Source: Porphyra umbilicalis
Lineage: Eukaryota > Rhodophyta > Bangiophyceae > Bangiales > Bangiaceae
Reading direction: 5' to 3'
NCBI GenBank assembly: GCA_002049455.2
Contig: KV919129.1
Span: 1 to 64,000, forward strand
DNA length: 64,000 nucleotides
Below, piece after piece: positions 1 to 64,000 of this stretch. The stretch's first letter is position 1, and each line of letters begins with the position of its first letter. Position numbers and translations under genes: made by a program. The notes below the pieces were generated by a model that did not search any database, was not told the origin of the DNA, and saw only the letters and a program-made list of their open reading frames with translations.

Positions 1-1513
1 CCACCAGAGGACTGCGCTGGAAAGGGGGTGTCTTTGGTCAGAGGTGCGCCGTCCGTCGCGCGAAGACTCAAACGATCGATCAACCAAGGCCCCTCTCAAC
101 TGAGGCTATCTCCTCATGTCTTCGGGCGATTTTTTTCTTCGAATACCCAGGGGTGCCCCGGTTTGATTTTGATCATAACAGCCGTGTATTTGAAGATTAG
201 AAAACGTGTCGACTCAGGATGGGGTACTTTCTACGATCAACTGCACGCAGGCGATACTTGGTGACGATCAGGGGATCGCCGCGCCCAGTTGACGCTTGGC
301 CGTGGGCCGCCCGCGCGCTGCTTGGTCGCGTGAGACCGTGCAGTCTACCGTGGGGCGCTGTTGGTGCGGAGTGTGTGGTTTGGCGTCATCGAGCAACGCC
401 GCTGCTATTTTGCCGCGGCCTCTAGTGCCCTCTTTTTTCTGCCTGTCTCCCCTCCCCCCCTGACGGTGGTGGACGCGCCTCGTGTCGCGTCCAGCCCGTA
501 CGTATCTTCTACGTCCGACCCCCACCCGCTCGATTGTTGTGCCCGAGGACATGCGGGATTAGATCGGCCCATTGCAGCCGAACCGCAACATGGTGGTGCG
601 TGGGGGGGACATGGGGGCGACGAAGGCGGCGGCTAGTGGCCGTCAAGAGGCAAAGGGGGGGGGGTCGGCCGCGGGAGAGGGGGGGGGTGTACGAGAGGCT
701 TCCGGTGGAAACCCGTGCATAACGCTGTGAGAAGGCAAGCAACGCCAAGATGAGGCGGCTTGGAGCTGCTGTTGTTGCATGTGGCGCGTCCGCGCGTGCG
801 GTAATACTCGCACGATAATACTCGCACTCCACATACATCGATTGGCGACTGTACAGTACTACTCAGAATCACTACTCAGAATCATCCTGTACCATTCATG
901 GGTCATTTTCGCTGCTCCCGGATCACAGGAAATCCGTCGGATGTGGCTTCATACTCGTTGCTGTGATACGACATGTCTCGTGTTCCTCCCTCTCCCTGTC
1001 TGTGCCGCTGCTGTAAACGCGACCACCTTCCCCGCCCGCCCACAGTAGCGACAGGCGGCGGACTCAGGTGTGCGGGCGGCCATCCTTAATCCACCGCGCG
1101 TTTCTGCCTCTCGCCGCCGCGCCCGACCGGCGTCGGGTACGGGGCGGCCGGGGCGGAAGGGAGATCAGCAGCGGCACTGGGGTTCGGGCGCCCTTCCCCG
1201 CCCGCGTCCTGCCCGTCGCGTCAGCGCCGAGCGCGCCGAGCCCCCCAACGCGCAAAACCACCGCCCTCTTGCCCGCACAGGCCATGGAGCCGCCATCGCA
1301 GTCGGCACCCTCCGCCTACCCGCCCCGGCTGGATGGTCACACACATCCGTGGCTACTGTGCCCCACACATCCGCGGTCAGCTGTGCGCCACCGAACGGCC
1401 TGGCCACACGAGACCACGAACGTCCCTGCAGGGCAGCCACGGTCACCGCGGTGGCTGCAGGCACGGTGCGTGCAGCCGCCGCCCTACAGCACCGCCACAC
1501 AGCCGCAGCGCCG
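1..1513. other. No gene supported; GC- and C/T-rich DNA
   Basis: Short open frames overlap on both strands with no recognisable domain, no conserved start context and strongly skewed composition (G-runs near 650-690, C/T-rich blocks). I see no tRNA, rRNA or transposon end here. Confidence 0.5.
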
Positions 1514-1590
1514 CTCTGCAGCACTGCGGGAGGGCACCGCCACGCCCACTCTGCAGCACTGCGGGGGGGCTCGGAGAGGTATAAAACCAG
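1514..1590 (+). promoter_or_regulatory. Possible core promoter: paired direct repeats upstream of a TATA box
   Basis: A 17-bp direct repeat, CTCTGCAGCACTGCGGG, occurs at 1514 and again at 1549, and the second copy is followed about 15 bp later by TATAAAA at about 1580. Paired elements immediately upstream of a TATA box look like a promoter. No convincing coding region follows, so it may belong to a non-coding transcript or to a decayed element. This is inference from motif spacing only. Confidence 0.25.
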
Positions 1591-1823
1591 CGGCGGCTGA
1601 CCCTCCCCACCCTTCAGGCGAACGCCACAGTCCCAGCACCGTCCTCCGACACCCGTCCCCTCCACCCTCCACCACCGCCCCGTTCCCCCGCCCGTCACCC
1701 GGCACCCCCTTCACTCGGCATCCGCCCCCCACCTGCACCCCCCCACCCTGCATCCCCCCTCCACCCGGCCTCACACACCCCCCCCCGCATCGCTCCACAT
1801 CTCCGATCCTCTACTTCCCACTC

Positions 1824-2016
1824 AAGTCATTCTCATGCTCGCATCAATGTAAGTTTCCTCTGCAACCATGCAAGCATGTACGTCTTCCCTCATCCTACAT
1901 TCATCCCCCATGTCCCTACCCCCCCACGTGAGTCATTTTCATGTCCGCACCAATGTAAGTTTCCTCTGCAACCATGCGAGCATGTACGTCTTCCCTCATC
2001 TTATATTCCCCCCCAT
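1824..2016 (+). repeat. Tandem duplication, about 106-bp unit, two copies
   Basis: The segment starting AGTCATTCTCATG at 1825 is repeated with a few substitutions at 1931. Both copies share CAATGTAAGTTTCCTCTGCA and the following CATGTACGTCTTCCCTCATC. The offset is 106 bp. It leads directly into the minisatellite downstream. Confidence 0.8.
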
Positions 2017-2036
2017 GTCCCTCGCCCCCCCATGTG

Positions 2037-2383
2037 CCCATGTCCCTCCACCTCACATGTCCCTCCACCTCACATGTCCCTCCACCTCACATGTCCCTCC
2101 CCCCCCATGCCCCTCCCCCCCCATGCCCCTCCCCCACCCATGTCCCTCCCCCCCCCATGTCCCTCCCCCCCCCATGCCCCTCCCCCACCCATGTCCCTCC
2201 CCCCCCCATGTCCCTCCCCCCCCCATGTCCCTCCCCCCCCATGTCCCTCCCCCCCCCATGTCCCTCCCCCCCACATGTCCCTCCCCCCCCATGTCCCTCC
2301 CCCCCACATGTCCCTCCCCCCCACATGTCCCTCCCCCCACATGTCCCTCCCCCCCACATGTCCCTCCCCTCTCCATGTCCCGG
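2037..2383 (+). repeat. Minisatellite with a 17-18 bp unit, about 20 copies
   Basis: The unit is CATGTCCCTCC followed by a C-rich tail of six to seven bases, repeated about 20 times. The first three copies are identical (tail ACCTCA), and later copies vary in C-tract length. Because the unit length drifts between 17 and 18, long Pro/Met/Ser-rich open frames appear in several frames on this strand and Gly/His-rich ones on the other. These frames are by-products of the repeat and not genes. Confidence 0.9.
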
Positions 2384-4656
2384 CACCCGCGGGTCGGTCT
2401 TCGTCCGTCTATTTCGCACAAGACCTCGCTGTCAAGACAAGTGCCTTGCCTGCTGGTCAGGTCCGACTCCAACCCGTCCTATAACTGCCCGCTCCGAGCT
2501 GCGCCAAGAGAAATCCCATGATGTGCCGATTTACACTAAACCACTTTTCGACGAAACTGCAGCCGCTGGCGGCGAAGCCGATATAAAATAATAAGACAGT
2601 TATCCCACCACAATGCCCACTACCACCCGAGTGGAGCGCTGCCGCCCGGTCGATTTAAGGAAGGCGGTGGTCGTGGCAAAGGCCGCACTGCCTCCCGACT
2701 TTTGCCATTCTACTGCAGACCCAGCTGAGCGGGAAGGATGCGAGCCGCGCCCCCATCACTGGGCCATCCCCACCCCCTTGACGCACACACACGTCTCTCT
2801 CGGGCAAGCTGCTCTGCCAGCGGCGAACACCTCCGCTCCCGTCAAAGCTTGCGTGGGTGAGCGGGTACGTCCCGCCGGCTGCAACCAAGCCAGCGATCAG
2901 CTTGGGCCACCGCCGCGACTGCCAACCGCAGACACGACCGCTACACTCAGGTGCCACTCGAGAGGAGTGTGCGGGGCCTTTTCACCTCAGCTGTCTGCCC
3001 GCCGCCGCCCACCGCCCCCCTGTCCCCCACTGTGGCATCCCGGCCGTTGCCGCTGGCCCTCACGGCTTAGCGACGCGAAAAGAACCCAGACAGCATGCCG
3101 TCCTGCTCCCCCCTCGCTGCCCTGACATTTCCAGCAAGTGGTGCCGCGCAATCTAAGAGAAAATAAACAATGGCCACCCCCATCCCTGCTGACACCTCCC
3201 TACCATCAACTCGTACGTCCCCCCCCCCCTTGACGTCCCGTACGTCGCAGGCGGTCGCTGTCGCAGGCGCCACGCCCCCCGTCTTCCGACGCGGTGGCGT
3301 CCCGCCGCTCCCACCGCCGCGCCGCTCGCCACCGACGCCGTCACGCGGGGCTGGTGGGCGGCCCTCCTCCCCGGCCCGGTACGTGCCGCCGCGCCAGCTG
3401 GGGCGCGCCCGCCCCGCCCGCCCGCGCGGGGCGCCCCCCCCCCCGCCGCAAGCGCGGCCGCCGCGCGTCGACCGCCGGTCGGCCGCCCCCACCCCGCCGT
3501 GGCGCTCGACGCACACCGTCGGGGCGCCAGACCAGCACCGCGGTGGCACCCCCCACCGACGGCCGCGACGCCACCCCACCCGCTGACGCGTGTCGGCCGA
3601 CGCACGCACGCCACACGGCCACCCTCCCCCCCCCCGCCGCCATCAATTGTCCCCACCCGCGCGGTTGGCGGCGGTCTCGGCGCCCGCGCGCGTTGGGCAC
3701 GACGGGTGCCCCCGTTGGGTGGCGGTACCCCCCTTCCCCCGCGCCACCCCGCCGCACGGCCGCGCGCGCCCGCCCACCGCCGCACCCGCCGTCGGCCCGG
3801 GTGGGCGGGTCGGCACAGCCGCCGCAGCCGACCGCCGACCGCCGACCGCACCGTCGCCGCCGACCCACTGCCGCCCCCACCACCGCGTGACTCCGCACCC
3901 GCCGCCGCACCGCCCGCCAGCTGTGACAGCGTGCGCGCCGCCGCCCCCCGCCTCCGCGGCGACGCGTGCGGCGGCACAGTGCCCGTCGTCTGTCCCCGCC
4001 GTGCCGGTCGGCGGCGGCGGCGCAGCGGGCGCGTTGCGTCCACCCCCGCGTCTGGGGTCACTGTGAGTGCAACAAAGAGTAGGCGGCTGCATCCGGCAGC
4101 GGCGGCGGCGACAGTGGCCGCCGCCGCACAATCAGGGAGCCGGTGGCGTCGAGCAGCGGCGGCGCGGGATGGGGCGGGTGGTGCGCTGTGCGGCGTGGCG
4201 CTCCGCGGGGGGACGCGGCGGGGCGGGGCGTGGCCCGGCGGGGAGGGGCGGGGCGAGAAGGGGCGGGACGGGGCGGAGCGGGGCGTGGCGGAGTGGGGTG
4301 GGGATGGCCGGGCGGACAATGGCGGTGGCGGGCGGGAACAGGAACAGGCACCAGAGGGAATGTGCGGGGGAAGCCAGGGAACAGGACGGGACGGGAAACC
4401 GTGGGTGCGACGAGTATGGGGCTTCTCTGTCTCTGTTCAAACCAGGCTGGATTGGAAAGGAGTACAGTGCGTTCTCGTTACAAGAGAATCGTAGGGGAGA
4501 AACGGGCGTGCCCCGCATCCTGGGCGCGTGTCTCCAGTCGCGCCGGCCCAAAAATGGGATCGAAGGGATGGCTTTCGATGTCAAATCGAAAACTCTGTTC
4601 GATACCGATGGGCTTTGAATGTCGACCGATGGCGATTGGGGTACAGCATGACTGTT
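2384..4656. other. No gene supported; extremely GC-rich tract
   Basis: From about 3170 to 4340 the DNA is so GC-rich that long frames open on both strands at once, with Arg/Pro/Ala composition and no domain. A purine-rich block at about 4190-4310, with many GGGG runs on the plus strand, could form G-quadruplexes. Nothing here supports a protein or RNA gene. Confidence 0.5.
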
Positions 4657-4731
4657 GATGGGATGGTGATCGCGATCCGCATCGCAAATCTGTGCGCGAT
4701 GGGATGGTGGTCGCGATCCTCATCGCAAATC
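4657..4731 (+). repeat. Short tandem duplication, 41-bp offset
   Basis: GATGGGATGGTGATCGCGAT at 4657 is repeated with one change at 4698. Both copies continue into a CATCGCAAATC block. It lies about 600 bp upstream of the NLR-like gene. Function unknown. Confidence 0.7.
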
Positions 4732-5283
4732 CACCCATCGAGTGCCCATCGAGATGGGCCCATCTGTCCGGGGGGCCGTTCGGTGGGACTGAACGACCCG
4801 GCGACTATCGGCTACGATAGCAGAATGGAAGAAACGCAAATCTCACAGCGGTCAGTTGTCGCGTTTGCTAAACTGCTGTCTCTTGTGTGCGCAAGGCGGG
4901 CTCTGTCTCGGATGGGGCACAGGCAGAAAGCTGCCTGATACTCGTCAATCTGACCCGGCCCTGCACGGTGGTACCACCACTCACATCGGCTGTCTGCTCC
5001 AGAGTCTTCTGCGCGAGCTGCGCGGCGCAGCCTGGCACGGGATTCAGCTGCTCTCGCGTTGCCTTTCGTGCATCCGCGACTCACACAGCGTCGGTTTGGC
5101 GTTTTGTGACGAGGACGCGCCCCTGAGCGCTTGGATAGAGGCTCACGCGAGGATTTCCTGACGGTCGGCTCGGTGCAGGGAGTTTGGTAGCGGCGGTGCG
5201 CTCTGCGGGAGTGCACCTGAGTTGGGTTGCTGCCGCGGTGGGGCTGAGTGCAACGTTATTGCAAGGGATACGCTCTATTGGCT

Positions 5284-8200
5284 ATGGTCGTGATGGCCTG
5301 CCCATGGAGGATCTGTCTTTGTTGGGGCCCTGGTGAGCGTGCTGGGGTAGCTTCACCGGCTACGGCGACTGCTACGGCTGAGTTGTCGACGGCGGCTGGC
5401 GACGGCAAGCCGTGTACCCATTTGAGCAGCAATCAAAGAGAGCACAACTCGATGGGTCTTTCGTCGTCGGCTCTCCCCGCTGCTCGATCGTCACCAGCAG
5501 CCGTTGGTGGCAGTCGTGGTGACGGTACTGAGAGAGGTCTTCCTCTGATGGATGGTGCAGCTACTGCATCTTATGGTGGAAGTGGCAGGGATGATCACAC
5601 TGTCGGTGGCGGGTGTTGTGATGCCGCTGACAAGGTCACGGGCGCGGAGAGCGGCGGACACACCAACCGGCTTGACCAAGTGGCGGGAAGGGACTATTCG
5701 CTGACGAAGTTTCGAGTGGTGTCATGTGTGCACCCAACTCGCAAGGTTGTTCCTGGCTCCGAGGTGCACGCATGCCTTGGCCGCAACGTCTACATATTGT
5801 GGAGCACTTCCCGACGAGCAGCACCCGCGACAGTAGCCTCTTTCCGTGCTGCTCGCCCATCCTGCATTCTCTTGGAGCGCGGCGCGGGCGCCCTGAGAGT
5901 TGCGGGCGAGGAGGAGGCCGCAGCTGGTGGTGGGCACCACACCAACCGCCTGTTGTTTTTGAGGGGCAAGGAGAGCAGCTCTACATCCAGCGTTCAAGAC
6001 CTGTCGGACGTTCAGCTGCTGCTCGAGGCGCCGTCGACGGGCATCTGCGCATCTTGGGTGACGGGAGGGCGGTCTCTCTTGACCCCGTGGGAGGTGCTGG
6101 TGGGCGCCGGCTTGAGCGGATGGAAGGAGGCCACGTGGGTGCATGAGCTGCTGAAGTCGGTGTTACCGCCGCTCCCGGAGGCCGCGGATGGGCGGCTTGG
6201 CACCGCATCAAGGATACTTGGTCACCACGGACGGCTTTTTGTGCTTAATGTGCAGCACTGGCTGGCGCCGTCAGCTTCTATCGAACCGACTGGTACGAGC
6301 GCCATCGGCCAAGTGGCGGACGTGGTCGACCAAGTGAGTAGCGTACCGGTCGTCGGACCCGTGCTGCGCTTGAGTCTCCTCGTCGTTCAAGTCGGTGCTC
6401 TGGCGGTTTTGGCGGAGGGCCATGACGCTCGGCGCAAGGACGCGGTTAAGAGGTGCGAGGACTTAGCCTTTGACCTTCTCTGCCGCATCTTTGAACAACT
6501 GCGCAACGACCCGACCGAGTTTGGCGCTGCTCATATTGAGCAGCTGTGTTCGTTGATGGCGCACGTGGAACACGTCCTGGAGGAGGTCGAGGCTACTTTC
6601 TTCATGACGCCCGTCAAGAACATGATGGCGAGCGCTCTTGTGGACGGGTGGGAAAGGCGGCTCAAGGACATCCACGACAAGCAGGTCACCTTGAACGCGC
6701 ACGGAGCGGTTGGCCGTGCGGTTGACCGGTTGGAAAGCGGCGTGGACGGGTTGATGAGGCGCGTGTCTGAGCTGAGGCGTCAACGGGCGGGGAGCGTCCC
6801 CGTCGAGCCGGACCTGTCAATGTACGAGATGGGCTGGCGTCCCCCCGTCTTGGGCGGCGACCACGTGGCGGGCGTCGGCAATCATGACCGTGTGGAGTTT
6901 GCGATCGTGTCGATGCTTGACGGCTACGCGCATGGAGAAGCCACCGAGGCCCCGCGAGTGGGCCTCTATGGGATTGGTGGTTGTGGAAAGTCGACTGCCT
7001 GTGCGGAGGTCGCAACGTGCGAGCGGGTGCGCACACTGTTCCCCCGGGGCACGGTCTGGGTGCAGCTGAACGACACGTCTACCTCGGAGACAGTCGCCAC
7101 TGCAGTCTTGGCTCTTGTGTACCAGTTGTGCGGGGAGGCCGCAACGAAACGCTGTCAGCGGCTGACACGGAGCAAGGACTTTGTATCGCTGGTGGCTTCG
7201 GACATGCAGGCGTCCTTGGTGGCAGATGCGTCCAAGTGGCTGATCATTATTGACGACGTACGCTTCGACCAGGTCGGCATGCTGACGCAACTACTGCTTG
7301 TCGTGCCGCGAGCTGCCCCGGTGTTGTTCACCACGCGGTCTGAGATGGTCGTCGCTCTGGTGACGGGCGCGATACGGATGGCCATTAGCTGCTGGCCAGA
7401 AGATGATGCTCGGGCGCTGCTGACCAAGGCTATCGGCAAGAGGCCAAGCATCGGCACGAGGCCAAGCAAGAACGATTCGACGTTCTCGGCTGAGGAGGAG
7501 ACCGCGTGGGTACGGCGGGTGCTCGACCTGACGCATTGCCACGTTCTATCCGTGAGTATCGTAGCGGCCCTCCTCTCGGCCCGCTGCGGAATGTGGCGGC
7601 CGGTAGTGGCGGCGCTGGAGCACCAATGGACGGACCCCTCCTTTCAGCGTCCTCTGTCCGGACTGAATCCGAGGCGTTCCGTGCGGGCGACGCTTGATAC
7701 AAGCCTAGAGCTTCTCCCTGACGACGTGCACCGCCGAGCGTTTGCAGCCCTTGGTGTCTTATCCGCCAACGAGCAGATTGGTTTGCACGTGCTCGATCGC
7801 CTGTGGCGGCCGCAACTCTGTGTCGTCGGTGGTGCAAGTGAGGGTGGTTGCCTCTCACTCCCACAAACGCACTGTGTCGAGGACCACGCGGTGCATCCGG
7901 GCGTTCTTCGGCTCGTGGATGCTCTCGTGCGGGCCGGACTCCTTCATCAAGAAGTCGCTGACGGGGACCTAGCAGGTGTAGTCCTTCATCCGGTCGTATG
8001 TGGTTATGCCCACAGCTTGCTGGGTGACGGCTTCGTTGCCGCCCATCAGCGGCTGGTGGATGAGTACGCCAGACACTGCCCCGCAGACCACGCGGACGCG
8101 CATGGGTGGCTCGGCTACCATTTTTGGACGACAGCTGATGATGGCTACTGGTGTAACAACGTAGCGCGGCATGCGGTGGCAAGTGAGGACATCTTCGCGC

Positions 8201-9069
8201 TGGCGTCTTTGGCAACTGATGAGTGGTACGCTGCTCGTGCGCGGACGGGGTCAACCGTCGGGCACCAAGCTGATGTGAGGTTGGTGCTGACGTCGCTGCG
8301 TGCTATGGTGGACGACACAGATCACTGGGTACACGACTCCCCGGTGCTCCTGGGCGCCGCACACTGGGGTCTGGCAATGGCCTTCCTCCGTCGCCTGGGG
8401 TGCAAGACGGCAGCAAACCAGGAGGCTGCCCTCATCCTGCTGCGGCGAGGCTTGGATGAGGTATCGCAAGCCGCTGCTCCTTTGCTTTGGGCGGAGATGC
8501 AGAACGACTTGGGCAACGTGTACTCGTATCGAGTTTCTGGCGACAAGGCGGCCAACTTTCAGAAAGCCGTTCGCTGCTACTACCACGCGCTGGAGGTGCG
8601 GATGCAAGAGACGCTGGCATGGGCAGAGACTCAGCACTGCTTGGGCATGGCGTACGCGGATCGAGAAGGCGGTGACAAGGTGGCAAACATGGAGGAGGCG
8701 TTGGCGTACTTCCGGCGCGCCCTCGACGTGCGCACTCGAGACGCCGCGCCGCTGCAATGGGCCGACACGACCCTCGAAATGGGCGCGGCCTATTCTGAGC
8801 GGGTTGACGGCGACAAGGCTGTCAACTTGGAAGAGGCGGTGGCGTGCTACGGGCGCGCGCTCGAGGTGTGGACGCGTGATCAGTTGCCGCTGCAATGGGT
8901 AGCGGCGCAGCACAGCTTGGGCAGGGCATTCACTCAGCGGGTGGACGGCGACAAGTCTGCAAACTTGGAAGAGGCGGTGGCCTGCTACCGGCGTGCCCTC
9001 GAGGTGTGGACGCGTGCGACGGTGCCGCAGCAATGGGCATCTACGCAGCTCAAGTTGGCTGAAGTTTAA
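5284..9069 (+). CDS. NLR-like receptor: HeLo/MLKL-like helical domain, NB-ARC ATPase, first TPRs; ends at an in-frame TAA
   Basis: Numbered from the first ATG (5284), residues 340-500 form an all-helical region beginning with a VPVVGP-type motif. It resembles the N-terminal four-helix bundle of MLKL and fungal HeLo-type cell-death domains (my judgement from pattern, not a search). The NB-ARC ATPase follows: P-loop GIGGCGKST at about 563-571, Walker B LIIIDDV at about 653-659, a VLFTTRS RNBS-B strand at about 680-686, a winged-helix segment around 800-840, and VVLHPVV near 900 in the place of the MHD motif. TPR units of 44-46 residues start near residue 1039. In the known family the ATPase acts as an ADP/ATP switch and the repeats as sensor, in the cytosol or at membranes. 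A second candidate start at 5452 begins MGLSSS, a possible N-myristoylation signal. Residues 1-340 match nothing I know. No intron is needed. The TAA at 9067 cuts the TPR array. Confidence 0.82.
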   Translation: MVVMACPWRICLCWGPGERAGVASPATATATAELSTAAGDGKPCTHLSSNQREHNSMGLSSSALPAARSSPAAVGGSRGDGTERGLPLMDGAATASYGGSGRDDHTVGGGCCDAADKVTGAESGGHTNRLDQVAGRDYSLTKFRVVSCVHPTRKVVPGSEVHACLGRNVYILWSTSRRAAPATVASFRAARPSCILLERGAGALRVAGEEEAAAGGGHHTNRLLFLRGKESSSTSSVQDLSDVQLLLEAPSTGICASWVTGGRSLLTPWEVLVGAGLSGWKEATWVHELLKSVLPPLPEAADGRLGTASRILGHHGRLFVLNVQHWLAPSASIEPTGTSAIGQVADVVDQVSSVPVVGPVLRLSLLVVQVGALAVLAEGHDARRKDAVKRCEDLAFDLLCRIFEQLRNDPTEFGAAHIEQLCSLMAHVEHVLEEVEATFFMTPVKNMMASALVDGWERRLKDIHDKQVTLNAHGAVGRAVDRLESGVDGLMRRVSELRRQRAGSVPVEPDLSMYEMGWRPPVLGGDHVAGVGNHDRVEFAIVSMLDGYAHGEATEAPRVGLYGIGGCGKSTACAEVATCERVRTLFPRGTVWVQLNDTSTSETVATAVLALVYQLCGEAATKRCQRLTRSKDFVSLVASDMQASLVADASKWLIIIDDVRFDQVGMLTQLLLVVPRAAPVLFTTRSEMVVALVTGAIRMAISCWPEDDARALLTKAIGKRPSIGTRPSKNDSTFSAEEETAWVRRVLDLTHCHVLSVSIVAALLSARCGMWRPVVAALEHQWTDPSFQRPLSGLNPRRSVRATLDTSLELLPDDVHRRAFAALGVLSANEQIGLHVLDRLWRPQLCVVGGASEGGCLSLPQTHCVEDHAVHPGVLRLVDALVRAGLLHQEVADGDLAGVVLHPVVCGYAHSLLGDGFVAAHQRLVDEYARHCPADHADAHGWLGYHFWTTADDGYWCNNVARHAVASEDIFALASLATDEWYAARARTGSTVGHQADVRLVLTSLRAMVDDTDHWVHDSPVLLGAAHWGLAMAFLRRLGCKTAANQEAALILLRRGLDEVSQAAAPLLWAEMQNDLGNVYSYRVSGDKAANFQKAVRCYYHALEVRMQETLAWAETQHCLGMAYADREGGDKVANMEEALAYFRRALDVRTRDAAPLQWADTTLEMGAAYSERVDGDKAVNLEEAVACYGRALEVWTRDQLPLQWVAAQHSLGRAFTQRVDGDKSANLEEAVACYRRALEVWTRATVPQQWASTQLKLAEV

Positions 9070-10340
9070 GAGCAGCGCATGGGCTGCGACACGGACGCGA
9101 AACAAGACCTTAAGGAGGAGATGCTGGCTTGCTACCGACGCGCCCTCGACGTGTGGACGCGGGAGGCATCGCCTGATGCCTGGGCACAGACGCAGGACCG
9201 CATGGGCAGGGCGTATGAGCAGGTGGTGGACGGCGACAGGGCAGCCAACGTGGAGAAGGCGATGGCGTGCTACCAACGCGCCCTTGACGTGTGGACGCGG
9301 GAGGCGGCACCTCATGCCTGGGCACAGAAGCAGGACCGCATGGGCAGGGCGTATGAGCAGGTGGTGGACGGCGACAGGGCGGTCAACTTGGCGAACGCGA
9401 TGGCATGCTACCAACGCGCCCTCGACGTGTGGACGCGCGAGGCGGCGCCTGATGCCTGGGCACAGACGCAGGACCGCATGGGCAGGGCGTATGAGCAGGT
9501 GGTGGACGGCGACAGGGCGGCCAACGCGGAGAAGGCGGTGGCATGCTACCAACGCGCCCTCGACGTGTGGACGCGGGAGGCATCGCCTGATGCCTGGGCA
9601 CAGACGCAGAACCGCATGGGCAGGGCGTATGAGCAGGTGGTGGACGGCGACAGGGCAGCCAACGTGGAGAAGGCGGTGGCATGCTACCAACGCGCCCTGG
9701 ACGTGTGGACGCTGGGCGCGGCGTCCTTGCAATGGGCCAGGACGCAGGTCCGTCTTGCCCACGCGTACAAGAAGCTGGTGGGTGATGACGAAGTGGCTAA
9801 CGAGGCCAAGATGGAGCAGATGAAGGCGTGTTTCCGTTGCGCGCTTGAAGTTTGGACGCGGGAGTCGGCGCCGACTTCGTGGGCCGAGACGCTCTTCAGC
9901 ATGGGCGAGGCCTGTATGTGGTGGGCGCATGGCGACAAGGCAGCGAGCATGGCGGAGGCGGTGGCGTGCTACAGGTGCGTCCTTGAAGTCTGGTCGCGGG
10001 AGGCTGCGCCAATGAAGTGGGCTATGGCGCAGCTGAACATGGCCTACGCGCTCAGGCGGCGCGCCAGCAGCGACGCGGCGGCAGACATGGAGGAGGCGCT
10101 GGTATGTTACCAACTCGCCCTCGAGGTGGTGACGCGAGAGTATGATGCGCATGAATGGGCCAGGGTGCAGTTCAGTATGGGCACGGCGTACGCGGAGCGG
10201 GTGTACGGTGACAAGGCGGCCAACTGGGAGGACGCGGTGGCGTGCTACCGGCGTGTACTCACGGTGCGGACGCGGGAGGCGACCCCACAGCTGTGGGCCA
10301 ATACGATGTGGAGGATGGTGGTTGCCCTCCATGGTGGCGG
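8398..10340 (+). repeat. TPR-encoding tandem repeat array (about 14 units, mostly 138 bp)
   Basis: Units begin at a GGCGAC/GGTGAC (Gly-Asp) codon pair: 8539, 8671, 8809, 8947, a degenerate copy near 9085, then 9232, 9370, 9508, 9646 and, more diverged, 9784, 9931, 10069 and 10207. After the first 132-bp step the spacing is almost always 138 bp (46 residues). The copies at 9232, 9370 and 9508 are nearly identical in DNA, including synonymous sites. Differences concentrate at a few codons after the Gly-Asp-Arg pair and around the second helix. This looks like recent unit amplification or gene conversion. Confidence 0.9.
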
Positions 10341-10467
10341 GTATTGGGTAGAGGCGTTGGAGAGAGCCCGCGCGCTGCAGGCCTTTGGGAGCAAGTGGGA
10401 GTGGTGGGGCGAGACGGAAGCCGCTCTCGCTGTCCGAGTGTCGCAGCTGGAGCGCGAGGTTGAGTAA
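9070..10467 (+). pseudogene. Continuation of the NLR TPR array in the same frame after the TAA
   Basis: The frame after the TAA at 9067-9069 is identical to that of the upstream part and carries the same TPR pattern without interruption (ACYRRALDVWTRE-type helices), ending at TAA 10465-10467. Together the two parts would make a protein of about 1,730 residues. The single stop is therefore a nonsense mutation, a sequencing error or a read-through site, not the natural end. The segment could also be translated alone from the ATG at 9079, but a TPR-only protein starting in mid-repeat is less likely. The last 60 residues lack the repeat and form a charged helical cap. Confidence 0.75.
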
Positions 10468-10825
10468 CCACCCATTGCGAGCACCATCGGCAATCTCTAC
10501 CTGGCGTTGACAGTGACGTCTTACCCGCATGACTGTCGCTGTTGGTGGGCGCGATCGACTGCACCGTCGGTGGAGGTAGACGTGTGGTGGCAGGGGGTGT
10601 TGCTCGGGCGCCTCGGTTCGAAGCTGCTGCACCACCCGCTGGTGTTTGAAAATATAACGTGGACATCTGCGTACGACGAGTGTGAGTTGGTTGGACCACG
10701 CCTTTTCTATGGCTCTTTGCAGCAGCGGCGGCCGTCGAGAACGAGCCGCAGACTTGAGAGGGGCCGTCTTCATGAATGAAAGCGCGAAGCGCAAAGAGCA
10801 CCATCGGTGTATATGGATAACGAAG
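10468..10825. other. No gene; region 3' of the NLR
   Basis: No repeat unit or domain continues past the TAA at 10465-10467, and no clear polyadenylation signal is seen. It separates the NLR from weak minus-strand coding candidates. Confidence 0.4.
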
Positions 10826-12098
10826 TCAAAGCAGCACACCCACAGTCACCCCATGCATCGCACCCACCAGATGACCCCATCTACACGTTCCCTCCTTCGA
10901 GCTATCACTCTTCTGTTCGCCACACAATGCCGCGCGCAGCCAGTAGGCGCGAAACGTCGCAGCGATGGCGTAGGCAACGCCGAACGCCGCCGTCACAGTT
11001 TCTGGTGCAGCGACGGTATGCACGTCCCGGCCCCTCCCCCCCCCCCCGCCGACGACGCCAACTCCCCACGCGTCTGCTACCAGCAGCAACCACGCGGCGG
11101 CCACGACCGTGGCGTGGCAGAGCGCCGCGCTGTCCTCTCCCAGTTGCTCTGCCACAAGCACCCGCAGGCCCCCATCTGGACGTTGGGAGCTTGCGGCCTC
11201 GGCGACCACGTCGACGTCGGTGGCCAGACGCGGCTGGCTTGTGGGCGGTACAAGTGGATGGCCACAGCGGGCTGCCGATTGAGAGGCGGAAGCAGCAGCA
11301 GCGGCATCCACGGCAGCGGCAGGGATAGACCTGGGGGCGACCAGGGGCGGCGCCAAGGGCGCCGGGACCCCGACAGCCCCAGTGGCCAGCCAAAGCGCGC
11401 CCGCACCGCTCAAGTGATGGCGGCGGCCACCGCCATCAGAATCGACGTCAACCGCGTCCACCGCCAGACGCCGCCCGCCGCTCATCGCACCGCCGTCAGT
11501 CACCGACACGACGTAATTGGAGTCACCCCCAACCGGCTGCCCCCCCCCCGGCGCCGCGTCGCGGCGTCGACCGCCCGAGGGTGACCACCTCCGCCAAAAT
11601 CACCGCGCAGATAGAAGCACACGACTGGATTGGAGTCAGCGCGGCCGAGGCGAAGAAGGACGACAGAGGTAGTGGGGCCTAGGGAGGGCCACCCCGTGAC
11701 CGCCGCCGCCGCCATCGTCGCCGCCGCCGCCGCCACCGCCACCGCCGCAGCCGCCGCCACTGCTGCCGATGCCGCTATTGCCCATAGCCGCCTCCCCCTC
11801 CGCCACTGGGCGCACACCCAACAGGCTTCCAAGCAAAGCCGTCCCCAATGCATGCGAAGCCGCGTCGACCGCCACCGCCGTCGTCGGCACGGCAACCACG
11901 TCGGGCGGCTCAACCATGCCTCGCCATTTTTGACGTCGTCACCCCCCCCCCCCCCCCCGTCAGAGCCGCCGCCTCGATCACCGCGAAGTAGAATGCCCGT
12001 ACAGCCGCCAGCCGCCTCCACGGCTGCTGGCTGCGTCTGCGACCACCGCAAAGTGAAGGGTGATCCCCGGCACAGCAAACCCATTCAGGATAAACCAT
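10826..12098 (-). other. Possible disrupted minus-strand coding region, Ala/Val/Gly-rich, unrecognised
   Basis: Reading right to left, stretches with protein-like composition alternate between frames: one from about 12090 to 11920 (containing AFYFAVIEAAALTGGGGGV), one from about 11917 to 11700 (Ala/Val-rich, then poly-Gly), and one from about 11509 to 10826. Two of them share a loosely repeated hydrophobic segment. C-runs and GCC repeats separate the frames. No domain is recognised, and the composition alone could open such frames, so this is only a candidate. Confidence 0.22.
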
Positions 12099-13647
12099 CA
12101 GATGGTTTAAACTAATCGGGATGAGTTTGAATTTGAACTAGACCAAACGACAAACGACTCAGTGCTCTGTTAAGTACCGATGACAACGGCAGGACTTCTG
12201 CAGCCGACCCACAGTGCGCCGGAGCCGCTTGCTGAAATATATTGGAACCCAAAATCGGAGTCTCTGAGGACCATTCTCGGGATTGTCTGACATCAGCTCC
12301 AGGATTGTTGACAGCAGATATCCGAGGTCGGACGGACTGGGCGGAGGCGGCGGACCGCCCAGCGGACGCACGTGATTGGCCGTCGGGGGATCGGGTCCGC
12401 TTGCAAGGCACTCACGCGGGGCTCGCACGGCCGATACGTGGCACGCGCGTCTGCGAATATGTGCCCATCACAGGCCCGTGGGCGACCCGAGGTAAGTCCG
12501 TGGCGCCAAACGGTGGCGCCAAAGCCGGCGTCGATAGTCGGCTGACGTGCCGGCGGACGCACACCGCGTGCGGCCGCCACTTTCGCTGAACCACCTTTGA
12601 CCGCGCGGCCTTGGTCAGAGCGACGCGCCGACGACCGTGACGGCCACCGGCCGGGTGGTCGCGGTGCTCTCCAATCCTTCTGGCCCCAACTCCAGGCCCG
12701 TGATGGCGCAGCAGCCTTCGCGGGCGCCACTCCTCTACTCCCCCCCCCCTGCACCCCCGCCCCCACGCCCACCCCACACGTTCCCTGCTTCTGGTGCCCC
12801 CTACCACTCCAGCCCTGGACAGCCGTGCCGCGACTCACCCTCCTCTGAACCGGTCGCACCGGTTCCCAGTGTCGGTGGCGCTGGCACTGGGGCGGCGTAG
12901 CGATCGTGCTCCTCGCTGCTGGAGAAAGTGGGCGGGGCTGCAGTGGGGCGGCTGTGACTGCTGTGTGGGTAGTGGGGACGGCCGCGTTACCGCTCGCCAC
13001 GCCCAACCCCACGCCCACCCCCTGCCTGTAGCAGCGCTGGCAAGCCCCCGGCCGTTTGTGCGCGTGTCGAGCGGTGGCGACGTGCTGGCCTGCTTCACCA
13101 ACGCCGGGACGAGGGGGCGGGACGAGGACGTGTCGGGGAGAAGGGGTGCGGCCCGTTGGCGGGTCGTCGGTGCGGCCGCCGCCGACCGTCGTACGTACGC
13201 GGGTGGCACGGCCGTCCCGCATTTGTGGCAGGGCCTGCCCGTGACCGAGTAAGCCAGATGTCGCCGGCGTCGACCCCGATGGGGCGGCCCCAATTTTCCG
13301 GGCGCTCTGTTCAGTTTATTTTTTGGCGCCCCCCATCCACTGGCCGCCAATCGGGCGCCCCCCCTTCCTCTACTCACACTCACCCCGTTGTTACTCGTGT
13401 CGGACAGGCGCCAAGCCCCTCCCTCCACCCTCCGACGGCTTCACGTGGCGCTGCTGGTGCTCCACCTGGTGGGGCGCACCCCGCCCCGACGCCACCCGCT
13501 CCGCCTGCATCCTCGGGGCACGTTGGGGGCGCAGGCCCCTCTGGCGTTCACTCATGCGGCCCCGCTGCCCGCGCCCTGGAGGTCCCCGCGGCCCCTCCCG
13601 CCCCACCTCTTCGTCCTGCGCGGTAGCGCGCGGAGGGGTAAGGGCAG
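12099..13647. other. No gene supported; GC-rich flank of the Crypton-like element
   Basis: Several overlapping frames on both strands have no recognisable domain. I could not see element ends or target-site duplications in this stretch. Confidence 0.35.
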
Positions 13648-14294
13648 TTGACGGTCCCCCATGTGGCGAACCTGCACGGAGGCCACATGTGTGACGCCAC
13701 GGCCGAGCTCTCAGCAGGACATCATTCGTGGTCAGACGCGGTGCAGACGTACACGGTGCGTAACCTGGCGCTACTCCTGCCCCCCGGCAGGCCCGATGTG
13801 TCCGGCCGACTGATTCGGTTGGGGTGCCTCTTCTCTGAGGCCTCGCGGGCGGGCTTTTTATGGGACCAGTTTGCGGGGACGGGGCTGCCGCCGACGGACG
13901 ACCGCACGCCGGTGACGGCGAAGGCGGACCGGGGCGCCTACGAGACCATCGTCAACCTGAAACATTGTCTGTACGACGTTTGGGTTGGACGTGGCGTGTA
14001 CGCGGGTGGTGGAGGCGCAGGCCGTGCACGTGGCCGAGCGTGGCAATCATCACCTCGTTCACTCCACGCTAACCGCCGTCAAAAATGACTGACAGAAACA
14101 CGCGGTCAGCGCTACGCACGGCGGAAAGAATACTACCCTCGTAACCTACGCGGGGTACACTCTGCGGTTTTGCGCATGGGGGGCCGAGACCGCGAGCACG
14201 GGCGGCGGCCTGATGCCCCTGAACCGCCACGTAGTCGTCAGTTGGCTGAAGGTGGAGGCGCGACGGCGCTCGGTCCGCAAGGCACCGCGGCGAC

Positions 14295-16470
14295 GTGGTC
14301 GTGGTGGGACAACCGCGGGCGCCCGAGCCCGTGGGGCGGCTGTGGCGGACGCGGAGGGGTCCCAATGGTCCAGCGGCGACAGCGCGGACGATCTCGCCGA
14401 CGCGGGCGACACGGAATTGGACGCGGGGCCGGCAAGAAATCGGCCCCGCGCCGCGGTTACGGACGTTTTTTCAGGCACCACAGCGACAGGAACGCGTGAA
14501 GTTGCGTCAACGGCGCGGCGGGGGCGTGGTGGCGCGGCCGCCGGTCGGCGCAGAGGCAGCAATGCGACAGCGGGGCGGGGCAGCCGCGAAGCGGCCGAGG
14601 AGGGGCAGGGAGGACGCGGCGGGGCGGCAGCGGGGCGCAGCAAGCGGGGCGGATGCGCTACGGGACGGGGGGGGCAAGGCGGGGACGCTGTGGGGCGGGG
14701 ACCACGCGGATGGTTTGCGGCGGGGCGTGGTGGGCGCGGTGAGCCCGGTGGGACGGCCCCGCAATCGGCTAGCGGTGGCACGGTTCCCTATGCGCACCCT
14801 CCATCAAAACCCTGCGCCACCAGCACCTGTCGCAGCGGGTGCTCGTGAAGAGACTATGGACGGGGCGCCAGCCAATGGAGAGGTTGCGGGCGGCGGGAGT
14901 GCACCGGCGGGCGCCGCGTCTGTTTTGACCCCCCTCCTCCCCCTTCCGCGCTCTGCGGCTGGCGCTCGCCCCCCCCCCACGCCCGCCGCACGAACGGCAA
15001 GCCTGGCTGGTGCTGGCCCACCGACATGTGCCGGCAGCGGGCCCCGTCCGCGGAATGGCGTCAGCGGGGCGGCTGTGGCGGCGGCAATGACGGTCTCTGG
15101 AAACGTTGTTGCGGACGCAAGCGGCGACAGACCCCCAGCGGCGACAGTGGCCGCCTGGGCGGGGAAGCTCGTGAGCCACCATGTGCTCCGGGGCAACCTC
15201 AACGCGCTCGCCAAAATTCCCACGCTGTTCAACGTGCTGTGGCGCACGGCAACGTGCAACTGCTGCAAGTCGTGGACTGTGGACGACTAAAAGTCGGCGG
15301 GGAGCCTTCACCCCGCCGTGTCGGTGATGCGGCGGCGGCAGCGGGACCAGCGGTTGCAAGATACGGCGGCGGGGGAGGCGAAGGCGCTCGGTAAGCGGAA
15401 CCACGCCCTGGGGGACACGCAGCGCCGCGTCGTGTGACTTTCCCTGCTTCTGCAACCGACCACGGCGGAGCAGTACGGCAGAAACATTAACCTCGAAACG
15501 GTTTGGGTGATGCAATTTGCGCTCGAGTCTCGAGGAGCCACCGCACGGGAGCTCGCTTCGAGCGACATGTCAGTGCGCACCTTTCTGGGCATGTTTCACG
15601 ACGACGGCAACCCGGCGCGGCTGCTATGCACCTATATTACGGCTACCAAGACGGCAGAGGGCATCAAGCGCTGCATCGGCGTCCTCCCCCACGTCGACCC
15701 GTGGGTGTGCCCGGTCGGTGCCATCGCCGACGCACTTGTCGAGTGGTGTCACCGACCGGGCGGAACAGCGTCGGCGCCCCCCGTTGATTTTACCTCCGTC
15801 TTCCAACCCGACGACGCTGAGCTAACGGCGGCGGGCGTCACCCCCGGCCTGTTCCGAGAGGCGGGCAACAACCTCTTCTTCCGGCGGTGGTACCGGATTT
15901 TGGCGCCGACGGAGCCGCGGGGGGGGCGGTTGAAGCCAATGACCTTCCGCCACCACAGTGACCACGTGCGGCTGCTGCTGATGGCCATTGGCGTGCCCGA
16001 TTGGATGGCCAAGATGCACGTGCTGCGCGCGGTGGCGGCGTCGACGGCCAAGCTGAGGGGCTTCAACGAGCTCGACAGTAAGGAGCACGGCATTTGGTCC
16101 GCCCCTATTGGCGGCGGGCTCTACGAAAATGCCATCCCGAACGGCCCCGTCGTCAAGGCGCTGTCTGGGCGCCGCCCCGACGACGTGGTCGCACCCACCA
16201 CCCCCCGCTTGGAGGGACCTGTGCCGGACGAACTTCAAGAGACCCTGTGCCCGTGGCTGGAGGCGGCGGAGAAGGCGCTGAGCGAGCGGGTAGCGGCCAA
16301 CCCCGTCGCGCAAGGCGCTGAAAGACCTGTTTGACCTGATCCGGTGGCTCCGGTCGGTAAACTTCCAGACGATGGCCGCGCGGCTCGAGTTCACCAGCAT
16401 CCCCCCCTTCGCCTACATCAACCGCATCCCCCTCCTCCAACACCCCCTCTTCTACACCTTTCGCGCGTAG
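14295..16470 (+). pseudogene. Crypton tyrosine recombinase core (Ndc10/CBF3-like), interrupted
   Basis: One frame runs from about 14295 to 16334 with two nonsense codons (TAA 15288, TGA 15435). Typical Crypton signatures are visible: an SRGATARELASSDM-type segment near 15530, a DPWVCPVGAIADALVEW block near 15700 (equivalent to the family's RHKDP..CPVGALA), the HxxR pair (His 16017, Arg 16026), Trp 16095 in the place of the GRW motif, and the likely nucleophile Tyr at 16122 in a YENAIP segment followed by an ALSGRR tail. After a frame change near 16310 the C-terminal helices continue (DLFDLIRWLRSVNFQ) to TAG 16468. The family cuts and rejoins DNA through a 3'-phosphotyrosine. Confidence 0.68.
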
Positions 16471-17406
16471 ATGGCGAGCAAGCTGGCCGCGGCGGGCGAG
16501 GTCGCCGCCGCCGCGGCCGCCCAGATCATCCCACCGATGGCGCAGGCTGTGCGGGTGGCGGTGGAGGCGCTGGCGGCCGCCAGCACGGCCGAAAAGAGGG
16601 CCATCGAGGAGCTCCTGTCTGTGCCGATCGACGTCGGGGTCGCGGCCGTCAACGCGCACACCGACGAGGGTGTCGGCCGGTTGATGACGCACACCGTGGC
16701 TGTGGGGGCGGAAGACCAGTCCCACATGGACGCCCGCTTCGACGCGATGAAGCAGGACCTCGTGCGGCAGCGGGAGCTTCTGGCGCGGCTGCTGACGGAA
16801 GAAATAGTGTGGGACCCGCGCGCGCGAGCGCTTGTCCGCGCGAATCTGGTGCGCGCACCGGTGCCCGCAGCGCCTACCACCGCCACTGCCCAGGTTTTGC
16901 GGAGCGCCACTGAGCCGGCCGCTCCTGTCACCTCCCCCACGCGCGCCCCCCCCATCTTCACTCAGCTAGTTACCGACCGCCGCAACGTGCTGACGCTTCC
17001 GACTGCGGAAAAGCTGGCGGACGTGCCCATCTACGAGTCCGCGACGGAGTGCGTCCCGCTACTGACGCTGGCCGAGCAGCCAAACTGGGGGGTGGTGCTG
17101 GACCAGTACGTCAACGGGGTGGAGGGCCGCGTCTCCTTCATAGAGACGCAGCAGCTGTTTGGGAAACGCTGGCGGCTGCGACCGCGCGAGCCCGCGGAGC
17201 GCCGGAACGTCATCAAGACGTTCTCCGAGCGCAGCCACCTGCACCGTGCCTTTGACGTCGAGTACGCCCGCCGGGGGCACACGGTAGGAAAGGACCGCGT
17301 GCTGCGAAGCCTAAAGGCCAAGTTCCCGGCGAAGGCCGGCCTCAAGCCTGTGTTTTCCAGGGCCAAGCGTGAATATCCCGTAGAGAAGAGTGAGGAGTGT
17401 GTCTGA
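16471..17406 (+). CDS. GCR1_C-like DNA-binding domain protein (C-terminal part of the Crypton protein)
   Basis: The ATG at 16471 follows directly on the TAG at 16468 in the same frame, so this was originally one protein with the recombinase. The 311 residues contain an alanine-rich helical stretch, then a Pro/Thr linker, then about residues 190-290 with the GCR1_C layout (a NWGVVLDQYVNG segment, VSFIETQQLFGKRWR, then an Arg-rich helix). GCR1_C domains bind DNA and are the usual C-terminal partner of the recombinase in Cryptons. It ends TGA at 17404-17406. Whether it is made alone from its own ATG is unknown. Confidence 0.6.
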   Translation: MASKLAAAGEVAAAAAAQIIPPMAQAVRVAVEALAAASTAEKRAIEELLSVPIDVGVAAVNAHTDEGVGRLMTHTVAVGAEDQSHMDARFDAMKQDLVRQRELLARLLTEEIVWDPRARALVRANLVRAPVPAAPTTATAQVLRSATEPAAPVTSPTRAPPIFTQLVTDRRNVLTLPTAEKLADVPIYESATECVPLLTLAEQPNWGVVLDQYVNGVEGRVSFIETQQLFGKRWRLRPREPAERRNVIKTFSERSHLHRAFDVEYARRGHTVGKDRVLRSLKAKFPAKAGLKPVFSRAKREYPVEKSEECV

Positions 17407-17489
17407 ACAGCAAGTGGTGCGTCTCTGCTGTTGCATGTCGTTCGCTAAAATCATCCCTACGCAACCGTCTCGACACTCCGGCATCCCTA

Positions 17490-18310
17490 TTTGATACTGG
17501 GTGGCACCGATCACAGAACTGGCACGACCCCCATCGCAACAAGAACCACACGGCCGCACTACCCCCTCAGCCGCACAACACGTACAGCTGCACGAACCAT
17601 ACGGCGGCACCACTCCCAGAGCAGTCCGACCCTCACGGCCGCACAGCCCCTACCGCCACACGACTCCCACGCCCACACGACCTTCGCGGCAGCAATATCT
17701 CCACGGTCGCACACGCCCCACCGCCAAACCACCCTCACCGCCGCACCAACCCAACGGCCGCACAGCCCCCACGGCCAAAAAAATCCAATGGCCGCACGAC
17801 TCTCAAGGTGGCGGAGCGCGCACGGCCGCAAACGAACCCCACCGCCGCACAACACCCACGGCCGCATGACCCCCATGGTGGCACGACAACAATGGCGGCA
17901 CCCCCCCTACAGGCGCGCGAGCCCCACGGCCGCACTACCCCGATGGCCGCACGACCACGACGGCGGCACGACCCCCACCGCAGGATGACCCGCACGGCCG
18001 CAAAATCCCCACCGCCACACGACCCCCAACACTACACGACATGGACTGCCGCACTACCCCGACCGCCGTGCGAACCTTACCGTCGCGCAAGCCCCACGGC
18101 TGCACGACCCGTACGGCCGCACGACCCCCACGACGGCACGGCCCCCAGCGCTGCGCGACGCGCGCGGTCGCGCAACCCCCCCCCCCGCCGGCCGCAGAAC
18201 CCCCACGGCCGCATGACGCCGAAACCCGCACAAGCCCCACCGTCGCACGACCGCGACGGCCACACGACCCCGACTACCGCACGACCCCCACCCATCAGGA
18301 TTCTCACCGC
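17490..18310 (+). repeat. Degenerate minisatellite, C/A/G-rich unit of about 15-20 bp
   Basis: Variants of CACGGCCGCACGACCCC recur dozens of times with indels. This opens long Pro/His/Thr/Arg-rich frames on the plus strand and Val/Gly/Trp-rich ones on the minus strand. There is no domain and no splice or start evidence, so I read it as non-coding satellite-like DNA just past the Crypton. Confidence 0.75.
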
Positions 18311-21035
18311 TGAATGAACCCTACCGTCACATGTCGCCCGACGCCTGCAGCAGCCGCAGGGTTTCAGCGACGATGGCCGTGGCACACAACAGGGATGGTG
18401 AGTCGCAACCGCCATTCCGGCTGCCCCCCGTTCCCCCGCCCGCCCGCCCGCCAGCGAGCCCGCGTGCCAGACCACGCGCCCGCCGGCATGCTGTAGATCG
18501 GGCGTAGCACAAGGGATAGACAATCCAGCTGGATGTCAGCACGCATCGAGCGTGATGTGAATCACCGGGCAGATGCGAGGCGCAAAACTTTCTGCTCGAC
18601 AGCCGGAAGCGGGCGGAAACGGCCAGGCTTCTTCACAATGACCGTCGTCGCGACCAGACTTGCTTCCCCCGCCCGCCGGTCGTCATTCCCCACATCCTCA
18701 TCGGCAAGAAATTCCCCCCCCCCCGCAGTCCGGGCAGGGCGGCCGGTCAGTGCCAGCGGAGCCAAAACGGGGCCATCACTGCGTCTGTCGTGGAAATTTG
18801 GCGAAATTCTAAATTTGCATTGCCAGTCTGTCGGCAAGGGCGCCACCCGCACCGACCGACTGCTCTCCTCACTCGACCGACTGCTCTACTCGCTCGACCA
18901 GACGCCGCCAACGTGTCCTTGGGCGTCGGCGTCGTCAGCTCCGCGCCACGGCGGACATGTCTGTGGAAGACCGGAACGAGAGGAGGCGGAGGGGCGAACG
19001 CAGCGAGAAAATGGGAGGGGGGGGGGAGCAGGGACGACAGGAACGGCGGGCCATGTCCACAGGCGACGTCGAGGCCTGTGCCCGAGCGCCGACGCCAGCG
19101 TCACCGCCGCGACGCCCCCATCCCCCCAGCACGCCGCCCACACCGGGAACGTCGAGTTCCTCCCCGCTAGCTTGACAGCGTCGAGACGACGAGAGGCGCC
19201 GACACCAACGGCAACGTGACCGCGCTGGTCGTCCGTTGGGGCAACGACCGCCATCGGCACCCCGTCCCGCTTCCAAAAAACGGCGACCGCCGGCATGCAG
19301 CGGCACGGCGACGATGGAGTCCGACACCAGAAGGGTGACAGAAAACCACCAAGGCACGAGGGCGTCAGCCACGGTGCTGGCGGTGGCATAGGAGGTAGAG
19401 GATGGCTGGTCGGCGGACGGTCATCACGTGGCCGTCGCTCGCACGCGCCGCGGCGACGCGGCGAAGAACAGACCCATAACCGGGTCGAGCCGGCCCGCCT
19501 CTCGAAAAGGCCGCCGCAGAGCCACGCCCACCTCAGAAAGAAACTCAATCAGGGGCGGAAGCGCTGCAGGCTGGGGAGCCCAGGTGGGGGAGGGCACGGC
19601 GAGCGCAAGATGCCATGGGCGGCGGCTGAGGGGGCATTGTTGGGCCGAGGGGGCGGGGGGGGTACCGACAAACCGGGCGGCCGCGGCAACACACGGCGGC
19701 GCGAGGCGGGAGGAGGGCCGCAGGAAGCGAGCCAGGCGGCGAGGGACACCGAGCAGAGGGTCAGTCCACATGAAGAGAGTGTACAGACAGACCGCGGAGC
19801 CACGTAAGTCACCCTCATCAGAGGAGGGGCGGGAGCCAAGCGTCAAATCGACACAACCGGACGAGCACAACGGCGGCGCCGCGGGGGGAACAGCGGCCGA
19901 GAGCGGAGGAGTGCACGCATGCGGCCGGTCGGGGTGGAGAGGCGGCCGACCGGCTGCGCCGGTGCCATTTGTCGACACTGCCTCGCTCACCCGCGCCCGC
20001 TTCTCGCTGCTGTGGCTGCAACGTAGTGCAGCGGGGCGGTCGGTCGGTGCGCTGGTCGGCCGCCCCAACCCCCCCACCTCCCCTTCTGGATACCCTTCTG
20101 AGCCAAAATCTGAGCGGTGGCGGTTCGCGTCACCGCTCAGCACGCCGCACACGCACGCGCGCGATCCGGTGCTGCCGGGGGGGAGGTGGGCCGTCAGGTG
20201 CACCAGACGGCCCACGCCCCCCCGGCCACCGGCCAGCAACCCGCGCCCGCCCACACAGGCACGCGCTGGCTGCCGTGTGCAGCTGGGAGTGCGCCGCGCG
20301 TGTCCTGGCCTGAACCTGGCGTCGCTTGCGACACCCCAGGGGCGAAAGGAGCCGTGGATCGGTAGATTCTCGGCGGGAGCCGCGCGGCTCCCCCCTAGTG
20401 TCTGTTCTACCACTGTGATCAATTGATCCCCGGGGGATCAAATAATCCCACGTTTCTCTACTGTGCACTGAGGAAGCCGCTGGCCGGGGAGCAATTATGC
20501 CTGCAGAAATGAGCTCAGCGGTGATGGTTTAGTCGTGGGCCAGCATATGGGGCTTTAACTTGGGGTCAAAACTTCTCAAGAAGCGTGGTTACGTCGAACT
20601 GTTGTGCGCCCAGAAGAAGTACCACAGGGTGGGGGAAAGGCCGCTGCCTGGACGTAGAAAGGCGCTCCGCCTGCGCCCAGGTAACTCGAAGTACCTGGGA
20701 AAACGTTCGAAAGACGGTAGCACGCCAATGTGGGACTCACTCCGAAATCTTTCCGGTTCTTTTTGTGGGACGGTCCCCCCCTGTGACAACACGCTCATCC
20801 CGCCCCACCCAGTAGGGGGGAGGGCGAGCAAAACCGTGTCGCCGGGTAGTCCTGTCGGGGAATACCCGCCCCGGAAGAAACCCCCGAAGAGCACACACGC
20901 ACGGCGTCGACCGGGGGAAGGCGCCTCGAGCGACAAACACGAGTTGTGTGACCGGAAGTTTACTTGCCCGCGTCGAAGGTCTCGAGGCGCCACTCACGCC
21001 TCACCCTTTTATCCCGTCCCTTCCCCTCGGACCCT
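18311..21035. other. No firm gene; weak minus-strand coding signal at about 18890-20420
   Basis: On the minus strand, protein-like stretches occur at 20422-19424 and about 19548-18886 in changing frames (for example MADALVPWWFSVTLLVSDS near 19370). The opposite strand is equally open because the DNA is GC-rich. No domain is recognised and no splice sites decide the matter. From about 20460 onwards composition falls towards 55-60% GC and nothing is seen. Confidence 0.25.
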
Positions 21036-21170
21036 CGGAAAATTCTCCTCAGACACCCTCAAAGGACCCTCGAAAAACCCTTCTCAGATACCCTCAAAGG
21101 ACGCTCGGAAAACCGTCCTCAGACACCCTCAAAGGACCCTCGGAAAACCCTCCCCTCAGGGCCCACGGGG
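21036..21170 (+). repeat. Tandem repeat, unit about 34-36 bp, four copies
   Basis: CACCCTCAAAGGACCCTCGG followed by AAAACCCTCCTCAGA is repeated four times with point changes. The region is otherwise non-coding. Confidence 0.85.
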
Positions 21171-21761
21171 CCCATAACCCGGAGGACGGCCAAAGCTTCG
21201 AATACCGCCTTGAGTAAAGGCGGGGGAAGGGTGCTACGTGACACCCTCGCGGCGCCCCGGGGTCAGGGGCGCGGAGTAATCTAAGTCGATATTCCAAGTC
21301 GGGTTTACACAAAATTAGGCCTTTAAGTAGGGGCCCGCTCGGGGGGTTACGAATCCCAGGGAAGTATTGGGATTGCGGTTGTGGTTGGTGAGCCACGAGG
21401 TGATCGCAAGTGGGTCGCCAACGGAACGATTTGAAATATATGGTAGTGGGGCATATTTCCGGGGAATCTGGTTCCCCGAGTCTGGAGGCCATGTGACGGA
21501 CCGTCACACCCCCCAGAGGCAGTGAACGCTCGGGCACACAGAGGGGTCAAAGCTTGCACAAGAAAGCACCATAACAACGAGGTGGTGGCCTTATGAATGA
21601 TAGAAAGGCGCAGGATGATGTCAGGGGCAAAAAAAAAGGGGGGGGGGGGGGGGACTGGATGAAGGTCAACTCGTAACGTCCCTTACCACATTTTTTCGGC
21701 CCAGTCGGAGTACCTGCTGGTTGAAATTCTGGCAGCCCGCAGTGCGCCAAGAGCCTTAATA

Positions 21762-21881
21762 TGGTCGTTGCGCCAAAAGCTGGAGAGGCCCCAGTCAAGC
21801 CGATCGATGTCTGGGCCAATCAAACGCAGAAAAGCGCCTCTTTGTTAGGCCTGGACTCTCCACTTTTTGGCGCAACGACAA
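21762..21881. mobile_element. 120-bp TA-flanked inverted-repeat element (Tc1/mariner-type MITE)
   Basis: The left end TGGTCGTTGCGCCAAAAGCT and the inverted right end TTGTCGTTGCGCCAAAAAGT match over roughly 30 bp (continuing through GGAGAG and CCAG). Both ends are bordered by TA (21760-21761 and 21882-21883), the classic target duplication of the Tc1/mariner group. It has no coding capacity. A related single end lies at 24014. Confidence 0.7.
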
Positions 21882-22057
21882 TAGGGAATGTACATCGTCG
21901 GGAAAGTGGGGCGCATACTAGACGTGTACTAAGACGCGTACTAGGCTAAATTTCATGTACTGCAGGCCCGATTGCCTTACTGGCATCAATTCGGAGCGGC
22001 GGCCGTGGGGGGAGGGCCGAACGCACGTCATCTGGGGGGGGGGGGGGTCCAGAACGT

Positions 22058-22131
22058 GGGCTACAAGTCCCACGTGCTGGCCCCGCGGGGTGTACCAGGT
22101 AAATTGGGCCAGATTCGTGGGCTTGTAGCCC
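22058..22131. repeat. Foldback hairpin, arms about 26 bp, loop about 22 nt
   Basis: GGGCTACAAGTCCCACG (22058-22074) pairs with CGTGGGCTTGTAGCCC (22116-22131) with a one-base bulge. The stem continues inward through CTGGCCC and GGGCCAG. A partial further copy (GGCTACAAG) lies just downstream. It could be a small foldback transposon or a structured RNA. A G-run of about 14 lies immediately upstream. Confidence 0.7.
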
Positions 22132-22820
22132 CTGCTGAAGCAGGCTACAAGTGACGCGCACACAAGGAAATCGGGTGTGTCTTCGTCGTTTCGCAGCGTG
22201 CCAGAGCCGGTCAGGACGGTTTGTCACACATCAATCTATGTCGGGCGTCCCCGAACTGCCAGAAGCCACCAGCGTTCAGCACGTATCAAAACGAGCAACG
22301 AAGGTGGATACCGGTCAAATTTCTGTTCGAAAAGCTGACGTTGCCCAATCAGATACGTGCACACAGTTTGATGACACAGCTTTGCTGTCGAAAGCTGACA
22401 GGGAGGCTATCGCTGTGTTCCATGGAACGCATCACGTATGAGTCGTAAACGACAGCGCGCAGCTGCACACTGAGTCGAAAGAGGCTGGGCGGACCGCGCA
22501 CAATGCGCCCTCTCGGTGCGTCTGAGAGGGTCGAAAAACAGTGTGCTCGCCTCATAAGAGCCAACGTGACCGCGAGGGCGGCGTCTCTGAGACTTTGCCA
22601 CAGGTCGTCGAGTTGGGTCGAGACCGACGCCCTCGCCCACCCTTCTGGCGTCGTCCGACGCCACGCCGGCGTCGCCGTCGTTCGCCACCCCCTCGATCAG
22701 TCTCCGATCTGCCGCAGGCTCCTCGGTACGTGCAGTGAGGCGGATGCTTCGTCGTGCAGCTGCTCAGAGTGATACAATTCAGTGGTGTGTTGTACCTGCG
22801 CACTTTGTGGGTGCCGGTGA

Positions 22821-23034
22821 GGGTCTCACGGACGTACTGGGTTTTTGTATCATTGTACTGACCCACGTCTCGCGTTTCCATGTTCCTCGTCGATCTCTTT
22901 GCTTCTCGTGATTGGCTACGTGTGTGCGGGTCTCGCGGGCGTACTTAGTTTTTGTGTCATTGTACTGACGCACGTCTCGCATTTCCGTGTTGCTCGTCGA
23001 TCTCTTTTCTTCTCGTGATTGGCTACGTGTTTAT
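22821..23034 (+). repeat. Tandem duplication of a 107-bp unit
   Basis: The unit beginning GGGTCTCACGGACGTACT at 22821 is repeated as GGGTCTCGCGGGCGTACT at 22928. The two copies are about 90% identical and share GTGATTGGCTACGTGT at their ends. Confidence 0.85.
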
Positions 23035-24475
23035 GTCTTTCTGGCTTTTCTGCTTTCGACGCTGGTCTACTCGTTTCTATTTCATTGATGCACTCAGCAG
23101 GGCACGCGGGAGTCCAGCATGAGATCAAGCCGGGGCGATGTGACCTCTGCTTTAGTTTTTATTCTTGGTCCTTTTTTCTGGCCTGGACTCTGCTTGACAT
23201 GTTATGCAGTGTTTGCAGAGGAAGCGCAGCCAAAGAATAAAAGCATGAAACGGGGCAAAAACGGCCCCCCTGCAGACCAACAAACAGCCTCACGACAGCC
23301 CGCAAGGGAAGCGTGATAGATCGCCGCTTGTAGGTGCCGCGTTACGCTTCTTGATCGTGGGGTGTCCTGCGAGTTCTACGTGTCCCCAACCAGCGTCGGG
23401 AAGGCCCCCGCTCACGCGATGTCTGAGAAGTGTCGGTGCCGTGGAGTGGCAGCCAGGCGCGTTGTGGGCGCAGTGTATTACTATACTGGGCGCGTGCAGA
23501 GGAGCGTCGCGGTCTAAAACGCGAATATCGTTTCTATACTATATTGAAAGTTTTGCAGTGTGGAGGGGGGTCGAATATGGCCTAGTACATGCCATTTCAG
23601 CCTGTACTGGACGCGTTCGGAGGCAATTTGAAAATTGTGGGTACCGGCGCCAGTACAGCAAATCAGCATATGCCCCACTTTGCAGACGATGGCCTCCCTT
23701 GACCCTCGCTGTCATTCTCTCACGTGGAGAGCGGCAGCGAAGGACCACGGTGGTGCCAACAGGGCGCGTTTTCCCAGTCATAGCAAGAAGGAATCGCCGC
23801 TGGCTGGCTTTCTGGGGGGGGGGGGAGGGGAGGACCGACGCTGGGCCTCCCAGAATGGGCTTTCCTTGTTCATTTCTTGCCGAGTCTTTCTTTATCAACC
23901 ATGCGAAGGGCGATGTCCCCACGCAGAGCTTGCGCCGATGTTCCAATTCTGCATGGTCTGGAGGGGGAGCGCGACAGCCCGAGTGTGTAGGCACCGAATC
24001 AACCGGTTTCATATTGTCCTTGCGCCAAAAGCTGGACAGTCCAAGAAGAGGCGACCTTTCCTGAAGCATGCCTGTCTTGGACAATCCAGAGTGCAGCCTC
24101 ATCGAACGACCTGTACTTACGTCCCGTCACAAATGTTAGATGCAGTTGTGACCATGTCTTAGTGAATTATACACTTTACGTTTCAAAGATGTCTACCACG
24201 TTTGGTGCCCGCGATGCGACGGAGTGGGCGAAAAACATTGAGTTGATTGCTTTCGAACAGCCGCGCCCCGGTGGTTCAGTTCAACGCTAGCCTTACGTGC
24301 CCCGCGCTGGGACGGCTGTCAACTGTCCCAATTTAGGGCGCCCCGCGCTGGGAAAGCGCTCATCGTTGACGACAGCCCGCTGCTGTTCGTTGCCACCGTC
24401 GTGACGCCCATCCTCTTCGCGCTTTCGAGCACTCACCTCACAGTACGGGCGCGCATATCCCACCGGCCACGTCCG
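23035..24475. other. No gene supported; contains one MITE-like end
   Basis: Open frames of 180-240 codons exist on both strands at 23351-24102, but neither strand shows a domain or splice structure. The only clear structure is a TA-preceded end, TTGTCCTTGCGCCAAAAGCT at 24014, matching the termini of the 21762-21881 element. Confidence 0.4.
24014..24045 (+). mobile_element. Single terminal repeat related to the 21.8-kb MITE
   Basis: A 32-bp end starting TTGTCCTTGCGCCAAAAGCT and running on to GGACAGTCCAAG is preceded by TA and matches the right terminus of the element at 21762-21881 with few changes. A shorter inverted CTTGGACAATCCAG lies about 40 bp further on and may be a remnant of the other arm. 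Confidence 0.55.
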
Positions 24476-24988
24476 ATGGCCGGCGGCTCAGCAGCAGCGG
24501 TGGCCACAGCCCTGGCTGCCACCTCCGGGACATCTAGTGACGGAAGCGCGGGTATGCTGGATATGGTCGCTTCCATTTGGGCGGGGCGTGTGTGTGTCAA
24601 CGCTTCGCGGTGGAATCATGGCGTTGCGCTCATCGAACTGCCCTTGGCGACACGATTCTAACGGACAGCTCCGATCTATTGTTGAGTTGGAAATGGGGTT
24701 CGTGGCACGGACGATTGAGCTACTTGTAGGATCCCCGGCGGAGCGCTATCTCACCCGCGCCCCGCTTAATCTGTCGCCCAAGGAGGCAGCTGCTGAGCGC
24801 CCCGGACGGGCCAACGCGACGTGCGGGGCCTGTGGCTACAGAAAGACGACAGAGCACGGCAAACCCCACTACTTTCCCAACTGCACAATGGTGGTTGGCA
24901 ACGTGCAGTGCCTTGCCGCTCTGCCGAAAGAGCACAAGTTCTACACGGGAGCCAAATGTAGCGCTCTGAAGTGCCCGTGCAAAGATCC

Positions 24989-25170
24989 GTAAGTACTGCG
25001 CTTCTCTTTCTGTGAGTAGCCCACGACAAGATTCTGCTGCTTGCTTTTGGGTTGCCGTATATCACGCGTGTTGCTTGTTTATGCAGACACGAGCTGACAC
25101 GCACGCTCCACACCAGTTCCATCGCTTTTTTCGCTTGCCACACGTTGTGGTTTCTGTTTGCGCTTCCCAG
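24989..25170 (+). other. Intron 1 of the cysteine-rich gene
   Basis: The donor is CC|GTAAGTACT and the acceptor GCTTCCCAG|GTGC. Joining in phase 2 brings two cysteine motifs into one frame. Confidence 0.65.
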
Positions 25171-25755
25171 GTGCACAAAGTGTCTGAATCCCGGGCACAC
25201 GCCCCTGACGATTGCGCTGAGCCCCCTTCTCTTCCAGCTCGAGGTCACGTAGAACGGCGTTATCTTCAAAAAGCGAAACAAGAAGTAGCTGTCGGCCCAG
25301 TTTTACGTTTGCAGCCGGTCGGGCCAGGCGCTGTTTGAGTCGCAGCGGCGGCAAGCCCTGGAAAACTACCAGAGGGCGGACGATGCCCGCCAGGCTCCCA
25401 CGGCACGCCGGCAGTCTCTTGTGGCCAACTTCGTTGGGACATCCAATCCCGTTTCGGCGGCTGTGGACACCCTTGTTGCAGTCGGCTCCGACGCAGCGGC
25501 GGTTTCGCCAATCAACATTGACGCCACGCGTGAGCAGGCGAGGTGTGCCGACGCAGGCCTGAGCTCGACCGCCAGCGCTTTCGCTGGGGCCCTCACGGCG
25601 ACTCTTGGCGGGCCCAGTGGGGTCACCACAGACGATGCCCCAGTGAACGCTCTGGCGATTCTGAGCGGTCATCGGGCCGCAGCGGAAAAGCACGCTGCTA
25701 CTCGTCTGCGCGATTCTGCGCGAGCGCTGCAGGCACCCTCGGGATCCATTCGCCT

Positions 25756-25983
25756 GTACGTTCAGCCTGTCTTTCGGCTTGCTTGTACTCTTCACTTGCT
25801 TCGTCCTCATTCCTATGGTCCACTGGGGAGCTGTGTGTGGCTCTTTATCGACTTCGGTGCCTTTTGATCAAGCTTGCGACCACGACACTGACTTGACATG
25901 TACTTTCAATGCCCCGAAGCTTCCTTGCGACTAGCAGTCTGTCCTTGGTGCCCTTGAAATTTTCCCCACTGTGTTGGTGACAG
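25756..25983 (+). other. Intron 2 of the cysteine-rich gene
   Basis: The donor is CT|GTACGTTC and the acceptor TTGGTGACAG|CGGC, after a T-rich stretch. The phase-2 join leads from SIRL into an acidic GDWSAPGSG segment and on to the exon 3 frame. Confidence 0.65.
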
Positions 25984-26416
25984 CGGCGATTGGAGCGCGC
26001 CCGGCTCTGGTGCCGAAGACCAGGATGACGTTATTGAAGTTACGCCTAGTCCCGTAGACCCGCCTGCGCGGAGGGCTGGGTCCTTAAAGATGACCCCCAC
26101 GCAGGTGGCGACAGCGCTTACCCATCACATATTTGGAGATGAGACTGGAGAGGAGAGAGTGAACTTTCTGAGCAAGGTGGAGGAGGGCGCGACGGCGTAT
26201 GGAGTTCGTGGCTCTACTGTATCTGGGACGGCTGATGTTGACACGCTCGTGGAGCACCTATTCTCCTCCTTTGCGAAGGAGGATAAGACCTTGGCCTCGC
26301 ATCAGGCGAGTTGCCGCGACTGGCTGCAGTCGGTGCGCTAGTCTCTGGGACTAGGGTGCTCGTTTGTACCCGTGTGAGTGTGTCATCTACTTGTGGCTGT
26401 TTCTGCTCGTCTGCAC

Positions 26417-26422
26417 AATAAA
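26417..26422 (+). terminator. Polyadenylation signal AATAAA
   Basis: The canonical hexamer lies 76 bases after the TAG of the cysteine-rich gene, in a T-rich context. Confidence 0.5.
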
Positions 26423-26903
26423 CTGCTTTGCTCTTTTGGGCTCCCTTGTTATGGCAGCGAAGGACCTCCAGTGGGCGTCACAGATGAGGCGTACGTTCTG
26501 AACAACCGCGCTACGGAGCGAATAGGACCAGCAACGACAAAGTTGATGGGTGCGGTTCGCTCCATCCTCATCCCTACTGTTTTCCCATTGCAAAGAGGAG
26601 GGTGGACTAGGATGGGAGCCGGTGCGCCGCGCCAAGTTGCGCTATCTCACAGCTGTTGGAAGCCGCATCGTCAGTCTCTCTGAGCCACCACGCTGCATCA
26701 AAACCTGGTTCCTCCAATCCCCAAAGCGTCGGCACCCAACACACTTGCTTGACCGACGTGCTACGAGCCCCTGAGATATGCATCGACTTGGCAACTGCAA
26801 ACAAAAGAAGAGAAACACGAGGCACAGTTTGATATGGGAAAGACACACATCACACAGAACTCTTCCCGTCCCCGCCCCGCCCCAAGTCCACTCGACTTCA
26901 CCG
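26423..26903. other. No gene; 3' flank of the transposase
   Basis: No coding signal is seen. I looked for an inverted terminal repeat matching the right side of the adjacent transposase and did not find a convincing one. Confidence 0.4.
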
Positions 26904-27998
26904 TCACGGCTGCGGTGGAGCCAACTCAATCGGGAGCGCGGGCAGAACGCCTTGCAAGGGACGCCCAGGTCCCGTCAACTCCGGCAAGTGCCGCCACAGC
27001 TCACGCCGAGCCTCCCGATAATGCCCCTGGATCGTGGCGAGGGGAATGGTCGCAAATGCAAGCACGTGCGTCAACCGGTCTGGCAATTCGGGGTGGTGGT
27101 ACGTCAGGTCTCGCACGTTGCGCTTGTAATCGGCAAAGGTAGGCTCAATGGAGGACAAGTTGGGAGAGTAGGGTGGCAGGTGAAGCAGCAGCACACCGTT
27201 CATCGTCAGAATCTCGTCTGCAACAGGATTGTGAACCGAGGCGTTGTCGTACAAGAGCACACAATCCGGCGGTTGGTCTGCCCACAAAGCCCCCGGCACG
27301 TACCCGTTCATCCGCCCGGCCAGGCTTGTGCAAAAAGCGACCCAATCGTCACCGGACTGCGCCGGCGGCACCTCGTTGACAGTCATCTCTAAAATCCCGG
27401 TGTTGCTGGAGATAGCGACGATTGAAGAGAAGCGTTGGCGGGGACGGGGATCGGGGGCGAGGGCCTCGAGCGGCTGGCCGACCAAGGATCGGCCCCGAGG
27501 TCGGATCATCTCTGCCCCGTGAATGTGCGTTTCGTCGGCGACAACGATGCATCTGTCCGGGATATGCCGCGCGAGCCGACAGTGGGCAATAACGAGCGCC
27601 AGGCTGCGCTCGCTTGCCAGTCGCTCCACTTTCTTGACCGAGAAGCCAATCAGACGTAACATTTCTCCCAGGGATGACACACTTGTTGGCCAGCGTGCGT
27701 CCCAATCCGGAAGCAAAGCCAACCGCTTGAAGATGGACGACAGCTCCCGTAAAAAGATCTCGGGATGCGTTCGAACAAGGCCGTCCAAGGCACGCAAAAA
27801 CGGAGCGTGAAAGCGAGCAGCGTCTGCGTGCCTGTTGTGGATTGCATCGTCTTCCCAAGGGGACCCGTGGCGTTGAAAGTTCGCCCACCATTTGTGGGCC
27901 GCAGCCAAACTGCAGCCCGCATGCAGCACGATGGAGTCCCATGGAAGGCCCCGTTGGCGATTACGGATGACCTGCCAGCGAACAGCCAGAGGAAACAT
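26904..27998 (-). CDS. Tc1/mariner (IS630-related) DDE transposase, apparently intact
   Basis: About 364 residues from the ATG at 27998, the usual length for this superfamily. The N-terminal helix-turn-helix is visible (FPLAVRWQVIRNRQRGLPWD, then a CSLAAAHKWW recognition helix). The catalytic triad lies in IVVADETHIHG (first Asp), VLLYDNASVH (second Asp) and YSPNLSSIEPTFADYK (Glu), with 33 residues between the second Asp and the Glu. The open frame continues upstream to 28142, but that part lies inside a separate inverted-repeat element, so the ATG just outside it is preferred. It ends TGA at 26904-26906. The family excises and reinserts DNA at TA sites. It is the only transposase frame in the window without an internal stop. 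Confidence 0.85.
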   Translation of the reverse strand: MFPLAVRWQVIRNRQRGLPWDSIVLHAGCSLAAAHKWWANFQRHGSPWEDDAIHNRHADAARFHAPFLRALDGLVRTHPEIFLRELSSIFKRLALLPDWDARWPTSVSSLGEMLRLIGFSVKKVERLASERSLALVIAHCRLARHIPDRCIVVADETHIHGAEMIRPRGRSLVGQPLEALAPDPRPRQRFSSIVAISSNTGILEMTVNEVPPAQSGDDWVAFCTSLAGRMNGYVPGALWADQPPDCVLLYDNASVHNPVADEILTMNGVLLLHLPPYSPNLSSIEPTFADYKRNVRDLTYHHPELPDRLTHVLAFATIPLATIQGHYREARRELWRHLPELTGPGRPLQGVLPALPIELAPPQP

Positions 27999-27999
27999 A

Positions 28000-28627
28000 T
28001 GGTGCGTGTCCCAAAAATGAGACATGCGCGGTTTCTGAAGGACTGACACATCACTGCACGGGGGCAGGCGGCGCGGGGTACGAGAAAATTCTCGACTTGC
28101 CTCCATGGAAAGAGCCTCTCCCGACGCGTGCTTGGCTGACAACTCCTTAATACCCGCCTGTGGGCCCTGTTCTGTGGACCTCTCAGATAACCCCGATCTT
28201 GGAGCCAGTCTTTTTCAGGTTCTTGGGGTTACAGGTTTGCAACGCCAAAGCTCATGTGCTAACTGGAGCTTCGAAGAGGGGTGTCCCAAATCGTGTTTTC
28301 TTCACAGGGGGCTACATGGGGGTCTTTTTCACGTTTTTATTGGTAAGGTCGTGCCCTTTTCTTCGTGCTCAAATTGTCAGCACATGCCTGCTCTAGTATC
28401 TGTGCATTTGATTGGGCCGCGTGATCGTCACCTGTCGAAGTTGCAATGAATGACACTTTCCCCCATGACACGTCAGGATGTGCCGCCTCTGATAACACTG
28501 TCAGGGGCTGTTCTGGAAGCACAGTGGGGCCGAGTGGGTCACATTACATGATCGGACCCTTGCAGAAGGCCAGTGGGCCGAGAAAAAATGAAAAAACCGC
28601 CATGTCTCATTTTTGGGACACGCACCA
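28000..28627. mobile_element. 628-bp TA-flanked element with about 37-bp inverted ends, abutting the transposase start
   Basis: TGGTGCGTGTCCCAAAAATG (from 28000) is found perfectly inverted at the right end, finishing at 28627. The match continues through AGACATG and, with one indel, GCGGTTT. TA borders both ends (27998-27999 and 28628-28629). No transposase is inside. This is the structure of a Tc1/mariner-type non-autonomous element sitting two bases from the ATG of the neighbouring transposase. Confidence 0.7.
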
Positions 28628-28973
28628 TAACAGGTTTCTTTGGGAGACCTTCTCGCTAAAGTGCCGTCCTCTCTCGGCGTCGTCAATCTCACGAGGCACC
28701 AATAATCGCCACAGTCTCACCAGAAAACGACTCAATCCGCGCACCCCCAGCGTCGATCTAGGACCGTGGCAATGCGGAACGCCCCTCCGCGATGCCCTCC
28801 ACGCTTCCCGCCGCTCGGCGCCCCCTGCCGCCGAAGCTGTCCAGCCGGACCCCCAGGATTCCTCGCGGCGCGAAGAAGGTGGAGAGGCCGGTGGACGCCA
28901 CGACGACAGGTGTGAGGAACGCCGAAGTGACGTCAGAACTCTGAGGTTCAGACGTCAGGAATCCAAAATTCTG

Positions 28974-30110
28974 CGATCGCAGCCGCTGAAGCTAGGTGGG
29001 CTGGCGCGAAGGACATTCATTGTTTCGGGCTCCCTGCGGGTGTGGGGTCAGTGGACACCCACCATCAGAGCTGCTGGAGCATCGCCCTCTGTCAACTGAC
29101 GAGTACGTCTGTGGATGGGATGGGCCCGACACTGCGGAACCCTCGATCGGACTGCCTGGGGCCAGGCTCAGACTTGCTGGCCGGACCGAAAATGCGCGCC
29201 GGCGAGAGAGGGGCGCTGTCGACGACGGGGCCCGGGGCCTCTCATGGGGCGGGGACGGCTGTCCGACACTCAGCACCTGCGCTGTGGTGGGAGCGTGGCC
29301 GGCAAGCCCCACCGAACGACGAGGCCTGCCACTGACAAAAGGCTAGACTCCTCTTTTTTGAATACGCTCCCGGTTCAAAAATTGTATTCCGAAAAGAAGA
29401 GGCCTCAGGAGAGGAAACCGAGAAAAGGTGCAGCATCCACCAAGCAGATCTGGAGATGTCGTCGCTCTTCTATCGAGTGCTACGTTAGGATTTCGTTGAG
29501 GACATGAAGGACGCAGCACACGAAAGTTAGCTGTGTCGTACGACAATACCAGCAAACTTCCAATTGAGGAGGCGTGTTTAGCTGTCAAGAACTCTCAATC
29601 GCAACCCAGTGAGCCAGGTGGGTAAGTGGCAAAAAGCGTGGTCCCTCATATTTCAGAGGGTGTGGGGCCAGCCGTCCGAATCATGCAATCGTCGCCCGAG
29701 GCACGGACCGCCGATCGCAGCTTCTGAGGCCAGACGGACGGGCCGGCCAAAACATGCACGCCGGCTGGCACTCCCAGAGGTGTGGGTATGGCTAATAAAC
29801 CCTTCGATTGCAGCGATTTGAGCCAGGTGGGTGGGGGACGGGAATAGCGGCGTGTGCAATACCCATGAGAGGGTGGGGCTAGCAGTCTAAAATCTGCGAT
29901 CGCAGCCACTGGAGCCGGGTGGGCTGGCGAGAAGGAAATCAACTGGCGATGACCTCCTGTGGGGGTGGGGGGTCTGCAGTCCGAAGCCCTCGATGGCAGC
30001 GCATGGAGCCAGACCAGTTGTCTGGATGGAAATTGCGCGGCGGCGGCCTCGTGTGGGTCGGTGACGGCAGTCACGAACGCAGCCTCTGGAGCCAGCGTTT
30101 TGGCCTGCGC
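28974..30110 (+). repeat. Degenerate tandem repeat around a GATCGCAGCC...GGAGCC.GGTGGG motif
   Basis: Related segments begin near 28974, 29590, 29808, 29898 and 30000. Each contains a GAT(C/T)GCAGC core, GAGCC, GGTGGG and a following G/T-rich GGGTGTGGGG block. Spacing is irregular (about 90-120 bp where tandem). No gene is seen inside. Confidence 0.5.
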
Positions 30111-32996
30111 CGTCCTCCAGATGAGACGGGGACGATGTCAGCCTTTCACATGGTTGTTCGGATCTAACAAATGTCACAATCGATGTATGAGAATGTCTGT
30201 CATCGTTACTATCTGGACATTTTATGACTAAAGTTTCCCTGCAGTCATACATGTGAGTTCATGGCATATTTCATTCACGACTAACCAATCAGATGGGAGC
30301 AATCACGGGACTTTCTGAAGGCGTTCATGTGATATGTCTTGCGTGCCTGGCCTGGCACGTGATGTGGGTTGGCTAAATGTTCTCAGCAGACTCGCTGCTC
30401 GCATCAGGTGCTAACTCAGAGGTGGAGATTTGCAACCACTCGCCCCTCTCGTCAGCAGGGTTCGAAGAAGCATGTGCCCCCCGTCGGGAGCCGGACGCCG
30501 AACGCATTCGGGTGCGGTTCGTCCAGTTTGCGTCCCAGTCAGGCCACGATGGAAGGCTTCTCTCAGGCTTCACTTCACAGATCTCGGGACGACAACCGCA
30601 GTCACGATTGCACCTTCTTCGTTGAGCGATGCCGACAGCCACAGAAATGGGCCCTAGTTCGAGGACTGTCCAAGAGCAGCGCGATGAGGGTGCTATCAGG
30701 TTCCTGTCCGGGGGGGCCTCCGGCCACACGCTGTTGACATGGGCGGCGTCGGTTTCTCTTTGTGCGTGTCATCAGAAGTCTGAAGAAAGACTTGTGAGCG
30801 AAGCATCCTATCTGGGGATCGAATCGTGTGGGCCAATCACGTAGTACCAGGATGTGTTCATATGTAGTTATATGTCGCCGTCACACGACAAATCGTTGCA
30901 GAAGAGACTGATTCGACCTCAACTGGGACTGAAGAGCCCCTCCTGTACTCTTCCTGTTCTCACACCTGATCATGTCATGGTCACTTTTTGACGCATCGAC
31001 AATATGAAGGAACGCTGGGATCGACAATTTCCACATGGGATCAGATGATCACATCGTTGAGATCAAATCATCACAGAGCATGGTAGAATAGACACTAGAT
31101 GGTCAGTGTCTCGGCCAGCCGGCATCACGATTGTCTTCCCAGAAAATGGTACGGAGTTCCGAAAGAGCGCAGGATTTAAGCTAAAAGCAATGACGCCTCA
31201 GCGCCTCATAGGGCGTGCACGCACCTCATCAGCATGCAATCACCCCACGTCGCCAGCCAAATACGCTTGGGCAGGTACCTCGTGTGAATATATTTAGCAG
31301 GAAATCGAAAAAGGCCTTCCCTGACGATCCGCCCCCCGCCCCCCACCCACCCCCGGTCGGGCGTGGGGAGGAGCCTATTGGAGTTGAGGAGTGCACATCA
31401 GTAAATCGTGGGGGTGGGTGCGCCGTGTGTGCTTCCCGTGGTGGTGTGGGTGTGCCACTTCCCTGCGCGTACACCAGCAGCACCCGACGGCGCCGCGCCC
31501 CACCGCCCCCCCCCCCACCCGCCACCCGACGAGCGTGCGCAGCCGCACCCAGAGGCACACGCGCCCGCAAAGGCGGTGTCTGACAGCTTGCGCCTGCGCG
31601 GCGATGGCGGCGTTAGGTCCGGGCCCGCACCGTGCTGTGCTGGCGGTCGGCGACAGCGCCGCCGCTGACCGGTGGCCGAGCCATGGCACGCGAGGGCGGG
31701 GCCGCAGTGCTGCTGGCTGCGGCCCGCGCGAGCGACGGTCCGACCACGACCGCACCGGCCGAGGGGCCGCGCAGGCGGTCGTCGGGTCTCTCGCAAGCGA
31801 CCGAGTGGCGCGGCCCCGCCCCCCGCGTGCAGATGTTTCAGAGGCCTCTTTGTTACCCCGCGACGCGGCGGACTGCGGGGCGCGGTCGTCGGACTAATGT
31901 GGCCTTCCACCAATCATCCCAGTCCGCCGGCAGTCCGACGATCCGACGATCGACTATCCTACCCCCCTTGATAACCCAGATGTTCAAACCACCACGCACA
32001 CTGTCCCAGGCTGCGTGTGGGACCATCAAGACGACGTTCATTGGAAACTAACGGGATGGATCGACTCTTGCTGATCCTCGGACATATACGTGGCTCCCTT
32101 CTATAAAATCTTCATTGTATGACCGGTGACACTTTTGTTGAATGACGTTGCTCACAGTGTAAGGCCCGACAAGATCTCTCCAACGCCGTTGTTTCCAGAG
32201 AATGCAGCGAAGATTTTCGTGAAACTATTCAGAATAGATAAGCTGTCACTCTCTGGTGCCTATGAAATGGTCAATAACAAGTGCTATGATGGTTTAATAC
32301 GCTAAGGGGGATACCTCTCCAATCGCCGGAATCATAGAGAGCTACCAGCAATGTATTGAGTGCAACGCTGGCAGTAGAGTTGCGATGCGAGTGCACGCCC
32401 AGGTGAGGTGTTTGATATAAATTTCTGTCTTACACGCTTCTTCGAAAATACTTTTGCAGCGTGGAAAAATCTGAATGGAGCGAAGGGTCCTGACCCGCGA
32501 ACCGTGAATTGCACGGTCTCACGCAGTGTGTGAGGCGCACGACCCCACGTCATTTGGACATCTTAGGAAGGGGCAATTCACCCTGGCGGTGGAGGAGCGT
32601 GACCACGTCGACGTCGTCTCGTGCGTGTGACCGCACGTGGGATACTCCACCTTCATCTCTCTGCCACCCGCCATTCCGCCGTTCCACTCCCCCTGCCCCC
32701 CTCCCCCCCTGCGACCTTCGTCCGATCACTCAGCTTTCAAGGACCTCAGGCAGGTATGTTAGCCACTGGAATGCGTATTTAATGAGGTCGAAGGGCGAGA
32801 ATGGTAGGGTTCGTACATACCACGAGAAAGCTTAGCTATCCGTATGATAGTTCAGCCTTCTTTCCCCCCCCGGAGGATCCGACAAACCGCCCTCAACAGC
32901 ACACGCTGCAGGTCACCGCTGGCCGAACATGGCCTCCACCTCCCGCACCGATACAAGCCCGTCCAACCCGGTCGCATTCTTGTCCAACGTGCGGGC
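30111..32996. other. No gene supported
   Basis: Composition is moderate up to about 31300, with several short GATCA palindromes at 31010-31080, then GC-rich up to about 31900. There are no domains, no splice-consistent frames and no terminal repeats that I can pair. Confidence 0.4.
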
Positions 32997-34894
32997 CTAT
33001 CCGGTCCCCAGTTGCAACGGCAGCAGAGGCACGCACGCACCAGGCCTCTCAAACAAGGTCACGCCGCGCAGCTTCTGCTGCATAGGCAGCTTGCGAGAAC
33101 TCTCCCGGTCACGCAGCAGCGCCGTGCATTCGCTCGTGGCCTCAGCGTGCGCGGCGGCCGACGCTGCCGCACCGACCTCCCAGACTAAGCGAGAGGCCAC
33201 AAAGCAGGCTCCGCTATCAATCGGGGCAGCCTGATGCACAGCTGCGAGCGTGGCGGCGGTACCCATTGCACCAGGATTCGCTGGTCGCGCCGCCATGAGG
33301 GGGAGGGTGGGAGGTCCGCTCCACGTGGGGTGGGGGGGGCGGCGAGGTGGGGGGGGACGGGGGGGTTAGATGACACCGCGGAGGCAGGGCGCTGCCAGCG
33401 GTGCTCACCACGCCACCACCGTCGAGCCGGGCCTGCAGATTGCCAACGAGCTGCATGGCGGAGTCCAACTTGGCCTCGATGCTCATCTTGGACTGCACGC
33501 CATTGTTCTGGGCCGCCGCAGCGATGACGGCCGCCCGCAGGCTGAGAGCGCGCTCCACGACAAGCATGTTGCCCGCCGCAGAGGCTGCTGTCGCCTCCAA
33601 GGCGGTCTTGACCGCCTCGCCCAGCTGCGGAAACATCGCAGCGGCCGCCTCGCCCGCCGCATTCTCGCCGCTCTGCGTCGCGAAGCCCGTCGCCGTGCAG
33701 AAGCGCTCAAACTCACAGTTGTGCAACAGTGGGTGAAGTGTGACGTACGTGCCGTCGGGAGCGGAGGTGGCGCACAAGCGCACGGCCCTCGACTGAAAAA
33801 AAACAGACCTCATCAACCGCACCAACTTGACAATGTTTTCGGCACGACGTCCCGGAACTTCGCGCCGCTCTGGACACACTCCGTGTACGCCTTCTCTGCC
33901 ACGTACAGGAAAGGCCCCGTGTCTGTTGCAGCGGCGTCGGCACTTCAATCTGGGCGACGTCATCGAGCATCGTCTGTTTCAGGATATTGGTAGTCCCTCT
34001 CACCATGTGATTCGCGCACGTGTAGATCACCCTGATGGCTGTGCTGACGACAATAGCTTGCTGGCCCGTCTCGTCAAGATGCACGTCCTGCGTCACCAAG
34101 GCCTTGACGTTGCTCGCTGACAGGGATAATATCTGAGAGTACTGGGCGAGGGTGACCACGTGAACGTAGGCGTCCAGGTCCTTGGACAGCTCGATGGGCG
34201 TCCGACGCTGCGGCGCGCCCGTAGGCAGTGGCACGATCTGTGGCGTCGCCACGCCGGCGGTGGACATCGTCGCGTCGGCGCACCCGGGGAGACATCTCAG
34301 GCGAATATTCCGGTTCGCATCTACCGCCGAACTCATACACAGCCGTCCCACCAGGATGCGCCGCGTCATCGTGTCGTCGTTGTCGAAAATCTCCTCGTAC
34401 CGGGCCGAGAGCACGGCCGTCACCTCCTCCCTCATGCCCCCGTCCATGTGCACTACGTGAGAAACCACGAGAGAGCGAGGCGGTGAAGTGGGGGACGCGC
34501 CACCACCCAGCTCGGGCACCGGCAGAGTCGGACAGACACGGGGCGGGGACGTGGCGCCGACAGCGTCTACTGGCTGCGAAGCGTCCTCCGCGACGTGCGT
34601 TCCTGGCGCTTTGGGTAACATCGGAGAGGGTGGAGAGTCCACACCGCCAGCGACGAACAGCGGGCGGGGCGACGTCGTTCTTGCAGTCGCAGGCGCCTGT
34701 GGCACCCTGGCGCTGGCAGCGCCGACCGCCGTGGGCGCGCTGTGGTCGCCGCTGGAAGCCGTGCGCCCCCCGCTGGGCTCAATCTTTACAGGCGGCCTCC
34801 AGGCCACCGCACCGGCGACGGGGTGGGCGCCCCTTTGACCATCGCCCCGAAGAGCATCACAGATCTTTGGTACCGTGCGTGCCGACGCCGCCAC
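32997..34894 (-). CDS. Unrecognised, probably multi-exon minus-strand gene
   Basis: Three adjoining minus-strand segments have protein-like composition. The first, 34894 down to about 33880, has a Pro/Ala-rich N-terminal third, then an ordered domain (an MREEVTAVLSARYEEIFDND segment, later LSASNVKALVTQDVH and IRVIYTCANHMVRGTTNIL). The second, about 33790-33410, is Ala-rich helical (AMFPQLGEAVKTALEATAAS). It is preceded by a strong acceptor, TTTTTTTTCAG|TCG, and followed by a GTGAGC donor near 33404. The third, about 33260-32997, includes VASRLVWEVGAAASAAAH. A frame change near 33880 is not explained by a clear intron. There is no ATG at the 5' end in this frame, so the true start lies further upstream or is lost. 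No domain is recognised. Confidence 0.42.
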
Positions 34895-37800
34895 AGACGA
34901 CGCATTGGCTGCACGAAGGCGACAAGCACGGTGACTGTGGGTTACTCACGAAGTAGCCTCGGCAAGAGGCGACACACTTTCCGGGCTTGGCGGTGGAGTC
35001 CGGAGAGTGGCGGCAGCGCATTCCGCCCGCTGGCTGCGGCGCGGGTGGCCGCTTGGCGGCATTGCGTCCGCCGACGACCAACTGTCATGCCTGCAGAACG
35101 GGTGATGGACTTTTATCGACAGTGGAGGGAGGTGGACGTTCGACGGCAGAGCAATGCCAAAACAGAAAAAGGAGGCAGAAAAAAGAGGGAGGAGAAATGG
35201 GAAACGGAGGCACAAGGTGCAAAAAGAGGGTTGCGCTCTCGTGCTTCAAAAGACAGCATGTAATTGATGCACAAGACAAGCGTGTGCGGATTGACGCAGC
35301 GAGACACTGCGGCTTCAGTACCCCGACATTGACAGAAGCCGTTGGTCGGCGGCGTTTTTGGCCCCACATGCTTCTACGACACACAGATACATAAAACACA
35401 GCCACACCACGAAGAAACAAAACAAACTTTCATCGGACGCGCGTACGTACCGAAAAAAGGAAGCAAGACACGCGACCTACTGGGAACGACGGACCAGTGG
35501 CGCTACCGCACCTGGCGAGATGGCACCGCCGACGCCACTGCTCCCGGTACTTCTCCTGGTCGCCGGAGACGTGGTCGCGGGAGCGGGGCGGAGAAGCCAC
35601 GGAAGAGGTTTGTGGAGGAGGACACGTAGCGGTGGCGCGCGGATTGGGCGGCGGCACCGAGAGGCCGCAACCACGCGAGCTTCCCCGACACGCCGGCCTG
35701 GCGGCAGCTGCACACGTACCACCGACGCTGCCCGCATCGAGCGAGACGGACAATGATAAATCGAGGCGGGGTTGCATGTGAAGGATGACCCGGCAGAGAA
35801 AGAACAGGAAACAAATAGATGGGGTGGGGAGAGGGACAATACAGAGGAAGACTTACACGAGAGCAGGCAAGCGGTGTAGGAGGCGACGTGAAGAAGCACG
35901 ACGTGGCAACAGACCAGGCCCTACTATGGGTACTGAACTTTGGCTTGAGTTGCTTCTGACGGACTGCTTTTCAGGTCCAGTATCTTTCAGCAAATACAAC
36001 TTCAGATGGGTACCGGTGGCGATAAACTTTGCCACCCACAAGTGCAGATACTCAAAAGTCTCAAATGTGGAGCACGGGGGGCTTTGTTTCCGAATGTGGG
36101 GTCCACTTCTGGTGAACATGTTGCTGGCTGACACATCCGGAATTGCTTACCGTGAAGCTGACTGCAGCAGTCCTCCACCGGTGTGCCCTGTCAAGCCGAG
36201 CCATGAGATGATGCAGGGAACCGCGGAAGCTTTGTGCTTTGTTCTTCCCGCAGGCATGCTGTGCTCAACGGGGAGCGGCGCACCCATTCAGCTGCCTCAT
36301 ACTCTCAAACGCACATTTTCGCCGGTCGCCCTGCTCCCCGCCTTTCAAGGCAGTCCGGACCGCCCCCCCCCCCCACCCCCCCCTCGATCCCTCCCCCCCC
36401 CCCCCCGGGCCGCTACCCGCCTCCCCGCGCCCCAAAGAGCCACCATCCCCCCCCCGCTTGCCCCCCCCCCCCCCCCTGCCTCCCACTCCGGCGGCAATGG
36501 CGGCGAAAGCCGCGGTTGGCGCGCCGTGCGGTAACACAGGCTGCTTGTTCTTTTATTCCCTGGCAAAAAAAGGCACTGACAGCTTTGCTTTTCTCATGCT
36601 CACCGCATATGCATTCCATAGTCACTCGGCCAGTTTTCAGAAACACATTCTCGCTGCCTCTGAGGAAATGCGAGTGTATTCCGGGGCCCCATCAAATCGG
36701 TGAGTAAGAGTGGCTTCATACTCGTACTTGCAAAATTACTTGATGGCCAAATACCCATAGCAGGGCCTGCAACAGACATACAAAGAGGTAAATGCGAAAA
36801 AGATGCGACGACGCCAGTGTCTGGATACATAAAAGAGCGGGCAAAGTCTGCTTGGAGCCGCACGCATCCAAGGCCGACAAAAGAACGCATGCGAAGCAAC
36901 AGAGATGAAAAGAACTACGGGCGTGGGTGGTCATGTGTACAGACAAACAAAAAGAAACAGGGCAAACGAGTATCCATAAAAACGGATGGACGTCGATACC
37001 GCACGGCGGCCGGTCGGCACGACCAAAGCCACGGCACAACGAACGGTCGGCGAGCCGACGGGTTGACAGTCGGCACGGGTACCGCCACCACGTAAGGTCT
37101 GACTGCACTCACGCGGTGGACCGGCCAACGTTGTCAGCAGAGGGAGGGGAAGGAGATGGTGACACTAGGCAGTCGGCGCGTGCGGTGATGGCACGGGGCG
37201 GCTGCCACCACGAGGGGGTTGGTGCACGTGCGTGGTGAAGTTGGTTCGCCACGCAGCACCCCCAACCACCACCTTCGCTGCCTCACACACGCACCCCCCC
37301 GATGCACGACCCTGGCCTCGGCTGCAGGTGCACTGCCAGCTCCACACGCAGTTGGAGGGGACGAAGGGTGTAAGGCAGACCGTGGAGCATGCGGACAGCG
37401 GTGGCGGGAAGAGGAAGCGGGAAGGAGCGCCACGCAGCCAAACGTGGGTGGTGGTGGGCGACAAGAGGCGGCGACTGACAACCGAAGACGGCTGGGGGCA
37501 CGAAAAGATGAACGCAACCCACGCAACAAGAAAAACAGAGAGGGCACGCAGCACCGCTCGGTGTCTGTGCGGCCCCTGGTAGGCAGGCACCACAGGAAGG
37601 TCCAAAGAGTGGAGGGGTGGTGGAGAGGTGCCGGCGACGTGCCGTCGCACAGGCCGCTGACCCGCGCACAAGCGACAGCTGCGGTGGTGGGCACAGGTGG
37701 AGAGAAGGCGGAGAGGACACCAGGAGTGCCACCGTTGCCAGTGGCAGGTGGCGCAAGGGGATCCGCAAAACAGGCGCGGGTGGAACGACGGGGGTGGCGG

Positions 37801-39400
37801 GAGAGGCGGGAGGGGCCTCCCCCGCGCGCGCGGACGTGCTCATGCTCCGCGCGCCATCAGGCGGCACTTTCTATGTCGCTCTCTGACTCGCCGTCGGCGG
37901 ACGCACGGCCGGTTGGATCGGTGTGGGGGCGGGTGATGTTAGGTGCCCTGAAGTACGCTGCCGGGGCCGCTACCCCCCCCACGCCGCGCCACCATAAACT
38001 AACGGGCGGCTGCGGCACTACCAGCCAGGATAGAGGCATGCAGCCCGAACTCGGCCCGCACGTGCGGCCGTCCGTCGGGCGCCCCGTCGACCGGATTGGT
38101 TTCTGTACATTTGAGGGTACAGCGGTACAGCAGAGCTGGTGACCATTGAAAAGGCTGAAGGCGGCTCCCTGGCGGGAGAATTTGAGATAGGGTACGCGGG
38201 CAGGGGCCGTCTACCCCCCCCCCCCCCTGACGAGCACGTTTGGGCAGCCCACCCGCGCGGAATAGGTCGCTGACACATCTGTAAGCCCTCGGGTCAGCGC
38301 GAGGGACACCGGACTATCAGCTTCGGATTCGTTTCGTCTGTTCTGAGTGACGCAACAGATCCGTAGCCTTGCGTACACATGAAGGCTTCAGGTCGGCCAT
38401 CGATTGAGCAGTCTCTTTCTGGATAACCAATACCATCTGAACTTTGTCACTAGGGAAAGATGACGGGGAATGCTCCATCTGACTCTGCAGCCCATGTCTG
38501 AGCCAAGCGAGGACGCCAGCTGTAAGACGAGCTCCAGGAACTGGTGGAAGCTATCGAGCAGCAGAGGCAAGAATACAAGTGATTGGGTTGCACAGCGCCG
38601 CGGATACGGGGGGCACAACTGATCTTCCAACAGCACCGAGGAACGCTAAAGAGTTCATCACCGAATCAGTCGGAGCCCAAGCGAAAAACCAATCACAGGC
38701 GCCAAATACCACTTCGGTTTTGGCTGCGCGTGTGAGCACCCTGTTGCGCGAGTGTGCCGAGGCGCGAACCCAGGCTGATCTCTAGAGGCGGCGCATGAGC
38801 AACCTCACAGCAGTTGGAAGCCGTTCAGCCGACCCCGCGGTCAGAGTGCACCTCGGACATTCTGGCGGCATTGCGCAAAGGGGATTTTTCAAATGACCGG
38901 GACAGGCCGGTACTGCAGACTGTGGCCGTGACCTCTGTACCCCGCACCTGCCCGCCGAAAATTCGACTGAAGCAGGCAAACGGTCGCGAGAGCGTCTACA
39001 TTTGACAGGCTACCCCACAAAAGCCAAATGTCAAGCGCAGTCAGCGGCACCAGCGGCTTTCCATCGGCTTGTGTTTGTTCTCTGCTGCCGTAAGCGCCCC
39101 GACTGACGCTTCTGGAGCGCGCGCTGGTGCAAGGACTGCGAGACCCACAGCGATGCGCACTAGCGGCTGCCAGGTGTGGACGGCAGCGCCTATTCCTTCA
39201 TCCCTCAAGCAGCAACTTGGCATGATTTAAGCCACTGGTGTGAGCTTCATGGCATTCAATGGTGACGGTAACTTCTACGGGAGCCTTCTTGTCTCAAGGA
39301 CGCTCTGACGGAGAAGCTCAATGCGCTTTGGGCTTCAAATGGGTTGGGAAACGATTGATTTGAGATCAAAACCTCAACCCGATTCCGCAAGCACGCGAGC
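34895..39400. other. No firm gene; polypyrimidine tracts and scattered short frames
   Basis: C-runs at 36360-36480 and about 38210-38230 open Pro-rich frames. A plus-strand stretch at about 35925-36350 (around GTELWLELLLTDCFSGPVSF) reads like protein, but so does its minus-strand counterpart. A Cys-containing minus frame just right of 34857 (CSQCVVCGGVGTHG) may be the lost 5' end of the neighbouring gene. At 38160-39400 short protein-like pieces occur with many stops. Confidence 0.3.
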
Positions 39401-40044
39401 ACGAACCGCCAGTGACGGGGGCAGTGGACTCAGCCGTGGCGTCCACGTCACCTGACGTGAAGGACATACAAATCACACTGGGGCTGGAAAATGGGGGCGC
39501 CCCAAGCTCGGTGAAAGTTGTGCTGAGAATATGAAAGCAGGCGCGCGCACACAAGCTCAAGAACACTATCCTGGTAGCTGTTTGCCGGGCCAAGAAGAAC
39601 TCATACGACGAAATGTCCGACATGCTGCGAGAGCACCTGAAGCAAGTACGCGACCTGATACGCGAAAACGTTTGCTACAATGGCGAACGGCGCGCTGTCC
39701 GGCTGTTGCTCGCTGGGGATTACGAGTCTCTCTGCACTCTTAACGGCCAAGAAGGGCCGAGTGGGGCAATGCCCTACTAGATGTGCTTCAGCACGAAGGC
39801 TCCTGGCGCGGCGCGCGCGGACTTGGAAGGCCGATTTGAGACGCTACGAGACGTAAAGTTGCCGGCTCCAAGCAATCTTCAATCATCTTTTGATTTTGAA
39901 GCACTGGTCGTGGCATGCTCTTTCGACGCACTACCTCGCGAGACCACGGCCGCATTGTCCCAGGACGGTCACCTGTCAAACTCTCACGGTTACTACGACT
40001 TTCAAGTCGAGCTTATTATATCGTGTTGCTGGCTCACATGCTAA
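39401..40044 (+). pseudogene. Transposase-like remnant with a GDYESL motif, interrupted by stops
   Basis: One frame can be followed from about 39401 to 40044 across two stops (TGA 39532, TAG 39778). It holds a basic helical segment (KLKNTILVAVCRAKKNSYDE), then RRAVRLLLAGDYESLCTLNG and QEGPSGAMPY. From memory, the GDYE.L...G..G..G.P order resembles the catalytic region of a class of animal and algal DNA transposons, but I cannot name the family with confidence. Confidence 0.35.
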
Positions 40045-40074
40045 TGTTGGGATGTCGGTCAATTTGGTCAATGA

Positions 40075-40160
40075 ACAAAATCGGTAAGGGTCGGTATCCC
40101 GATCGACAATCGGTATCGTCGATTTGCTCGACGGTCGGTACATGTCGGTATGGTACTTAT
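40075..40160. repeat. CGGTA/CCGAT-rich palindromic segment
   Basis: Short motifs (TCGGTATCCCGATCG, AATCGGTATCG, GTCGGTACATGTCGGTA) are repeated in both orientations. A similar segment lies at 42850-42950, and others lie inside the inverted ends at 49.7 and 50.7 kb. They may be subterminal transposase-binding repeats of hAT-like elements, with the pseudogene at 41.1-42.6 kb between the first two. No clean terminal repeat pair was found. Confidence 0.35.
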
Positions 40161-41108
40161 GTTGGTATTGAATCCTGGGAGCACTCGACCGAAGCCAGGC
40201 AACGACAGAGGTACTCGCGAGACCCACGAGTCGCGAACCAGATGGACCAGCAAACCAGGCACGATACGTTTTAGAGCGTACAAGGCTCCCGTGTTTGGCA
40301 TACAAACGACCCCGCCCACACCAACTAGGTCTGTGGTCACGCCCAACGTACGCACCACCACTCGCCGGACACCCTACCAGGGGTTGTCTGGATATGCATT
40401 TCGAGGCGAAATAGGATACGGATACACGCCGATGCTGTGTATCTGACTATGCAGAACTCGCTCGACTCAGATTCGTATACGGATATTTGCCTCCAAAACC
40501 GGATTATTACGTAGAATATATCCGTATTTGAGTACGATGATTGTATCCGATTATATTCCTACAAATCCGCCAGGTCGCTGAATCAGGGGCAGAGAAAGAC
40601 GCCATTCAGACACTGGTCGAGTGCGATATGGTCTTCAAGTACGACGTGATATTCACATTTGATGTGTGCGCCTCAACGGGAGCGGTCCAGGCAATTCTCC
40701 GCCGTTTTTGTAAATTGTCGTCAAAAGAACCATTCTGAAACTCGTGTCACACTTTGCTGATAGCGCAAGCGGGACCAGTCGCGTCATTCAAAGGCCTCTT
40801 TCGGGTCGGGCAGGATTGCCGCTTGTCGCTGCAACATATTTGCACATGAATCCCCTGATGGTCGGATTGTGCAAAGAGAGAGGTAGACTGCGTGCTTACC
40901 GGAATTCTGCCTGGGCGAGAAGTGTAAGAATTTTGTATATCCCTGTATCCTGACTCTCATACCTGGGATACGGATCCCAGAGCTTTGTTCAGGACGCGAC
41001 TCTGCTTGGTCCTGCCAAGGAGCACTGCAACGCTCCGTGGGCACATCGCTGCCCGCCCTTCTTGCCCCGATCTTTCCCTCTTATCTGCACCCCCCCAACC
41101 CCATCACG

Positions 41109-42620
41109 ATGCAGACCACGACGATGCTCGGGTCTAAGGCGCTTCGACGGACGAGCGAGCGCTACTGGCGGGCGGATGGCAGTGCGTCCAACTCCAGCGT
41201 GGCATTTTGCATTGCGTGTGAGCGCGCGTACGAGCAGTACCAAGAAACTGTGGCTGCTTGCCAGGACGACGACCAGGCGATTGCCGCGATTGATGGCAGG
41301 CGCCCCGCGGAGCGTCTGCCATGGCGGTATGATAGGAAACATCCTCATCTCAAGACCTGCATGTTTATGGACCCGACCATGCTCGTTGTCAATGCGGATG
41401 GACGTGGCGATGATAAGATCCACTCTAGTCCAGCCTCAGGGTCGCCCGCTTGAGCAGACGTTGCCTCTCTGGAGGCAGAGGCGGCTCTGTGCCGCCCCAT
41501 GGGCCTGACGAGCCACCAGCTTCACGGTGTGCGCAGCCACCTGATTGGCCAGACGGAACAACATACGCCCGGGCCTAAACGGCGCAAGGCAGACCCGACG
41601 CTCGAGTCATTCTTCAGCCGCAACCTGTCGGCAGCAGAGAAGAGGGAGTTAGGCGATCGTCTTTTCCGGCTGGTGGCTGATCGGCGTTTGCCGCTTTTGT
41701 TTGTGGAGAGCCAAGCACTCATCGATCTCGTCGGTCTACATCGGCAGTCCGCGGTGAGCAGGCTTTCCAGTGGCCGCCAGCTCGGCGGTCCCATCCTTGA
41801 CGCTGCAGCCGCAGAGGCCAAAAAAATGTCCCGCACTGCGGTAAGGCCCTTGCTCCAAGGATCAGCGCAAGCGACTTTGATGCTTGATGCCTGAAAAACA
41901 GCTAGCAACACCCTTATGCTCGGAGCTGTGATGGGCATTGGTGCGGAACGCTACATTTTGGACTCTGAGGAGGAGGGCTACCAGCATCACGGCGTAGCGG
42001 CGGCGTGTGAGATGGCGTCCGTTAGTGACAAGCTGGAGGCGGATGGGGATCCACCTATCGGATTTCTTTTAACGGACGATGCTGGGCAGTGCGGCCGCGC
42101 TCGCCGAATTCTAGCGTTGCGGTACCCGAAGCTGGTTTTTCTAAGATGCTTGGCTCACAGAAACAACCTTTTGATGAAGCACGTCCTCTAAGATTCCAGT
42201 CTACGACCGACCTCTGAGGCTGCTGTTTCTGCGGCCAGCCTGCTGGTCCGGTCAGCGGCCAATCTCCTCCCTCAAGCAAGAGTCTTGATTTACAGACTGT
42301 ACGATATCTCATTGGCTATCCTAGGCGTTCGCCAGACGAGGTGGAGCTCGTTACGAAAGTGCATAGCAAGCCTCCCTCGTGTGCGCGGGGCCTTGCGGTG
42401 CCTCCTTGTCAATCTGGGGTGGGCAGCTCCCGACGCGCTTCTCCTACTGAATTCCGACGAATTATGGAGGACGCTGGTTGCCGCCGAGTAGGTCATCCGG
42501 CCCATCGCGCATGCATCCTTCTTTTTGGAGAGCGACGACACAGTTTCCTTTGCGTCATCTTGTTGGCAGCAGGGTTGGCGTGAAGTTGGTTGTCAACATG
42601 TGTGCTTTCATCCGTGAGGA
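41109..42620 (+). pseudogene. hAT-superfamily (DUF659-type) transposase, one frame with four stops
   Basis: A single frame with no indel runs from the ATG at 41109 to beyond 42540. Recognisable parts are a basic linker (GPKRRKADPTLESFFSRN), an ATLMLDA*KTAS segment where the family has a Trp after the catalytic Asp region, GFLLTDDAGQCGRARRIL with the second Asp, RYPKLVFLRCLAHRNNLL, and a RQTRWSSLRKCIASL segment. Stops are TGA 41451, TGA 41892 (at the expected Trp position), TAA 42189 and TAG 42489. The absence of frameshifts beside four nonsense codons is notable. The C-terminal dimerisation region is not visible. Confidence 0.7.
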
Positions 42621-42849
42621 AGAAATGTCATGGCTCGTAACGCAGATAATTCATTGACGCTGGGGCGAAAGGACGAGTGCAAGCAAGCCCAGGGCGGGTA
42701 CGGTCGAGGTTGTGACGCTCATTGGGTGGAGTGCCGAGACGAGCCGTTCGTACGGCAGGGGTAAAATGGTGGCCGTTGCAAAGTGTGACAGAAGGCGCGA
42801 ACGCGAGTGGAGCTTCATCCACACATCCAAAGACATCGCAGCTATTACG

Positions 42850-42955
42850 AAAATTAAGGGTACCGAGATCTCGGTACGAAATCGGTAAATCGGTATACCG
42901 ATCGGGAAATGGTATCCAAAATCGCAACGTTCGGTGTATACCAACCTTACATATG
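42850..42955. repeat. Second CGGTA/CCGAT-rich palindromic segment
   Basis: Contains GGTACCGAGATCTCGGTAC, a perfect palindrome apart from its ends, followed by AAATCGGTAAATCGGTATAC and CCGATCGGG. It lies about 230 bp past the hAT remnant. Confidence 0.4.
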
Positions 42956-44740
42956 AGGGCATTCTTACGCCTACAATCAGGCAGAGACGCTGCGAAATGG
43001 GGAAGCAGGGCCACACGTGGGCCATCGGACCGCGACAGCTGATGGTGCCGTTTACATGAATGGTCCGCAGGCGACCTCGCCCTGCAGGCGGGAGAGGATT
43101 GAGGAGACCCCTCCGCGCCATTGGATACGGCTAGTGGGTTGAAGAGCACGGATTCGCTCCCCCCTTTCGACTCGCCTCAGGGAGGCGAGCGTGTAGCCCC
43201 ACGTAGCCAGGGGGGCGGAGAGGCAGGCGCAGCTCGACGTAGCTCTTTGTTCCGTCCTCCGGCCTCTCCTGTCGGGACGGGTGGACTTTACCTTCCGGCG
43301 AGAACGACTACGGCCCGTAGTGACACCGTGGAGTCCTCGTCGGATGCCAACACACCCCTCGGCGCGAGACTGTCGTACCTGTCAGGGAGGCCGGATGGTG
43401 CGTCTTGAGCTGCGGCCGGTGAGTGAGAGCCACGGTCTCGTACAAAGCCCGCGGTTGGGAGCTCTGGTCGTGCGCCTCGCGGGTCTGTGGGTGGATTAGT
43501 CAGCGTGGGTCCTGCGCTTCAGGACGCCATCGCTGAGGTGGTGCGGTCTGAGTTTGCCCGGTCCCTGCCGTTGACGCCCGCTTTGGCCCGGAGCCCAAGA
43601 ATGCGTCCAGATCCTCGATGAAGCGGACAAATTCAGTCCCGCCGACGACTGCACTACTCGTCGCAGTCGTCGGATGGCGAATGTTCCGTCGGAGACTCCT
43701 CTCACGGATATAGGCAACGGCGTACAACTCGGGATGCAGCCCAGCGCGTCCCGGTGCCACGGCGTACTTGCTCGGAGCGGCGCCCCGAGAAGGTAGTACG
43801 CATTGTGCCTGAAAAGATTGCTGTCAACACTCCGAACTATCGGGATTTGTTTGCCTGCGAGACGTACGCGGTGCAGAACAACTCGGTCTCCTTCACGCGA
43901 AAACACACCGATAGTATGGGACAGCTCAACAAGGATGTCACGCACGAAATCTTTCGGGCACCTCTCAGATTGGACCGGTGATCAACTGCAGAAGACATTC
44001 CAATTCTTTCGCAAGTTTTGCAAGGCTTGCGACGACAATAATGTCTCGGAAGGAGAGGCCTTCTACATGCCACAAGATTTGACCACCGAACCACGACGCT
44101 CCGAGTGTGGCATATCTTCGCCCGCATTTGACAATGGCCACCTGTGGCTACAGGAGCCCCCTGTACTGGTAAAATTCTGCGTACTGTACGAAAGGGCCTG
44201 TGGCATGCCCTTTGGGGGGCTACTTCTACACTGTTCATCTTTTATTGTTTGCTTCTCTGTCTTATCTGTATGCCGGCGCTCATTACGATCGCTTGTGATC
44301 AAACGGTCGATCGACCAGTGGCCTCGTCCGTACTAAGTCACTATGGGCCCGGTGTCGCCGTCGTGGGCACAACCCGGCTACCAATCGGATGACCTCAAAC
44401 AAAAGGCCATTCTTGCTCGCCGCGACGGCGATAGAACTCGCTTTGTTGCTTAGCTACGGTCGGTTCCAATACACTGGTAATTGAACCCGCGTTGTGAATA
44501 CCACATTTGATGGAGCAGCTGGGGATACTCTTGCCTTCAGCGTGCCTGGCGGCGCAGAATTCCCGAGACCTTTCTCGCTGCCTCGCGGCACTATGACGGT
44601 GTTGATATGGTCGTTTGGCGCGCGGGGCGTTTGCCATCGACTTGTGTTTGTTGTGCCGGAGGCACCACGTTCGTGATCTTCGACTGGCGCGGACGGCATT
44701 TGCCACGTTGGAACACTCTGTTCTGGTCCTAGAGTGTCTA
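42956..44740. other. No firm gene; one broken protein-like stretch at about 43800-44130
   Basis: On the plus strand two frames read like protein either side of a break near 43978: an IAVNTPNYRDLFACETYAVQ segment before it and DQLQKTFQFFRKFCKACDDN after it. No family is recognised and no start is clear. The rest shows nothing. Confidence 0.25.
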
Positions 44741-44749
44741 ATGGCGGGG

Positions 44750-45060
44750 AGTAACCGGCGCTGCTGTTGGCGCTGGCGGCGCTGGCCGCGGCCATCGGCG
44801 CGCCGCCGTTTGGGCGGCGGAGCGCCGCCAATGGCCGGCCCGCCGCTGGCGCCGCGTCGCCGCCGGCTGCCGCCGACCGCCACCCCACCACTGCCACGGC
44901 GGCAAGCCGTGCGGCGGCGCCGCTGTGGTGCGCCGCCGCCGCCGCCGTCACCACGGGGCGGGCGGCGACGCCGCGCGCGGCGAGCAGCGGGCGGCGGCGG
45001 GCAGCGGCAAGGTCGGCACTGCGGCGGCGGTGGCGGTCGCGCGGCCGGCGGGCCGCGCCG
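44750..45060. repeat. GCC/GGC trinucleotide-rich block
   Basis: Dense interrupted (GCC)n and (GGC)n runs open all frames on both strands with Ala/Arg/Gly/Pro content. No gene is inferred. Confidence 0.6.
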
Positions 45061-45156
45061 AGACGCGCGTGTCGGCGGGGGGGGACAGCGAGGGGGTGCT
45101 GTCGCTTCAATGCTTTGTCTCTTGCTTGGGTCTGTCCCTTTTTGTTGTCACGTCGT

Positions 45157-46184
45157 TTATTGCGGCACATAGGCCATGTAGCGGCGAATGGCGGCCTTCA
45201 CAAAGCCAGTGCACATGTCAGGTGTCACGTGGAGAAGCATGGCCGTGAGTTTTGTGAATGGCCAGGCAGAGAATTGCTTAGACGTGACATTGCGTCGCAG
45301 CCAGCTATTCCCGACGGAAAAGACATCCTCCACCGGGTTGAAGTCTGGACTGTATGGGGGCAAGAAGCGCACCATCACCCCCGCTGCCTCCACGACTGCG
45401 ACCGCGAGATTGTCGTGCACTCGGGCGTTGTCAAGGATCAGCACGCAATTCGGCGCTTGGTCATCTCAAGGGAGGGCGGGGTTGTACTCGTTCATGGAAG
45501 GCAGGACCGAGTTGATCAAAAACAGCAGAAATTCAACGGAGGACTGTCCAGGGGGCGGCTTCGTCAGCTTCCAGTCCACCAGCCCGCCGTGCGCTATGGC
45601 CACGATGAAACTCGTCGCGACCCCCTTGGAAGCGTCAATGTAGGTCTCTGCCCGGGCGCCACGCAACGCCCACGCCCACCTGCGGTTGGCCGCCCGTCCG
45701 CGGCGGTGCGCCTCATCGACGGACACGCGACACTCCAACGGGATGACCCACTGGGCAGCCACCCTTGCGGCCTGCGCGGCCTCATTTCGTTGCCGAAAGT
45801 TCGTCTCGATGACCTTGCGCATGATGCCATTGGATGCGAGGATACGCCGCACCGACTCAGGCGACACTCGCAAGTCGTCCGCCATCAGGGCCTGCACCTC
45901 ATTGACGAAGACGGTCGCCTCATCGAGGAAGGCCTCCGGGTACGCCTCGACGGCGGCACAGACGGCACCGCGGATGCCCTCGTGGTTGCGCAGGTTTTCC
46001 TCGTGGACTTCGCGGGTATCCATGTTGGGATGGAATGGATGTCCCCGTGAACGCGCTGGTACAACAAAAAGCGCTCCGCCGAGCGCAAAGAGATGCGCAG
46101 CTCGGCGGCGACGACGGCGACCGGCTTGTGAAGCTCAACCACTTTGTAGACAAGTGCCCGCCGTATCTCGTCTGGGATCGTCAT
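45157..46184 (-). pseudogene. Tc1/mariner (IS630-related) transposase, broken by one frameshift and one stop
   Basis: Starts at the ATG at 46184 with a helix-turn-helix (RRALVYKVVELHKPVAVVAA, then SLRSAERFLLYQRVHG). A frame change near 46020-46030 leads into the main frame (HEENLRNHEGIRGAVCAAVE). The first catalytic Asp is in CRVSVDEAHRRG, the second in VLILDNARVHDN and the Glu in FLPPYSPDFNPVEDVF, with 33 residues between the last two, as in the 27-kb transposase. A TGA at 45466-45468 interrupts the frame between the first and second Asp. It ends at 45157 just after YMAYVPQ. The sequence is clearly a different subfamily from the one at 26.9-28.0 kb. Confidence 0.8.
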
Positions 46185-46187
46185 GGT

Positions 46188-46260
46188 GGGAGGTCAAAGG
46201 GGGGACAGGGGGTCAAACGGGGGACAGGGGGTCAAAGGCGGGACGGGGGGTCGAAAGGGA
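46188..46260 (+). repeat. Tandem repeat, unit about 19-20 bp, nearly four copies
   Basis: GGTCAAAGGGGGGACAGGG recurs with small changes immediately upstream of the transposase ATG at 46184. It could be a terminal or transposase-binding array, but no matching inverted array was found at the other end. Confidence 0.7.
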
Positions 46261-47035
46261 TGGGCGACGCGAGAGGGAACAGAGGCTGACGAAAAATGCA
46301 ATGGTGACTTGCATCTGCCAACCCAGAGGCGAGATGAAGGACTGTATCGCAGCTCGAGAAATCTCCCATTTTCTGGAGATCGCTGTGTGTTTGTGTGGGC
46401 TTCGCCGCGATCGGCATCCTTTTCTGGGAAGGACGGGTACCGAGGCGCAAGAATCTCACGGAATCTCCAAGAGGTTGCAGAGCGCCGCGTCTGAGGTAGA
46501 GGTATGGAGTCATTCGCAGAGAACAAATACGTCTTTCCTTTCTCTTCGGATGGGCGTCAGGCCGTCAGAAGGGCCTCCAGGGCGTTTCCCCGTCCAATGA
46601 CAGCAACGAATTTGGCCTGACAGTGGCTTGATACGCGGACGTTCGACCAATCACCGCCCAGATTGACTCGCCGATCACGGGTAATCTGCGCTGCGACAGC
46701 TCGTCGACGTCGCCATCCGCCTTCCGCTTCCCGCCCCGCCCCCACTGACTCGGTATACACGGCCGACAGAGGGAACCTGCGCCTCGTTGGTGCTCCCTCT
46801 GACCTCCAAAAGCACCGCGACAACAAATGGGACGCCCTTACTATAAAGGGAGGTCGTGTTTTTCGTTCCCCCCATCGTTGCGTAGGTGGCAGCGCTCCAC
46901 AGACAACGAATGTAAACGGCCCGGGTCGCCTGCTTTGACCCCACAGTCCCCGACCTATCCCACCCCCGAATCTTCACAACACGTGCCACCTCGAGCCCTT
47001 CGCACAGCCACCACCACCACCACGTGCCACGTGCG
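46261..47035. other. No gene supported between the two transposases
   Basis: Overlapping short frames exist without domains. No terminal inverted repeat of the neighbouring hAT gene was identified here. Confidence 0.4.
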
Positions 47036-49399
47036 TTACATGTCAAAGAAGCTCTCGACGATAGCATCGAGGTCCCCCAGCTCGATGGGCGACTCGTCGT
47101 CGCAGTCATCGACGACTTCATCGGGCCAGCCCGCTGCAACATCCTGCGCCAGGGCGTGGGCGACGGCAGCGGCCACGGCAATCGGCTGGCCGCCTGGCGC
47201 CACAGGACCGTCCAGGGCTGCCAAAGCGGCCGCCACAGCATCCTCCACGTCCTCAACGCCCTCCTCGACGCCGCCGTCGGGCAGCACAACATCGCCAACA
47301 GCGCCCTCGCCTCCATTCCCGGCGGGGGATCGGGGGGGGGGGGCTGGAGCGCCCGGCGCGCCCGGTGAGCCCTCCATGCCCCCCCCCGCCTCGAGGGGGG
47401 GCGGGTCATCGGCAGCCACGTCCGGAGCGCCGTGCACGACGAGCCCACCATGCGCCCCGCCAAAATCTGCCACGTCGCTGCCGTCAACCAGCCGTAGCAA
47501 GAGCTGCTCAACGGATGACCGCACGTACTCGCCGATGATATCGCCACGGCGGAGCTGCTTCTGATTGACAATTATCTTCCATTGTTTGTCCACCTTGTCG
47601 TCGAGCGTGCGGTTCCGCTTCTGCGACAAGATAACCGAGAGGGCCTTGAAAGTCCTCTCAGAGGCCGCCGAGGAGGTCGGCAGGGAGAACAGCCGGTTGG
47701 CCAGGAAGTGCAGCGTCGGCCACTGGGTACCATACAGTTCCCACCACGTTGCGGGGTGCATCGTCCGGCCGCTCACGGCGGCGGTGCGCACATTCGTGTG
47801 TCGCAAGAAGCTGTCGAGCTCCCGAAGGATGGTCTGCTGGAGCGCGTCATCGCCGTCGCACAGGCTGTGCACGGCCCGCCCGCGAGTGACTGGCAGGTGC
47901 TCGCCCCCCCAGAGGTCGACGCCGACCTGCTAACGACACGGGGCGTAGAAAGGGTCGAGGTAAAAGGCCAAAACCATCAAGGGGTGTGAGTACGAGGAAA
48001 AATGGGCCATCAAACATTTGGACAGAAATGAACGCGCAGCACCAAGCGCACCGAAAAGATTACCGCGCAAGACAATACAAATAGCGGCAAATAAACCGAG
48101 GACAGAGGAGAGCGGGCAGGCGTCTGCCTCGAGTGAGGCCGACAAGCGAAAAAGCAGCTGAAGGCACGGCAAAAAGTCATTGGCGGTTGCCTCAATGGCA
48201 CCGTCGTTGATGACCTCAGCAACAGTTGGAGGCACAGCGAAGGCAAGGGAAGGAGGGCGGTGGGAGTTGAAAAGCAGAACCCGACGAAGACCAGGAAGGT
48301 TGTCGATGAACGCGTGTAGCGTCAGGCTCTGCCCCACCCAGAGGGTGGGGCTAAAGGTCCTCAGCTCGTTGACCTTGTTGCCCGCCGCTTTTTGCGTGGC
48401 ACGGTCGTTGGTCATATCCGCGCGCACTCGCGTACAGCGTCGGAAAAAAACAGTTGCAGCAATGATGAGCTTGAGAATCCGTGCAAAGGGCGGGCGTGCA
48501 CACAGCTCCTTGCCGACGAGGTTGACGGTGTGGGCAAAGCAGCCATAGGATGCCAGCACGAGGCCGTCCGCCTCGGCCATTTTCCGCATTGAGACCATCA
48601 CAGACGCGTTGTCCGTGCACAGCGCCCACAGCCTGCGACTGCAGAGTTCAAGCAGCCGCCTGCCCGTCGCCGTAACCGGCCATTTCTGCAAAGTGTCGGT
48701 CACTGGGAGCAGGATGGACACAGGCAAAGAGGCACGGAAAGCGAGCAGTAGGTTGGGGGCCGACGAGACGGTGGCACCCATGCGAAAAGACGCCATCAGG
48801 AGTGGTTTTGGGAGACACCCAATCACATTGTACGTGGACTTCCCGTTCACGTCCCCCGCCCCGTCGACGGTCACAGGCGCCGTGTCCGCGCCCCTGACAG
48901 CTGCGTCCACATGCGCCATCACTTCCCCACTTGCCGTGTCCAAGCGCGCGCCACCCACTGTACAGGGGTCACCCGGCTCACCAAAGCGACCACTAGAGAC
49001 AAGTAAAAAGAATGACTTCCACTCGGGCGAGTGGAACACAGAAAAGGGTAACCCACCTCCAAAAATAAGCATGGCACACCGCTGCTCCCAGTCATCCAAT
49101 ACATGAGGAGACAGGGGCGGCAAGATCTCTGCACCCGCGGAGCAACTCTCATCCGCCGCACCGGCACATGCCGGGATACCCAGCACAGCGGCTCGTACAT
49201 TCGGATAGAGTGCCCGCACAGCGACACACTCCAGGAGATGCTCCTTCGCTCGCGTCGCGCTGTCAGACATGCCTTTGTACTTTGTACAAAACGGGGCGCA
49301 GCATGACAAAACCCGCTTGCCATCCACGATCGTTATCTCGATAAATCTCCACATGGGTGCAGGAGGCTTCTTCCTCTTGCGAATGAGAGGTGGGACCAT
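47036..49399 (-). pseudogene. hAT-superfamily transposase (BED finger, DUF659-type), complete except for one TAG
   Basis: From the ATG at 49399 the frame covers 787 residues broken only by TAG at 47930-47932. Order: a BED-type zinc finger (CCAPFCTKYKG...H...C at about residues 30-60), the first catalytic Asp in VTVDGAGDVNGKSTYNVIGC, the second in WALCTDNASVMVSMRKM, then YGCFAHTVNLVGKEL. A long helical insertion follows, then FYLDPFYAPCR before the stop. After it comes the dimerisation region with the catalytic Glu in TSSAASERTFKALS and a LDDKVDKQWKIIVNQ segment. A Gly/Pro/Asp-rich tail ends at 47036. hAT enzymes cut and paste with hairpin intermediates and make 8-bp target duplications. The single nonsense codon sits between core and C-terminal region. 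Confidence 0.8.
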
Positions 49400-49696
49400 G
49401 GTGGCAGAGTGCGTGGGGGTGGTAGCGATGGGTGTGTGTAACACAACGGGCCAGACACAAAGCACACCGGTGAGGACGACCGAGAGGGGGAGCAGTGTGG
49501 CGGATGCGACAACGACGGACGCCGGTCAGCGACCACGGCGATCAAGCCCGGGGTCATGCTCCACTCAGAGCGAGACACGTTTGTAAGACGGCGTAAGAAT
49601 TTCACGTAACGTGAAAGACTCGCAGGAAAGCGTCAGTGAGAGGGTCTTGAAATTTCATGCGAAATGACACGACGTGGCGTCAGATTGTACATCACT

Positions 49697-50773
49697 AGTC
49701 TGAGGTCTCAGGGTCGTTCCGCACCGGGCGGTATCGTCGGTAGACCGGTACGCGGAATATACCGCGTACCGGTAAAACAAGATCCAGGCATACCGTTGTT
49801 TACCGGTCGTACAGACGATCCGGTATTTCTGAGCTGAACCAAATGATTGGGATTGGGGGCAGTTGGTCAGAGAGTTGTGTAGATCGGTGACGTTTAAATC
49901 CTGAGAGACTGTTCAACAAATCTCACAACTTGCCAGTCCCAGCCGCCGGCCTGCTTTTTCTGCCACCCCTGCCCAGCAGCCACGAAGACAGCAGGTCTCC
50001 CACTACCGACGTCCTAGCTATGGCGTCGTCTCCACCCCCCCCCCCCCACCTGGGCGGCCGCCCCGACTCGGCCACGCGAAATGAGCGGCGCCGTCGGAGA
50101 CGGCAACGCGTTGTCTTGGCGCTTGTGATGGCGCGGTCGAAGCTGGGCCTGCATGTGCAGGCTCGCGAGCGCAATTTGGCGTATGAGCGCCTCATTGGGG
50201 CAGACGAAGTAGACTCGCAGCAGCACGGCGTGGACATCCGTCGCAGAATCCTCAACAGCCGCGAGCTGCGGCGGCCCGTCCGCCGTGGCCGAGCCAGTAG
50301 GAGGAAGGGAGTCAATCGGGGCCGCAACAGCGGCAGCCGCCAACGCGTTCTGGGACGCCATCGTTGTTGGCACGCCGGCTGCCTCGCGGGAGGCAGATGA
50401 AGACATACTTAGGAGACGTAAACAGCTCGTGGTGAGTGCACGCGGGGGCCAGGGATCTACGGGTGGCAGTCGGAGCGCTTCTCTTTTCGAGAAGCGCCGC
50501 CGGTGTGCACCTTCCGGAGATCCCGGAATGGAATTCACTCAACAGAAAGCACTCAAGTTCCTTTTATTTAACTTCATCAAATCAGTGGGGCTCTAAGCCG
50601 TATTCTCTATGCGTACCGCGATTCACCTACCCCCCATCTTCGATCGCGGGCTCGGTATCGTGCCGCCCACACGTTGTCAACGTGGCCAGCTGTGGCCAAT
50701 GGCTGAGCGAAACCGTATACCGCATACCGCGATACCGGCAAAAGAACCCGGTGCGGAACGACCCTCAGACGAC
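49697..50773. mobile_element. About 1.07-kb non-autonomous element with hAT-like inverted ends
   Basis: AGGGTCGTTCCGCACCGGG at 49710-49728 is perfectly inverted at 50747-50765. Outside it both ends also share GTCTGAGG in inverted orientation, with a 5-bp TCTCA interruption on the left. Both ends carry subterminal CGGTATCG/CGGTA repeats. The left one includes a palindrome at 49744-49773 with 12-bp perfect arms (ACCGGTACGCGG). An AGGG start is typical of hAT termini, and a hAT transposase gene lies directly to the left. No matching 8-bp target duplication was found. The interior holds a protein-like minus-strand stretch, described separately. Confidence 0.62.
50014..50538 (-). other. Protein-like stretch inside the non-autonomous element
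   Basis: A minus-strand frame contains an ATG (about 50362) followed by Ala/Pro-rich sequence and an ordered-looking part (TDVHAVLLRVYFVCPNEALI, then RQIALASLHMQAQLR). It does not resemble a transposase. It could be a captured host exon or chance coding. The plus strand is also open. Confidence 0.25.
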
Positions 50774-51478
50774 TGCCTTACGAAGCGCAACCGACAGCTA
50801 AGCAGCACAGAGCACGGATTTCAACGTTAATCGGAGGAACAGTGCACTTACAAAAGCATTTAGAACGTGGATCAAGTCTTCTCATCACTTTTTTTGTCAA
50901 AACTGAAGCGCCTCACAAAAGTTTACGGATTTCCGGACACATGCTCGCACTCTGCAGCCACACTGCAACCGCCAATTTTTGGAGGTTAGCAATATCGACG
51001 TCGTCATGGTTGACTTTGTATATAGACGTATGCTGAACGTCACAACGACGGGGGGTGGAATCGTCCCTCAGCGCTTGGAGGAGCGGACTCGAGTGTGGTC
51101 GACATTTCTGAAACTGGTGGACATTTGGCCCAGACAGGCTACTACCACAGATGCCAATGTGCGATTGCAATGCGAAAAAGCACATCGGAGCTGTCAGCAG
51201 GCCAGAGTCTCAGTCCTCCAGGACCACAATTGTCGACCAGAAATACTATTTTTGTATTCATATCGCGCCGTCTGCGGATCTCGGCGCGGACAGGCGCACC
51301 GCGGCAAGCACCGCGTCGCCTCCACAGCCCGCATCCCCGCCACGCAGACGCATTGCCGGGCGACACCCGCCGCGCGGCGCGCCGCCGCCGCCGCCCGCTC
51401 CATTCCGGCGCGGGCCTTCCCTCCCTCCCTTTGGTGGCGCCGCCGCGCCGCGCGCACGTCGACCGCCCCCTCGCGGGC

Positions 51479-54037
51479 ATGGCCGGCCGGCCGCGGCCGC
51501 GGCCGCGCGCTCCCCCCCGCCCCCCCCCCGGCTTCCACCCCCCCCCGGCGGCAGCTCCTCCCCCCCCCCCCCCCCGGCAGCGGCGCGGGCCCCCTCTCCC
51601 TCCCCCACCTCCGCCCCGCCGCCGCCGCCGCCGCCGTCGCGCGCGCGGGCGCCTTTTGGGCGGCCGCCGCCCGCGTGTACGGGGCGTACAAGCTGACGGG
51701 CGTCCGCGCCGCGGCGGCGGCGGTGCGCGCGGGCGGCGGCGCCGCGGGGCGCGACGCGGCCGCGGCGGTGTGGGCGCGGCAGCACGCGTGGGCGGGGCGC
51801 GCCATGCGGGGGGTGTGCGTCGGCCTCGGGGGGTTTTACGCCAAGGCGGGGCAGTTTTTGGCGACGCGCGTTGATTTTGGTGCGTTGCGGGGGGGAGGGG
51901 GCGTGGGAGGGGAGGGGGTGCGGGGGGAGGGGGGGTACGTGCGATGGTGTGGGCCAGGAACGCAGTGGGCGGTGGTGCCGCCTGGCGGCAGCGCGGCGGT
52001 GGGTCTGTGGGTCACCGACTGACGCGCCTGCCGTTTTTCTTGGTTTGCTCGGGGTGCCGTCTTTTGACTGGTGACCGACCACCCACGCACCGCCTGCTTC
52101 TGCCGCCGCCGTCCCCCCCTCCCCAGTCCCCCTCCCCATCTGCCGCGCCCTCCACACGGTCCACACGGAGCTGCCGCCCTTCCCCGCCGGCACCCCCCCC
52201 GCGCTCCTCGACGCGGCCTTCCCCGGCCACCCCCTCACCGACCTGTCGGCCGAACCCATCGCCGTTGCGTCCGTCGCGCAGGTGCATACGGCCACCACCC
52301 GCGGCGGCGGCGGCGGCGACCGCCGCCATCCCCCCACCCCCGTCATTGTCAAATTCGCGCGGCCGGGGGGCCTCGCGACCATGGCCGCCGACATGGCCAA
52401 CGTCGGCGCCCTCGCGCGGCTGCTCACCATCACGGACATCCCGTTTGACCTCAGCGGCGCCGTGGCGGAGCTCCGCGCGCAGCTGGCGGGGGAGTTTGAC
52501 TTGGCCCGCGAGGCGGCGGTGCTGTCCGAGGTGGGGGGAACCTCGACCGCCTCGCGCGGGGGGGGCGGGGCGCCGCCTGCGGCGGTGGCGGCGGTGGGGG
52601 CGCGCCGTCGCCCTCCCGCGGGTGGTCGATGGCATGGCGGGGGGGGGGGTGCTCGTCATGACGCGCGTGGGGGGGGTGCCGCTCAGCCGCATGGGCGTGG
52701 GGGGGGAGCAGGGGGGGGGGGGGGCGGTGCGGCAGAGGGGGGGTGCGCGGAGCCGTAGCGGGCTGGGCGCAGCGGCGGGCAGTGCGCAGGATTCTGCGAC
52801 AGCTATACCGGGCGTATGGGGCTATGGTGCTCGTCGACGGGCTGCATCACGCGGACAGGTATGGGGCGTCGGCGCGTCGTTGAGCGGGGGGAGGGTGTCT
52901 GCTTCTGAGCTCGTTTCGGAGGTCTGGTGCGTGGAGGCGCGTCGACCGGCTTCCTCGTCGAGCGTGGATACTGACGGCTGCGCCTGCTCGTTTCATGCCC
53001 TGCGCGGTGTTCCTTTCATGTTCCTGCCCTGCTTTTACATTTTTCTCTTTTGCCCTGCCGCTCCTCCGTCTCCCCGCCCCCTACTCCATAGCCACCCTGG
53101 CAACATCCTCATTGACCGCCACTGGAGCGGCCCGCGCGTCGGCCTCGTGGACTTTGGCCAAGCCAAGCGCCTGACGCCCGCCCAACGCACGGGCATTGCG
53201 CGGCTGGTGGTGGCCCTCGCCGACGGCGACGCGGCGGCCACCGAGGCGCGGCTCACCGCCCTCGGCGTCCGCATTGCGTATGGCAAGGGCGCGGCGGCGG
53301 CCGCCGCGGCGGGCGCCCCCGCGGGCGCCGCCCCCGCGGCTGCGGCGGCGGCGCCGCCTCCCCCGCCGTCCACCGCCCCCACCGCCGCCGCCGCCGCCGC
53401 CACCGCCCGTCGGCGGCGGCCGCTCATTGCGCGCCGCGTCGGCGTGCCCGCCGCCGCCGCGTCGCCGGCGCCGCCCCTAACCGTCGCGCAACGCCACGCG
53501 TATGGGATGTTTGATACGGCCGAGCGGCCCGGCGTCAACGTCAACCCGTTTGGGAATGCCGAGTTGGCGGCGGCGCCCGTGGCGGCCTTCCCCCGCGACC
53601 TCTTTTTCCTCCTCCGCACCGTCCAAATCCTCCGCGGCGTCGCCGCGGGGGCGGGCGTGGGGGACGACCCCAGGGGGGGGTTGGTCGCCGCCTGGGCGCC
53701 GCTCGCGCGGGCGGTGCTCGCCGCCGAGGGGGGGGGGGGTGAGGGGGGGAGCGCGGGGGGAGCCGACTGCGTTTCATGCCCGCACGCGACGGGGCCGCCG
53801 CGGGCGGCGGGGGCGCGTGCACCGTGTGGGGCAAGGAACGCGACGGACATTGCTCTAAAAAAAAAAAAGACACGTGCTGCAAAAAAAGAAAGAGAGAAGG
53901 AAGAAACCGAGTCGAGAAAGAACACCCAGTCGAGCAGACGCACCCAGGTCGAGACCCCCCGGCCGCGGCACACGGCACGGAATAATAGCGCAGACGGGCG
54001 CGGATGCCGCTGGTGGTCTCTAGGACCCCTTGGGTGA
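51479..54037 (+). CDS. ABC1/ADCK/UbiB-family atypical kinase, three visible exons, frame changes at G- and C-runs
   Basis: Exon 1 (to 51879) contains the family's KxGQ motif in GGFYAKAGQFLATRVDF. Exon 2 (52127-52858) has AVASVAQVH, the ATP-binding Lys in VIVKFARPG, GEFDLAREAAVLSE, then NLDRLAR, RAVALPRVVDGM with VLVMTRVGGVPLS, and RILRQLYRAYGAMVLVDGLH. Exon 3 (from 53092) completes HADSHPGNILI (catalytic loop), LVDFGQAKRL (DFG) and a C-terminal FPRDLFFLLRTVQILRG. These are the signatures of ABC1 kinases, which in mitochondria and plastids support quinone and lipid metabolism. Exon 2 needs three frame changes, all at G-runs (about 52533-52538, 52558-52565, 52696-52720). The ATG at 51479 reaches the exon 1 frame only through a change in the C-run at about 51560. 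The stop at 54035 is uncertain for the same reason. A Pro/Ala-rich insert interrupts the C-lobe at about 53290-53470. Confidence 0.85.
51880..52126 (+). other. Intron 1 of the ABC1-family kinase gene
   Basis: Donor TTTTG|GTGCGT and acceptor CCCCCTCCCCAG|TCC with a long pyrimidine tract. The phase-1 join gives VDFVPLPICRAL, fitting the family consensus after the KxGQ helix. Length 247 bp. Confidence 0.8.
52859..53091 (+). other. Intron 2 of the ABC1-family kinase gene
   Basis: Donor GACAG|GTATGG and acceptor CTACTCCATAG|CCAC after a C/T-rich stretch. The phase-2 join exactly rebuilds the catalytic loop HADSHPGN from its two halves. Length 233 bp. Confidence 0.9.
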
Positions 54038-57000
54038 CCCCCCCCCGCCGCCACCGCCGCCACCCCCACCGCCGCTGCCGCCGCCCGCCCCCGACGACGG
54101 GGCCCCCCCGCCGTCGCCCGCCGCCGCCGCCGCCTTTTTGGGTGGCTTGGCCGGCCCGTCGCCGAGCCGGTCGAGCTGCCGCAGTACGTTGCGGTAGCGC
54201 TCGACCTCGTGCGCGAGCTTGTTGCGCCCGCCGGGCTTGCGGCTAAAGCTCGCGCTGCCCCCGCCCGACCCGCGGGGCAGGCCGGCAAACCGCTCGCGGC
54301 CGGCGCCAAACTCGTTGCCGTCGACGGCCGGCGCGGGCCCGCCGGCGCCGCCCCCGCCAGCGCCGGCGCCACCCCCGACGGGCCCCCCGTCGCCGTCGCC
54401 GCCGCCGCCACCGCCGCTGCCGCCACCGCCGCCGCTGGCAGAACGGTTGCGGAAGGAGCGGCGACGGCTGAGGCCACCGCCACCCCCGCCGTCGCCGCCA
54501 TCGCCGCCGCCGACGTGGCTCGATTGGCGGCGGCGCATAGAGCTGGGGTCCTCCTCCCCGTGCATCAGGCCGGGCACGCCGCGGGGAGCTCCCCCATAGC
54601 CGCCGCCCATCCCCATCCCCATGCCGCCCATCTGGTTCATTTGGCCCATGTTGCCGCCCATGTTGCCCATGCCGCCCATCTGGTTCATCATGCCGCCCAT
54701 CTGGCCCATGCCGCCCATCTGGTTCATCATGCCACCCATATTGCCCATCTGGCCCATTTGGCCCATGTTGCCCATGTTGCCCATCTGGCCGCCCATCTGC
54801 CCCATGTTTCCCATGTTGCCCATCTGGCCGCCCATCTGCCCCATGCCGCCCATCTGCCCCATGCCGCCCATTTGGCCCATGTTGCCCATCATGCCGCCGC
54901 CCATTTGACCACCCATCTGGCCGCCGCCCATCGGGCCGGCCATGTTGCCCATTTGCCCCATCTGCCCCATCTGGCCACCGCCCATCTGGCCACTCATTTG
55001 GCCGCCCATCCCCTGGCCACCACCTTGGGCGTGCCACGTCGGCTTGCGCGACAGGTTGTTCCCGCCAATAAAGGCAGACGCGCGCGGCAGGCGTGACCGC
55101 GAGCGGCCACCGCCAAAGCTTGCACTCCCCGTCGAGTTGGCACCGTAAATGCCGCCGCTGCCGCCGCCGCCGCCCCCACCACTGGCGCCCGACCAGCTGG
55201 CGTTGGGGTTCGCCGGCATGGAGCCAGGCCCTCCAAAGCTCGACGGCATCCGCTCGTCGCCGCCCATCGGCATCGGGTCGTCCATGCCTGCTGAGTGGAC
55301 CGGCTCGAAGAGGAAGTCGTCTTCGAGAGAGCGTCCAATGGCCGAGCGCGCCCCACGGGGTTTGGAGAAGGACGCCTTGGCGGAGCGTGGGTTGAAGCCC
55401 CCGGCTTTGGCCGCCCACGGCGCACATTCAAGGTCGGGGTTGACGTCGGTCTTGGAGGGGGAATCAGGCGGCGGCAGAGCTGGGTCGTCGGCACCAGCTG
55501 CCTTGTCCCCAGCCTTGTCGCTGGCCTTGTCCACGGCTTTGTCACCAGCCTTTTCGCTAGCCTTGTCGGCCGCCTTGTCGGCCGCCTTGTCGCCGATCGC
55601 GGCCGGCGATGGCGGGCCTGCTGTTGCAGCCTCGCCACTGTCGGCATCGGCCTTGCCCGGCACCGCTGTCGACGGCTCCGTTGCGGCATCCGCTCCGGCA
55701 TCGGCGTCCGGCGATCCCATCTTGTCGTCGGTCGCCACACCTGCCTCCGCCGGCAACGCTGGAAGCGGACGATGGGGCTCCTCGGGCCCAGACTCCCCGG
55801 GTACGGCGTCAGCGTCGGCGCCCGTGGCCACGGCCGAGTCCTCCTCCGACGCGGACGAATCCGAGTCGTCCTCCACGTCCTCCTCCTCGGGCGCTGCCTC
55901 CACCTCGTCCTCCTCTTGTTCGTCACCCTCCTCGGACCCCTCGTCGTCGTCCTCCTCGTCCGACCAATTGCCATTGTTGGCATAATCGCGGATGCCCTCG
56001 GGTTCGTCATCGAATCCGCCCATTCCACCCGGCGCTGAGTCGGGTTCCTCCCCACCCCCAATGACCGTGTTGGCAAACGCGTCGAGCGGCTTGGAGTACA
56101 TGTCCTCGTCGATGGGCGGGCCAGGCGTGGACAGCGGTGGAAACCACAGCTCGATGCCGGTGTCCACATCTGCGTCGTCGCCATCGCCGGTGCCGCCATT
56201 GGTCGTCGCGGTGGTGGCAGTGGCGGCGGCCGCTGTCGCTGACGTTGAAGACGCGCTGTTGTTGTCCTTGCCAAACGAGCGGCGAAGCGCCGGCACGGCC
56301 GCCGAGAGCGACGGTCGGAAGCCGTTGCCATTTGACGACAGCGACACAAGGTTGTTGGACGTCGGTGGCACGGCGGCTGCGGTGGCGGCGTGGCACAACT
56401 CGGCCGACGCGGCGACGAGGCGGTCCGTCAACGCGGCGACCGCCTCCCGCACGTCTGGGTTCCAGTGCCGCCGCAGCAGCTCGAGCGCCCGCCACACGCT
56501 GTCCGGTGGCAGCGGGATCGACGCCGTAACCGCAGCAGCCTCGTTAAGCTCCCGCCCGCGCATCCATACCTCGAGCAGTCGCATCCCCCACAGCCGCCTG
56601 TCATGCGGCACGGCGGTGAGTGCGCGCTCCACCGAAGGAAACAGGTGGGTGGAGGTGAAGAGGAGCATCGCGTTGCGCCGCAACCGTATTTGGCCGGGCG
56701 TGCGGGCGGTGATGGCCGCGTGGAGTGCCGCATTTTCAAGCGCGGCAAGCACCCAAAAGGACAGCGAGTTGAGGGTACGCCACGGGGAGCCGATGAGGCG
56801 GGAAATGGCTTCCCAGAGCGCATCGATGGACTCAAAAGAGACGCCCGCACACGCCGACGCGCGGCCGCCCGTCATGGCCGCGAGCACCGCCCGCCGCACG
56901 TAGTCGAGCACCGCTCGCTGCACGACATAGTCAACGTACCGGCTGACACCGAGGGAGGAGGTTACAAACGCGCAGAGGACGTTCCATCCCTTCTCGGCGC

Positions 57001-60000
57001 CGGCAGCGGCCGCTGCGCGGCTCTCCTCGCTATGCAGGCCCGTCGTCGACGCCCCTGTAGAGGCAGAGGTAGCGGATGAGGAGGAGGACGGCCCGCCCGG
57101 CACGTCGGCGCCCCCAAATCGCACCTGCCCCCCCGCCGTGTACTTGTCCATATCGATGGATGTGTCCGCAAAGGAGTGGGCCATACCCCCCCCGGCGGCG
57201 GCGGCGGACAAGCTGCCGCCCGGCGCGGCCGCCGACGCGAGTGCCTGCTCCGACGGCGTCGCGGCAAAAAGCACGTCCAGCGCGGCCGAAAACACCTGGA
57301 AGGCACCAAGCCGCACCCGCCCGTCGGGGTGGTCCTGCATCCGCAGAGCCGTTGCAAATACGTCACCAAGCGTCGACGCAATGTACGCCCGGTGCACGTG
57401 CGGGGCGGTTGCCGACGCCTCCCGGAGGCAGCGGCTGAGAAAGGCGGCGTGGTCGACCCACGCGTTGAGCGCCGCCGCCGCGACCGTCGGGCCCGCGGCG
57501 GTCGTACACCCAGGAGCGGCCGGCTCCCGCCCACCCGCCCCACCGTGCCCTGCACCCGGTGACCCGTACCGGCCAGACGGAGAAAATGTGGGCGACAGCA
57601 CGCCGCGAGTGCTCCCCGGCGTCACGCCGCCGGTCGGGCTGAAAAAGGCATCGGACAGGCCGCTGCTCGCACGTTTGGAGCGCGCGGCGGCTGTCTTACT
57701 GCTTGCCGCCCGCAGCGCGTCGTAGCGGTCAAAGCACGAGGCCAGGACTACGTGCAGGTAGAAAGACGGGTGCATGGGCGGCAGGCCGGCTGTCAGTGGC
57801 GACCCAGACACGCCGCCGCCGCCACCGCCAGCCTGTGCTGGCGCGAGAAAGCCCGCCAAGTTGGAGACCCCCCCCGACACGCGAACGGTGCCCGCCGCGG
57901 ACAGCGACGATTGCCGCTTAAATGAGTTGGACGGCAGCCGCATGCTACCACTCCGGAAGTTGGCAGCTGCGCCGCCGGGGGCGCCCGCAGCCGCACAACC
58001 CGCCCCCGGAGCCCCGGGTGACAGCGACGTGGCGCTGAGCGGGAACGCGTCGAGCATCCGCTGCCGCTGCGTGGATGACGAGCGGCTGGCGACCTTGTGC
58101 AACGACGCGGCAGCGGCCATGGCGTTGGCCGGCGCCACCGACACGACCGCCGTGGCGAGGGTGCCGAGCGACGCGTCGGCGCGCGAGGCGACAACCTCCG
58201 ACTGGTCCGCCAGGGCGTCGACGACGGCGAGCAGGTCCGGCGCCGTCAGCTGGGAGAAGCTCGTGCCCACGAGCGCGTCAAAAACGTCAAACGCTTCCTC
58301 ATAAAGCGCCTGCGGCAGCCACGGCAGCAGCGCGCGGAAGAGGGAGAGGAAGGTCACGTCGGCGCCACCATCGTCCGTGGGCGACGCCTTGCCGGCGTCG
58401 CCCGCCGCCGCCCCCGACGGCACGGTGCGCATGGACACGTTGCAGTCGTCCGCGGCGCCCGTCACGCAGCATGCAAGGAGTTGCAGCAGCCCCCGCGGCG
58501 GGGAGCGGCGCGCCAGGCGCGCAACGACCAGCCGCAAAACGGGCTTGAGCGCCCACCGGGCGTCTGCATCCGCCGCAGCGGGCGGCGGCAGCAGCTTGAC
58601 GAGCGACCAAAACGCCGTGAGCAGCTCGCCGAGCACCTCACACGCCGCGTCGAGGGTGCCGTTGAAGAGCATGGCCTTCTCCGTCTCCTCCTCTCCGTCG
58701 CTGTCCGGATCCGCCCCACCCGTCAAGCAGACAGACGACTCAAAGCGCCCAATGTCACCGAGCGTGCTCAGCGCCAGCCCCGCAATGTGGTTGCCGAGGA
58801 GCCGCGCGAGTGCCACCGTCGCCGTCGCCGCCGGGTTGCGGCTGAAACTGCCACTCCGGTAGCTGCCCCCAACGTCCACGTCGGTCGACGACGGGTTGGC
58901 AACCGAGCCCTCCAGGGAGCGCGCGACGGCGGAAACCAGCTTGACCAACCGCAACAGCGACGGGCGGTCGACAATCTCCATCCGCTCCCCGCCGCGGGCG
59001 AGGAGCGCAAGTAGCTCCGCGTCGGTCGACGGCACTAGCCGCTCGGGGCGGGAGAATACCGACGGCGGCGCCTTTTTGCGTCGTCGCCGCTCCAGACGGT
59101 CGGCGCGGCGCTCCTCCCGGCGTTCCGCCAGGCGCTCCTCGCGGGCCTCATCATCCTCGTCCGGGTCAACGTCCTCGTCGTCCTCTTCTTCCGAGGAGGA
59201 AGACTCTGAGCCGTCGTCGTCCGAATCGCCGTCAGCCTCAGAGCCATCCTCCCATGGTTCCCGCTCGGCGGGGACGACCAGGTCGTCGAGGAGGCCCCGC
59301 GAAAGCACAAACAGCTCGTGGGCCTCGGTCAGCGGGGCGGCGTAGGCGCCGAGCACCAGCGACCGGTGGAGCACCTCCCACAGGTGCAGCGCAGAGCGGC
59401 GGAGTACCGTGGGCGTTTGCGCCTGCCCACGCACGGTCAGGAGCATGCCAAAGATGCGACCGACAAGCGATGCAGGCACCTTGACTTCCCCTGCTAGCAG
59501 CGACAGTAGCAGGTAGAGCAGCCGCACGACGTGACTGACCGCCGCCACCGACCGCTCCGCGTCGTCGTCATCCTCGGGCGGTCCGTCTGGTTGCAGGTAG
59601 GCGCTCTCCCTAAACTCGTCGACGAGCAGCGGCACGACCGTCGTCAGCAGCAGCTGCTGCAGAAGCCCGTGCTCGAGCAGCGGCAACAAGCGACAGCAGG
59701 CGTCGAGCAGCCGCTCGTACGCCTCGGCCACCGTGTCGTAGGGAAAACTGGCAATGGACGCCCGCTCCCGCGATGTCAGCGGTCGGCAGTGCACGTAGTT
59801 GCGCACCGCCGTCGCCATGATCGCTGCCATCTCGTGGCCGACCGCCCCGCCGAGCTGCTCGAGGACGTACTCAATCATGCGCGCGGCGGCCAGCTGCGTC
59901 GGCAGCGACTCGTCGGTGCCGAGAAAGTCGACGAGCGCGCCGAGGAGCGCTGGCTGGAACTGCAGCAGCACCGTCCGCACGTCAAACAGCTGGGAGCGGT

Positions 60001-61449
60001 CGTCGAGGGGGATGGGCGGCACGGGGCGGGCGGCGACTTTGCCGCCGCCCGCGGCCGACTCGCCCCCACCGCCCGACGTGCCGAGGCCGCCGCCGACCCG
60101 CATGGACGCCACATGGCCGAGCGCCAACAGCCCGTCCGTCCCCCCCGGCTGCGCTTGGAGGTACGCGTGCGCCGCGACCAGCCGCAGCTGCGCCGCCCAC
60201 CGCCGCTGCTCGTCCGCGCCGAGGCCGTGGCGCTCATCCTCGGCGGCGGTGGCGACCGCCGCCTCCCCCGCGCGGGTGAGGAACTCGGCCGCCTGCCGGT
60301 ACTTGCGCAGGTTGAGGAAGGACAAGCCGCACAGCGCGTCGGCGCCCGCGCGGTCGGCAACGGTGCCGCCGAGGCGGAGCTTGGTCGACGCGTTGAGGAG
60401 CGTCTTGATGCGGTTGCCCGCGGGGGATTGCTCGCGCGTGTAGCCGACCACGTTGATGCCAAGGACGACCATGCCGCCCCCAAACACCTCCTGGTCTTCG
60501 GCGTCCACATCGACCGACGGGAGGGCGACCAGCTGCCCGCCGGCACCGCCGCCGCCCCCACTGCCGTCCCCACTGGCCGCCCGGCTGGCCGAGGCGGCGG
60601 TGGCCGCCGCCGCAGCGTCGCCCCCACCCCGCCGGCGGCGGCCGTCGACGAGGTCAGCCATGGTAATGCGGAGCGCACTCGCCACGCCCATCACTTCCAC
60701 AACCTTGCGGATGGGTGGCGGCGCGGCCTCCGCCCCCCCCTCGTCGTCGCCGTCCCCCCCCGCCTTGTCCTCCTTATCCTCGTCCTCCCCGTCGCTGCTC
60801 CCATCGCTGCCATTGCTACCTTTGCGGGTCACGGCGCCGTCTTCATCGCCCGACCCCCCCCCTCTGAGGCGCCATCCCCGCCGTCCCCCCCCGCTGCCGC
60901 CGCCGCCGCCGCCACCGCCGCCGCGTCGTACACCGTCTTGTACTCAATGTTGTTGAGCGTGCGCTCGACTTCCAGGTCGTTAAAGTCCCACACGACGGGC
61001 GTCGACCGCGGGGAGCCGTCGGCGAGGGGCACCAGCGGCGGCAGCCGCACGGCGACGGAGAGGACAAAGCAGCGGGGGGGGAGTTCCACCCGAAAGCGCA
61101 GGCGCTTGCGGGCGGGGGCCGTCGGCACGGCCGACGGCGGGGCGACCGCCTCCAAGTAGCAGCTGACGGCCAGGCCCTCCACATTGTACGTGTAGCGGCC
61201 CCAGGGGATGCCCCCATCGCCGCCCGCCGAGGCGGCGGCACCGTCGGCGCCGTCGGCACCCCCGTCGGCGCCACTGCCCGCCGCGTCGTCCGTGTCGCCG
61301 GCCCCATCGCCGCCGCCGCCACCGAGGCCACTGCTGTCGTCGCTGTCGCTCCCGCCGGCGCCGCCCCCGAGTTGCTCCAGCAGCGCCGCCTCGGCGGCGA
61401 GCCGCGCCGTGAACGCGTCATCGTCCTCATCGTCCGAGGAGCCCATCAT
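54020..61449 (-). CDS. Very large protein (about 2,475 residues): helical-repeat-like core, acidic and Gly/Met/Gln-rich tail; unrecognised
   Basis: Begins at the ATG at 61449 (MMGSSDDEDDD). A first segment of about 200 residues (GIPWGRYTYNVEGLAVSCYL, then FNDLEVERTLNNIEYKTVYD) runs to TGA 60829. The main frame, open from beyond 60860 to TAG 54020, overlaps it. Crossing at the C9 run 60854-60862 joins them smoothly in a Gly/Asp/Ser-rich linker, so I treat both as one gene. The main part has TPR/HEAT-like helices (about residues 320-800 and 1000-1500 of the product), acidic patches, an Asp-Lys-Ala repeat (about 55490-55600), a Gly-Met-Gln-Asn repeat region (about 54600-55010) and a short C-terminal coiled coil (ERYRNVLRQLDRL). 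A scaffold role, for example in trafficking, is possible, but no family is recognised. Codon use is strongly GC-biased throughout. It converges on the kinase gene with an 18-bp overlap. Confidence 0.7.
54600..55010 (-). repeat. Gly-Met-Gln-Asn-rich repeat within the large protein
   Basis: On the minus strand, GGNATGGGC-like nonamers encode QMGGQMGNMGQM-type sequence for about 135 residues, with small variations (Gln, Asn and Met alternating around Gly). This is a low-complexity, prion-like composition, unlike the acidic tail next to it. It is conserved in frame, with no stop. Confidence 0.85.
60829..60862 (-). other. Frame change at a nine-base C-run in the large gene
   Basis: The upstream frame stops at TGA 60829-60831 after RAMKTAP. 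The main frame is open upstream through the same run and starts at no ATG near here. Switching frames within the C9 run at 60854-60862 keeps one continuous Gly/Asp/Glu-rich linker, as expected of a homopolymer length error. Confidence 0.6.
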
Positions 61450-62724
61450 GGGGAGTGCCCGCACCGGCGTGTGCGCGGCAAGCGTGGGATTGGGGGGGGG
61501 GGGGGGGGAGTGACCGTAGCGGTGCCTCTCACGGCCGAAGCGGCGGCGCCGGTGGCGGCGCCGGTGACGTCAGATGTGACCGCAGCGGCAGCGGCGGTGG
61601 GTCCGCAGCGCGGTGCCGCACGCCCGCCCGCCCGCCCGTCCGCGCCCACCTACTCCCCGTCCCAGCCCCACCGTACGGCGCGTCAGGCAACCCCCTCCCC
61701 CGACGCCTCCCCCGTCGCCCGTCACAGTGCGTCGGGCGCGACCGGGCGACCGGGCAGGGGGGCGACCGCGGCCGCAGGTGCGTCTGTGGCCGTGCCGGTC
61801 GCCCAGAGGCGTGCGCACGAGTCCACGGGACGGGGGGGGCGGCACGCGGCAGGCAGGGCAAGCGCTGGCCCATGCGGTCTGTCAGCCGGCTGCAGGGGGG
61901 GTGCTGCCGCGACCACACGTGGCGGAGGGGGCTCTACGAGCTCTCTGGGAGGGGGGAGAGGCGTGTGTGTGTTGCATTGCGTGAATCGTGCGATGGGTTT
62001 TCAATTTGAGGGCGAATGCAGGCCGCCTTGTGTCAGTCAGCCGGCAGTGCAGCACAGAGCTCAGGACGCGCTGAAGCGCTCGGCGCGGCCGCCCCAGACG
62101 CCGCGAGGGTCCCCTACGCCCACCACCGCGATACGCACGACGGCGGCGCCTCGTCTCAGAAGGCGGACCGTCCCACTTGGGGTCCTCCCCGACTTCACCC
62201 TCTTTGCTGAAGCTTCCCACGCCCGCATCGTCGTCCAGCTGCCGTTTGCCTCGCGCCGGCCGCACTCGGCCGAGACGGCGTCGCTCAACAAAGCGGGCGC
62301 AGCCTACAAAGCGCGCGTCGCCTCTAGCAGCGGGCCTTCCGGAGCTCCATCTTTCTCAATGCGGTCAAGCTTCACGTCGGCGGCGACAGGTATCCACGAC
62401 CAACCGTGAGTGCCTCAAGGGGGCACGCCGGTCACGGCTGTCGCCACCCTCCCTTGGCCGCTTCCGCCGTGCCCCACACAAAAAAAAAAAAAAAAGCGTC
62501 CGTGCGGCACCGCGGGGCCCCGCGCCCGACGGCGGTCGTCGTCTGTCCCAACGTCCACTATGCGTCGTCGGCACCCACGCGACGGCCGCGCCGCGGCCCG
62601 TCGTCGTGCACCGCCGCCGCCGTTGCCACCGTCCCAGGCGGGGGCCCCGACGTGACGCTGGCGCGGGCAGCGTCGGGGGACGACGCCGCGCCGCCGCCGC
62701 CGCCCCCCTCCCCCCAACCGCGCC
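61450..62724. other. Intergenic, no gene supported
   Basis: GC-rich spacer between two minus-strand genes. It holds a G13 run at about 61497-61509 and an A16 run at about 62479-62494 (T-run on the minus strand). Frames of 60-110 codons on both strands show no domain. Promoter elements for the large gene were not identifiable. Confidence 0.45.
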
Positions 62725-64000
62725 TCAGCCGCGCTTGGCGTTGCGCGCGGCGGCCTTGCGCGCCTTTTTGCGCTGGTTGCTCGTCAGCGGCGCGCGCCCC
62801 GCGGGCGCCCCCCCCCCCCGCGCCACCCCCGGGTGCGCGCGTTTGCCCGTGCCCTTGCCCTTGCCCTTGCCGCCACCGCCACCGCCACCGCCACCGCCAC
62901 CGCCACCGCCACCGCCACCCCCCCCGCCCCCCCCTCCCCCGGCCGTCGCCGCGCCCGTGCCCAACCCCCCCACCCCATCCCACGTGACCACAAAGTTGTT
63001 GCGCCCCCCCCCCCCCCGCACGACGCGGCGTTTGGACCACGCGTCCCCCCCCCCCGCCCCCCCCCCCCCCCCCCCCCCGCCGTCCTCGACGCGCACGCAC
63101 ACCCACCGGCCGAGGCGGGGCGAGTGCGGCGCGGCGACGACCGCCCACCCGGTCGCGGCGAGCAGCCGCCGCAGCCCCCCCTCGTCCGTGTAGCGGCTAT
63201 TCTCCACGCACGCGCGGGGGAGGACGAGGCACAGGAGCCCGCCGGGGCGCGTCAGCGCGGCGGCCGCCGCGAGCATCCGCCCCCGCGCGGCGGGCGCCGC
63301 CACGTAATTGAGGACGAGCGCGAGGACGACCGCGTCGAGGGCGGCGGGCACCGACGCGGCGGCAAAGTCGAAAAAGTCGACGCGCCGCACGCGCCCGTCG
63401 GCGGGCGCCAAGTCGATGGACGTGACCGCGAGGGCGACCGGCGGGTGGGGGGGGGGGAGGCCCAGCGACGCGGGGAAGCGGTGGTAGATGGAGCCAACGT
63501 CGAGGATGGCCAGGGGGGGGGGGGGCGGCCCCGCCGTGGAGGAGGACGGCGCGGTCGACGCGGCGGCCGCGCCGCTCGTCACATTGCTGGCGGGTGCGCC
63601 CGCCACAACGGTGGCCGGCGCGCCCGCCGCCTCGGTGGCGGCCGCGCCCGCCGCCGGCGCGTCTGCGGCGGCGGGGGCACCCCCCCCGGCGGCACTCCCC
63701 CCCGCGCCCCCCCCCCCCCCCCCCCAGCCCCCCCCCGCGACCCGCTCGCGCAGCACGTCGAGCACCCACGCGGAGGCGTCGACCCCCCCCCCGACGCTTG
63801 GCCGACCAAACTCGCCGCCTGGTACGCGCCGTGCCCAATCGCGCGCAGCGCCGCGCCGAGCGCCGCGCGGCGCGCGGCGCGCGCGGCGGGCGTCGGCAGC
63901 GCGGGGTCCCGCTCCACGGCGGCGAGCCGCTTGAGGAGCGCGTGGTAGCGGGAGATGAGGGCCGCGTGGTCGCCGGGGGGGGGGGGGTGGGGGGGGGAGG
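62725..64000 (-). CDS. 25S rRNA adenine-N1 methyltransferase, BMT2/SAMTOR family; 5' end beyond the window
   Basis: Reading from the right edge: LISRYHALLKRL, then a conserved GAYQAASLVGQASGGG segment, a DASAWVLDVL helix after a frame change, a Gly/Ala/Pro-rich insert, ILDVGS (motif I), SIDLAPADG and VDFFDF (SAM-binding acids), LALVLNYVAAPAARGRML, LTRPGGLLCLVLPRACVENSRY, and a Gly-rich then Lys-rich tail ending NAKRG and TGA 62725. This order and the LVLNYV...RG.ML and LVLP..CV.NSRY blocks are diagnostic of BMT2, which makes the m1A of large-subunit rRNA in the nucleolus in yeast (its animal relative is SAMTOR). A frame change is needed at the ten-base C-run 63783-63792. Poly-Gly inserts at about 62880-62930 and 63050-63080 lengthen it compared with fungal proteins. 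No start codon is visible inside the window. Confidence 0.85.
   Translation of the reverse strand, partial: LPPPPPPPRRPRGPHLPLPRAPQAARRRGAGPRAADARRARRAPRGARRGAARDWARRVPGGEFGRPSVGGGVDASAWVLDVLRERVAGGGWGGGGGGAGGSAAGGGAPAAADAPAAGAAATEAAGAPATVVAGAPASNVTSGAAAASTAPSSSTAGPPPPPLAILDVGSIYHRFPASLGLPPPHPPVALAVTSIDLAPADGRVRRVDFFDFAAASVPAALDAVVLALVLNYVAAPAARGRMLAAAAALTRPGGLLCLVLPRACVENSRYTDEGGLRRLLAATGWAVVAAPHSPRLGRWVCVRVEDGGGGGGGGAGGGDAWSKRRVVRGGGGRNNFVVTWDGVGGLGTGAATAGGGGGGGGGGGGGGGGGGGGGGGGKGKGKGTGKRAHPGVARGGGAPAGRAPLTSNQRKKARKAAARNAKRG

Follow-up and report, generated by a model that had tools for sequence, protein, structure and literature searches.

A conserved N-terminal cassette in a red-algal family of NB-ARC-TPR receptor-like genes that includes an interrupted copy

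Genes that combine the NB-ARC domain with TPR or WD40 repeats have been published from the red algae Pyropia, Porphyra and Chondrus, and they share the central domain and the two kinds of repeat with the genes described here (available parts of PMC6928737, PMC7145615 and PMC8307928). In Pyropia yezoensis, three NB-ARC+WD40 genes and one NB-ARC+TPR gene rise on oomycete infection (available text of PMC6928737), and in Chondrus the TIR domain is said to be present on 23 of 58 NB-WD40 genes (portions at hand of the red-algal sources PMC8307928, PMC7145615 and PMC6928737). The brown-algal NB-ARC-TPR genes resemble the present family in having NB-ARC followed by a TPR array, with the repeats varying between copies, but exon shuffling is reported for them (a mention in the accessible part of PMC10197012), whereas the arrays of the present family are read in continuous frames and the host is a red alga. 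The plant CC/RPW8 and the fungal HeLo/HELL NLRs would work in a similar way, with a helical N-terminal part, a nucleotide switch, a repeat sensor and a helix of membrane propensity, and the HeLo/HELL activity depends on a helix situated N-terminally (PMC10197012, same part). They differ from the present family in that no sequence match to them was found, in that the helical block described below is internal, behind another module, and in that TPR or WD40 repeats replace the LRR.

The red-algal NB-ARC-TPR genes are thus already known; for the N-terminal cassette described here, which consists of a conserved N-module and the helical block, no earlier description was found. In the available parts of PMC6928737, PMC7145615 and PMC8307928, neither this arrangement nor its all-or-none distribution is mentioned, and our literature searches returned nothing on an N-terminal bundle of red-algal NLRs and no printed account of the cassette. 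The interest of the cassette lies in the question of whether membrane-acting helical bundles tied to NLR switches have a single origin or more than one. Red algae are not part of the green lineage, and in the available parts of the same sources their NLR-like genes are described only by NB-ARC, by the repeats and, in Chondrus, by TIR.

The window, by which we mean the whole analysed stretch of 64,000 nucleotides, carries an NLR-like gene copy at 5284..10467 on the forward strand, to which the features of this copy given below also belong. The first ATG is at 5284, and the ATG at 5293 is the one that aligns with the start region of the relatives. The domain order is an N-module of about 190 aa, a helical block of about 165 aa, the NB-ARC domain and a TPR array. 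The N-module (5689..6270; 33 genome stretches at E<=0.01; 8-row alignment A5) stands, together with a linker of about 135 aa, ahead of the helical block (6289..6783; 8-row alignment A1), the latter covering residues 348-512 as counted in the frame starting at 5248. By pattern, 13 TPR units with a spacing of 44-49 aa, as a rule 138 bp each, were counted at 8521..10326, and with one degenerate unit seen by eye just upstream the array amounts to about 14 units, as the earlier note on this DNA had given. The same note took the gene to be uninterrupted, which is not the case: an in-frame TAA at 9067..9069, inside the TPR array, splits the frame into 1273 aa and then 462 aa counted from the next ATG, with TPR families of Pfam matching both pieces. 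The predicted product from the ATG at 5284 has 1261 aa and stops after the fourth pattern-counted unit. Because the TAA cuts the array, the window copy either yields a shortened product or is a pseudogene of recent origin, a truncated or dead copy being more probable than one that works as a receptor.

The gene is a real one. The Pfam match of NB-ARC (PF00931) extends over 6955..7449, including the P-loop and Walker B, and scores 50.2 bits where the cut-off is 23.5, with E 2.7e-13. The motifs read from the sequence by the earlier note, namely the P-loop GIGGCGKST, Walker B LIIIDDV and an RNBS-B-like strand, all hold, the strand being FTTR, and VLHPVV (7981..7998) does place a His-Pro motif where MHD would stand. 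In the family NB-ARC alignment the P-loop, the Walker B Asp, F-T-R and the His at the MHD position are invariant in 12 of 12 rows. The general description as an NLR-like protein with a helical N-terminal block, NB-ARC and TPRs also stands, with NB-ARC and TPR both over the Pfam cut-offs. The family thus shows the layout of STAND receptors, in which a single protein unites an N-terminal domain, a nucleotide switch and superstructure repeats, the frame of the window copy being broken in the repeats, and it shares with the published red-algal NB-ARC-TPR family the two domains, the multigene character and the red-algal host.

A search for paralogues, as had been proposed, gave an expanded family of 45 loci with the NB-ARC type of the window in the same genome, two weak rows having been dropped and pieces within 4.5 kb merged. 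The N-module and the helical block are both present at 26 of these loci, both absent at 19, and found singly at none, where the copy on contig C390 is counted among the 26 though it is a near-duplicate of that on C211. In 14 of the 19 loci without the cassette the match begins at query position 8-13; in the other five it begins later (54-298), and for these the absence is weaker. The helical block of the TPR class was found in 32 genome stretches, the weakest with E 1.1e-8 in the genome profile search; 30 of them belong to NB-ARC loci, and the remaining pair, on contig C116, is near a lone N-module stretch. The block, noticed before as a stretch of about 160 residues preceding NB-ARC, is therefore a real conserved unit. 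Over 10 pairs, dN/dS is 0.16-0.50 in the N-module, the block, NB-ARC, the linking parts and the first TPRs, and 0.41-0.61 in the later TPRs, showing that the family is under purifying selection. In a first tree of 16 rows, its nine cassette-bearing TPR-class rows form one clade with support 100/99. With four more cassette-bearing rows this single clade is broken, and the best tree has four changes, while the well-supported branches of the enlarged tree, which covers 17 of the 45 loci, force only one cassette change; repeated loss of the cassette is thus no more than suggested. It is noted that the cassette at 26 of the 45 loci is a concrete part to fold, to express and to test, with copies bearing it and copies lacking it available for comparison within one genome.

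What the helical block is can be described more by its features than by its kin. The most hydrophobic 19-mer of the 1273-aa frame (6358..6414; mean Kyte-Doolittle 2.02) is the first helix of the block, and in a scan of the longest open frames of 25 loci this helix ranks first in seven of eight TPR-class frames and third in the eighth. In the window protein it lies about 359 residues after the ATG at 5284, and hence not at the N-terminus. The earlier note held that the block matches MLKL/HeLo bundles, an identity that the sequence comparisons do not uphold: in Pfam searches at E<=10 with 8 and 14 blocks, and in a repeat with the window block, none of the families MLKL_N, HeLo, RPW8 or coiled-coil was matched, the PDB profile searches gave unrelated proteins only (7 rows with a best E of 0.25, and 1 row with 0.59), the MLKL_N profile gave no candidate across the genome, where its power is uncertain, and no pseudokinase was found at the window locus. 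Two single-sequence models are of low confidence (pLDDT 54.5 and 41.5), and the first of them would predict helices and a bundle of MLKL-like size. With this first model as query, Foldseek listed 568 matches at E<=10, not one of which reached E<=0.001, and the best 50 of the 568 are designed repeats, EthR, 14-3-3 and similar; the VIA-align rows for both models are likewise generic, and MLKL or HeLo entries are absent among the structure matches listed for these queries, an absence that carries no weight at such a confidence. The helical half would be like cell-death bundles in general features only.

In a second NLR class of the genome, of WD40 type, NB-ARC is likewise preceded by a module and a helical block. 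In 10 of the 13 frames of this class, a hydrophobic peak 189-209 residues before the P-loop ranks within the top four, the other three having no peak at the expected place among the top four. The alignment A2 covers 14 of the 18 non-TPR loci retrieved; L012, L018, L020 and L024 were left out, the reasons being a frame starting inside the block, the lack of a P-loop by pattern in L018 and, for L024, simply that it was not taken in. Between the blocks of the two classes hhalign gives 21.1, against a column-shuffle mean of 12.4 (2 of 150 shuffles as high, one reaching 34.7) and reversed controls of 12.0 and 11.6, with an HH probability of 3%, so that at the level of sequence the link is modest. 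Between the N-modules of the two classes there is no match. To the eye, the end of the WD40-class module suggested a PH-like fold for the N-module, which is unsupported: PF00169 hits five places across the genome with E<=10, all of them away from the NLR loci, and the PDB profiles gave no PH match to the N-module. Of the 21 WD40-class block stretches, two lack an NB-ARC match in their neighbourhood, one on contig C413 and one on C87; the former holds a stop, while the latter is an open frame of N-module and block that ends directly after the block. As to the stand-alone relatives that had been proposed, neither a kinase nor a lipase bearing the block came to light; this free cassette did.

We propose that the window gene is, in this assembly, an interrupted copy of a red-algal NB-ARC-TPR receptor family whose intact members act via the cassette, a reading that we hold with evenly balanced confidence. 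In an intact member, the TPR superhelix would sense a ligand or a host protein, upon which NB-ARC would swap its nucleotide and probably oligomerise. The cassette, with its one very hydrophobic helix, would then become clustered and could act on the membrane or recruit a partner, leading to cell death or defence. The immune role is inferred from the published expression in another red alga. On the side of this reading we counted the NB-ARC and TPR matches over cut-off, the invariant motifs, the PDB matches of the NB-ARC profile to plant NLRs and APAF1, the infection response of the Pyropia genes, the all-or-none cassette, the dN/dS values, the hydrophobic first helix, the cross-class hhalign result and the stand-alone WD40-class cassette; on the other side we counted the stop in the window copy, the lack of a profile tie of the block to a membrane-acting family, the internal position of the block, the 19 loci without the cassette, the modest link between the blocks of the two classes, the unmatched N-modules and the three WD40-class frames that lack the hydrophobic peak.

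For the window copy itself, it is somewhat more probable than not that it is a plain pseudogene within a multigene family and has itself no function. This accords with its in-frame stop and with the single stops in L027 (and its near-duplicate L028) and in L038, as against L037, L039, L040, L041 and L048, which are open across the stretches examined; yet the stop is one of substitution type in an otherwise open frame, the dN/dS in the comparisons of this copy is low, though pairwise values mostly reflect older history, and the 1261-aa product retains the cassette, NB-ARC and four or five TPR units. With respect to the intact members, the block may instead be an oligomerisation or adaptor domain that hands the signal to another protein and is not a membrane executioner. 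The lack of any match to the four families named above and the first helix, which is not free because the N-module flanks the block, speak for such a domain, but its strong hydrophobicity and its near-equal distance from the P-loop in both classes do not, and we regard this alternative as doubtful.

It is a little less probable still that allorecognition or development, rather than defence against microbes, is what the family serves: fungal NLR-like proteins do control allorecognition (PMC10197012, in the part available), but the relatives in Pyropia respond to infection (PMC6928737, likewise in part). In bacteria, proteins of the NB-TPR and NB-WD40 layouts are frequent (available portion of PMC7145615), but we consider it improbable that the NB-ARC descends from regulators of bacterial type lacking effectors of this sort. 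With the NB-ARC profile as query, eight PDB sequences match at E<=0.001, four of them from plant NLRs and four from APAF1, and no relative was confirmed among 263 stretches from a pattern-limited search of prokaryote contigs or in plasmids searched with no pattern restriction. Pattern-limited searches of viral contigs likewise confirmed no relative.

Returning to the receptor family acting via its cassette, a wider and more speculative proposal, which we put forward tentatively, is that the N-module and the membrane-prone helical bundle together constitute a red-algal effector of a class not yet described, evolved there or anciently kept, which is used by both WD40- and TPR-type NLRs, is gained or lost as a whole and can stand alone, in a sensor/helper network like that of plants. 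If this were true, one genome would hold executor receptors with the cassette, sensor receptors without it and, in addition, a free cassette.

As to the host, the earlier note had drawn its comparison from brown algae, and the phycobiliprotein genes on the plastid contig C665 show a red alga instead: 10 of the 11 matches of the Phycobilisome profile are on this one contig of 185 kb. The nearest PDB entries of its apcB are 6kgx and 5tjf, which we take to be red-algal structures. In contrast with Chondrus and its TIR-bearing NB-WD40 genes (as far as the partial sources cited for them go), this genome has no TIR at its NLR loci, the one match of PF01582 across the genome being sub-threshold and away from them. 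Finally, we note that three adjacent TPR units of the window gene (9214..9627) are 84-86% identical and represent a recent local expansion.

The window gene, a single long frame of NLR-like layout at 5284-10467 (+), belongs to an already published kind of gene, which is present here as a copy with a stop, and its cassette, i.e. the conserved N-module and the helical block ahead of NB-ARC, was not found described. Its NLR-like nature is near certain. Both NB-ARC (E 2.7e-13) and TPR families are matched by Pfam, and the motifs named in the earlier note are present in the translation of the frame. Of TPR units, which measure 138 bp (46 aa), 13 were counted by pattern and one upstream was seen by eye, and three adjacent units share 84-86% identity. 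It is noted that an antisense open frame of 862 aa (8251-10839, -) lies opposite the TPR array, which is probably a by-product of the GC-rich repeats, because the relatives L046 and L048 also have antisense frames.

The window sits in contig C369 of a genome of 83.8 Mb in 665 contigs, over which PF00931 gives 41 matches. With a 573-aa window query composed of the region ahead of NB-ARC, NB-ARC and the following part, 54 stretches were found, which, after removal of two weak WD40-class rows and merging of pieces, give 45 TPR-class loci. The helical block and the N-module are found in 32 and 33 stretches, respectively, and at the 45 loci they occur together (26) or are both absent (19), with no locus having one part alone; stretches of both parts are also present on contig C116, where none of the 45 NB-ARC loci lies. 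In fourteen of the 19 cassette-less loci the match begins at the front end of the query and thus the NB-ARC start is present there, while the remaining five, with a later match start, may be fragments. Four cassette-less loci that were read (L044, L045, L046 and L047) have a short leader followed by the NB-ARC part, the leader holding Met-Gly, a candidate start, in three of the four. In a 20-row tree the loci with and without the cassette are intermixed, so that repeated cassette loss in the TPR class is possible, if unproved; an earlier 16-row tree had given a cleaner separation. Note also that NB-ARC regions lie in two collinear pieces at C87:91909-97559 (-), ~4 kb apart, and at C3:132793-135809 (+), ~1.4 kb apart, perhaps caused by insertions.

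Among the 20 highest-ranking NB-ARC loci, all but two belong to a type other than the TPR class. The WD40-like motif pattern occurs in 6-13 copies in one frame at 17 of these 18 and is absent in L015, and L009, scanned whole, has WD40 above the cut-off. The loci of this second, WD40 class, 14 of the 18 being aligned, likewise carry a module and a helical block ahead of NB-ARC. Comparison of the blocks of the two classes gives an hhalign score of 21.1 versus a shuffle mean of 12.4, with 2 of 150 shuffles as high and an HH probability of just 3%, and comparison of the two N-modules gives no match. The WD40-class block lies at places with NB-ARC matches in 19 of its 21 genome stretches, the other two being on C413 and C87. 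The C87 copy (L053, C87:129000-131000) is an open frame with the WD40-class N-module and block and without NB-ARC, stopping directly past the block; it is either a cassette that stands alone or a gene that has been truncated, and the former would favour the sensor/executor reading a little.

For the helical block, which the earlier note took to be of HeLo/MLKL type, sequence comparison yields no known family. In single-sequence AlphaFold models the helix number and length suit a bundle (pLDDT 54.5; 41.5 for a longer piece), and fold searches with these low-pLDDT block models match generic helical proteins. In 7 of 8 TPR-class frames the hydrophobicity of 19-mers is highest at the first helix of the block, which lies upstream of the P-loop by 204 residues in six frames and by 200 and 202 in two; in 10 of 13 WD40-class frames one of the four highest peaks falls 189-209 residues ahead of the P-loop. 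A membrane-acting bundle is plausible, though unproved, and the cell-death reading is a working guess, judged somewhat less likely than not. According to the excerpted text of PMC10197012, HeLo/HELL domains depend on a helix situated N-terminally, whereas the first helix of the red-algal block is internal.

Single stops like the TAA at 9067-9069, which breaks the window frame into 1273 and 462 aa, are also present in L027, its near-duplicate L028 and L038; no stop breaks L037, L039, L040, L041 or L048 within the fetched stretches. Between L027 (C211) and L028 (C390) there are 0 mismatches and 25 gap openings across 6 kb, suggesting that some contigs carry indel errors, and therefore the window stop is in need of confirmation. 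C390 resembles an unpolished duplicate of the C211 stretch, and the break in its N-module frame is possibly artefactual. In 10 pairwise comparisons, dN/dS ranges over 0.21-0.50 for the N-module, 0.18-0.43 for the block, 0.17-0.48 for NB-ARC, 0.18-0.42 for the first TPRs and 0.41-0.61 for the later TPRs, with the N-terminal linker at 0.50-1.10 in 9 pairs and giving no value for the tenth; such pairwise values are no proof that the window copy functions at present.

The host is a red alga: 10 of 11 phycobiliprotein matches lie on a single 185-kb contig, the apcB of which has as nearest PDB entries 6kgx and 5tjf, both of which we take to be red-algal. In the excerpted literature, 'two families' of NB-ARC proteins are given for multicellular red algae (PMC8307928), NB-ARC+WD40 and NB-ARC+TPR genes with an infection response for Pyropia (PMC6928737), and 61 NB genes, 58 of them with WD40, for Chondrus (PMC7145615). 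An immune role of genes of this kind is likely. By contrast with Chondrus, some of whose NB-WD40 genes are reported in the same excerpt to have TIR, TIR (PF01582) gives over the genome here one sub-cut-off match (E 0.013) on contig C187, away from the NLR loci. The N-terminal bundles of the green lineage are treated in PMC10952240, as excerpted; in the available portions of the open-licence papers searched, no description of the N-terminal cassette in red algae was found.

Finally, we note other frames in the window. A transposase-like frame of 412 aa lies at 26904-28142 (-), with a DDE_3 match at E 2.4e-11. Two frames at 47036-49465 (-), the 511-aa one having no Pfam match at E<=0.001, presumably resemble hAT-type transposase. 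The frame at 51944-54037 (+), whose ABC1-kinase-like match (E 2.4e-6) is partial, is perhaps an exon of an ABC1-kinase-like gene.
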